Origin: an uncultured Porphyromonadaceae bacterium | Lineage (GTDB): Bacteria; Bacteroidota; Bacteroidia; Bacteroidales; Muribaculaceae | Direction of reading: 5' to 3' | DNA length: 39,947 nt | Assembly (NCBI GenBank): GCA_947175205.1 | Contig: CAMWLS010000022.1 | Location: 1 to 39,947, forward strand | Shown: positions 1 to 39,947 of the stretch, piece after piece | Numbering within the stretch: position 1 is the first letter of the stretch | How the letters are laid out: each line of letters opens with the position of its first letter | Made by a program: the position numbers and the translations under genes | Notes under the pieces: generated by a model | What the model saw: only the letters and a program-made list of their open reading frames with translations | What the model was told of the DNA's origin: nothing | The model's database searches: none

Positions 1-98
1 ATCTAGAGCTTTATTTTCGTCGGCAGCTTCAGATGTGATTTAGAGACATATACAAGAGACTCTATAATATCAGATGCAAAGCAGTAGATAATTTCTGT

Positions 99-980
99 TT
101 GCAGTATATTCCTCATAGTAAGAAGATTTATACGGCAAAGAGTATTAAGAATTCGTTGAATATATATACTTGTTATATAACAGGAAGTGACGTAGTGTGG
201 TTACCTAAACAATCATCTTCAATTCTATTCCTGAGATTTGTTCCTACAAGTATGAAGAAGATTTCATATGCTGCAAGTTTGGGTACTGATAGTTTGACAG
301 CTGAGGAGAAGGCGCAACTGAAAAAGGATTTAATGGGCTTTGATGCTATAAGTGTACGGGAAAAATCAGCTGTTAAGTTATTAGAAAACCTTACCGATGT
401 AAATGTAGTACAATGTCTTGATTCCACGTTGCTTCTTAGTAAGAAAGATTGGGAGTATATAACTTCAGAGAGGATTATTCCTAAAGACTATTTGTTTTGC
501 TATTTTCTTGGGAATAATACAAGGGCAAGAGAACTGGCCATAGATTTTGCAAGAAGAAGGGGTCTACAAGTGGTTAACATCGCTTATTATTGTGATAAGT
601 ACAAAAGAATTGATGATTTTGGCGATATTAAACTTTACGATATATCCCCTTCTGGTTTTCTCTCATTGATTAAATTCGCTAAATTTATTTTTACAGATAG
701 CTTTCATGCGTGTGTATTTTCTCAAATGTTTGAAAAGAATTTTTATGCATTCAAACGAAATGTTAGCGATCCTGCAAGTATTAGATTGGTGGATTTCTTA
801 GGTAATACTCATACTGAAGAGCGATTTATGGATTCACCGGAAAAGGAGAGTTCTAAATATATTAATAATTTAGGCGACATTGATTATTCAATATCAGGGA
901 TAGGCGAGATTAACGATAAGATAGAAATTTCAAAACAATTTCTTAAAAATAATTTGCAACAATTTGTATGTAATGCCTAA
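99..980 (+). CDS. Polysaccharide pyruvyl transferase family protein, N-terminus missing
   Basis: Members of this family transfer pyruvyl (or act as related transferases) onto glycan residues in the cytoplasm. The translation has the family motif TGSDVVW near residue 29 (usual form GSDqvW), an ISVRE segment near residue 84, and FTDSFHACVFS near residue 197 (usual TDSFHg). Family members are usually about 350-400 residues and begin with a Rossmann-like segment that is absent here. The frame is open from base 39, but an in-frame TGA sits at 36-38. Upstream of it, codons 3-35 read as a plausible Arg-rich continuation of the same protein. The gene may therefore carry a nonsense mutation, or the sequence has an error there. 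The TTG at 99 is only the first usable start and is doubtful. The stop overlaps the next gene by 8 bases. Confidence 0.7.
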   Translation: MQYIPHSKKIYTAKSIKNSLNIYTCYITGSDVVWLPKQSSSILFLRFVPTSMKKISYAASLGTDSLTAEEKAQLKKDLMGFDAISVREKSAVKLLENLTDVNVVQCLDSTLLLSKKDWEYITSERIIPKDYLFCYFLGNNTRARELAIDFARRRGLQVVNIAYYCDKYKRIDDFGDIKLYDISPSGFLSLIKFAKFIFTDSFHACVFSQMFEKNFYAFKRNVSDPASIRLVDFLGNTHTEERFMDSPEKESSKYINNLGDIDYSISGIGEINDKIEISKQFLKNNLQQFVCNA

Positions 981-2175
981 GCCACGTATTATTATCCTGA
1001 TGCATTATCTGGAGCTTGGAGGAGCTGAGATGGCTCTTATAGGTCTTCTTCAGGCTCTTGACCCTGAGAGGGTTGATGTGGATTTGTTCATTTATAGTCA
1101 CCAGGGACCACTGATGAAGTATATCCCTAAGTGGGTGAATTTGCTGCCGGAGGTTAAGTCCTATTCCATGATAGAAAGACCCATGGCAGAAGCTCTAAAA
1201 GCGGGGCAGTTCCGCCTTGTGGTAAAGCGCTTGTGGGCGCGCAGGAAGCACTCAAAATATGTTAAGACGGTTAAGTTTACAGGGGATGACGGTTCAATCA
1301 TGCAATATATTGGCAATAGCGTTACACCGGTGTTACCCTGTATTAACCCATCAGTAGAATACGATTTATGTATCAGCTTTCTTACACCGCATAATATCGG
1401 GCGTGACAAGGTGCGTGCCAAGAAGCGTCTTGCATGGATTCATACTGATTATTCTACGGTCCATTTCAATGCTGAGCTGGAACTGCCTGTATGGGATGCA
1501 TACGATGGAATAGCATCTATTTCAGACGAGGTCTCTCATTCTTTCATAGAAACATTTCCAGAGCTGAGTTCAAAGATTACTCGCATTGACAATATATTAT
1601 CATCTAAGTTTGTGCGTGAACGCGCTAATGAGATAAATGTGGACTCTGAGTTAAACGGCGAAATCAAGCTACTCTCCATAGGAAGGTACTGTTCCGCTAA
1701 AAATTATGACAATGTTCCTGATATAGCGCGAAGGCTTGTAAACTCTGGGCTGAGAGGTCTTAAATGGTATATTATTGGATATGGTGGAGGTGAGGCTCTG
1801 ATTCGGAATAAAATTGCAGAGGCAGGTATGCATGAGCATGTAATCCTGTTGGGGAAGAAGGAGAATCCGTATCCATATATTAAGGCATGTGATATATATG
1901 TCCAGCCTTCAAGATATGAGGGTAAATCCGTAACGGTCCGGGAGGCTCAGATATTGGGTAAACCGGTAATAGTTACAAATTACCCTACTGCATCATCGCA
2001 AATCAATGATGGTGTTGACGGTGTGATAGTTCCTCTGGACAATGAGGGGTGTGCTAAAGGCATAGAACATTTCGTTCATAACGAAAAGGTTGTGCAACAG
2101 ATTATCAAGAACCTTCAGAACGGTGATTTCGCCAGTGAATCAGAGGTTAATAAAATATATGAACTTTTGAAATGA
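973..2175 (+). CDS. GT4-family glycosyltransferase
   Basis: This is a cytoplasmic GT-B fold retaining glycosyltransferase that adds one sugar to the lipid-linked repeat unit. The N-terminal domain opens with a Rossmann strand and the acceptor-side GGAE motif near residue 17. The C-terminal donor domain starts around residue 235 (LLSIGRY). It contains the EGKSVTVREAQ segment, which matches the E-x7-E nucleotide-sugar motif, followed by a GKPVIVT strand. The ATG at 973 is preferred over an upstream TTG at 964 because the strand that follows is the true domain start. It overlaps the pyruvyl transferase gene at its start and the acyltransferase gene at its end (ATGA overlap), so these genes are translationally coupled. 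Donor and acceptor cannot be read from the sequence. Confidence 0.9.
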   Translation: MPKPRIIILMHYLELGGAEMALIGLLQALDPERVDVDLFIYSHQGPLMKYIPKWVNLLPEVKSYSMIERPMAEALKAGQFRLVVKRLWARRKHSKYVKTVKFTGDDGSIMQYIGNSVTPVLPCINPSVEYDLCISFLTPHNIGRDKVRAKKRLAWIHTDYSTVHFNAELELPVWDAYDGIASISDEVSHSFIETFPELSSKITRIDNILSSKFVRERANEINVDSELNGEIKLLSIGRYCSAKNYDNVPDIARRLVNSGLRGLKWYIIGYGGGEALIRNKIAEAGMHEHVILLGKKENPYPYIKACDIYVQPSRYEGKSVTVREAQILGKPVIVTNYPTASSQINDGVDGVIVPLDNEGCAKGIEHFVHNEKVVQQIIKNLQNGDFASESEVNKIYELLK

Positions 2176-2984
2176 AAGAGCGGGATTTATCACTTGATAT
2201 TATTAGGATTGTTGCATGCTGCCTTGTGGTTCTGATGCATTCTCCTATGCCCTCAGCCCATGCAAATGGAGTATTTCTGGCCGGCATAAGTTATTTTACT
2301 GCTCCCGGTATAGGATTATTCTTTATGGTCAGCGGGGCATTACTGCTTCCGGTTAAGACTGATTATTTTCCGTTTCTTAAGCGTAGATTATCAAGGGTAG
2401 TGATTCCGACTCTTGTGTGGACCGGAATATATTTAGCGCTTAATATTTATAATAGTCAATCTGAGATTAATATTCTGCAAGTTGTAGCTTCGGTCCCGTT
2501 TTCAGCTCAGGGAAATGGAGTCCTATGGTTTATATATACTTTGATAGGATTATATTTTCTGGCTCCTATTTTGAGTTGTTGGGTAAAATGTGCAACGGAC
2601 AAAGAATTAAAGTTTGTGCTGCTTCTCTGGGCTGTAACCCTATGTAATCCCTTACTTTCATCTTATGTAAATCTTAATTATAATACAACAGGAATATTCT
2701 ATTACTTTACAGGGTATGCGGGATATTTCCTTCTTGGTTATGCACTTAATAGTGGACGTTTGCAACTAAATATAAGTGCACCACTTTTTATTGCTTGTTC
2801 GGGGTTATCATTATTTTTATATTTTAAGCATTCTGGTATAGAGTTTGACTTTTATAAATTGTTCTGGTATGAGTCTATATTCACGGTAGGCTTATGCTGC
2901 TGTTACTGGATTGGCCTGAAAAGATTAACTGAAGTGATATTCCCGGTTCTCAGAAGACCGATATGGGGGGGGGTATTATGTTGA
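2172..2984 (+). CDS. Acyltransferase family 3 (O-acyltransferase), cut short by a G9 tract
   Basis: This is a membrane O-acyltransferase of the AT3 family (OafA/WcjE type), which usually O-acetylates surface glycans. The R-x10-H catalytic signature is present at Arg12 and His22 (DIIRIV...LMHSP). Several hydrophobic helices and a GNGVLWFIYTLIGLYFLAP segment follow. The frame ends early at 2982-2984 just after a run of nine G at 2965-2973, giving 270 residues. The missing C-terminal helices, with the conserved FGIYLMH motif, continue immediately downstream in another frame (to 3226). Ten (or seven) G would restore a 351-residue protein of normal family length. The start ATG overlaps the GT4 stop (ATGA). 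It is a paralogue of the next acyltransferase. See the findings for the predicted switch. Confidence 0.85.
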   Translation: MKERDLSLDIIRIVACCLVVLMHSPMPSAHANGVFLAGISYFTAPGIGLFFMVSGALLLPVKTDYFPFLKRRLSRVVIPTLVWTGIYLALNIYNSQSEINILQVVASVPFSAQGNGVLWFIYTLIGLYFLAPILSCWVKCATDKELKFVLLLWAVTLCNPLLSSYVNLNYNTTGIFYYFTGYAGYFLLGYALNSGRLQLNISAPLFIACSGLSLFLYFKHSGIEFDFYKLFWYESIFTVGLCCCYWIGLKRLTEVIFPVLRRPIWGGVLC

Positions 2985-3226
2985 TAGTCAGCGTGTTAGC
3001 AAATATAACTTTTGGAATCTATCTCATGCATATACTGGTAATGCGCTTTTGGCTTTGGAAGATGGAATGTATAGTCAACATTCCGTCGTACATTGTACAA
3101 ACAATGTTGATTGCAATACTGACATTCATTGTCACGGGGGCGGCTTGTCTCATAATATCTCACACCCCGATGGCCAATGCTGTGATTGGGTATCAAAAGA
3201 GAAAAAGCCGAGGCTCTATTATATAG
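2963..3226 (+). CDS. Displaced C-terminal part of the first acyltransferase
   Basis: This stretch is the continuation of the acyltransferase that starts at 2172, shifted out of frame by the G9 tract. It carries the family's last transmembrane helices and the ITFGIYLMHIL motif that closes AT3 proteins. It ends with a basic cytoplasmic tail (YQKRKSRG) and a natural stop at 3224-3226. The ATG at 2963 spans the start of the G tract and is unlikely to be a real initiation site. I list the stretch because it is coding when the tract holds ten or seven G. Its last 160 bases overlap the open frame of the second acyltransferase. Confidence 0.6.
   Translation: MGGGIMLIVSVLANITFGIYLMHILVMRFWLWKMECIVNIPSYIVQTMLIAILTFIVTGAACLIISHTPMANAVIGYQKRKSRGSII
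2965..2973 (+). repeat. G9 homopolymer inside an acyltransferase gene
   Basis: Nine consecutive G interrupt the reading frame about 265 codons into the acyltransferase. Other G runs I noticed in this AT-rich locus reach only six. The only other run of this size is the C9 (G9 on the coding strand) in the minus-strand acyltransferase at 27832-27840. Runs of this length are classic slipped-strand sites. Nine G gives a 270-residue product, ten or seven a 351-residue product, and eight a fusion into the next gene. Confidence 0.9.
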
Positions 3227-4224
3227 ATAATCTCAGAGTAATTGCTTGTTTTCTCGTGCTTCTGACTCATTCAACTATGTCTGCCTCAGATCCTGAAAAG
3301 GAGGGATTTTGGATCTTTGGATTATCCTTCATTGGAAGTCCGTCATCTGAGCTGTTTCTTGCTCTATCAGGAACAGTACTGTTGCCGGTTAGCGCTGGAT
3401 TTAAGCGTTTTTATATACGCCGATTCCTTAAATTACTGCCACCACTAATTATATGGTCTGTTTTTGGAGTTTTGCTTTATTCTCAGACGCGAGAATGGCC
3501 AATGGATAAAGTGATTGGGGCAATTGTAAGAATTCCATTGCAGCCAGCCATAGGGGTTTATTGGTTTGTGTATGCCATGGCGGGTTTATATCTATTAGCC
3601 CCATTTATTTCGCCTTGGCTGTGTCAGGCCACAAAGAGACAGCTGGAGTTATTTCTTTCTCTCTGGAGTATAAATATGATATTACCATGGATATTATTCT
3701 TTTATCCAGAATTTCTTACTGGCTATAATATCAATGGAAATTATTACTGGGCATTATCATATTTTGGTGGCTTTTTGGGATATTGGATCCTGGGTTATTA
3801 TTTAAGGAAATATCCAATAAAAATTGGACTAAATTTGAAATGGCTTTTTTTATTATGTAGCACCATTGCTTATCCCGGTGCAATTTTTGCGCTTAAAGTA
3901 ACAAAAGGAGAGATAGGATTGCTACTTGATAATTTACAAATTGGAAGTGCTTTACTTGTAGCATTTTTATATACTGTAATGCAAAATTTGCAGTTTAAGA
4001 AGAGTATACAGGCATTATTCACGAGTATGGCAAAATATTCTTTTTGTATCTACTTGACCCATATTTATATAGCAAGAGAGCTGTATTGGGGCTTATTCAA
4101 TGGAAGTACAATTCACATATTCCCACGCTCGTTTATTATAGCTTTGTTAACTCTTTTAACGGGGTATGTTCTAACATATCTGATGACTTTTCTTCCCAAA
4201 GGTAAATATATTACAGGCACATAA
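3067..4224 (+). CDS. Acyltransferase family 3 (O-acyltransferase), second copy
   Basis: This is a second AT3-family membrane O-acyltransferase and a tandem paralogue of the gene before it. Recognisable family sequence begins at LYYIDNLRVIACFLVLLTHS (Arg and His in R-x10-H spacing), runs through GVYWFVYAMAGLYLLAPF, and ends with the YSFCIYLTHIYIAREL motif. The start is unclear. The only ATG is 3067, which gives about 50 leading residues that are the off-frame reading of the upstream gene; TTG at 3145 is a shorter option. No start lies where the family normally begins. The frame is open upstream without a stop as far as the G9 tract, so with eight G this protein would be made as the second half of a 683-residue fusion. 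The stop lies one base before the GT32 gene. Confidence 0.85.
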   Translation: MYSQHSVVHCTNNVDCNTDIHCHGGGLSHNISHPDGQCCDWVSKEKKPRLYYIDNLRVIACFLVLLTHSTMSASDPEKEGFWIFGLSFIGSPSSELFLALSGTVLLPVSAGFKRFYIRRFLKLLPPLIIWSVFGVLLYSQTREWPMDKVIGAIVRIPLQPAIGVYWFVYAMAGLYLLAPFISPWLCQATKRQLELFLSLWSINMILPWILFFYPEFLTGYNINGNYYWALSYFGGFLGYWILGYYLRKYPIKIGLNLKWLFLLCSTIAYPGAIFALKVTKGEIGLLLDNLQIGSALLVAFLYTVMQNLQFKKSIQALFTSMAKYSFCIYLTHIYIARELYWGLFNGSTIHIFPRSFIIALLTLLTGYVLTYLMTFLPKGKYITGT

Positions 4225-4225
4225 T

Positions 4226-4948
4226 ATGAATAGTATTCCTAAGAAAATACATTATTGCTGGTTTGGTAGAAATCCACTACCTGATTCCGCTCTGAGGTGT
4301 ATAGCTTCCTGGCGTAAATATATGCCTGACTATGAGATAATAGAGTGGAATGAGGATAATTTTGACGTGAACTCAATTCCTTATATCCAACAGGCATATG
4401 ATGCAAAGAAATATGCCTTTGTAAGTGACTATGCTCGGTTTAAAATACTATATGAATACGGGGGGCTATATTTTGACACCGATGTTGAAATAATTCGTCC
4501 ACTTGATAAAATAGTTGAAAAAGGTCCGTTTATGGGTTTTGAAATAGACCCTTGTGAACAGCGGCCGTATGGCGCAGTTGCCCCGGGGCTTTGCTTAGGT
4601 GCAGAACCACATATGCCTTTATACAAGAGTATTCTGGATTATTACGGTTCTCTCAGTTTTATTAAACCTGACGGGTCTTACAACACCACGGATGCAGTGG
4701 TTAACATCACAACCCGTGAGTTGATTAAGGCCGGACTTGAGGATAAAGCAGGTATTCAGGAAGTTGCCGGAACAGTAATATACCCAGCTGAATATTTTAA
4801 TCCGTTTGATGACATTACGGGGATTCTGAGGAAGACTGAAAACACATATACCATTCACTGGTTCTCCAAGACATGGTTAAAGGTAAATCCTATAAGACAG
4901 TGGTTTTCCAGGAGGTACCATAGAATTCAAAGATTATTTAAGAAATGA
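4226..4948 (+). CDS. GT32-family glycosyltransferase (DXD sugar-binding region)
   Basis: This cytoplasmic glycosyltransferase of the capsular/mannosyl GT32 type has 240 residues, the usual size. It opens with the IPKKIHYCWFG segment typical of bacterial members. It carries the YARFKILYEYGGLYFDTDVE block, in which Asp84-x-Asp86 forms the metal and nucleotide-sugar binding DXD motif. The C-terminus is basic, consistent with membrane-surface association. It starts one base after the acyltransferase stop and overlaps the polymerase gene by ATGA, so it belongs to the same transcript. The sugar donor cannot be inferred. Confidence 0.9.
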   Translation: MNSIPKKIHYCWFGRNPLPDSALRCIASWRKYMPDYEIIEWNEDNFDVNSIPYIQQAYDAKKYAFVSDYARFKILYEYGGLYFDTDVEIIRPLDKIVEKGPFMGFEIDPCEQRPYGAVAPGLCLGAEPHMPLYKSILDYYGSLSFIKPDGSYNTTDAVVNITTRELIKAGLEDKAGIQEVAGTVIYPAEYFNPFDDITGILRKTENTYTIHWFSKTWLKVNPIRQWFSRRYHRIQRLFKK

Positions 4949-6048
4949 TAGCCGGACGCTTTTATCTTCCGATTTTTCTTTATACAGTTATAATTCTGAC
5001 TTTTTGGTATGCAAACAAAATATCAAGTCATGATTTTAGTAGTATAAAGAGGGGTCAAAATAATTTTGTATTTGCAATATTCGTCAGTTTAATATTTGCT
5101 CTATTCCTTGGCGGTCGTCCAATCTATAGTGGGCAATTTGGAGACTCTGCAAATTATGCTATAACCTATTATAGGTATAACATGGGACAGAATGTCTATA
5201 ACGGAGGAGAAGGGGAATGGCTATGGGCAAAGATGATGTCAGAAGCATCAAGAAGTTTAGATATCTCTACGTTCTTTACCATTGTTGACTTATTATACTT
5301 TGGATTTACCCTGTGGACTTGTAAGAGATTGTGCCCCAACAATATAATGGTGGCTTTACTGTTCATGATTGGAGCATTTTCATTCTATACTTATGCAGTG
5401 AATGGCATTAGAAACGGGCTGGCATGCAGTATTGTATTGTTGGTAATTTCATATATGACAAAGGGTAAACCAAATCTGATAATAGCTGTCCCATTGTCAA
5501 TATTTGCCATGGCAATTCACAGGACCACTATCTTGCCATTAACAAGTTTGTTTGTTTCTGTATTTTTTATAAAGAAGTTTAAGTGGGCATATACTTTCTG
5601 GATTTTAGCAATTTTAATCAGTTTAGTTGCCGGAGGTTTCATGACTAATGTATTTGCCGGTCTTGGCTTTGATGAAAGAATGGTGAAGTATACGCAAGGT
5701 AATATCCATGACCAATATGACAATACGGGCTTCAGATGGGACTTCTTGATATATAGTATGATGCCTATTTTGCTGGGTTATTACATAGTTGTTAAACATG
5801 GTATAAGGGATAAGGCATATGAAATATTGTTAAGTACATATACTTTATCTAATGCTTTCTGGGTTATGGTTATCCGTGCCAATTATTCTAATAGATTTGC
5901 TTATCTTTCATGGTTTATGTATCCCTTGGTGCTTGTTTATCCATTACTTAATATTAATGTATGGGGACCTTCACAAGGTAAAAGAACCAGCCAAATCATG
6001 CTGGCACATATAGGTTTTACATGGTTCATGAATGTTTTCTTTTGGTAA
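4945..6048 (+). CDS. EpsG-family polysaccharide polymerase (Wzy role)
   Basis: This 367-residue multi-pass inner-membrane protein of the EpsG family is the likely repeat-unit polymerase. Visible features are about ten hydrophobic helices, an early loop with GRPIYSGQFGDSANY, the AVNGIRNGLACSI segment (Arg in an Asn-Gly-x-Arg context) and a later helix with the conserved MAIHRTTILP His-Arg. These match the charged-loop layout of the EpsG/Wzy-like family. It sits among glycosyltransferases with tight overlaps on both sides, as expected for a polymerase. No flippase (Wzx) is present in the window and is presumably encoded upstream. Confidence 0.82.
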   Translation: MIAGRFYLPIFLYTVIILTFWYANKISSHDFSSIKRGQNNFVFAIFVSLIFALFLGGRPIYSGQFGDSANYAITYYRYNMGQNVYNGGEGEWLWAKMMSEASRSLDISTFFTIVDLLYFGFTLWTCKRLCPNNIMVALLFMIGAFSFYTYAVNGIRNGLACSIVLLVISYMTKGKPNLIIAVPLSIFAMAIHRTTILPLTSLFVSVFFIKKFKWAYTFWILAILISLVAGGFMTNVFAGLGFDERMVKYTQGNIHDQYDNTGFRWDFLIYSMMPILLGYYIVVKHGIRDKAYEILLSTYTLSNAFWVMVIRANYSNRFAYLSWFMYPLVLVYPLLNINVWGPSQGKRTSQIMLAHIGFTWFMNVFFW

Positions 6049-6049
6049 T

Positions 6050-6922
6050 ATGAAAACTCTTACTGTATTCACTCCCACCTATAACCGCGCTCACACTATT
6101 GGACGTACTTATGAGAGCCTGTGCCGCCAAACGTGCAAAGACTTTGAGTGGCTTGTTGTTGATGACGGGTCTGCTGATGACACTGAGTCAATTGTGAAAA
6201 AATGGATTGAAGATGCCGTAATACCCATCAGATATATAAAAAAAGAGAATGGAGGATTGGCTACAGGATATATTACGGCATTTGCCAATATAGAGTCTGA
6301 ACTTAACGTGTGTATAGATTCAGATGATTTTATGCCGGACAATGCAGTTGAACTTATAGTCAACACCTGGAATAAACGAGGGAAAGGGAGGCCAGACATA
6401 GCCGGTGTGCGAGGCCTTGATTTTTACATGGGTGGTGGCCCCATTGGAGGATATTATACTGACTTGTCAGAGATGCCATACTGGGAACTGGCGAAAACGC
6501 ATTCCGGTGATACAAAATTAGCCATCCGCACGGATCTATTAAAGGCGCTCCCGGTAATGAAAATATATCCCGGAGAGAAAAATGCTAATCCATCTTACTA
6601 TTTCTGGCAGATTCCTCAGAAGTATATAATGCTGAATGAAAATCTGTGCTGGGTGGATTATCAACCTAATGGAATGGCCGCCGGTATATTCAGGCAATAC
6701 AAGAATTCACCCAATAGTTTCGCGCAATATCGCAGAATGTTGTTGAACCATCCCGCAGTCCCATTGAAGCGGAAGTTTCTTGAAGCTGTACATTACGTGT
6801 CAAGTTGTATCTTCGCACGACAGTGGGATATGGTGTCTACATCTCCAAGAAAAGTACTCACCATAGCTGCATTTTTACCCGGATGTCTACTAAATGCGTA
6901 TGTCAGATATAAAGCAAAATAA
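6050..6922 (+). CDS. GT2-family glycosyltransferase
   Basis: This is an inverting GT-A glycosyltransferase with a cytoplasmic N-terminal catalytic domain. The start VFTPTYNRAH is the typical first strand, VVDDGS is the nucleotide-binding motif, and CIDSDD is the DXD-type metal site near residue 90. The ATG at 6050 is chosen because it directly precedes the first strand and lies one base after the polymerase stop; an upstream in-frame ATG at 6032 would overlap the polymerase. The C-terminal half has no catalytic hallmark and a hydrophobic stretch near the end. The next gene begins inside its last codons. Confidence 0.9.
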   Translation: MKTLTVFTPTYNRAHTIGRTYESLCRQTCKDFEWLVVDDGSADDTESIVKKWIEDAVIPIRYIKKENGGLATGYITAFANIESELNVCIDSDDFMPDNAVELIVNTWNKRGKGRPDIAGVRGLDFYMGGGPIGGYYTDLSEMPYWELAKTHSGDTKLAIRTDLLKALPVMKIYPGEKNANPSYYFWQIPQKYIMLNENLCWVDYQPNGMAAGIFRQYKNSPNSFAQYRRMLLNHPAVPLKRKFLEAVHYVSSCIFARQWDMVSTSPRKVLTIAAFLPGCLLNAYVRYKAK

Positions 6923-8033
6923 GCCAATCAGAGTACTCCAAGTCCTACACGTACTAAACAGAGGGGGAGCGGAGGCTATGGTGATGAATCTTTATCGCCA
7001 TATTGACAGGTCAAGAGTACAATTTGATTTCCTGGTCCATTCTCAGGAGAGAGGACTGTTTGAGGAGGAGATAGGAGCAATGGGCGGTCGTATTTTTCGT
7101 GTGCGAGCCTTTAAAGGATATAATCTACTTCCGTATTATCAGGAGTGTCTCCAATTTTTTAAAAGCCATCCTGAGATTAAGGTTGTACATGGGCATTTAG
7201 GGAGCTCTGCTGCATTTTATCTTCACGCAGCTAAGAAATGTGGCATATTCACCATAGCACACTCTCATTCGGCAGGTAGTATCAGAAATTTTTATGATTT
7301 ATCATATAAGTTTTTCTCTTTCCCAACACGCTGGGTTGCTCAGCAACTCTTTGGGTGTTCAACAGAAGCCGGAATTGAAAGATATGGAGCAAAAGCGGTG
7401 AGGAGTAGTAAATATCACAATTTCAATAATGCCGTAGATACTGAGCTCTTCCGTTTCAATGAGGATAATAGGGCATTATTGAGAAGTGAGTTGAATATTC
7501 CGGAGAATACGTTATTAATCGGAACAGTAGGGCGTGTTACACAGCCAAAAAATCCACTACGTATATATTCCATCTTCAAAGAGATAATAACCCATAACAC
7601 TAATGCTGTTTGCATCTGGGTAGGAACAGGCGAGATGGAAGACCAGATAAAGGACCTGATTTCAAAAGACGGAGTAGGGGACAGGATAATAATGACCGGG
7701 GTCCGTTCAGACATACCGGCTGTTATGTCTGCACTTGACTGTATGATATTTCCGTCACTTTGGGAAGGACTGCCGGTATCGGTTATAGAATCTCAGATGG
7801 CGAATCTGCCATGTGTCCTGTCAACAAATATAAGCCGGGAGACAGAGGTCTCAAATCTCCTTTCTTGGCATAATCTTAGCGAAGCTGACTCTATTTGGGC
7901 TAATGATGCTATCCGTCTGGCTCAAGATTATAAAGATAAGAGGAATAATTATAACTTCTCGCCTGAAGATTCCGGTTATGATATCAAAGTAACTGCGGAT
8001 AACCTTATGCGGTTCTATGAGAAGCATGCTTAA
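6900..8033 (+). CDS. GT4-family glycosyltransferase (EpsF-like)
   Basis: This is a retaining GT-B glycosyltransferase. The N-terminal domain has RVLQVLHVLNRGGAE, the family's glycine-rich acceptor loop, and HGHLG near residue 100. The C-terminal domain begins at IGTVGRVTQPKNP near residue 205. It contains WEGLPVSVIESQ, the E-x7-E nucleotide-sugar motif, preceded by the FPSLWEG strand. This arrangement resembles EpsF-type enzymes of exopolysaccharide loci. The ATG at 6894 (two codons upstream) is an equally possible start. It overlaps the GT2 gene and its stop overlaps the licD-like ATG (TAATG), implying coupled translation. Confidence 0.9.
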   Translation: MSDIKQNKPIRVLQVLHVLNRGGAEAMVMNLYRHIDRSRVQFDFLVHSQERGLFEEEIGAMGGRIFRVRAFKGYNLLPYYQECLQFFKSHPEIKVVHGHLGSSAAFYLHAAKKCGIFTIAHSHSAGSIRNFYDLSYKFFSFPTRWVAQQLFGCSTEAGIERYGAKAVRSSKYHNFNNAVDTELFRFNEDNRALLRSELNIPENTLLIGTVGRVTQPKNPLRIYSIFKEIITHNTNAVCIWVGTGEMEDQIKDLISKDGVGDRIIMTGVRSDIPAVMSALDCMIFPSLWEGLPVSVIESQMANLPCVLSTNISRETEVSNLLSWHNLSEADSIWANDAIRLAQDYKDKRNNYNFSPEDSGYDIKVTADNLMRFYEKHA

Positions 8034-8950
8034 TGTTTTCTATAAATATGTTACACACCAAGCAAATCCTTACAGAAATATATAATACTAATAAGGTAGC
8101 TCATCAGCTGACAGATGAGGAGTTGACAGCACTTCAAAGACATCTGATGAAGATGTACAGGGATATTGAAGCGGTATGTAAGCGTCATGGACTGGGAATA
8201 TGTTTAGCTTATGGCAATGTGATAGGAGCTATGCGTCACGGTGGCTGGATTCCATGGGATGATGATCTTGATACCCACATGTCTCGTGAAGATTATGAGC
8301 TCTTCCTTTCCAAGTATGCAGATGAACTGCCACCCCAATATAAAGTCTCGTCCTATCTAAGCAAAGATGGCTCAATAGCAAGGTTTGCTAAGATAATTGA
8401 TACCTCCACCACTTTTGTTCCGGTTGGGGGGCATAAGGATGAGAACTCCGGAGTTTTTATTGACATCTTCCCCATTGATAATGTGGGCACTAATAATTTA
8501 GTAAATAAAGTAAAGAAGCTTTGGGCTTACTTTTTAATGTATGTGGCAGGTTCTGTATTGCAGGTAGAGGAAAATTCTGAAACGTATAAGCAAGCCATGT
8601 CCAGTACAAAGGCCGGACGGCTTAATTGGCGCTTCCGTCAGATACTGGGCCGCGTATTCTCATTTGCACCAAGTAAGAAATGGAACAGCTGGATAGAAAA
8701 ATATGCTAAATTTCCTAAAAATACGGGTTTCTGTCATGTGCTTTCTGACTTAGCCATATGTTTTAAAAAGATCCCGGCAGACTATTACTTCCCATTTAAG
8801 AAAATTAATCTTAAGGGTATTGGAGATGTAGACATTCCTAATAAGCATGATGAATACTTGAGACAGTCATACGGAGATTGGACAAGAATTCCTGAAGAAA
8901 AAGATCGTTGGCATCATTATGTAAAAGAAATTAATATACCAAAAGGATAA
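8033..8950 (+). CDS. licD: LicD-family phosphotransferase (predicted phosphocholine transfer)
   Basis: LicD proteins transfer phosphocholine from CDP-choline to a sugar hydroxyl of a surface glycan. The signature block is present: GLGICLAYGNVIGAMRHGG, then WIPWDDDLDTHMSREDYE with the Asp cluster at 76-78 and 80, and later GVFIDIFPIDNV, a typical LicD segment. Length is 305 residues, slightly longer than the shortest family members. LicD relatives exist that transfer other phospho-alcohols. Choline is supported here by the cytidylyltransferase, choline kinase and BCCT transporter encoded immediately downstream. The start overlaps the stop of the GT4 gene. Confidence 0.85.
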   Translation: MFSINMLHTKQILTEIYNTNKVAHQLTDEELTALQRHLMKMYRDIEAVCKRHGLGICLAYGNVIGAMRHGGWIPWDDDLDTHMSREDYELFLSKYADELPPQYKVSSYLSKDGSIARFAKIIDTSTTFVPVGGHKDENSGVFIDIFPIDNVGTNNLVNKVKKLWAYFLMYVAGSVLQVEENSETYKQAMSSTKAGRLNWRFRQILGRVFSFAPSKKWNSWIEKYAKFPKNTGFCHVLSDLAICFKKIPADYYFPFKKINLKGIGDVDIPNKHDEYLRQSYGDWTRIPEEKDRWHHYVKEINIPKG

Positions 8951-8964
8951 ACCAATTATAAAAG

Positions 8965-9741
8965 ATGAAAAAGATTCTATTACTCTCATTAATGGCATTT
9001 ATATTCTCAAATGCTGTTTACTCACAGGAAGATACTACAGCGGTAGAGAAAAATAACTGGGGTGGAAAAATGATTAACTCTCCTTTTGGCCTTGGCCTTG
9101 ATATCCAGACAAAATATGTTTGGCGAGGTATGGAAATGATGTCAGAGGATTCTGCTCCCGTGCTTTTCCCATCCCTAAATTATTCATGGAAAGGTCTTTT
9201 TGTCTATGCTATGGGGGGATACTCTGTTAATGGCAAATATGCAGAAGTAGACCTTGGTGCCAGCTATACAGTAAATGACTTTACCTTGGGTTTTAATGAT
9301 TATTATTACCCTACAGTTGATAGTAAGGAAGATGAATATTTCGGAGGAGGTAAGCATACAGGTCACTGGCTGGAGGTATGCGTAAATTATGCGCCTTCCA
9401 AAATTCCTCTATTGGTAACCGTTAGCAATTTCTTCGCGGGAAATGATAAATATATTAATGACAAAGGAGAAGAAAAACAGGCTTATTCTACTTATGTTGA
9501 GTTAGGCACGTATTATGACTTTCTCAAACAAAACAGAATTGCTCTTAACGTAGGAGCAGCCTTGAATAAGTCTTGTTATAATAATTATGAGCATGACTTC
9601 TCAGTTTGTAATCTTGAATTAAAATACACCTATACGGTCCACTTTAAGAGCGGCTGGACTCTGCCTCTGAACGCGGCATATATATATAATCCGGTCTTTG
9701 ATAAATCATTTGTCAATTTGACGGTAAATCTCGCATTCTGA
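8965..9741 (+). CDS. Outer-membrane beta-barrel protein, TorF/Gcw_chp-like putative porin
   Basis: A clear signal peptide (MKKILLLSLMAFIFSNAVYS, cleavage near AVYS/QE) precedes alternating beta-strand sequence ending in a C-terminal Phe (NLTVNLAF), the usual outer-membrane barrel end signal. The opening strand LGLDIQTKYVWRGMEM matches the YVWRG pattern of the TorF/Gcw_chp family of small putative porins. The gene is 14 bases after licD and one base before the LicC-like gene, so it is almost certainly co-transcribed with choline genes. I infer that it may let choline or a choline ester cross the outer membrane; nothing in the sequence proves the substrate. Confidence 0.75.
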   Translation: MKKILLLSLMAFIFSNAVYSQEDTTAVEKNNWGGKMINSPFGLGLDIQTKYVWRGMEMMSEDSAPVLFPSLNYSWKGLFVYAMGGYSVNGKYAEVDLGASYTVNDFTLGFNDYYYPTVDSKEDEYFGGGKHTGHWLEVCVNYAPSKIPLLVTVSNFFAGNDKYINDKGEEKQAYSTYVELGTYYDFLKQNRIALNVGAALNKSCYNNYEHDFSVCNLELKYTYTVHFKSGWTLPLNAAYIYNPVFDKSFVNLTVNLAF

Positions 9742-9742
9742 A

Positions 9743-10618
9743 ATGGCACGGAACAAGCGGAATGCCATAATAATGGCAGCAGGAACTTCTTCCAGGTTTG
9801 TACCTCTTTCTGCTGAAATACCTAAAGGACTCATGGACGTCAACGGAGAGGTTCTTATTGAAAGGCAGATAAGGCAACTTGAGGATGCCGGCATTAGGGA
9901 TATAACCGTAGTAGTAGGTTATATGGCCGAAAAATTTATGTATCTTACTGAAAAGTATGGCGTTTCGCTTGTCCTTAATGAAGACTATAATAGATTTAAT
10001 AACACATCTTCCTTAATCCGAGTCCTGGATAGGCTAAGAGACACATATATTTGTTCCTCTGATAATTACTTCCCTCACAATGTATTTATAGGTGACCCCC
10101 AAGAAGGTTATTATAGTGCGCTTTATTCCCATGGCATGACCAATGAATACTGTCTTTCAGTAAATGATGGTGGAGAGATTACAAGTGTGACTGTTGGAGG
10201 TAAAGATAGCTGGTACATGGTTGGTCATGTATATTTTGACAGAGCTTTCAGTGAGAAATTTAAACAAATTCTCATGTCCGAGTATGATAAACTTGAGACT
10301 AAACTCGGATACTGGGAAGATGTATATATAAGATTCATAAATGAGCTTCCAAGGTTGAGAATTTATAAATATCAGGATAATGAAATTTATGAATTTGATA
10401 CTCTTGATGAACTTAGGGAGTTTGATAAGTCATATGTTTGCGACTCACGTTCACATATTTTGAAAGACATAGCTCGCAGGTTGGACTGCTCCGAATCTGA
10501 ATTGTGGAATTTTAAAAAAGCACCTGATTCAACTATCCCCATAAATTTCACTTTTGATAGAGGAAAAGATAAGTTCCTTTATCAAGGTACTGACCAATCA
10601 ATTTTGAAACTTTCATGA
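9743..10618 (+). CDS. licC: LicC-like CTP:phosphocholine cytidylyltransferase
   Basis: This enzyme would make CDP-choline from CTP and phosphocholine. It has the nucleotidyltransferase signature AAGTSSRF followed by PKGLMDVNG, and the LicC-like block YGVSLVLNEDYNRFNNTSSL. It then has a SSDNYF metal-site segment (LicC: DADNY) and a YWEDVY segment. The order and wording resemble pneumococcal LicC closely. About 60 residues extend past the usual LicC end; this tail (DCSESELWNFKKAP) has no domain I recognise. The next gene overlaps its stop by ATGA. Confidence 0.82.
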   Translation: MARNKRNAIIMAAGTSSRFVPLSAEIPKGLMDVNGEVLIERQIRQLEDAGIRDITVVVGYMAEKFMYLTEKYGVSLVLNEDYNRFNNTSSLIRVLDRLRDTYICSSDNYFPHNVFIGDPQEGYYSALYSHGMTNEYCLSVNDGGEITSVTVGGKDSWYMVGHVYFDRAFSEKFKQILMSEYDKLETKLGYWEDVYIRFINELPRLRIYKYQDNEIYEFDTLDELREFDKSYVCDSRSHILKDIARRLDCSESELWNFKKAPDSTIPINFTFDRGKDKFLYQGTDQSILKLS

Positions 10619-12207
10619 AGACCGCTGTAATACTTGCTGCACGAAAGGAAAAGGATTCTGAGATTCCTTATCCACTAATGCTATTTGCTGATGGAATGTG
10701 TCTTCTTGAGAGGGCATTAGGGCTTCTAAGAGATAACGGTTATGATGATATTATCATTGTTGCCGGTTACAGAAGTGAACTTTTTAATCCGTATAAGGCT
10801 CCTGATGTTAGGATATTGACTAATCAAGAGTATGAGTTTACGGCATCAATGGGCTCATTGGCGCTATGTAAAAAATTTATTCATAATGATTTTCTATTAG
10901 TTGAGAGCGATACTTTCTATGAGTCATCAGTAATACGGGCACTGTCTGAGTTAACAAATGGGAACTGTTTCTCTATTACGGAAGAAAGTGGTTCCGGAGA
11001 TGAGTGTTTTGTTGAAACCAAAAATGGTTTTGTTACTCAAATTACCAAGGACCGCCACAGAGTACGTAATTTTGAGGGTGAGATGATGGGAGTAACCAGA
11101 ATTTCATATGATAGCTTTCTAAAGATCATAGAAGCTTGGGAGCGCTCAACCAACCCATATCTCAACTATGAGTATCTGCTTATGGATGTTACAGATGCCC
11201 TTGATCGCCCGTGTATTAAGTTTCCTAATGTGATCTGGGGAGACGTGGATTGTAAGGATGACTTCAAGAGACTGCAGAATGAAATTTATAGATCTCTTAG
11301 AAGAAAAGAGGATCCTTATGATTTAGATAATCTCAGGGGTTACATGCGTTCTATTTTTCCTGATTGTGATGCATTTAAAGCAGAAATAGAACAAATGGGT
11401 GGAATGAGTAACAAAAACTTCAAAATTACTTACGGAGGGAAAAGCTACGTGCTAAGAGTCCCGGGCAATGGCTCAGACGGAATGGTGGAACGGACTAATG
11501 AGGAGTTCAATGCATCTGCAGCATGTAAACTTGGAGTCAATCCCACGATTCGTTACTTTAATTCTGAAACCGGAATTAAGTTAGCGGACTATATTGAAAA
11601 TGCGGAGACGCTGAATGCTGCAACGATTCAGCGTCATGACAATATGCGTAAGATAGCCAAGATATATCAGACAGTACACAACTCACATATTAGATTACGT
11701 AATGAATTTAATATTTTTCATGAGATTGATAAGTATGATCGTTTGATAGACATAGCCGGTGCGACAATGTACGAAGGCTGGGAAACTGTTCGCCCTCAGA
11801 TTATGGCACTTGAGGGATTATTAAATACGATAGGAGTGGACCTGAAACCGTGCCATAATGATGCTTTATATGAAAACTTCATAAAGGCCACAGATGGAAC
11901 AGTTTATCTTATTGATTGGGAATACTCAGGTATGAACGATCCAATGGCTGATTTCGCAGCATTATTTATTGAGGCTGATTTTGAAAAAGAGAATGAAGAT
12001 TATATTCTTGAGCAATATTTTAATGGAGATATTCCCGAGAACACTCAAGTAAAGATTAAATGTTATCAAATACTATGGGATTACTTGTGGTCACAATGGA
12101 CCGTGATAAAGGAAGCCAAGGGAGATGACTTTGGAACTTACGGACAAGACCGTTTTAATAGAGCACAATCAAACTTAAAATTATTATATTCAAACTATAT
12201 TAAATAA
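10615..12207 (+). CDS. Nucleotidyltransferase-like / choline kinase (LicA-type) fusion
   Basis: The protein has two domains. Residues 1-240 have a nucleotidyltransferase-like fold, but the GxGxR signature loop is replaced (ILAARKEKDSE) and the following Lys of the PKPL motif is Tyr, so catalysis there is doubtful. Residues about 260-530 are a choline/aminoglycoside-kinase domain: GGMSNKNFKI, YVLRVPG (ATP-binding Lys/Arg region), CHNDALYEN with His414, Asp416 and Asn421, and IDWEYSG with Asp434. These are the catalytic and Mg-binding motifs of choline kinases. LicC-LicA type fusions are known in other bacteria. With the separate LicC next door, this gene most likely supplies phosphocholine. 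Confidence 0.85.
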   Translation: MKTAVILAARKEKDSEIPYPLMLFADGMCLLERALGLLRDNGYDDIIIVAGYRSELFNPYKAPDVRILTNQEYEFTASMGSLALCKKFIHNDFLLVESDTFYESSVIRALSELTNGNCFSITEESGSGDECFVETKNGFVTQITKDRHRVRNFEGEMMGVTRISYDSFLKIIEAWERSTNPYLNYEYLLMDVTDALDRPCIKFPNVIWGDVDCKDDFKRLQNEIYRSLRRKEDPYDLDNLRGYMRSIFPDCDAFKAEIEQMGGMSNKNFKITYGGKSYVLRVPGNGSDGMVERTNEEFNASAACKLGVNPTIRYFNSETGIKLADYIENAETLNAATIQRHDNMRKIAKIYQTVHNSHIRLRNEFNIFHEIDKYDRLIDIAGATMYEGWETVRPQIMALEGLLNTIGVDLKPCHNDALYENFIKATDGTVYLIDWEYSGMNDPMADFAALFIEADFEKENEDYILEQYFNGDIPENTQVKIKCYQILWDYLWSQWTVIKEAKGDDFGTYGQDRFNRAQSNLKLLYSNYIK

Positions 12208-12209
12208 AA

Positions 12210-13733
12210 ATGGCAGCAGAAAACAAAAAGATAGATTGGAGCACCATGTTGATTCCGTTTGCTCTTGTTGTGGCAATGATGGCAGTATTTATGGTGTCAC
12301 CGGAGGAATCAAAGAAAGTTGTTGATACATTGAGAACTTTCTTTGGAGATACCATAGGTATATATTATCCCATACTTGCCATTGCGTGCGTTTTGATTTG
12401 TATTTATCTGGCCGTGACTCCTAAATATGGAAATATAAAATTAGGTAATATTGATAAACCGGCATATAGCAATTTTAAATGGGGCACGATGATATTTACT
12501 TCCACCATGGCAGCTGATATCATGTTCTATTCCCTTATTGAATGGGCACTTTACGGAGGAGAACAGCATGTACAGGATCTCGGAGGCACGCAGATGTGGG
12601 CTCCTACATTCACTCTTTTCCACTGGGGACCTTTAGCGTGGGGATTTTATGTAGTTTTGGCGGTATGTTTTGCCTTTATGATTCACGTTCGTCGTCGTCA
12701 ACGTCAGCGCTTTTCTGAAGCTTGTCGTCCCATACTTGGGAACAAGGTTGACGGTTTCTGGGGGAAAGTGATAGATGTAATTGCTATATTCGCAGTTGTT
12801 TGTGCCACAGGAACCACTTTCTCATTGGCCACACCCTTACTTACGCAGGCCATGGGCTCAGTATTTGGGTTTGGAGTAAGCACCGCTATAACCATAGTGG
12901 TACTTCTTCTGATATGCGCTATATATACTGTAACAGTACTGTTTGGACTGAAAGGTATAAGTCATCTTGCAGAGATTTGCTCATATCTCTTCTTTGGAAT
13001 TTTATTTTATTTCTTGTTTCTTGGAGGTGAAACGGGTTATATAATTGAGACAGGCTTGCAATCTTTGGGTAATCTTGTTCAGAATTTCATTGGAATGTCA
13101 ACATATATGGACCCACTGAGAGAAACAGGATTTGCACAGGCATGGACTGTATATTACTGGGCCTACTGGCTTGTATGGTGCGTTGCCACACCATTCTTCA
13201 TCGCTATTATTTCCAAGGGCAGAACAATCAGAAACACCATATGGGGCTCCTTTGCATGGGGCCTTGCCGGAACATACATGTCATTCATTATACTTGGGAA
13301 CTATGGTCTTGCCCAGCAGATGAAACACGGCGTTGACGTAATTGGCTTTATGGGGAACGGTGGATCAATGTATGACGCCATTTTCATGATTTTTGATACG
13401 CTCCCGCTTCCGGCGTTTGCACTCATCCTCTTAGTAATTACCATGATAGCATTCTACAGTACCACTCTTGATGGTATTACCTATGTCACATCCTCATACA
13501 GTTACAAGCAGATAGGCCCGGATGAGGAACCATCAAAGGGCATCCGAGCATTCTGGAGCATAATGCTCATCCTACTTCCCATAGCGCTTCTCTTTTCTGA
13601 AAACACGCTCTATAGCTTACAGGGAGTGACTATTATAGCCGCCTTTCCGGTTGGAATACTTCTGATTATGATAGTATACAGCTTCTTTAAGGACTGCAAC
13701 AATTGGCTTAAGTCAATCGCAAATAAAAATTAG
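12210..13733 (+). CDS. BCCT-family transporter (predicted choline uptake)
   Basis: This is a 507-residue inner-membrane transporter with about 12 helices, of the betaine/carnitine/choline transporter family. The signature region is WTVYYWAYWLVWC starting at Trp312, followed by ISKGRTIRN, the family's cytoplasmic loop. The first part of the signature reads W-A-Y-W where most members have W-x-W-W. The final gene of the phosphocholine module, it starts two bases after the kinase stop. In Haemophilus the choline permease LicB belongs to a different family, so this is an analogous replacement. Substrate choice between choline and betaine/carnitine rests on gene context. Confidence 0.85.
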   Translation: MAAENKKIDWSTMLIPFALVVAMMAVFMVSPEESKKVVDTLRTFFGDTIGIYYPILAIACVLICIYLAVTPKYGNIKLGNIDKPAYSNFKWGTMIFTSTMAADIMFYSLIEWALYGGEQHVQDLGGTQMWAPTFTLFHWGPLAWGFYVVLAVCFAFMIHVRRRQRQRFSEACRPILGNKVDGFWGKVIDVIAIFAVVCATGTTFSLATPLLTQAMGSVFGFGVSTAITIVVLLLICAIYTVTVLFGLKGISHLAEICSYLFFGILFYFLFLGGETGYIIETGLQSLGNLVQNFIGMSTYMDPLRETGFAQAWTVYYWAYWLVWCVATPFFIAIISKGRTIRNTIWGSFAWGLAGTYMSFIILGNYGLAQQMKHGVDVIGFMGNGGSMYDAIFMIFDTLPLPAFALILLVITMIAFYSTTLDGITYVTSSYSYKQIGPDEEPSKGIRAFWSIMLILLPIALLFSENTLYSLQGVTIIAAFPVGILLIMIVYSFFKDCNNWLKSIANKN

Positions 13734-13823
13734 TAGTTCCAATACATAAATATTAGTAAATGCAAATAATTGGGCAAGATGTAAGGCTTAATTTTAAAAA
13801 TTAATACATCAACAATAACTCAC

Positions 13824-14888
13824 ATGTCTAAAGTATCAGTAATAGTACCAATTTATAATGCAGCAGTGTTTCTGCCGTCAACTATTAAATCTATTCAGAA
13901 ACAAACTTATACAGACCTGGAGATTATCCTTGTTAACGATTGCTCTACAGATAACTCGCTACAAATTTGTAAGGAATTTGCAGCAAAGGATCCTCGTATA
14001 AAGATAGTGCATAAAGCAGTTAATGGCGGTGAGGATTATGCCAGATTTTCAGGTATTGAAGTGGCAACCGGAGAGTATCTGACTTTCTTGGATGCTGATG
14101 ATCAGTTTACAGAAGATGCTATTGAGGTACTGTTGAATTGCATCAATTCCTACGATGCAGATATAGCTTATGCTAATAAAATCAGAGTTTATTCGGAAAA
14201 ATTTAAAATAACGCGTTTCTCTGAATTTGATTCAAGATATACTGACCGTCTTATTTCAGGAAGAGAGAAAGAATCATTATTTATTTCCTATTTTGGGGTC
14301 AATATCATCCCAGTTACCATGTGGGGTAATATATTTAAGAAAAAACTTTTTGAGGAGCCCCTGAAGCGTTCGGGTTTAAAATTCGGAGCTGATTTAGCAT
14401 TGGGAATGCAGCTATTCCATAGAGCCAAATCAATAGTTTTAATATCTCAGCCCGTTATCCTGTATAGGTGGGGCGGCGTTACTGCAAAATACCAGCCAAA
14501 TTTTTTATCATCGTCTAAAGCCTTATTTGAACGTAAGATGGAATTTCTTGAGACCATAGATTTTCCTGAGGCACGGCGTACGGCTATTATTGAACTAGTT
14601 AACTGTCTTGCGTCTGAGGTTAGACAGTTGGCTGAATATTTCCCAAAGCAAAAAGAAGAGAATATACGGAAGCTAAAAGCTGAGATGGCTAATCCTATAT
14701 ATGATTGCTTCAGTAAAGTAAAAGAAGATTCTTATTTTGTCAAAGGGAATCTCAATGAAGCTGTATGCAGTCTTGATGCTGAAGGAGCCTATGATATTGC
14801 AGAACACCAAAGGAATAAGCCTAAGGCAAGACTTAGACATATAACAAAAAAACTAGCACTTAAGATATTAAAACGTGTAAAACTGTAA
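13824..14888 (+). CDS. GT2-family glycosyltransferase
   Basis: This is an inverting GT-A glycosyltransferase. VSVIVPIYNAAVFLP and LVNDCSTDNS form the nucleotide-binding start, and FLDADDQF near residue 90 is the DXD-type metal site. The following domain has a FGVNIIPVTMWGNIFKK segment and a RWGGVTAKYQPNF segment that are matched in the glycosyltransferase at 15131, so the two are paralogues. The C-terminus is strongly basic. A 90-base AT-rich gap with a short palindrome separates it from the BCCT gene. There may be a promoter there, but I see no clear TAnnTTTG element. Confidence 0.88.
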   Translation: MSKVSVIVPIYNAAVFLPSTIKSIQKQTYTDLEIILVNDCSTDNSLQICKEFAAKDPRIKIVHKAVNGGEDYARFSGIEVATGEYLTFLDADDQFTEDAIEVLLNCINSYDADIAYANKIRVYSEKFKITRFSEFDSRYTDRLISGREKESLFISYFGVNIIPVTMWGNIFKKKLFEEPLKRSGLKFGADLALGMQLFHRAKSIVLISQPVILYRWGGVTAKYQPNFLSSSKALFERKMEFLETIDFPEARRTAIIELVNCLASEVRQLAEYFPKQKEENIRKLKAEMANPIYDCFSKVKEDSYFVKGNLNEAVCSLDAEGAYDIAEHQRNKPKARLRHITKKLALKILKRVKL

Positions 14889-15041
14889 TCTAATATGTGT
14901 TAGGAGATGATATATTGTGTAATATTTTTCGGATATTACTAATGTATTATAAATATGGAAATAGGTAAGCGAAAGTTTTTGATCTTACAAAATTTGATAA
15001 ATATGAGGGATCAATTGATTATAATTAATTTATTTTCTTTA

Positions 15042-15055
15042 CCTTGCCATCTGAA
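15042..15055 (+). promoter_or_regulatory. Possible Bacteroidales-type promoter -7 region
   Basis: Within the 242-base gap before the GT2 gene at 15131, a TACCTTG element resembles the Bacteroidales -7 box (TAnnTTTG) but lacks one T. A TTG lies about 22 bases upstream, within the allowed spacing. The rest of the gap is AT-rich with no feature I recognise. The match is imperfect, so this is a weak call. Confidence 0.25.
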
Positions 15056-15130
15056 TAGAAAAAAGGTACTCAATGCATGAGTTGCTAACGGCAAGCCTGG
15101 AAGACTTATAAATGTAAGAACAAATTAAAG

Positions 15131-16165
15131 ATGAAAATCAGTTGTATTGTACCTGTATATAATGTTGAGCGATATTTAAACAAATGTGTGAAATCGCTTC
15201 TTAATCAAACTTATCATGATATTGAAATTGTTTTAGTTAATGATGTTTCTACGGATAATTCAGGTGACATTTGTCAAGGATTCGCCGAGAAGTATCCCGA
15301 TAAAGTCAAGTATATCAACAAAGCTAAAAATGAAGGTGTTGATTGTGCGAGATTTGATGCTCTTAAATATGTTTTGGCTACGAATCCTCATGGGGCTCTT
15401 ACATTTGTAGATTCAGATGACTGGCTGGCTAAAGATGCATTGTCCATACTTGCAGGAAACATGGAGGAAACATCTGCTGATGTAGTCCAAATGATGTCAT
15501 ATCGAGTGTATTCATTTTTCAAGACAAAGAGAGCAATTTGTGCAAAGCCTGGTATTTATACTGGACATAAATTAACTGGCTTATATCAATCATTTTTTGG
15601 TGTTTCCTTACTCGGTCACGAAATTTGGGGTAAGTTATATAAGGTAGAACTGATGCAGCGAGCAAATTTATCTCCGAGTGGACATAGATTCGCTCAGGAT
15701 GTGGCATTTAATCTTTCTCTATTCACGCATATAAAGGTCTATTCAGTCATTGATTATTGGGGCTATTATTATCGTTATGGAGGTCGTACGAGTAAATTTT
15801 CCCCGCAATTCTGGGAGATAATAAAATTGCAGTATGAAATGAAACGTGATATTGCAAATCAGTTATCTTTGCAAAGTCATTATGAGACAGCAACCATTGA
15901 AGTCAGAAACGTGTTCTTTTCAATAATTGAACAACGGATATATCTTTTGAAAGAGAGCCAAGATAATACGCTTAAATGGATTGAAAGCGAACTGGAAAAT
16001 AGGAATATATGGGACTCGGTCATATCGCTCAAGGATGACACCAACAACTATACATCTATGTTAAGGAACAGGGATGTAAGGGCTATTTTTGATTATTGTA
16101 ATGGGAATGTTAAATCAACCAGATTTCGCCGTACGCTCGTAAAATTTGTCAAGCATTTTTTATAA
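15131..16165 (+). CDS. GT2-family glycosyltransferase (paralogue of the preceding one)
   Basis: This GT-A inverting glycosyltransferase begins ISCIVPVYNVERYLN, has LVNDVSTDNSGD for nucleotide binding and FVDSDDW near residue 96 as the DXD site. Segments FFGVSLLGHEIWGKLYK and YYRYGGRTSKFSPQF align with matching segments of the gene at 13824. The two therefore arose by duplication and probably act on successive or alternative acceptors. The start ATG directly precedes the first strand. It is followed after 14 bases by another GT2. Confidence 0.88.
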   Translation: MKISCIVPVYNVERYLNKCVKSLLNQTYHDIEIVLVNDVSTDNSGDICQGFAEKYPDKVKYINKAKNEGVDCARFDALKYVLATNPHGALTFVDSDDWLAKDALSILAGNMEETSADVVQMMSYRVYSFFKTKRAICAKPGIYTGHKLTGLYQSFFGVSLLGHEIWGKLYKVELMQRANLSPSGHRFAQDVAFNLSLFTHIKVYSVIDYWGYYYRYGGRTSKFSPQFWEIIKLQYEMKRDIANQLSLQSHYETATIEVRNVFFSIIEQRIYLLKESQDNTLKWIESELENRNIWDSVISLKDDTNNYTSMLRNRDVRAIFDYCNGNVKSTRFRRTLVKFVKHFL

Positions 16166-16179
16166 ATATCAATATCCAC

Positions 16180-17148
16180 ATGACGTTAGAAATCCTTATC
16201 CCCACTTATAACAGGGCGTCTTTTTTGAAGAAGAATCTTGAAGGGTTGTCAAAAATAGTAAGTGATTTAAGTTTGCAGAATGAGGTCTCCATATTCGTTT
16301 CAGACAACGCATCACCGGATGAAACTAGTAGCGTAGTTTGCGATATGAAAGATAAAGGAGAGGTTTGTATCAGATATCATAAGCAGGATAAAAACCAGGG
16401 GTTCTTAAAAAATGTTGATTTTTTAATTAGTAATACCCATTCAGACTTTATTATGCTTTTAGGTGATGATGATTTCATATCAAAGGAGTATCTTAAACGT
16501 GTGGTTGAACTTTTACAATCAGATACGTCTATTACAGGTATTATTCCGGCGTTTAAAGAAATAGATGTAAATGGCCAAATAATTGTTGGTTCTGGAAGAG
16601 ATATCGGCCTCTCCGAAAGAAAGTTTTCTTCAGGATATAATAATCTTTTAATGAACAGCTTTAGAGCACATCAGGTTTCAGGTATAATAATTAAAGCTGG
16701 ACACATCATTGATATATACAAAAGCGTCATCCTCTCAAATGCTTATCCGCAGATATTTCTCTTGGGTGAAGCATGTCTTGAGGGTAATGTATATCATGTC
16801 CCCCAGTTTCCAATCATGGTTACAAGAACCAATAGGAAATTTTGGAATTATGATAACACTGGGTTGCTTGTTGACATATATGAAAATTATGCAAAGTTGA
16901 ATCTCACTCAGATTCAGCGGTATAAGTGTGAAGTCTTAATGATGAAGAGGCAGCCGTTTAGAGTTATGAGCAGTCCATATAACCCGTTTAAGACATTCTG
17001 GAACGCAATAGTATTATCTTGGAATAATAATACATCATGGCCGGGGCATTTCCTTCATCCTTTAAACTATATGTCAATATACCTAAAGAATATAATGTCA
17101 GTATGGATATATAAATCAAGGCTGTTATTTCAAAATGTGATTAAGTGA
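16180..17148 (+). CDS. GT2-family glycosyltransferase (abequosyltransferase-like)
   Basis: This GT-A family transferase has ILIPTYNRASFLKKNL, then VSDNASPDETSS, then MLLGDDDFI near residue 93, a GDDD metal site rather than the DxDD of its neighbours. The SDNAS plus GDDD pattern is seen in several dideoxyhexose (for example abequose) transferases. It sits immediately upstream of the CDP-dideoxyhexose genes, so transfer of that sugar is a reasonable guess from context. The final 60 residues are aromatic and basic. A 67-base AT-rich gap separates it from rfbF. Confidence 0.82.
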   Translation: MTLEILIPTYNRASFLKKNLEGLSKIVSDLSLQNEVSIFVSDNASPDETSSVVCDMKDKGEVCIRYHKQDKNQGFLKNVDFLISNTHSDFIMLLGDDDFISKEYLKRVVELLQSDTSITGIIPAFKEIDVNGQIIVGSGRDIGLSERKFSSGYNNLLMNSFRAHQVSGIIIKAGHIIDIYKSVILSNAYPQIFLLGEACLEGNVYHVPQFPIMVTRTNRKFWNYDNTGLLVDIYENYAKLNLTQIQRYKCEVLMMKRQPFRVMSSPYNPFKTFWNAIVLSWNNNTSWPGHFLHPLNYMSIYLKNIMSVWIYKSRLLFQNVIK

Positions 17149-17215
17149 TAAATTAATTTCACTGTTGAGTAAAGTTTCTTTATGACTATAATGTGAAATA
17201 AATTATTAGACTAAT

Positions 17216-18013
17216 ATGAAAGTAGTACTTCTGGCCGGTGGTTTCGGAACACGCATTTCCGAAGAATCGCAGTTCAAGCCCAAACCAATGATAGAAATTG
17301 GCGGAATGCCCATACTTTGGCATATCATGAAAGAATACGCCACTTTTGGCCATACTGATTTCATTATCTGCGCAGGCTATAAGCAAGAATATATCAAAGA
17401 ATGGTTTGCAAACTATTTCTTACATAATTCTGATGTAACCTTCGACTTTAGAGATAATAAGAACGACATGACGGTACACCGGTCTGATTGCGAGCCGTGG
17501 CGGGTAACAGTTGTTGACACAGGATACAATACTATGACCGGTGGCCGTATAAAACGTATTCAGAAATATGTTGGAAATGAACCCTTTTTTATGACTTACG
17601 GTGATGGGGTTTGTGACGTTAATATTGACAAACTGCTGGATTTCCATAAAACCCATGGTAAGCTGGCAACCTTAACAGCTGTCAAAATTGCTCAAGACAA
17701 GGGTATCCTGGATATTGGCGGAGACAATGCGGTTAAATCTTTCCGAGAAAAGAACATCAGCGATGGCGCTCCAATTAACGCGGGATACATGGTCCTTGAA
17801 CCGGAGATTTTTGATTATATTGACGGTGATGAATGTGTTTTTGAACGGGCCCCTCTTGAATCCCTTGCGCGTAAGGGGCAACTGATGTCCTATATTCATA
17901 CGGGCTTCTGGCAGTGCATGGACAATGCTCGTGAGAGAGAGAAATTAGAAAAACTTCTTGCGGCCGGCATTGCGCCGTGGAAGCGCTGGGATAGAGAAGT
18001 CCCTAAACCATAA
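17216..18013 (+). CDS. rfbF: Glucose-1-phosphate cytidylyltransferase
   Basis: This enzyme makes CDP-glucose from CTP and glucose-1-phosphate, the first step to CDP-3,6-dideoxyhexoses. It has the signature LLAGGFGTRISEES followed by KPKPMIEIGG, GDGVCDV for the metal site, and GFWQCMDNARE near the C-terminus, all typical of RfbF. The length of 265 residues matches the family (about 257). It is followed after 20 bases by rfbH, in the order rfbF-rfbH-rfbG-reductase. Confidence 0.95.
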   Translation: MKVVLLAGGFGTRISEESQFKPKPMIEIGGMPILWHIMKEYATFGHTDFIICAGYKQEYIKEWFANYFLHNSDVTFDFRDNKNDMTVHRSDCEPWRVTVVDTGYNTMTGGRIKRIQKYVGNEPFFMTYGDGVCDVNIDKLLDFHKTHGKLATLTAVKIAQDKGILDIGGDNAVKSFREKNISDGAPINAGYMVLEPEIFDYIDGDECVFERAPLESLARKGQLMSYIHTGFWQCMDNAREREKLEKLLAAGIAPWKRWDREVPKP

Positions 18014-18033
18014 GAATTTAAAAGTACAACAAT

Positions 18034-19374
18034 ATGACAAAAAAAGAAGAACTCAAGAAGCGTATCCTTGAGCTTACAAGAGAATATTACGCAGAAGCTC
18101 ATCAGAAACAGTCTGAATTTGTTCCTGGCGAATCTTTCATCAATTATGGCGGAAGATATTTCAATGCAGATGAGATGGTTAATCTGGTTGATTCCTCTTT
18201 AGACTTCTGGCTTACTGCTGGACCCTGGGCAACCAAATTTGAAAAAGAGTTTGCCAAGTGGCTTGGTGTTAAATATTGTTCTCTGACAAACTCAGGTTCA
18301 TCTGCTAATTTACTGGCATTTTCTGCACTCACAGCTCCTGAACTTGGTGACCGCCAAATCAAAAGGGGGGACGAGGTTATTACTGTGGCATGTGGTTTCC
18401 CAACTACGGTTACTCCATGCATACAGTATGGTGCCGTCCCTGTATTTGTTGATATAACAATCCCTGAGTATAACATTGATGTTACCCAGCTTGAAGCGGC
18501 ACTTTCTCCAAAGACAAAGGCAGTGATGATAGCTCATACGCTTGGAAATCCGTTCAATCTTACGGCTGTCAGGGAATTCTGTAACAAATATAATCTATGG
18601 TTAGTAGAGGACAATTGCGATGCCCTTGGTTCTACCTATCAAATAGATGGAGTGATGCAAAAAACCGGAACCATTGGTGATATAGGAACAAGTTCATTTT
18701 ATCCTCCTCATCACATGACCATGGGTGAAGGCGGAGCTGTGTATACAAACAATCCACTGCTTCATAAACTGGTAAGATCATTCCGTGACTGGGGTAGGGA
18801 CTGCTGGTGCATAGGTGGTGTGGACAATACCTGTGGGTGCCGTTTCACAAAACAATTTGGCGAGCTTCCTCTTGGTTATGACCACAAATACGTATATTCC
18901 CATTTCGGTTATAATCTTAAGGTTACAGATATGCAGGCAGCCATCGGGTGCGCGCAATTAGAAAAGCTTGATAGTATCGTAGAGCGTCGTCGTCATAACT
19001 TTAAAGTACTCAGAGATGGTCTGGCGGGTGTGCCTTGGCTCGTACTTCCTGAACCTCAGCCTAATTCTAATCCTTCTTGGTTCGGATTCCTTATAACAGT
19101 AGAGCCCAATGCTCCTTTCTCCCGTAATGATCTGGCAAAGTACCTTGAAGCACATAAAATTCAAACGCGTAATCTCTTTGCCGGAAACTTACTGAAACAT
19201 CCGGCTTTTGATCAACTTAAACAGAAAGGTACGGGCTATCGTGTTGAGGGTAATCTTAAGGTGACAGATGAGGTTATGAATAATACACTTTGGATTGGTG
19301 TCTATCCGGGCATGACTGATGAGATGTTGAATTACATGATAGATACTATCAAAGATTTTGTTGCTCAGCACTAA
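18034..19374 (+). CDS. rfbH: CDP-4-dehydro-6-deoxyglucose 3-dehydratase (E1)
   Basis: This PMP- and [2Fe-2S]-dependent enzyme removes the C3 hydroxyl of CDP-4-keto-6-deoxyglucose. The usual PLP Lys is replaced by His in the HHMTMGEGG motif (His226-His227), the hallmark of this dehydratase. Cys257, Cys259 and Cys267 reproduce the C-x-C-x7-C part of the cluster-binding motif, with Cys195 (DNCDALG) as the likely fourth ligand. Length (446) and the [15 protein letters not shown] block match RfbH. Family members need an electron-delivering reductase (E3/RfbI), which is not encoded nearby. Confidence 0.95.
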
Positions 19375-19379
19375 GGGAT

Positions 19380-20498
19380 ATGAGTATAGATTTATTTGAT
19401 AACTTTTATAAAGGCAAGCGCGTTCTGGTTACCGGTCATACCGGATTTAAAGGATCGTGGCTCTCAATATGGCTTCACGCTCTTGGAGCGGAAGTGGTTG
19501 GTGTGGGACTTGAGCCGGCAACTGAGCGTGATAATTTTGTACTTACAGGTATTGGAAAAAGAATTAAAGCTGATATCAGAGCAGATATTCGTGATGGTCA
19601 AAGGATGAAAGAAATCTTTGAGGAATTCAAACCTGAGATAGTTTTTCACTTGGCAGCGCAACCTCTTGTACGTCTGAGCTATGAGATACCGGTAGAGACA
19701 TATCAGACCAACCTTATGGGAACTATCAACATTCTGGAGGCTATCCGGACCACTGATAGTGTAAAGGTTGGTGTAATGATAACCACTGATAAATGTTACG
19801 AAAATAAAGAGCAGATATGGGGCTACAGGGAGAATGAGCCCATGGGCGGTTATGATCCCTATTCCTCATCTAAAGGTGCAGCAGAAATAGCCATTTCCTC
19901 TTGGCGCAGAAGTTTCATGAACCCCGATAAATATTCTGAGCACGGAAAGTCAATAGCCAGTGTTCGTGCCGGAAATGTTATAGGTGGAGGAGATTGGGCC
20001 CTGGACCGTATTATACCTGATTGTATAAGAGCCCTTGAGGGAGGTGTACCTATTGATATTCGTTCTCCTCGCTCAGTACGTCCGTGGCAGCATGTACTTG
20101 AGCCTCTGAGCGGTTACTTGCTTTTAGCCATGAAAATGTGGGAAAGTCCCACTGACTACTGTGAGGGATGGAATTTCGGACCTCGTTCTGAATCAATTTC
20201 AACCGTGTGGGATGTAGCTTCACGTGTTGTGGAAAACTATGGCTCAGGCAGTCTCAGAGATCTTTCTGACCCAAATGCGCTTCACGAAGCCAGTCTTCTT
20301 ATGCTTGATATTTCTAAAGCCAAATTCCGTCTTGGCTGGGAACCGTCTTGGACTATCAATAAGACTGTTGAGGTTACAGCTCGGTGGTATAAGGATTATA
20401 AATTTAAGGATGTATTGCAATTGTGTATTGACCAAGTCAAAGAATACGTTGTTGATTGTCCTTTTCACAGTAAACACATTAATAATGCCAAAGCCTAA
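19380..20498 (+). CDS. rfbG: CDP-glucose 4,6-dehydratase
   Basis: This short-chain dehydrogenase/reductase family enzyme converts CDP-glucose to CDP-4-keto-6-deoxyglucose. It shows the NAD-binding GHTGFKGSW motif at residue 18, HLAAQPLVRLSYE typical of RfbG, TTDKCYEN, and the catalytic YSSSK (Tyr/Lys). Length 372 is close to the family's usual 350-360. It starts five bases after rfbH and overlaps the reductase gene by 14 bases. Biochemically it acts before RfbH although encoded after it. Confidence 0.95.
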   Translation: MSIDLFDNFYKGKRVLVTGHTGFKGSWLSIWLHALGAEVVGVGLEPATERDNFVLTGIGKRIKADIRADIRDGQRMKEIFEEFKPEIVFHLAAQPLVRLSYEIPVETYQTNLMGTINILEAIRTTDSVKVGVMITTDKCYENKEQIWGYRENEPMGGYDPYSSSKGAAEIAISSWRRSFMNPDKYSEHGKSIASVRAGNVIGGGDWALDRIIPDCIRALEGGVPIDIRSPRSVRPWQHVLEPLSGYLLLAMKMWESPTDYCEGWNFGPRSESISTVWDVASRVVENYGSGSLRDLSDPNALHEASLLMLDISKAKFRLGWEPSWTINKTVEVTARWYKDYKFKDVLQLCIDQVKEYVVDCPFHSKHINNAKA

Positions 20499-21384
20499 AG
20501 CTATTATTACTGGTGGAACTGGGTATATCGGTTCCCATGTGGTGAAGTACCTTATTGATAAAGGATGGGAAGTAGCTGTTATCTCACGGTTACAATCTAG
20601 TGAGGCTAATTTAGAGGATGTTAGGACTAAGATAAGATTATTTAAGTACGGAGGCGATATAAATTCGCTCATAGCTTTTATGCGCGAGTTTAAAGCTGAT
20701 GTGGTTATGCATCTGGCTGCTGCTGTAATTACAAATCAAAAGTCTGAGCATGTAAAGAAGCTTATTCAGAGTAATGTTGAGTTTGGAACAGAGATACTGG
20801 AGGCAATGAGTCTCAGTGATTCAAGATTGTTTATTGGAACAGGTACGTATTGGCAGAATTATAACTCTGAGACATATAATCCGGTTGACTTATATGCAGC
20901 TACTAAAGAAGCATTTGAGAAAATTTTAAAGTATTATGTTGAGGTCAGAGGAATTCGAGCCATTACATTGAGGCTTTTTGATGTATATGGAGAAGATGAT
21001 CCTCGCCCAAAGTTGTTGACTTTATTGAGAAAAGTCGCTGACACTCCGCAGTCATTGGATATGACGGAGGGTAAACAATTGGTAGATATGGTTCATGTTT
21101 ATGATGTTGCAAGAGCCTTAGAATACTCATATGATTGCCTCGCAAGCGATAGTCAGATTACTAATGAGGTTTACGGTGTGAGCTCTGGCACCCAGATAGA
21201 GCTAAGAAAGGTGGTTGAGCTATTCCAACAAATACTTGGGAAACAGATGAATCTAAACTGGGGTGCGCGTCCATATAAAAACCGTGAAATTTTGTCTCCA
21301 TATAGAGGCTACAAATCATTACCAAATTGGCATCCGACTATTACTATCAGAGAAGGTTTAAAGAAGTTTGTAGAGAATTGTTAG
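20485..21384 (+). CDS. NAD(P)-dependent sugar reductase/epimerase, predicted CDP-dideoxyhexose 4-reductase
   Basis: This SDR-family protein starts IITGGTGYIGSHVV (dinucleotide-binding) and carries GTGTYW and DLYAATKEAFEK with the catalytic Tyr-x3-Lys. Placed last in the rfbFHG cluster, it most likely reduces the 4-keto group to give CDP-abequose or CDP-paratose; the C4 stereochemistry cannot be read from sequence. No tyvelose 2-epimerase gene follows. The ATG at 20485 (overlapping rfbG) is used because upstream codons are only the off-frame reading of rfbG. A 558-base gap follows. Confidence 0.82.
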   Translation: MPKPKAIITGGTGYIGSHVVKYLIDKGWEVAVISRLQSSEANLEDVRTKIRLFKYGGDINSLIAFMREFKADVVMHLAAAVITNQKSEHVKKLIQSNVEFGTEILEAMSLSDSRLFIGTGTYWQNYNSETYNPVDLYAATKEAFEKILKYYVEVRGIRAITLRLFDVYGEDDPRPKLLTLLRKVADTPQSLDMTEGKQLVDMVHVYDVARALEYSYDCLASDSQITNEVYGVSSGTQIELRKVVELFQQILGKQMNLNWGARPYKNREILSPYRGYKSLPNWHPTITIREGLKKFVENC

Positions 21385-21942
21385 TTAAACCAAATTACTA
21401 ACTACTCAGTAATAATAGAAGGATGGAAATGTAATAAGCCATGAGCGTTACCTCTGACAAGGGCGTTGTGTAGGAGTTGTCTCCTTATATTAATTATTGA
21501 GACTTTATATTATTCTACTTATATGGGTACTGAGAGGTTAAGTCAATCTGAAAGCGGGCTGTTTTAAGTAACTGTCGGTGCTACGGTTTGACAATATTTT
21601 TTTTAACTCCATTAGATAAAATGATGAGGTCACAATCCTGATATCCTCGTGCGTTTGTGCAGTATTTGACAACTCATACCCTATTATTCCATCTCATAAC
21701 AATGGTCCTTCTCAAAATAGCCGTAAGATCTGGATATCTATATGATTCTATTCAAAATTCATTCTCAACCTCTTGAGTAAACCGAAGTCGGATGAGCCAC
21801 CCGATGAAATATGAGTTTATTCTTGAAAAGAATCATGCAAATAAATATAGCCAGTGTATTTTAATAAGATTATACATTTTATAATTGATTAGTAAACGTT
21901 TTTTTACTGCAAAAGATTGGGTAAATCTTAAATAATAATTAA
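21385..21942. other. Gene-free AT-rich stretch of 558 bases
   Basis: No reading frame on either strand looks like a protein here. A T8 run lies at 21597-21604. A short inverted repeat, AGTAAA/TTTACT, lies at 21891-21908 just upstream of the next gene. I see no clear TAnnTTTG promoter and no insertion-sequence ends. It may be a decayed gene, for example where a missing sugar-pathway gene once lay, or a long leader for the dehydrogenase operon. Confidence 0.5.
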
Positions 21943-23250
21943 ATGAAGCCGTATAATATAGCAGTAGCGGGAACGGGATATGTAGGCCTGAGTATCGCAA
22001 TTCTTCTGGCACAGCATAACCATGTCGTAGCAGTGGATGTAGATCCGGAAAAGGTGAAAAAGATTAATAATCAGGTGTCACCAATTAAAGATGATTATAT
22101 TGAGGATTTCCTAAGCAATCGTCAGTTGGATTTGTCAGCAACTCTTGATGGTGAGTCCGCATATAGAAATGCCGATTTTGTTGTTATTGCGGTTCCTACT
22201 AATTATGATCCCACCCTTAATTTTTTTGATACTCATTGTATTGAGGACGTTATAGACCTTGTCCTTAGCGTAAACCCCAATGCAAGGATGGTGGTAAAGT
22301 CAACTATCCCAGTAGGATATTGCCGCAGTTTGTATGTAAAGTATGCTGAAAAGGGTGTCAAGCGGTTTAACCTTATGTTCTTTCCTGAGTTTCTCCGTGA
22401 GAGTAAAGCTCTTTATGATAACCTATACCCCTCTCGCATCATTGCCGGGATTCCACAAATTATTGATCAAAAACAATACGAGAACGAAAACAAGGCTATA
22501 GCCGCGCTTACGGATGTACAGTGGTTAGAAGAAGAGGCTCATGTTTTTGTTAAATTACTTCAGCAAGGAGCTTTAAAGGCGGATATTCCCACCCTCTATA
22601 TGGGGATGAAAGAAGCTGAAGCTGTAAAACTTTTTGCAAATACTTATTTAGCCTTGCGAGTAAGTTATTTTAATGAATTAGATACGTATGCTGAGATAAA
22701 AGGCCTCAACTCTCAAGCCATTATTGAGGGGGTAGGGTTAGATCCACGCATCGGGACTCATTACAATAACCCCTCGTTCGGTTATGGTGGTTATTGCCTA
22801 CCCAAAGATACCAAACAACTTTTGGCTAATTATGCTTCAGTACCACAGTGCATGATTTCTGCCATTGTTGAGTCCAACCGCACACGTAAGGATTTTATTG
22901 CCAATCAAATTTTACAAAAAGCTGGTTGGTATGGAGAGAATGCCGAATACAAAGCTGGAGAAGTCCCATGTACCATAGGGGTTTATAGATTAACCATGAA
23001 GTCTAATTCTGATAATTTTCGCCAATCATCCATTCAGGGTGTTATGAAGCGCATAAAAGCAAAAGGAGTCCAAGTTATAGTTTATGAACCCACACTTGAG
23101 AATGGAACTACGTTTTTCGGCAGTCTGGTTGTTAATGATCTGGATGAATTTAAACAGCGTTCACAAGTAATTGTAGCCAACAGGTATGATCCATGTCTGA
23201 ATGATGTTGCCTATAAAGTTTATACGCGTGATATTTTTAGAAAAGATTAA
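21943..23250 (+). CDS. ugd: Nucleotide-sugar dehydrogenase, UDP-glucose 6-dehydrogenase type
   Basis: This protein oxidises a UDP-hexose C6 alcohol to a uronic acid, most likely UDP-glucose to UDP-glucuronate. It has the NAD-binding start [32 protein letters not shown], and the catalytic Cys285 in [14 protein letters not shown]. Length 435 is normal. It begins a second block of the locus after the 558-base gap. UDP-N-acetylhexosamine dehydrogenases share the fold, but the FLRES and YCLPKD wording is that of the glucose enzyme. Confidence 0.9.
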
Positions 23251-23312
23251 TGTTTGAAGTAGAATTCCCCGTTGAACTTCTGTATTTATCCATATTGCGA
23301 TAATATCCTGAT

Positions 23313-24440
23313 ATGAAAATCATTCGTGCCTGTACGGTTTCAATGTCGGTGGATTTTTTTGCCGGGATGATACCGGATTTGAAGAAAGCCGGGTATGATG
23401 TCGTTGCGGTGTCATCTGACGGTCCTGAACTGCAAAAGGTGAGAGATGCAGGCGGCAAGGTCATAACGGTAGAGATGGAACGGCATATTTCACCCGTTAA
23501 AGACCTAAAGTCATTGTGGATGATGATAAAGGTCTTTAGGAGGGAGAAACCGGCCATGGTTCATTCCATGACTCCAAAAGCCGGACTGCTTTGTATGATT
23601 GCCGGGAAGATAGCCGGAGTACCTGTGCGTGTTCACATGTTTACCGGTCTTGTTTTCCCCACTTCAAAAGGAATTAAGAAACGGATTCTAATGCTTACTG
23701 ACCGGATTACCTGCGCTTGTGCAACACATATCCTGCCGGAGGGTGAAGGGGTTAAGCGTGATTTGCTTGAAAACGGAATTACAAGAAAACCTCTTAAAGT
23801 CCTTGGTTATGGTAATTGTCGTGGCATAGATTTGAAAAAATTTGATCTCACGCAAGAGGTGATGGAAAAAGCGCAGGAATACCGTAAGTCTGGAAAGTTT
23901 ACTTTTATTGCTGTGGGACGGCTGGTTGGTGACAAGGGCATAAATGAGCTTATAGAAGCATTTTCCAGGCTGAATTCTGAGTTTTCTGAGACGCGATTAA
24001 TCTTGGTTGGGCCTTATGAGCCTGATCTTGATCCCATCAGGCCTGAAACCATCAAGGCAATTGAAGAGAATCCTGATATTGAGGCTGTAGGTACGCAGAG
24101 CGATGTTAGGCCATGGTTTGCGGCTTCTGACTGTGCTGTGCTGGCCAGTTATCGCGAGGGCTTCCCAAACGTAGTCATTGAAGCCGGAGCCATGGGTTTG
24201 CCGCAGATAGTAACAGATATCAATGGCGCACGGGAAATTGTTATAGAGGATGAGAACGGAACTATCGTTCCGTCAAAAAGTGCTGACGCATTGTACTGCG
24301 CTATGAAGCGAATGGTTACTGATACTGAATGGCGCAAGAGGCTGGCAGCAAATGCGCGTGCACTGATTGCCTCTCGGTATGAGCAGTCATATGTTCGTAA
24401 ATGTCTTTATGACTTTTATGATGAAATTCTGAAAAAATGA
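23313..24440 (+). CDS. GT4-family glycosyltransferase (PglA-like position)
   Basis: This GT-B retaining glycosyltransferase has 375 residues. The N-terminal domain includes VHSMTPKAGLLCMIAG (the H-x-x-TPK segment seen in PglA-like enzymes) and VHMFTGLVFP. The C-terminal domain has FIAVGRLVGDKGINEL and REGFPNVVIEAGAMG, the E-x7-E motif. It overlaps the phosphoglycosyl transferase gene by ATGA. That pairing is typical of enzymes adding the second sugar onto the product of the initiating transferase. Confidence 0.9.
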   Translation: MKIIRACTVSMSVDFFAGMIPDLKKAGYDVVAVSSDGPELQKVRDAGGKVITVEMERHISPVKDLKSLWMMIKVFRREKPAMVHSMTPKAGLLCMIAGKIAGVPVRVHMFTGLVFPTSKGIKKRILMLTDRITCACATHILPEGEGVKRDLLENGITRKPLKVLGYGNCRGIDLKKFDLTQEVMEKAQEYRKSGKFTFIAVGRLVGDKGINELIEAFSRLNSEFSETRLILVGPYEPDLDPIRPETIKAIEENPDIEAVGTQSDVRPWFAASDCAVLASYREGFPNVVIEAGAMGLPQIVTDINGAREIVIEDENGTIVPSKSADALYCAMKRMVTDTEWRKRLAANARALIASRYEQSYVRKCLYDFYDEILKK

Positions 24441-25051
24441 AACTGTATAGAAATTTTTTCAAGCGTGCCATTGATATTACAGCATCCGGTTGTGCATTGA
24501 TAGTTTTGTCTATTCCTCTTGCTGCTATCAGCACATGGTTGCATTTTGCCAATAAAGGAGCCGGTGCTTTCTTTTTCCAAGAACGGCCCGGTAAAGGTGG
24601 CAAGATATTCAGGGTGGTCAAGTTTAAAACCATGACTGATGAACGGGATGCCAACGGTAAATTGCTTCCTGATGAAATAAGACTTACTAAAGTGGGGAAA
24701 TTTGTACGTTCTACATCTTTGGATGAACTACCTCAGCTGTGGAATGTCCTTAAAGGGGATATGTCACTGATAGGGCCGCGCCCGTTATTAGTGCAGTATT
24801 TGCCTCTTTATTCTTCAGAGCAGGCACGGCGTCATGATGTCCGTCCCGGAATAACGGGTTGGGCCCAGTGTCACGGACGCAATGCCATTTCATGGAAGAA
24901 AAAATTTGAGCTTGATGTGTGGTATGTGGACCACATCTCATTTATCACAGATTGCAAAGTCATTCTCACCACCATAAAGAAAGTATTAGGGCGTGAGGAT
25001 ATTAATTCTGCGACAGCAGCAACAATGGAACCGTTTAATGGCAACAATTAA
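24437..25051 (+). CDS. Initiating sugar-phosphate transferase (PglC/WcaJ family, small monotopic form)
   Basis: This phosphoglycosyl transferase moves a sugar-1-phosphate from a UDP-sugar to undecaprenyl phosphate at the inner membrane, starting repeat-unit assembly. The protein has one N-terminal re-entrant hydrophobic segment (residues 12-34) and lacks the multi-helix N-terminal domain of WcaJ/WbaP. That makes it the PglC size class (204 residues). The catalytic Asp96-Glu97 pair lies in SLDELPQLWNV, followed by GDMSLIGPRPLL and RPGITGWAQCHGR. It is flanked by PglD- and PglE-like genes, suggesting a bacillosamine-type amino sugar as substrate. Confidence 0.93.
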   Translation: MKLYRNFFKRAIDITASGCALIVLSIPLAAISTWLHFANKGAGAFFFQERPGKGGKIFRVVKFKTMTDERDANGKLLPDEIRLTKVGKFVRSTSLDELPQLWNVLKGDMSLIGPRPLLVQYLPLYSSEQARRHDVRPGITGWAQCHGRNAISWKKKFELDVWYVDHISFITDCKVILTTIKKVLGREDINSATAATMEPFNGNN

Positions 25052-25646
25052 TCTGTTTGGAGCAAGCGGTCATGCCCGTGTGGTGATGGATGTCATTCAG
25101 TCTCAGGGTAACGAGGTTGGCTTTCTTTATGATGACAGCCCTTTTTGTGAGAGTATTTTTTCAGCACCCGTGGTTAAAGCCTCGGAGACTTGTGTTGAAG
25201 GCCCATTGATTATCAGTATCGGCTCGTGCAAAATTCGCAGAATTATAGCTGAAAGATACGCTCACCTGAGTTTCGCAAAAGTATTTCATCCAACATCAAT
25301 TATTTCGCGTTATGCCATCATTGAAGACGGTACTGTAATAATGCCCGGTGCGATTATTAATGCCGGTGCCAGAGTTGGTAAACACTGTATCATAAATACA
25401 AAAGCTTCTGTTGACCACGAGTGCCGGATAGGAGATTTTGTCCACATAGCCCCAGGTGCAACACTCAGCGGGAATGTGGAGGTTGGAGAAGGTACATGGA
25501 TTGGAGTTGGCGCCTGCGTAAAACAAGGAATAAAGATTGGTAAGAACTGTATGATTGGTGCAGGATCCGTAGTGGTCAGTGATATTCCGGATGGCGTAAT
25601 GGCATACGGAAATCCATGCAGGGTAAAAGGCAAGTTTGTCTGCTGA
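25038..25646 (+). CDS. PglD-like sugar O/N-acetyltransferase (left-handed beta-helix)
   Basis: This cytoplasmic acetyltransferase has an N-terminal Rossmann-like domain (LFGASGHARVVMDV) that binds the UDP-amino sugar. Hexapeptide repeats follow from about residue 85 (TVIMPGAIINAGARVG...). The DHECRIGDFVHIAPGA segment holds the catalytic His of PglD-type enzymes. The ATG at 25038 overlaps the transferase stop and directly precedes the first strand; upstream codons are off-frame. With the aminotransferase downstream it would complete UDP-diacetylbacillosamine or a similar 4-acetamido sugar. Confidence 0.88.
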   Translation: MATINLFGASGHARVVMDVIQSQGNEVGFLYDDSPFCESIFSAPVVKASETCVEGPLIISIGSCKIRRIIAERYAHLSFAKVFHPTSIISRYAIIEDGTVIMPGAIINAGARVGKHCIINTKASVDHECRIGDFVHIAPGATLSGNVEVGEGTWIGVGACVKQGIKIGKNCMIGAGSVVVSDIPDGVMAYGNPCRVKGKFVC

Positions 25647-25713
25647 ACTTATAAATTTGCCAGTATTAAAAGAAGTAGTTAATTAATATATTTATCTTCA
25701 TTAAGTTTATTGT

Positions 25714-26982
25714 ATGAGGAAAGAACGCATATTGCTTTGCCTGGCTCATATGAGCGGCAAGGAACAGGATTATATTAAGGAGGCTTTTGACCAAAACTGG
25801 GTTGTACCCCTTGGCCCTAATGTAAATGGTTTTGAGAAGGACCTTGAGGACTTTGTTAATAAGCGTGAAGGCAAAGAGCCGCTTGATAAAAAAGTGGTGG
25901 CCTTGTCTGCAGGAACTGCAGCTGTTCATCTTGCCCTTATAGCTTGTGGCGTTGGCCCCGGCGATGAAGTCCTCGTGCAGTCCTTCACCTTCTGTGCCTC
26001 ATCCCATCCTATAACCTACTGTGGAGCCACTCCGGTATTTGTTGATTCAGAGAAAGAATCATGGAACATGGACCCGGCTCTCCTTGAAACTGCCATAAAT
26101 GACCGTATGGAAAAGACCGGTAAAATGCCCAAAGCTATAATTCCGGTGGCTTTGTACGGTATGCCATACCGCATTGACAGAATAATGGAAATTGCTGAAC
26201 GCTATGGCATTCCGGTTATTGAAGATGCGGCTGAAGGTCTTGGCTCTCGCTATGCAGGTCAGGTCCTGGGAACATTTGGTAAGTATGGAGTCTTGTCATT
26301 CAATGGGAATAAGATGATTACCACTTCCGGTGGTGGCGCTCTGGTATGTGATAATGACAAAGATAAGAATACCGTGATGTGGTATGCCACTCAGGCCAGA
26401 GAGTCATACCCTTACTATCAGCATGAAGCTATTGGCTACAACTACCGTATGAGTAATATCTGCGCCGGTATAGGACGTGGGCAGATGACAATTATAGATG
26501 AGCATATAGCTCACCACAAACATGTTCAGGAACTATATTGTGAGCTTCTGAGAGATGTTAAGGGTATTACCATGCATACTAATCCCTGGCCGGAATCAGA
26601 CTCCAATTTTTGGCTATGTACAGCAACCATTGATCCTGAGCTGAAAATCAGAGGCCAGGAGGACGCGTACAAGGTTATCGTTTCAGGTGCTGTGGGAGGC
26701 GCGGCCGGAGTTATACATACTGCATCTTCTGCTACCACTGACTGTCAGCCAAATGATAATGTTGAAGCCCTGCGTGTGTGCCTTGATAAAGCTAATATTG
26801 AGGCCCGTCCCCTCTGGAAACCCATGCACAAACAACCGGTTTATAAGGATGCTCCGGCTTACGTAAATGGAGTATCAGAGTCTCTCTTTAAGGTGGGCAT
26901 TTGTCTTCCGGCAGGTCCGTATGTTACTGATGAGGATGTACGCTACATTGTACAAACCATCATTGACTCCATAGAGAAATAA
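25714..26982 (+). CDS. DegT/DnrJ/EryC1 sugar aminotransferase (PglE-like)
   Basis: This PLP enzyme transfers an amino group to a UDP-4-keto-6-deoxy sugar. Visible marks are ALSAGTAAVHLAL, VIEDAAEGLGS, and SFNGNKMITTSGGG with the PLP Lys200. PLWKPMHKQPVY, the C-terminal substrate-side motif of PglE-like enzymes, is also present. Residues about 311-347 form an extra Gly/Ala/Thr-rich stretch (GAVGGAAGVIHTASS), longer than I expect for the family. The gene is the last of the + strand locus, followed by a strong terminator. A 67-base AT-rich gap precedes it. Confidence 0.9.
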   Translation: MRKERILLCLAHMSGKEQDYIKEAFDQNWVVPLGPNVNGFEKDLEDFVNKREGKEPLDKKVVALSAGTAAVHLALIACGVGPGDEVLVQSFTFCASSHPITYCGATPVFVDSEKESWNMDPALLETAINDRMEKTGKMPKAIIPVALYGMPYRIDRIMEIAERYGIPVIEDAAEGLGSRYAGQVLGTFGKYGVLSFNGNKMITTSGGGALVCDNDKDKNTVMWYATQARESYPYYQHEAIGYNYRMSNICAGIGRGQMTIIDEHIAHHKHVQELYCELLRDVKGITMHTNPWPESDSNFWLCTATIDPELKIRGQEDAYKVIVSGAVGGAAGVIHTASSATTDCQPNDNVEALRVCLDKANIEARPLWKPMHKQPVYKDAPAYVNGVSESLFKVGICLPAGPYVTDEDVRYIVQTIIDSIEK

Positions 26983-27072
26983 AACCTTAATTTCCGCAGC
27001 AAAATATTCTCCATAATGCGATAGAATCAAAGCTGTTTCCAACTGTTATAAAATCCGATTAATTAATATAGT

Positions 27073-27113
27073 TAGGATTGGCCCTTCACAGTAGGACCAA
27101 TCCTATTTTTTTT
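27073..27113 (+). terminator. Rho-independent terminator of the polysaccharide locus
   Basis: A perfect 9-base stem (TAGGATTGG at 27073-27081 with CCAATCCTA at 27097-27105), a 15-base loop and eight T directly after form a textbook intrinsic terminator. It lies 90 bases after the aminotransferase stop and separates the + strand locus from the convergent acyltransferase gene. Confidence 0.88.
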
Positions 27114-27141
27114 AATTATTCCAACCCTTGTAGAATAGCAA

Positions 27142-28167
27142 TTATTTCTTCCAGAAAAGGAGGCTATATATTTTAGACCATCTAAGGACCCAGACAATAA
27201 TTATACAGCATAGTATAATTATTAAGGAATTTAAGGTTACTATGGGGAATTCCCAAATAGTATTATAAGTTGACTTTATAAAACGGAGGATTGCAGGAGT
27301 TTCAAAATATGCAAGTACAAAATAATGGATTAGATATATTTCCAAAGTCAATGATCCAATAAAAGCAAGTGCTCTAAGAATTACATGATTAGGGAAACTC
27401 CTGGATAAATTGTAGAAGGTAAAAAGCAATATGTAAATACCGGCAACCGGAGTGAGAAGGATAAGATAGCCCCCAATGTATAATGATAATACGAAAGAGA
27501 TGGCGCTTATTATGAAGTAGGGCCACTTTAATAATTTTGTGTTGTATTTATTCCAGAGTATTCTAAATATACAGCCAAGAAATATAAATCTGAGATATGA
27601 AATATAGTGTTCAAAACTGAGAAGATTACTCAGCCCCGTTGAATAGAATGATGTATGACTGGCCACATAACTTTGACAAACAACAGAAATTAATATTAAT
27701 AGCGTAAAGGCAAGAATTCTAACGTGACTTTTAACTCTATTTTTTGTAAATAAATATAATATTGGAATCAGTGTGAAAAAATATAGTACTGATACATACG
27801 TGAACCAATAGCCAACTTTAAATTCATCATACCCCCCCCCTATTACGTCAAAATGATAGAAAATTGCCACGAATAATAAGAAAAATATTATTGTAGGGCA
27901 CAATTGCTTAATAACTCTATTTTTAGTCCTGCGCCATATCAGTTGACTGTTGTATTCTATACTATACATGAAAAATCCACTGATAAAAAAGAATAGAGGC
28001 ATGCGAGTGGTAGAAATAATTGATTTCAAAAAGGTTTGAGAGTGGCACAAATGAGCATATACTACTAAAATCATAGCTACGCCTCTAATCATATCAATCC
28101 ACTCAGCTCTATTTGATATCTTTTTGTCCGCTGGCAAAATTTTTGTGTAAAGATTTCTTGTGACCAT
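27142..28167 (-). CDS. Acyltransferase family 3 (O-acyltransferase) with in-frame G9 tract
   Basis: This 341-residue membrane acyltransferase has the AT3 signature IRGVAMILVVYAHLCHS (R-x10-H) near residues 28-39, RMPLFFFISGFFMYS, GYWFTYVSVLYF, and the closing LEIYLIHYF motif. It belongs to the OafA-like branch and is not a close copy of the two acyltransferases at 2172-4224. Codons 110-112 are three Gly encoded by nine consecutive G (27832-27840). The tract is in frame here, so the gene is intact. Gain or loss of one G would truncate the protein after about a third of its length. It faces the polysaccharide operon tail to tail and is divergent from the operon at 28524. Confidence 0.9.
   Translation of the reverse strand: MVTRNLYTKILPADKKISNRAEWIDMIRGVAMILVVYAHLCHSQTFLKSIISTTRMPLFFFISGFFMYSIEYNSQLIWRRTKNRVIKQLCPTIIFFLLFVAIFYHFDVIGGGYDEFKVGYWFTYVSVLYFFTLIPILYLFTKNRVKSHVRILAFTLLILISVVCQSYVASHTSFYSTGLSNLLSFEHYISYLRFIFLGCIFRILWNKYNTKLLKWPYFIISAISFVLSLYIGGYLILLTPVAGIYILLFTFYNLSRSFPNHVILRALAFIGSLTLEIYLIHYFVLAYFETPAILRFIKSTYNTIWEFPIVTLNSLIIILCCIIIVWVLRWSKIYSLLFWKK
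27832..27840 (-). repeat. G9 homopolymer (coding strand) inside an acyltransferase gene
   Basis: Nine C on the + strand read as GGG GGG GGG, encoding Gly110-112 of the minus-strand acyltransferase. The frame is intact with nine. It is the same base and length as the tract at 2965-2973 in another acyltransferase of the same locus. With eight or ten G the downstream helices and the C-terminal YLIH motif would be lost. Confidence 0.9.
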
Positions 28168-28214
28168 ACTCTTAAATACAGGAAAGTGCGGTTTGCGTAT
28201 AATCTAATGTCTTG

Positions 28215-28222
28215 CAAAAATA
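28215..28222 (-). promoter_or_regulatory. Probable -7 element for the minus-strand acyltransferase
   Basis: Read on the minus strand the bases are TATTTTTG followed by C, a full match to the Bacteroidales TAnnTTTG box. It lies about 48 bases upstream of the acyltransferase ATG. I see no clear TTG -33 element at the usual distance. Confidence 0.42.
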
Positions 28223-28367
28223 CTGAAAATTTTCCATCTTACTGGTATCTATTATGTGATAAGTTTCTCTTGGTATACACATACAGCATCATTTGAGAAC
28301 GATTTTCAATAAAACCAATGAGATGTCAATACGATTTATTAAGAATAGTTAAATATCTTGAGAGTTA

Positions 28368-28397
28368 TTGTGAACTATAAAAATAGTTATACCTTTG
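28368..28397 (+). promoter_or_regulatory. Bacteroidales-type promoter of the BlaI/BlaR operon
   Basis: TTG at 28368-28370 and TACCTTTG at 28390-28397 are separated by 19 bases, an ideal match to the TTG-N19-TAnnTTTG Bacteroidales promoter. The start of transcription should fall near 28403, giving a leader of about 120 bases before the ATG at 28524. Two inverted repeats overlap the spacer and the start site, so the promoter is probably repressed. Confidence 0.75.
28373..28388. promoter_or_regulatory. BlaI/MecI-like operator 1
   Basis: The repeat AACTA-N6-TAGTT lies in the spacer between the -33 and -7 elements. Staphylococcal BlaI/MecI operators are TACTA-N6-TAGTA-like, so half-site and spacing fit. 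A BlaI-family repressor is encoded in the operon that this promoter reads. Confidence 0.65.
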
Positions 28398-28405
28398 CGG
28401 CGTGT

Positions 28406-28421
28406 AACTATTTTTGTAGTT
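28406..28421. promoter_or_regulatory. BlaI/MecI-like operator 2
   Basis: A second AACTA-N6-TAGTT lies just past the -7 element, exactly 33 bases (about three helical turns) from the first copy. It would cover the transcription start. The identical arms but different N6 argue for a selected binding site rather than a copied stretch. Confidence 0.65.
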
Positions 28422-28523
28422 ATGGACGCTGATGAAGATGGCTGCTTGTAGAATCTTCTCTGCATCTGGTATTGTTTAATATCCACTATTAAGAATTATC
28501 GTTAGGCAATCTTTATATTGTAG

Positions 28524-31103
28524 ATGAAAGGCTTCATTACATACCTGGTCTTGCAGTTTGTTGTGGCAGTTGCCGCAGCGCAAGTTAATGTGGCCGGTAC
28601 GGTTATAGAGATGGAGACTTATGAGCCGGTGATGGGTGCCTCTGTTATTGTTAAGGGAGCTGACGGCAAGATAAAGAAATATTCTATATCCAAGGCTAAT
28701 GGTGGTTTCGCTATGTCATTGCCTTCTGTTGCCGGTTGTCAGTTAGAGGTGTCCGTGATGGGTTACGCCAAAAAAACTATACCTCTTGACAATGTATCTT
28801 TCCCTATTGAAATCCTGCTTGAACAGGAAACAACGGTTCTGAAAGAATTCGCGGTGAAGGCTGACAGGATTAGGGAGCAAGGTGATACCATAACCTATAC
28901 CGTTGGAAGTTTTGCGCAACAGCAAGACCGCTCTATAGGCGATGTTCTTAAACGTATGCCCGGTATAAATGTGGAGAGCTCAGGAAAGATACAGTATCAA
29001 GGTGAGGATATAAATAAGTTCTACATTGAAGGTTCTGATCTGCTGGGTGGCAAATACGGCATAGCCACAAACGGTATAAGCCACGAGGATGTGGGTGCGG
29101 TTGAGGTGATGGAGAACCATCAGCCGATGCAGGTGCTGTCGGGCATATCTTTCTCCGACAAAGCTGCTATCAACCTCAAACTGAAGAACAAGACAAAGGC
29201 TACATGGAGTTTTCACGGTGATGCCGGAGGCGGCTATTCATGGCAGCCCGAAGGTGCGATATGGGATGGCGAGCTGTTCGCTATGGCAGTAATGCCCAAT
29301 TTCCAGAATATTACGACATTCAAGTCCAACAACATCGGAGAAGACCTCTCGGCTCAGGCCACGGATTTTTTCGCTTCTCGTCGTGGTACAGACCTGAGCC
29401 AATATGTCAGTGTGTCGCTCCCCGGAGTGCCTAATCTCAACCGGAAACGCACGCTGTTCAACCGCTCCGCACTTGTTTCGACCAATGCGCTATGGAAACT
29501 CGGGCGTGGCGAGTTCAAGGCTCAGATTGACTACTCTTTCAATCGCGTTACGGCAGACGCAGCCAACATAACGACATATTTTCTCAATGAAGGCAACCGT
29601 GTCGTTACCGAGAACCGCAGCGGTGTTGAACGCTCACACTCGCTGTCGGGCAAGTTTATCTATGAGCTGAACCAGAAGACAGCGTTCATTAACAACACCC
29701 TGAAAACCAACATCGACTGGGATGATGTGCGCCTCGGCGTTACCGGCTCACTGCCAAACGACCAGACTGCATCGCTCCCCGACTACTATGTCGGCAATGA
29801 CTTCAAACTTATAAAGAGATTCAACGGCAAGCATTTAGTGACCTTTATAAGCAAGAATGAATGGGAGTCGCTGCCGCAGACCCTTTCCGTGTCGATAAAT
29901 GACGGGCTTATGCGTCAGCATGTCAAAGACCATGCTTTCTATACCAACGAGAGTGCTGCTTACGCTTTTTCCGTCAAGGGTATCACAATCAGTCTTGAAG
30001 GAGGCGTAAAAGGGTATTTCCGCACCCTCAACACCGGGCTACCTGATATGCCTGAAGAAATACCCGGTATGACAACCAATGTGCTCAGCACAAATTATTT
30101 AACACTATATGCTACCCCGAAATTTGAGTATTGGGTAAAACGGGTGAATTTCTCGCTCAGTACTCCCGTCAGCTTTGCTCATTATACTTTCAACAAGGCT
30201 CTCGCCAACTGCAGCGAGGTATATTTTTCGCCATCACTGAGCTTGAACTGGAAACCAAACAACCCGGTCTCTGTAAGCCTTCGTGGTGGCACAGGCCGTT
30301 CTCCCATGGATTTGAATCTCATACATCCGGGATACATAATGACAGATTATAGATCATTCCGGCGCGGAATGGATGCTTTCTGCAGCTCCACCGCCCGGAA
30401 CGTGTCTGCAAATCTGTCATATAAACATACAAGGCATGGACTGTTTGCCAATGCCTATGTCTTACACTCTTGGTCCCATAATCCCTATACATTGGAGCAG
30501 CAGCTGTACGGCGATTATATAATTTATTCCTACAGCGCGGCAGAAAACCACGGCCGTATATTTATGGCAAGTGGGAACATAGGCAAGACTCTTGATTTTA
30601 TACGTGGCAGCGCAAATATCAGTGGTTCATTCAGCAACCATAAAACACACCTGATTTCAGAAATGAGCCCTGTAAATTCAGTAGGAACAGTGTGGTCCGT
30701 AGGAGCAAAGATTAACGGTTCTCCTCTCAGATGGCTAAGTTTTGATTACAGGCTTTTGTTATCTTCAAATCAACTCTCCATAAATGGTACAAACGCATCA
30801 TGGCTTGGAAACATGGAGAATGAGCTATTATTAAATATCATGCCCTACCGCAAATGGGAATGGCACGTCAGTGGTGAGTACTACCGTAACGAGCTGACTT
30901 CAAACCAGTTCAAAAGCATGTTTTTACTTGACACAAAGCTGATATACAGGCTCAATAAACGCCTGGAACTTTCAGCAGTGTTGAGCAACATATTCAATCA
31001 GCGTATTTACAATTACACCATTTACAATCAAATATCTTCATTTGAGAGCCAACGATGGCTCCGAGGACGTGAACTTCTAATCTCAATATCCCTAAGAAAA
31101 TGA
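28524..31103 (+). CDS. CarboxypepD_reg/plug outer-membrane barrel protein (TonB-receptor-like)
   Basis: This 859-residue outer-membrane protein has a signal peptide at residues 1-19 (cleavage after AAAQ region) and a CarboxypepD_reg-like domain at about 22-95 (VAGTVIEMETYEPVMGASV). A plug-like domain follows at about 110-205 (DTITYTVGSFAQQQDRSIGDVLKRMPGI). The remainder is beta-barrel-like. No TonB box is obvious and the chain ends in Lys rather than Phe, so TonB dependence is unproven. It is close to the class of Bacteroidetes plug/barrel proteins found beside GLPGLI proteins, to which it is coupled by an ATGA overlap. It is first in the BlaI-controlled operon. Its substrate is unknown. Confidence 0.85.
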   Translation: MKGFITYLVLQFVVAVAAAQVNVAGTVIEMETYEPVMGASVIVKGADGKIKKYSISKANGGFAMSLPSVAGCQLEVSVMGYAKKTIPLDNVSFPIEILLEQETTVLKEFAVKADRIREQGDTITYTVGSFAQQQDRSIGDVLKRMPGINVESSGKIQYQGEDINKFYIEGSDLLGGKYGIATNGISHEDVGAVEVMENHQPMQVLSGISFSDKAAINLKLKNKTKATWSFHGDAGGGYSWQPEGAIWDGELFAMAVMPNFQNITTFKSNNIGEDLSAQATDFFASRRGTDLSQYVSVSLPGVPNLNRKRTLFNRSALVSTNALWKLGRGEFKAQIDYSFNRVTADAANITTYFLNEGNRVVTENRSGVERSHSLSGKFIYELNQKTAFINNTLKTNIDWDDVRLGVTGSLPNDQTASLPDYYVGNDFKLIKRFNGKHLVTFISKNEWESLPQTLSVSINDGLMRQHVKDHAFYTNESAAYAFSVKGITISLEGGVKGYFRTLNTGLPDMPEEIPGMTTNVLSTNYLTLYATPKFEYWVKRVNFSLSTPVSFAHYTFNKALANCSEVYFSPSLSLNWKPNNPVSVSLRGGTGRSPMDLNLIHPGYIMTDYRSFRRGMDAFCSSTARNVSANLSYKHTRHGLFANAYVLHSWSHNPYTLEQQLYGDYIIYSYSAAENHGRIFMASGNIGKTLDFIRGSANISGSFSNHKTHLISEMSPVNSVGTVWSVGAKINGSPLRWLSFDYRLLLSSNQLSINGTNASWLGNMENELLLNIMPYRKWEWHVSGEYYRNELTSNQFKSMFLLDTKLIYRLNKRLELSAVLSNIFNQRIYNYTIYNQISSFESQRWLRGRELLISISLRK

Positions 31104-31960
31104 ACAGGCTAATAAAAACAATTTTCATGTGCTCTGTAGCCGTGGCAGCCATGGCACAGAACAAGGCTGAAATCATGGTGAGCTATGACACATCGTACCC
31201 TAACAAATTCGGTAAAGTCATCACCGGCAAAATGTCGCTTTTGGCTTCTTCAACAGATGCCAAGTATTTCAACGAATTAAGCCTCTGGGTGGATTCGTTG
31301 AAGTCAACCCCGGAGGGAAAGGCTCAATACAAGGAGATAATCAAGAAAACGTGCATGACTGTTGAGCCTGACGGTACAGTCTCATTTGACCTGAGTAAAG
31401 GTCCGGTAAAACAGACTGACAGCTATGTCTTCACTAATCTTGCCGGTGAGTCTCTGACGCATTACAATAAGTTTGGAGAAGATTATGGATATTATACTGA
31501 ACCGCTGTCTGAGATGCAATGGACTATTGTGGAAGATTCCATCACCACTGTTCTTGCCTATGAATGCATAATGGCTGAAAGTGATTATCACGGGCGGCAC
31601 TGGAAAGCATGGTTTACGCCGGAGTTGCCGTTGCAATTCGGCCCGTGGAAACTTCACGGACTCCCCGGCCTCATTCTTAAAGCTGAAGCCAATGGCGGTT
31701 TCACATTTGTGGCCACAGGACTTGAACGCACAGACCGCATTATGTCACCCATGTATATGCAGGCAGACTATTCCAGAGTTGACCGTAAAGAGGCTCTGAA
31801 AAATGCTGAATATTTTGCCAACAATGAAGAACGCATTATGAATGCCCAAGGCCAAAATGTTAAAATATACTCTACAGATGATGAGGGCAATAAAATTGAG
31901 ACTCCTGAATACGATGGCCTCAAGCACAATATTGAGCCTGATTACAAATTAGATAAATAA
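31100..31960 (+). CDS. GLPGLI family protein
   Basis: This exported protein of a Bacteroidetes family of unknown function has a signal peptide at residues 1-19 (MFMCSVAVAAMAQ region). The family-naming motif HGLPGLILKAE lies at residues 187-192, preceded by WKAWFTPELPLQFGPWKL. The length of 286 is normal. Family members often sit beside plug/barrel outer-membrane proteins, as here. It overlaps the barrel gene by ATGA and ends two bases before the repressor gene, so the three are one transcript. Confidence 0.88.
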   Translation: MNRLIKTIFMCSVAVAAMAQNKAEIMVSYDTSYPNKFGKVITGKMSLLASSTDAKYFNELSLWVDSLKSTPEGKAQYKEIIKKTCMTVEPDGTVSFDLSKGPVKQTDSYVFTNLAGESLTHYNKFGEDYGYYTEPLSEMQWTIVEDSITTVLAYECIMAESDYHGRHWKAWFTPELPLQFGPWKLHGLPGLILKAEANGGFTFVATGLERTDRIMSPMYMQADYSRVDRKEALKNAEYFANNEERIMNAQGQNVKIYSTDDEGNKIETPEYDGLKHNIEPDYKLDK

Positions 31961-31962
31961 TT

Positions 31963-32340
31963 ATGAGAAAGATGTCCAAGGACCAGCTTACTCCTAAGGA
32001 GGAGGAACTTATGCAGATCTTGTGGGAGAACGAGCCAGCTCTAATCTCTAAACTTATAGAACTCTATCCCGACCCCAAGCCTCATTTCAATACGGTATCA
32101 ACCGTTATGCGCCGTCTGGAGGCAAAAGGTGTGGTGGGACACAATGATGTAGGAGGTTCCTATCACTACTATGCCATAGCTAAAAAAGAAGATTTCAGAA
32201 ACCGGAGCTTCATGAATTTTATAAAGAATTATTTCGGTGGCAGTTATTACGGAGCCGTTTCAGCGCTTGTGGCTGAGGATAAGATAACAGCAGAAGAATT
32301 AAAAGAACTGCTCAACCTTGTTGAGCAAAAGGGCAAATAA
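31963..32340 (+). CDS. blaI: BlaI/MecI/CopY family repressor
   Basis: This 125-residue winged-helix repressor starts with LTPKEEELMQILWENEPALI, typical of BlaI. The recognition region is HFNTVSTVMRRLEAKGVVGH and a dimerisation tail ends VAEDKITAEELKELLNLVEQ. BlaI proteins bind TACTA-N6-TAGTA-like operators and are cleaved after signalling by their BlaR1 partner, encoded next. Two such operators lie in the operon's promoter, so negative autoregulation is likely. A second in-frame ATG at 31972 is possible. Confidence 0.92.
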   Translation: MRKMSKDQLTPKEEELMQILWENEPALISKLIELYPDPKPHFNTVSTVMRRLEAKGVVGHNDVGGSYHYYAIAKKEDFRNRSFMNFIKNYFGGSYYGAVSALVAEDKITAEELKELLNLVEQKGK

Positions 32341-32341
32341 G

Positions 32342-33778
32342 ATGGGCGCTTTTTTATCTTATTCACTTATCAGCGGGCTTTTTATGCTCTCAATGTATCT
32401 TGCTTACCGCGTGTTCCTGGCAAGAGAGAACCAGCATGGTTTTAACAGAGTTGTTCTCTTGCTTATTTATGGGATATCATTCTTGTCCTTAACCATAGCG
32501 TCAGCTTTCAGTGACTTATTCTCTGAATCTTCAGCAACGCAAATGAGTATGGGAAACATAGATATACCCGGCTCAGCGGTTGTCACCGTTGATGCTCCAT
32601 TATGGGGTACGGTTCTTATTTGGATTTTTGCGGGCGGGATGCTTGTCATTACCGTTAAATCACTTATAACGTGGTATCTTCTCAGGAAGGTGATTAATAC
32701 AGGGGAGAAGATGAAGTGTGATGGCTATACACTTGTGATAGTTGACAGTGACCGCTTTTCACCGTTCAGCTGGATAAGATATATGGTCATCAGCAAAAGG
32801 GATTATGAGGAAGATAACAGGTCAATTATAACGCATGAACTGAAACATATTTCATGCCGGCACTGGTTGGATTTATTACTCGCCCAGGCTGTATGCATCA
32901 TAAACTGGTTTAATCCGGTGGCATGGCTTATGCGTGATGAAATAATGCTCACGCATGAATATCAGGCAGATATGGCCGTAATGAACAGTGGTTATGATGC
33001 ACCTGAATATCAGAGATTATTAATAAAGAAAGCTGTTGGCGCCAGATTCCCGTCCTTAGCCAACAGCCTGAATCATAGTAAACTTAAAAAACGTATAACC
33101 ATGATGTACAAAGAAAAAAGTTGTGCAGTGAGCAAATTAAAAGCTCTTGCACTTGTGCCTACGTTCGCGTTGGCTATTGGAGTGGTAGCAGTCCCGTCAG
33201 TGAAGGCTGCGGTGTCTACCATAAGCAACAGCGAACTTATTGTCAGCAAAGATAGCCAAAAGGACAAGTCTGACAAAGCTTCTGTCAAGATATTCAGAGT
33301 TACCAATATCAATAATAATGGCAATGTAACCAATGTAACCATTGTAGGGGAAGGACTCGGAGATAACCTTACCGTATCAGGCGGAACATTTACCACTCTG
33401 GGCAAGACCTATAATGCAACAGCTCTGGGATGTACACTGATTAATGGGAAAGCCACCATTATTGCCACGTTCCCATTTACTGATGAGTATGAGAACTCAA
33501 GCATGACGCTGCAGGTAAATGGAGAAGAAATACCCTTTAATCTTGAAAACTTTTTCAATAACGCGCAGACCATATCTGTAAACTCTGAAGCAGGAAAACA
33601 GCCGGGCAATGCCTTTGTTATACACGGTAGTGACTCAGAAGGCCTTGACGGGATGGAAATTTATGTTGATGGCAAAAAGATCACGCAGTCTGAGTTAAAG
33701 GGATTAGCTCCTGATAAAATAGCATCTATAGAGATTGACAAGAATAAAAAGGCCATTAAGGTTATTCTTAAGAAATAA
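32342..33778 (+). CDS. blaR1: BlaR1/MecR1-like M56 membrane metalloprotease
   Basis: This sensor-type zinc protease has N-terminal helices at about 3-25, 36-55 and 88-112, and the zinc motif HELKH at 165-169. A second-site Glu lies in HEYQAD, and a further helix at about 268-288 leads into a periplasmic part. Instead of the penicillin-binding sensor domain of staphylococcal BlaR1, the C-terminal 190 residues are beta-rich. They end in a plug-like segment (DGMEIYVDGKKITQSELKGL), so the signal is unlikely to be a simple beta-lactam copy. The ATG at 32342 is preferred (one base after the blaI stop); 32318 would overlap blaI. Confidence 0.88.
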   Translation: MGAFLSYSLISGLFMLSMYLAYRVFLARENQHGFNRVVLLLIYGISFLSLTIASAFSDLFSESSATQMSMGNIDIPGSAVVTVDAPLWGTVLIWIFAGGMLVITVKSLITWYLLRKVINTGEKMKCDGYTLVIVDSDRFSPFSWIRYMVISKRDYEEDNRSIITHELKHISCRHWLDLLLAQAVCIINWFNPVAWLMRDEIMLTHEYQADMAVMNSGYDAPEYQRLLIKKAVGARFPSLANSLNHSKLKKRITMMYKEKSCAVSKLKALALVPTFALAIGVVAVPSVKAAVSTISNSELIVSKDSQKDKSDKASVKIFRVTNINNNGNVTNVTIVGEGLGDNLTVSGGTFTTLGKTYNATALGCTLINGKATIIATFPFTDEYENSSMTLQVNGEEIPFNLENFFNNAQTISVNSEAGKQPGNAFVIHGSDSEGLDGMEIYVDGKKITQSELKGLAPDKIASIEIDKNKKAIKVILKK

Positions 33779-33843
33779 AAACAGCTTTTCATTATTTTAG
33801 ACCTCGTTCTCCGGCAATACCAAATATTGCGGACCGGTGCCTT

Positions 33844-33881
33844 GAGGGTGTGTCAAAATGCAAATTTTGAACTACACCCTC
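33844..33881 (+). terminator. Long inverted repeat, possible terminator
   Basis: Arms GAGGGTGT (33844-33851) and ACACCCTC (33874-33881) enclose a second complementary pair, TCAAAAT and ATTTTGA, making one long stem with small bulges. It lies 66 bases after the blaR1 stop. No T run follows, so it may act as an mRNA 3' stabiliser, a bidirectional terminator, or be a dispersed repeat. Confidence 0.5.
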
Positions 33882-34083
33882 CTTGTTGTGTAAGAATAGG
33901 TCAGATGCAAGGCACTGATGATAACGCTGAGGGAGCATACAGAAGAGTGTGACCTAAGCCGAATTTTGAAAGTATCACCGCAGATGGCCTATTATGGCAC
34001 ATAGCCTTGTTAACATTACTCCATTCATAGAAGTCTTTTTCATATTTTAACAGCGTATATTTCAGTCTCGCAGGATAATGTTG

Positions 34084-34091
34084 TATCTTTG
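34084..34091 (+). promoter_or_regulatory. Probable -7 element of the PD40 protein gene
   Basis: TATCTTTG is a full match to TAnnTTTG. The -33 position about 19 bases upstream reads TTC rather than TTG. Transcription from it would start only about 10 bases before the ATG at 34108, so the leader would be very short. Confidence 0.45.
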
Positions 34092-34107
34092 AGAACAAAT
34101 TAAGAAT

Positions 34108-35328
34108 ATGAAAAGACCTTTTTTCATTTGCAGTATCATAGCTTTAGCCGGGTTAACAGGATTTGGAGCGCCTAAAAAGAAAACGGTTAAAGATGCTTCA
34201 GAGATTTATGCTGAGGTTCAGGAGGCTATAAGGAACTATAATCCGGAAAAGGCCACTGAACTGTTGGATGAATATGAAGCATCATTGCGCAAGAGCAAGA
34301 AGCCCGCTCCGGCTGAGGTTGAGATACTGGCATCGCGTCTTGTAACCATGAACAATATGCTGGATCGCGTTCAGAAGATAGCCGTAGTGGATACTTTTAC
34401 GGTTGATAGTACGGCCTTCATTGACTGTTTCAGACTGAGTGCGTCAGCCGGAAAGCCTGGGATAGATGCCACAGGAATAATGTCCTTTATACCGGAGAGT
34501 GCAAGAGAAGTCTTCACAGAAAGAAAAAATAAGGATGGCTGGTTTAGACTGGTTAGCGGTGGTATTCTTGATGATGGAACCCGTGAGGTGCTTGATGAAA
34601 TTAGCTTTGCTGATGCCGGTGAAGATGATGCTGATGATGCTGAATTTAACATGCGTTACCCCGTTCTTGCCGATGATGGTGAGACACTATATTTTGCAGC
34701 TGATTCAGAGAACTCTATCGGAGGGCTTGACATATTCATGAGCAGAAGAACTGAGAACGGAACATTTACTCGTCCACAGAACATGGGTATGCCCTTTAAT
34801 TCTCCCTATAATGATTTCCTCTATGTTGAGGACCACGAAAGTGGTTTGGGCTGGTGGGTGACTGATAGAAATCAAGATGCCGGGAAAGTGACAGTTTACC
34901 TTTTTAAATTACCACAGGGCCGTGTAAATGTGGAGATTGATGATTCTGACTTGCGTGCAAGAGCAAAACTAAATCCCGTTTCGGTTTCATTGGCTCCTGA
35001 CCGCGCGGATCTGGCTCGCTCACTGGACAGCCTTGCGGTTGATGAAGAACGTAGTACAGGAGAATGTATTTTGATTATTCCGGGTGGTAAAATGGTTTTC
35101 AGTGGCGCTGATTTAAATAATCCGCAGGCCCGGCAGGCATTGGCTGAACTGCAACAGCTCAATAAAGAACTTGCTGATGCGGAAGCTCGTCTTCAGCAGC
35201 TGAGGAGCCGCTTTGGGAACGGAGATACCTCTGTAAAGGGCGATATTCTTAACCTTGAGCGCAGGCAGCAGAAGGCATATGAAAGCCGTCAGGCAGCTGT
35301 GAACAAGGTAATAAAACTTGAGAAATAA
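34108..35328 (+). CDS. Exported PD40-type (WD40-like) protein with C-terminal coiled coil
   Basis: The function is not known. A signal peptide covers residues 1-20 (ending GLTGFGA). A helical, TPR-like stretch (about 30-90) follows. Around 185-212, PVLADDGETLYFAADSENSIGGLDIFMS is a PD40-type beta-propeller repeat as in TolB and OmpA-associated proteins. The C-terminus (about 340-406) is charged and heptad-like, consistent with a coiled coil. No OmpA peptidoglycan-binding domain is present. It precedes floA by 54 bases and may share its transcript. Confidence 0.72.
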   Translation: MKRPFFICSIIALAGLTGFGAPKKKTVKDASEIYAEVQEAIRNYNPEKATELLDEYEASLRKSKKPAPAEVEILASRLVTMNNMLDRVQKIAVVDTFTVDSTAFIDCFRLSASAGKPGIDATGIMSFIPESAREVFTERKNKDGWFRLVSGGILDDGTREVLDEISFADAGEDDADDAEFNMRYPVLADDGETLYFAADSENSIGGLDIFMSRRTENGTFTRPQNMGMPFNSPYNDFLYVEDHESGLGWWVTDRNQDAGKVTVYLFKLPQGRVNVEIDDSDLRARAKLNPVSVSLAPDRADLARSLDSLAVDEERSTGECILIIPGGKMVFSGADLNNPQARQALAELQQLNKELADAEARLQQLRSRFGNGDTSVKGDILNLERRQQKAYESRQAAVNKVIKLEK

Positions 35329-35382
35329 CAGGTCTCAGAAATCTTGGTATTAAAATAGAAACAGTTTTTAATAAGATATATA

Positions 35383-36366
35383 ATGGAAACAACAGTTATT
35401 CTTATCTGCGTTGCGGCAGCACTTGTGTTATTAGTGTTTTTTTACTACTGCCCGTTTTTCCTGTGGATTTCTGCCCGTGTAAGCGGTGTGAAAATTTCAC
35501 TCATGCAGCTTGTGCTCATGCGTATTCGCCAGGTCCCCGCATCAGTTATAGTGCGTGCTCTTATTGAAGCGCATAAGGCCGGTCTTCAGGATGTTACACG
35601 TGATGATCTTGAGGCTCATTATCTTGCCGGCGGTGATGTAGAAAAGGTGGTTCATGCTCTTGTTTCCGCATCTAAAGCAAATATAGACCTCGGTTTCAAG
35701 ATGGCTACCGCCATAGATCTTGCCGGCCGTGATGTGTTCCAGGCTGTGCAGATGAGCGTTAATCCAAAAGTTATAGACACCCCTCCCGTGACTGCAGTTG
35801 CAAAAGACGGCATCCAGCTTATAGCCAAAGCTCGCGTTACCGTGCGCGCAAATATCCGCCAGCTGGTGGGCGGTGCTGGTGAAGACACTGTACTGGCACG
35901 CGTTGGTGAAGGTATAGTTTCTTCAATCGGTTCAGCAGAGACACACAAATCTGTTCTGGAGAATCCTGACAGCATTTCCAAGCTGGTACTGAAAAAGGGA
36001 CTTGACTCTGGTACGGCATTTGAAATTCTATCCATTGATATTGCTGACATTGATATAGGTAAGAATATTGGAGCTGCTCTTCAGATTGACCAGGCGCAGG
36101 CTGACAAGAATATAGCCCAGGCAAAGGCTGAGGAGCGTCGTGCCATGGCCATTGCCCTGGAACAGGAAATGAAGGCAAAGGCTCAGGAAGCCCGTGCCAA
36201 GGTGATTGAGGCTGAGGCTGAGTTACCCCGAGCCATGGCTCAGGCATTCACAGATGGTAATCTGGGAGTAATGGATTACTACAGAATGAAAAATATGGAG
36301 GCTGACACCAACATGCGTGAGAGCCTGGGGAAGGTCAGCGAGGTCTCAGATAGTGTAAAGCGTTAA
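35383..36366 (+). CDS. floA: Flotillin-like protein FloA
   Basis: This membrane-microdomain scaffold protein has an N-terminal hydrophobic anchor (residues 5-27) and a band-7/SPFH-like domain. Signature stretches include [21 protein letters not shown] and [22 protein letters not shown]. The long Ala/Glu/Lys helical region (about 245-300) is rich in EA repeats as in FloA oligomers. Length 327 is normal. Its stop overlaps the next gene (TAATG), suggesting a shared transcript with the phosphatase and U32 genes. Confidence 0.94.
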
Positions 36367-37199
36367 TGGCTCATAAGATAAAAAAAATATTGGATGACCT
36401 TGGGGGAAGCCGGAAGTACAATTTTCACGGCCATACCCAGTACTGTGACGGTCGTGCCGGAATGGAGGCATTCGTGAATGCGGCCATTGAAGCCGGTTTT
36501 ACGCATTACGGGTTCACGCCACATTCTCCCATTCCCATTGCCTCCCCGTGTAATATGAGCGCAGCTGACGTTGACCTGTATATGGCTGAACTTGCTGAAT
36601 TACGGCAGAAATATGGGTCAGAGATAAAACTTTACATGGGGATGGAAGTGGACTATCTGGGTAGCATGTGGGGTCCGGCACATAAGTATTTTTCTGAACT
36701 TCCGTTGGATTACGTAATTGGATCAGTCCATTTTATCCCTACGCAGGATGATGCTCTTGTGGATGTAGACGGTAGCCCGGACTCTTTCAGGGTTAAGTTG
36801 CATGAGCAGTTCCATGATGATCTTGAATATGTGGTGCGGACCTTCTTCAGACAAACAGTCACTATGCTTGAATCCGGAGGCTTTGATATAATAGGCCACT
36901 ATGACAAGATTACCCGTAATGCTTCTGCTGTACGTCCCGGTGTGGAATCAGAACCCTGGTTTATAAGTTCCAAAAAGGAAGCTACTGAGGCAGCCATTGC
37001 TTCAGGCGTGGTGATTGAGGTTAATACTAAACTCCATGCTGAGGGAGGCCCTCTGTTCCCTGATATAGCCACCATACGTAGTCTGGTGCGTGCCGGAGTA
37101 CCGCTGTTGGTTAACAGTGATGCTCACAGGCCCCATAAGGTGAACGCCTCGCGTGAATATGTATTCGGCTTAATGGATGCTTTCTCTTATGGAGAATAA
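36366..37199 (+). CDS. PHP-family phosphatase, histidinol-phosphatase type
   Basis: This metal-dependent phosphoesterase is of the kind that dephosphorylates histidinol phosphate. The PHP motifs are NFHGHTQYCDG (His-x-His at about 21-23), YMGMEVDYL (metal Glu), GSVHFI, GHYDK, and LVNSDAH at about 250-256. These supply the metal-binding set of the family. Length 277 matches HisJ/HisK-type enzymes. It lies between floA and a U32 gene rather than in a his operon, so the physiological substrate is uncertain. Confidence 0.87.
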   Translation: MAHKIKKILDDLGGSRKYNFHGHTQYCDGRAGMEAFVNAAIEAGFTHYGFTPHSPIPIASPCNMSAADVDLYMAELAELRQKYGSEIKLYMGMEVDYLGSMWGPAHKYFSELPLDYVIGSVHFIPTQDDALVDVDGSPDSFRVKLHEQFHDDLEYVVRTFFRQTVTMLESGGFDIIGHYDKITRNASAVRPGVESEPWFISSKKEATEAAIASGVVIEVNTKLHAEGGPLFPDIATIRSLVRAGVPLLVNSDAHRPHKVNASREYVFGLMDAFSYGE

Positions 37200-39036
37200 G
37201 GAATATGTGACGCCTGTAAGGCTGGAACTGCTTGCCCCTGCACGTAATGCTGACGTAGCTATAGATGCCATAACACACGGTGCTGATGCTGTATATATGG
37301 GAGCCGGTGCATTTGGCGCCCGTGCCGCAGCAACCAACAGTATAGATGACATACGCCGTGTTACAGAGTATGCCCACCGCTTTAACGTGCGCGTCTACGT
37401 TACAGTGAATACGGTGATATATGACTGTGAACTGGATGCAGTTACCGCTCTCATATGGGAGCTGTATCATGCCGGAGTTGATGCCCTCATTGTGCAGGAT
37501 ATGGCCATATTGCAGTTAGACCTTCCTCCAATAGCATTACATGCCAGTACACAGTGTGACACCCGTTCACCGCAGAAAGCGCGTTTCCTCCAGGATGTGG
37601 GATTCAGCCAGATAGTTCTCCCGCGAGAAATGACATTGTCAGAGATTGAGGAGGTTTGTAAGGTGACAGATGTACCGCTTGAGGGATTTGTTCACGGGGC
37701 TCTGTGTGTAAGTTATAGCGGAGACTGTCATGCCGGTCAGTGTGCCACCGGGCGTAGCGCCAACAGGGGAGAATGTCCCCAGATGTGCAGATTGCGCTAT
37801 TCGCTCACTGACAAGAATGGCAAGAAAGTTGCTCCTGACGCCTATTACCTTTCTCTGCGCGACTTAAACCGTCTGGAGCACCTTGCTGAGCTTGCGGAGG
37901 CGGGAATTAGTTCTTTCAAGATAGAAGGCCGTCTGAAAGACAGTGCATACGTCAAGAATGTCACTGCGGCATACAGCAATGCACTGAACAGACTTGTGAG
38001 TTCTTCAAACGGTAAATACATACGGGCATCTGATGGTGTCACAGATTTAAGTTTTAATCCTGATGTTTCCGCAGCTTTTAACCGAGGTTTTACACCATTC
38101 TATCTTAAAAAAGCATTTCATGATGGCCCTGGCATGGCTTCATTGCGCACACCCAAGTGGGTTGGAGTGCCGGTTGGTAAGGTCCTGCAGGTGAAAGGGA
38201 AATGTATTGTTACGGATAAAGCATATGAGCTTAATAACGGAGATGGTCTATGCTTCTTTAATAATGACGGTGAGTTAACCGGCATACGCGTAAACCGTGT
38301 GGAAGGTCGTAAGCTCCTTGTAAATACTCAGGTGCGCATGGAGGCTGGTACTGAACTTTTCAGGAATTTGAATACCGCGCGTGTTACACAGATGGGTCGT
38401 AAGACAGCAGAGCGTTATATCCCGGTGGTTATGGAACTGCATTATGAGAGTGGGTGCCTGCGGCTGACCTGTAATGATGAATACGGACATGAAGTCACTG
38501 TGACATTACAGGGAACATTTGAACAGGCTCGTACGGAGCAGGGACCTGCCAGACATAATGTTATGTCCAAGCTTGGTGATACAGACTTCAGACTTAAGAA
38601 TTTCCAAGATTGCGCCGGTGATATATTCATTCCTGCCTCAGTGCTGACTCAGTTACGCAGAGATGCGGTGGATGCACTGAAGCATGCACGTGCTGCCACA
38701 TATAAATATGAATACAGACGTAAGGCTCTTGAAGGCACGTCGTATCCGGTCCCGGAAGTAGATTATCACGCTAATGTTGCTAATTCCAATGCTGAGGAAT
38801 TCTATAAATCACATGGCGTCAGAGTGATAATGCCTGCCGCAGAGCTGAAAATGCCCGGAGGCATACCACGTGTCATGACCACGCGCTATTGCGTACGCGC
38901 TGAACTGGGAATGTGTCCGCGCATGAATCCGCAGTTAAAGGCTGAGCCACTTTATCTGAGGCATGGTAAGCTTGTTTATCGCCTTGAGTTTACTTGCGGC
39001 CGTTGCGGTATGGAGGTCTTTCAGGAGAACGCCTGA
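37189..39036 (+). CDS. U32-family protein (RlhA/TrhP-like RNA hydroxylation factor)
   Basis: Annotated traditionally as collagenase-like peptidase U32. Characterised relatives (RlhA, TrhP) take part in prephenate-dependent hydroxylation of rRNA cytidine or tRNA uridine. The chain begins LELLAPARNADVAIDAI, has the U32 signature EGFVHGALCVSYSGDCHAG from about residue 165 with conserved Cys, and continues with RGECPQMCRL. At about 615 residues it is nearer the long RlhA-type size than the shorter TrhP. The C-terminus has a Cys pair (FTCGRCGMEVF). ATG 37177 is an alternative start. Its 3' end overlaps the convergent radical SAM gene by 47 bases. Confidence 0.88.
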   Translation: MENKEYVTPVRLELLAPARNADVAIDAITHGADAVYMGAGAFGARAAATNSIDDIRRVTEYAHRFNVRVYVTVNTVIYDCELDAVTALIWELYHAGVDALIVQDMAILQLDLPPIALHASTQCDTRSPQKARFLQDVGFSQIVLPREMTLSEIEEVCKVTDVPLEGFVHGALCVSYSGDCHAGQCATGRSANRGECPQMCRLRYSLTDKNGKKVAPDAYYLSLRDLNRLEHLAELAEAGISSFKIEGRLKDSAYVKNVTAAYSNALNRLVSSSNGKYIRASDGVTDLSFNPDVSAAFNRGFTPFYLKKAFHDGPGMASLRTPKWVGVPVGKVLQVKGKCIVTDKAYELNNGDGLCFFNNDGELTGIRVNRVEGRKLLVNTQVRMEAGTELFRNLNTARVTQMGRKTAERYIPVVMELHYESGCLRLTCNDEYGHEVTVTLQGTFEQARTEQGPARHNVMSKLGDTDFRLKNFQDCAGDIFIPASVLTQLRRDAVDALKHARAATYKYEYRRKALEGTSYPVPEVDYHANVANSNAEEFYKSHGVRVIMPAAELKMPGGIPRVMTTRYCVRAELGMCPRMNPQLKAEPLYLRHGKLVYRLEFTCGRCGMEVFQENA

Positions 39037-39947
39037 AAAGAGCTGACGCCAGGTCCGGCCTGTGAAGTCTCTGCAGTGCTTTCTCTATCTCTGCCCGCTG
39101 GCTGCGGTCATACCAGAAGAAATATCTCCGCTGGGCTAATTTTTCCTGAGGCGTACGCGCTGTATATACCTTCTCACCGGTGTAGGGATGGACACCGGAG
39201 TAATATATTTCTGTAGCAACGGTCATGGGCGTTGGCGTAAAATCCTGTATCTGCTCCAGATGAAAGTTTAGCTTTTTTGTCTCTACTGCCAGCTCTGCCA
39301 TGTCAGTTTCAGTACACCCGGGATGACTGCTTATGAAATATGGAATAAGCTGCTGGTTAAGACCGGCGCGGCGGTTAACATCATCAAAAATATCCTTGAA
39401 CTGATGGAATAGCTTAAAAGAGGGCTTGCGCATTATGTTAAGCACATTATCACATGTGTGTTCCGGTGCTACTTTAAGGCGCCCGCTGACATGAGAGGTG
39501 ATAAGTTCCCGCAAGTAACGGGCGTTGGCCGCATCTGTGTCAGGTAGACCGCTCTTATGAAGTGCCAGGTCATAACGCACACCACTACCTATAAATGATT
39601 TCTTTACACCGTCCATGGCATCCACGCTGCGATAGATGTCTGAAAGCCGGGAATGGTCTGTGTCCAGATTGGGACACACGGCCGGGTGAAGACAAGAGGG
39701 TCGGCGGCAAACCGCGCATGCCTTGAGGTTACGTCCCCGCATCCCGTACATATTGGCGCTGGGACCTCCGAGGTCTGAGATATAGCCCTTGAAATCAGGC
39801 ATGGCGGTGACTTTCTTAACTTCACGCAGTATGGACTCCTTTGACCTTGAGGCAATAAACTTTCCCTGATGCGCGGAGATGGTACAGAACGCACAGCCCC
39901 CGAAGCAGCCGCGATGAAGATTTACGCTGTGTCTTATCATCTCGTAT
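38990..39947 (-). CDS. YgiQ-family radical SAM protein, 5' end beyond the window
   Basis: This is a partial gene, because the frame is still open at the window's right edge and codons before the first internal Met (YE-M) match the family. The radical SAM motif C-x3-C-x2-C is seen in HRGCFGGCAFC. The family-typical SDLGGPSANMYGM, KVAPEHTCDNVL and FHLEQIQDFTPTPMT follow. YgiQ-like proteins are of unknown exact role. The full length is normally above 550 residues, so about half is missing here. Its last codons overlap the convergent U32 gene. Confidence 0.93.
   Translation of the reverse strand, partial: YEMIRHSVNLHRGCFGGCAFCTISAHQGKFIASRSKESILREVKKVTAMPDFKGYISDLGGPSANMYGMRGRNLKACAVCRRPSCLHPAVCPNLDTDHSRLSDIYRSVDAMDGVKKSFIGSGVRYDLALHKSGLPDTDAANARYLRELITSHVSGRLKVAPEHTCDNVLNIMRKPSFKLFHQFKDIFDDVNRRAGLNQQLIPYFISSHPGCTETDMAELAVETKKLNFHLEQIQDFTPTPMTVATEIYYSGVHPYTGEKVYTARTPQEKLAQRRYFFWYDRSQRAEIEKALQRLHRPDLASALFRRSPERPPYRNGRK

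What the first reader, a model, noticed from the sequence alone, without database searches (positions are those of the whole stretch)
2965..2973. G9 tract probably switches a capsule O-acyltransferase on and off
Seen: nine G shift the frame of an otherwise intact AT3 gene, giving 270 residues. The missing helices and the conserved FGIYLMH motif continue in the next frame. One inserted G (or two deleted) restores 351 residues. Known: poly-G slippage drives phase variation in Campylobacter, Neisseria and Helicobacter, whereas Bacteroidales are known chiefly for invertible promoters. Inference: this Bacteroidales strain varies glycan acylation by slippage.
Basis: partly seen in the sequence, partly recalled or inferred. 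Interest (0 to 1): 0.87.

Follow-up and report, generated by a model that had tools for sequence, protein, structure and literature searches.

The report
Poly-G switch in glycan acyltransferase gene
A gut bacterium carries a run of nine G inside a sugar-modifying gene that splits it into two reading frames, and comparison with related genomes suggests that such G-runs may act as random on/off switches for cell-surface genes in this group of bacteria, which is better known for flipping DNA than for slipping repeats.

Summary
The G9 run at 2965-2973 is real and splits an acyltransferase-3 (AT3) gene: N-part and C-part (FGIYLMH) lie in different frames; intact homologues without a run exist. A second G9 (27832-27840, minus) lies in frame in another AT3 gene; these are the window's only G/C runs of 7 or more. 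A third AT3 gene of the genome was probably broken by the assembly at a poly-G run. In 49 genomes of the genus I found ten G>=9 runs in AT3 genes, all on the coding strand (about 0.5 expected), and more in glycosyltransferases, a methylase and surface proteins. Of 25 hand-picked genes with runs, 16 are in frame, 7 out of frame, 2 undecided. TA follows 79 of 155 long runs but 311 of 6626 short ones. An intergenic class (TTAACA-N4-TTAAC-N-G-run-TA, then TAnnTTTG) lies ahead of likely surface-protein genes and is largely confined to this family, probably Muribaculaceae. Poly-G phase variation is the best explanation; length variation within one population could not be tested. New variant of a known kind.

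The parts
2172..2984 (+). AT3-1, N-terminal part (270 aa as read); lacks the last two predicted membrane helices
   Evidence: ORF; Pfam PF01757 1.2e-29; hydropathy
2965..2973 (+). G9 run, followed by TA
2972..3226 (+). AT3-1, C-terminal part in another frame (two predicted membrane helices, FGIYLMH)
2938..4224 (+). AT3-2 reading frame, open from before the run; AT3 domain from 3217; no ATG/GTG/TTG between the TTG at 3145 and the start of the domain
964..2175 (+). group 1 glycosyltransferase upstream of AT3-1; the similar gene in L220 carries an in-frame G10-TA run
   Evidence: Pfam; L220 (likeness seen by eye)
27142..28167 (-). AT3-3, intact, with an in-frame run
27832..27840 (-). second G9 run, followed by TA on the coding strand

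Best explanation
The G9 run is a translational contingency tract. Slippage of the run during replication moves the downstream codons of this membrane-bound AT3 acyltransferase in and out of the frame of its N-part, so that cells make either a complete enzyme or a product lacking the last two predicted helices, and acylation of the surface polysaccharide made by the surrounding locus is switched stochastically. It is one of many long G-runs in this genus and family: some in coding regions (AT3 genes, glycosyltransferases, a methylase, outer-membrane proteins), some just upstream of promoter-like boxes of surface-protein genes. Shown here: the run, the split frames, intact homologues, enrichment in AT3 genes, and in-frame as well as out-of-frame related genes. 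Inferred: slippage, reversibility, loss of function of the short product, the glycan substrate.
For: Own genome: of 12 G>=9 runs, three lie in AT3 genes, coding strand; taking eight runs as real, chance is 5e-7. Two of its 8 AT3 matches (C11 end, C17 start) are probably the two parts of one gene separated at a poly-G run. Genus, 49 genomes: 459 runs (447 + 12) and 249 AT3 matches, 150 of them listed. Ten runs found in AT3 genes, the given one included, all on the coding strand; 0.53 expected, P 3e-10. States: 6 in frame, 3 out of frame (this one, L116, L184), 1 undecided. Other genes with runs: glycosyltransferase 2 (L061, L200, L218 in frame; L201 split, its parts matching PF00535 positions 1-40 and 48-129), sugar-transfer ATP-grasp L183 split (only its downstream part matches Pfam), hexapeptide L094, EcoRI-type methylase L091, TonB-plug protein L096. 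The surroundings are a polysaccharide locus.
Against: No read-level or strain-level length variation could be examined. Lengths come from draft assemblies, and this genome has poly-G artefacts at contig ends (C10, C17, C64); the C11 run itself lies 90 nt from a contig end, and without it the own-genome count is two of seven, both in the window. Three intact AT3 homologues (L018, L019, L220) have no G-run of 6 or more in the gene. A relative with 66% identity over its N-part (G011, L020/L027/L117) is split between frames with no homopolymer of 6 or more within 150 nt of the break, so AT3 genes also break without runs. Runs in two related AT3 genes (L114, L184) are not at the same aligned site. 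An IspG-like gene (name recalled), probably essential, carries an in-frame G9-TA. In the named genome G474, 9 of the 10 runs looked at are not followed by TA.
Confidence: 0.72

Rival explanations
1. The frame shift is a one-way loss: AT3-1 is a young pseudogene, redundant because AT3-2 follows directly.
For: The assembled copy is out of frame and an AT3 domain lies immediately downstream. A relative in G011 is split without any G-run near the break.
Against: The downstream part keeps an open frame and the family motif; the break sits at one of the two longest G-runs of the window; runs recur in AT3 genes far above chance; another AT3 gene in the window has an in-frame run.
Confidence: 0.13
2. 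Sequencing or assembly error: the real run has another length and the gene is simply intact.
For: Draft assembly of 68 contigs; poly-G artefacts at contig ends, including a run of 42 on C17 beside an AT3 gene fragment.
Against: Even if the length is off, a long G-run is there; runs in many assemblies share the TA signature and gene classes, which machine errors would not give.
Confidence: 0.08
3. Programmed ribosomal frameshifting or transcriptional slippage at the G-run makes both products from one gene without DNA change.
For: Both parts are kept open; homopolymers can slip during expression (general knowledge).
Against: Three intact homologues lack the run, and runs lie at different places in related genes, unlike conserved recoding signals.
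Confidence: 0.05

Closest known systems
Poly-G/poly-C contingency loci of Campylobacter, Helicobacter and Neisseria (abstracts in listing; rest recalled)
   Same: Long G-run on the coding strand, on/off frames, bias to surface-glycan genes, and a promoter-placed class
   Different: Found here in a Bacteroidales family; half the long runs are followed by TA; within-population variation not shown here
Helicobacter canadensis C-terminal sequence switching (PMC2823697, passages)
   Same: Poly-G late in a gene selects between C-termini, and in one pair between two separate proteins and one joined protein
   Different: Here both neighbouring genes are AT3 acyltransferases; no expression data
Bordetella fimbrial promoters with a C-stretch (PMC1891110, passages)
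   Same: Homopolymer in the promoter region, ahead of surface-protein genes (concerns the intergenic class only)
   Different: The intergenic runs seen here have a TTAACA direct repeat and a TAnnTTTG box; their effect on transcription is untested
Bacteroides invertible promoters and inversions (PMC11868660, PMC12632263, passages)
   Same: Stochastic switching of capsule and surface genes in the same order of bacteria
   Different: The proposed mechanism here is slippage; no inverted pair flanking the gene was found in 1-6100
Phase-variable O-acetyltransferases (E. coli K1, recounted in PMC3090145, passage; H. influenzae oafA and meningococcal oat genes recalled)
   Same: Repeat-driven switching of a polysaccharide O-acetyltransferase
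   Different: Other repeat types and other hosts

Membership tests
Acyltransferase-3 (PF01757) | Match over the curated cut-off | tested here: met
   N-part 103.9 bits against a cut-off of 31; C-part alone no match, aligns with homologues
Poly-G translational contingency loci | Long homopolymer inside a reading frame | tested here: met
   G9 at 2965-2973 splits the gene
Poly-G translational contingency loci | Concentration in surface-structure genes | tested here: met
   Ten of 459 runs found in AT3 genes, 0.53 expected on the coding strand; tested for AT3 only, other families were listed without an expectation
Poly-G translational contingency loci | Relatives in both frame states | tested here: met
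   AT3: 6 in frame, 3 out, 1 undecided; different genes, not alleles of one gene
Poly-G translational contingency loci | Run length mixed within one population, reversible | not testable with these tools
   No reads or second strain held; metagenome scans capped at 0
Bordetella fim-type promoters (for the intergenic class only) | Homopolymer between an upstream element and the core promoter | tested here: inconclusive
   23 of 28 runs with TTAAC/TTAAT close upstream have TAnnTTTG 15-24 nt after the run, 1 of 28 at a control offset, 2 of 129 other runs; that these are an activator site and a promoter is inferred
Bordetella fim-type promoters (for the intergenic class only) | Run length sets transcription | not testable with these tools
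   No expression data
Bacteroides invertible promoters | Inverted repeats flanking the promoter of the locus | tested here: inconclusive
   Six inverted pairs of 14 nt or more in 1-6100, all with 79-88% complementary arms and none flanking an intergenic promoter; the start of the locus lies off the contig

The most novel reading that the evidence does not exclude
The run is a three-position selector in a family-wide system. One frame stops at once; one gives AT3-1 its own C-terminus; the third is open from before the run into AT3-2, which has no usual start codon close to its domain, so the run would decide whether AT3-1 is short, complete, or joined to AT3-2. The TA that follows half of the long G-runs in both coding and intergenic settings would mark a shared, still unknown process that creates, maintains or reads these runs in Muribaculaceae.
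Probability: 0.15. Interest if true: 0.88.

Novelty: new variant of a known kind. Interest (0 to 1): 0.72.

Why it matters
Muribaculaceae are abundant gut commensals (recalled). If their surface glycans and proteins switch by poly-G slippage, clonal populations would be heterogeneous towards phages, antibodies and diet glycans in a way that inversion-finding methods do not see, and existing metagenomes could be mined for run lengths at once. The promoter-type runs offer a defined architecture to test.

Tried and rejected
Same-site runs in AT3 relatives: I expected L114 and L184 to share the site; the alignment showed they do not, so independent origin is more likely. A structure model of the L220 AT3 gave pLDDT 45.7 and was not used; no fold search was run. 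The single genome-contig scan gave one relative, so no strain comparison. A first count of TA after G-runs included duplicates and loci chosen for TA; it was replaced.

It found the same ten genes plus one frame on the other strand, L047, whose very 5' edge touches a run; I count that one as intergenic. AT3 genes near runs that were neither fetched nor among the 150 listed matches were not checked.

Chance alone for two G9 in the window was not dismissed: 5 of 100 shuffles reach two.

Literature: searches showed no title or abstract on poly-G switching in Muribaculaceae; searches listed only 20 of 68 and 15 of 287 papers, and the library lacks most subscription journals. Searches were for known parallels. 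Of the papers I saw listings and found passages, no whole text; passages of PMC3711429, PMC12355684 and PMC4060949 were also looked at and not used.

Full report
OBSERVATION. The plus-strand run GGGGGGGGG is at 2965-2973. ORF 2172-2984 gives 270 residues and ends 11 nt after the run. It is an AT3 acyltransferase by Pfam (PF01757, 103.9 bits, cut-off 31). The continuation lies in another frame from 2972 and its stop codon is at 3224; searched alone it has no Pfam match, but it aligns along its length with the C-termini of two intact homologues from the same genus, including the FGIYL motif. By hydropathy the C-part holds two membrane helices, which the assembled product therefore lacks. The window has no G or C run of 7 or 8, and two of 9. 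Shuffles give 0.26 on average and 5 of 100 reach two. The second run, 27832-27840 on the minus strand, sits in frame in an intact AT3 gene.

SURROUNDINGS. Ten proteins around the gene match polysaccharide pyruvyl transferase, group 1 and group 2 glycosyltransferases, a DXD glycosyltransferase, an EpsG-family protein, LicD, nucleotidyltransferase, choline kinase and a BCCT transporter: a polysaccharide locus, apparently with phosphocholine genes. AT3-2 follows directly. Its frame is open from 2938, before the run, to 4224; between the run and its domain (from 3217) the only ATG/GTG/TTG codons are at 3049, 3055, 3067 and 3145. Off-frame stretches of 75 codons without a stop are rare in 23 other genes of the window (5 of 1470 overlapping stretches).

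OWN GENOME. The window is contig C22 of a 68-contig, 2.15-Mb genome. It has 12 runs of G9 or more. I take four at contig ends, on C10 (two), C17 and C64, as artefacts and eight as real; one of the eight, on C11, is itself 90 nt from a contig end and is kept because it lies in an AT3 gene. Three of the eight lie in AT3 genes, coding strand (chance 5e-7); without C11 it is two of seven, both in the window. Eight AT3 matches were found. The one at the end of C11 stops at the run, and a C-terminal AT3 fragment opens C17 right after a run of 42. The C11 tail and the C17 head align with a local score of 95; the best of 500 shuffles was 82. So the assembly probably broke at the run of a third AT3 gene, a paralogue 58% identical over its N-part whose run lies within about two codons of the same place (read by eye).

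GENUS. In the 49 genomes held, 447 runs lie outside this genome, 297 after dropping those within 300 bases of a contig start or within 150 bases of another run. I looked at 168 distinct run contexts, this genome's included, in the loci fetched; four were fetched because they overlap AT3 genes. 67 were intergenic, 37 in a frame on the same strand, 5 split, 34 in a frame on the other strand and 25 mixed; several of the 37, such as L032, L058, L083, L122 and L181, look like chance open frames. AT3 matches number 249, of which 150 were listed. Ten runs were found in AT3 genes, the given one included, all with G on the coding strand, against 0.53 expected (P 3e-10, taking 1.1 kb per match and a uniform rate). 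A profile search of both strands of the fetched loci added only a frame whose 5' edge touches a run on the other strand, L047. States of the ten: in frame window 27832, L110, L113, L114, L115 (G14), L185; out of frame window 2965, L116, L184; undecided C11/C17. L115 and L116 have the run just before the domain.

AGAINST. Three intact homologues have no run. A relative in G011, 66% identical over 158 residues, is split between frames without a homopolymer of 6 or more within 150 nt. L114 and L184 carry their runs at different aligned sites.

OTHER GENES WITH RUNS. In frame: glycosyltransferases L061, L200, L218 (between its glycosyltransferase and PIG-L domains) and the L220 gene resembling window 964-2175; hexapeptide L094; EcoRI-type methylase L091; TonB-plug protein L096; two similar proteins L101 and L180 with weak DUF4394 matches; an IspG-like gene (name recalled) L010. 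Out of frame: L201, L183, L182, L103. Undecided: L213. With the AT3 genes this makes 25: 16 in frame, 7 out, 2 undecided. They were picked by hand because they look like real genes; the tally is not a random sample.

TA SIGNATURE. In loci fetched only by the run itself, 79 of 155 runs of 9 or more are followed by TA, against 311 of 6626 runs of 3-7 (Fisher P 3e-58). It holds for intergenic runs (45 of 67) and same-strand coding runs (20 of 40), less for runs within frames on the other strand (10 of 34). I have no explanation for the coding runs. In the named genome G474 only 1 of the 10 runs looked at has it, besides the one in L220.

INTERGENIC CLASS. Many intergenic runs have TTAACA-N4-TTAAC just upstream. 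Of 28 runs with TTAAC or TTAAT within 14 nt, 23 have TAnnTTTG starting 15-24 nt after the run, 1 has it at a control offset, and 2 of 129 other runs have it. TAnnTTTG as the Bacteroidota -7 box is recalled. Of 80 G>=8-TA runs not inside a same-strand gene (loci chosen for TTAAC included), 55 have an ATG frame of suitable length within 420 nt downstream, 50 of them within 250 nt. By eye many of these begin like signal peptides, and some resemble each other, for example L086 and L206 of G040 and L140 of G008. TTAACNNNNG9TA with up to one mismatch occurs in 80 of 198 genomes of the family, the reversed control in 8; in a spread of the order it occurs in 15 of 247, three of them this family, the control in 6. 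The window's own genome has none at that stringency. HG9TA occurs in 96 of 119 family genomes and in 67 of 178 of the order spread, three of them this family. The family is probably Muribaculaceae: the only named relative of the AT3 gene found, L220, is from an uncultured Muribaculaceae bacterium; its kinship to the window's genome was not told.

READING. A frame break at a long G-run, recurrence of such runs in one gene family on the coding strand, both frame states among related genes, and a probable assembly break at a paralogue's run fit phase variation by slippage. Switching was not shown. The product's substrate (capsule, O-acetyl) is inferred from the family and the locus.

KNOWN. Poly-G switching, promoter homopolymers (PMC1891110) and C-terminal or joining switches (PMC2823697) are known elsewhere. 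In Bacteroides the passages I saw describe inversions; slippage was suggested for B. fragilis acetyltransferase genes. So the mechanism is known; its setting, extent and TA/promoter architecture look new to me within the searches named.

Noticed in passing
L057, L072, L111, L164, L199 and others, near the run: Intergenic motif TTAACA-N4-TTAAC-N0-6-G8-11-TA with TAnnTTTG about 19 nt on, ahead of likely surface-protein genes; may be a transcriptional switch.
   Followed up: partly
L094:1478-1501 (+), L103:1510-1535 (-), L182:1310-1335 (-): Similar short N-terminal leader with ATG, TTG and the G-run in front of three unrelated genes (hexapeptide protein, no family, radical SAM) in three genomes; seen by eye.
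   Followed up: partly
window 8033-13733: LicD, nucleotidyltransferase, choline kinase and BCCT transporter close together: looks like a phosphocholine decoration module in a Bacteroidales polysaccharide locus.
   Followed up: no
L010 (minus), run at 4001-4009: An IspG-like gene (name recalled), probably essential, has an in-frame G9-TA run.
   Followed up: no
L220:1908-1917: In a related locus the G10-TA run sits in the glycosyltransferase upstream of the AT3 gene, followed by what looks like a partial tandem duplication (by eye).
   Followed up: no
G040 contig C10: Five G>=9 runs within 34 kb of one contig that also holds two listed AT3 matches; looks like a run-rich glycan locus.
   Followed up: partly
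L091 (minus), run at 1501-1509: EcoRI-type adenine methylase with an in-frame G9 run near its C-terminus: a possible phase-variable methylase.
   Followed up: no
L117 and L118 (G011 contig C43): Two AT3 genes that look broken without a G-run: one split between frames, one with an internal TAG.
   Followed up: partly
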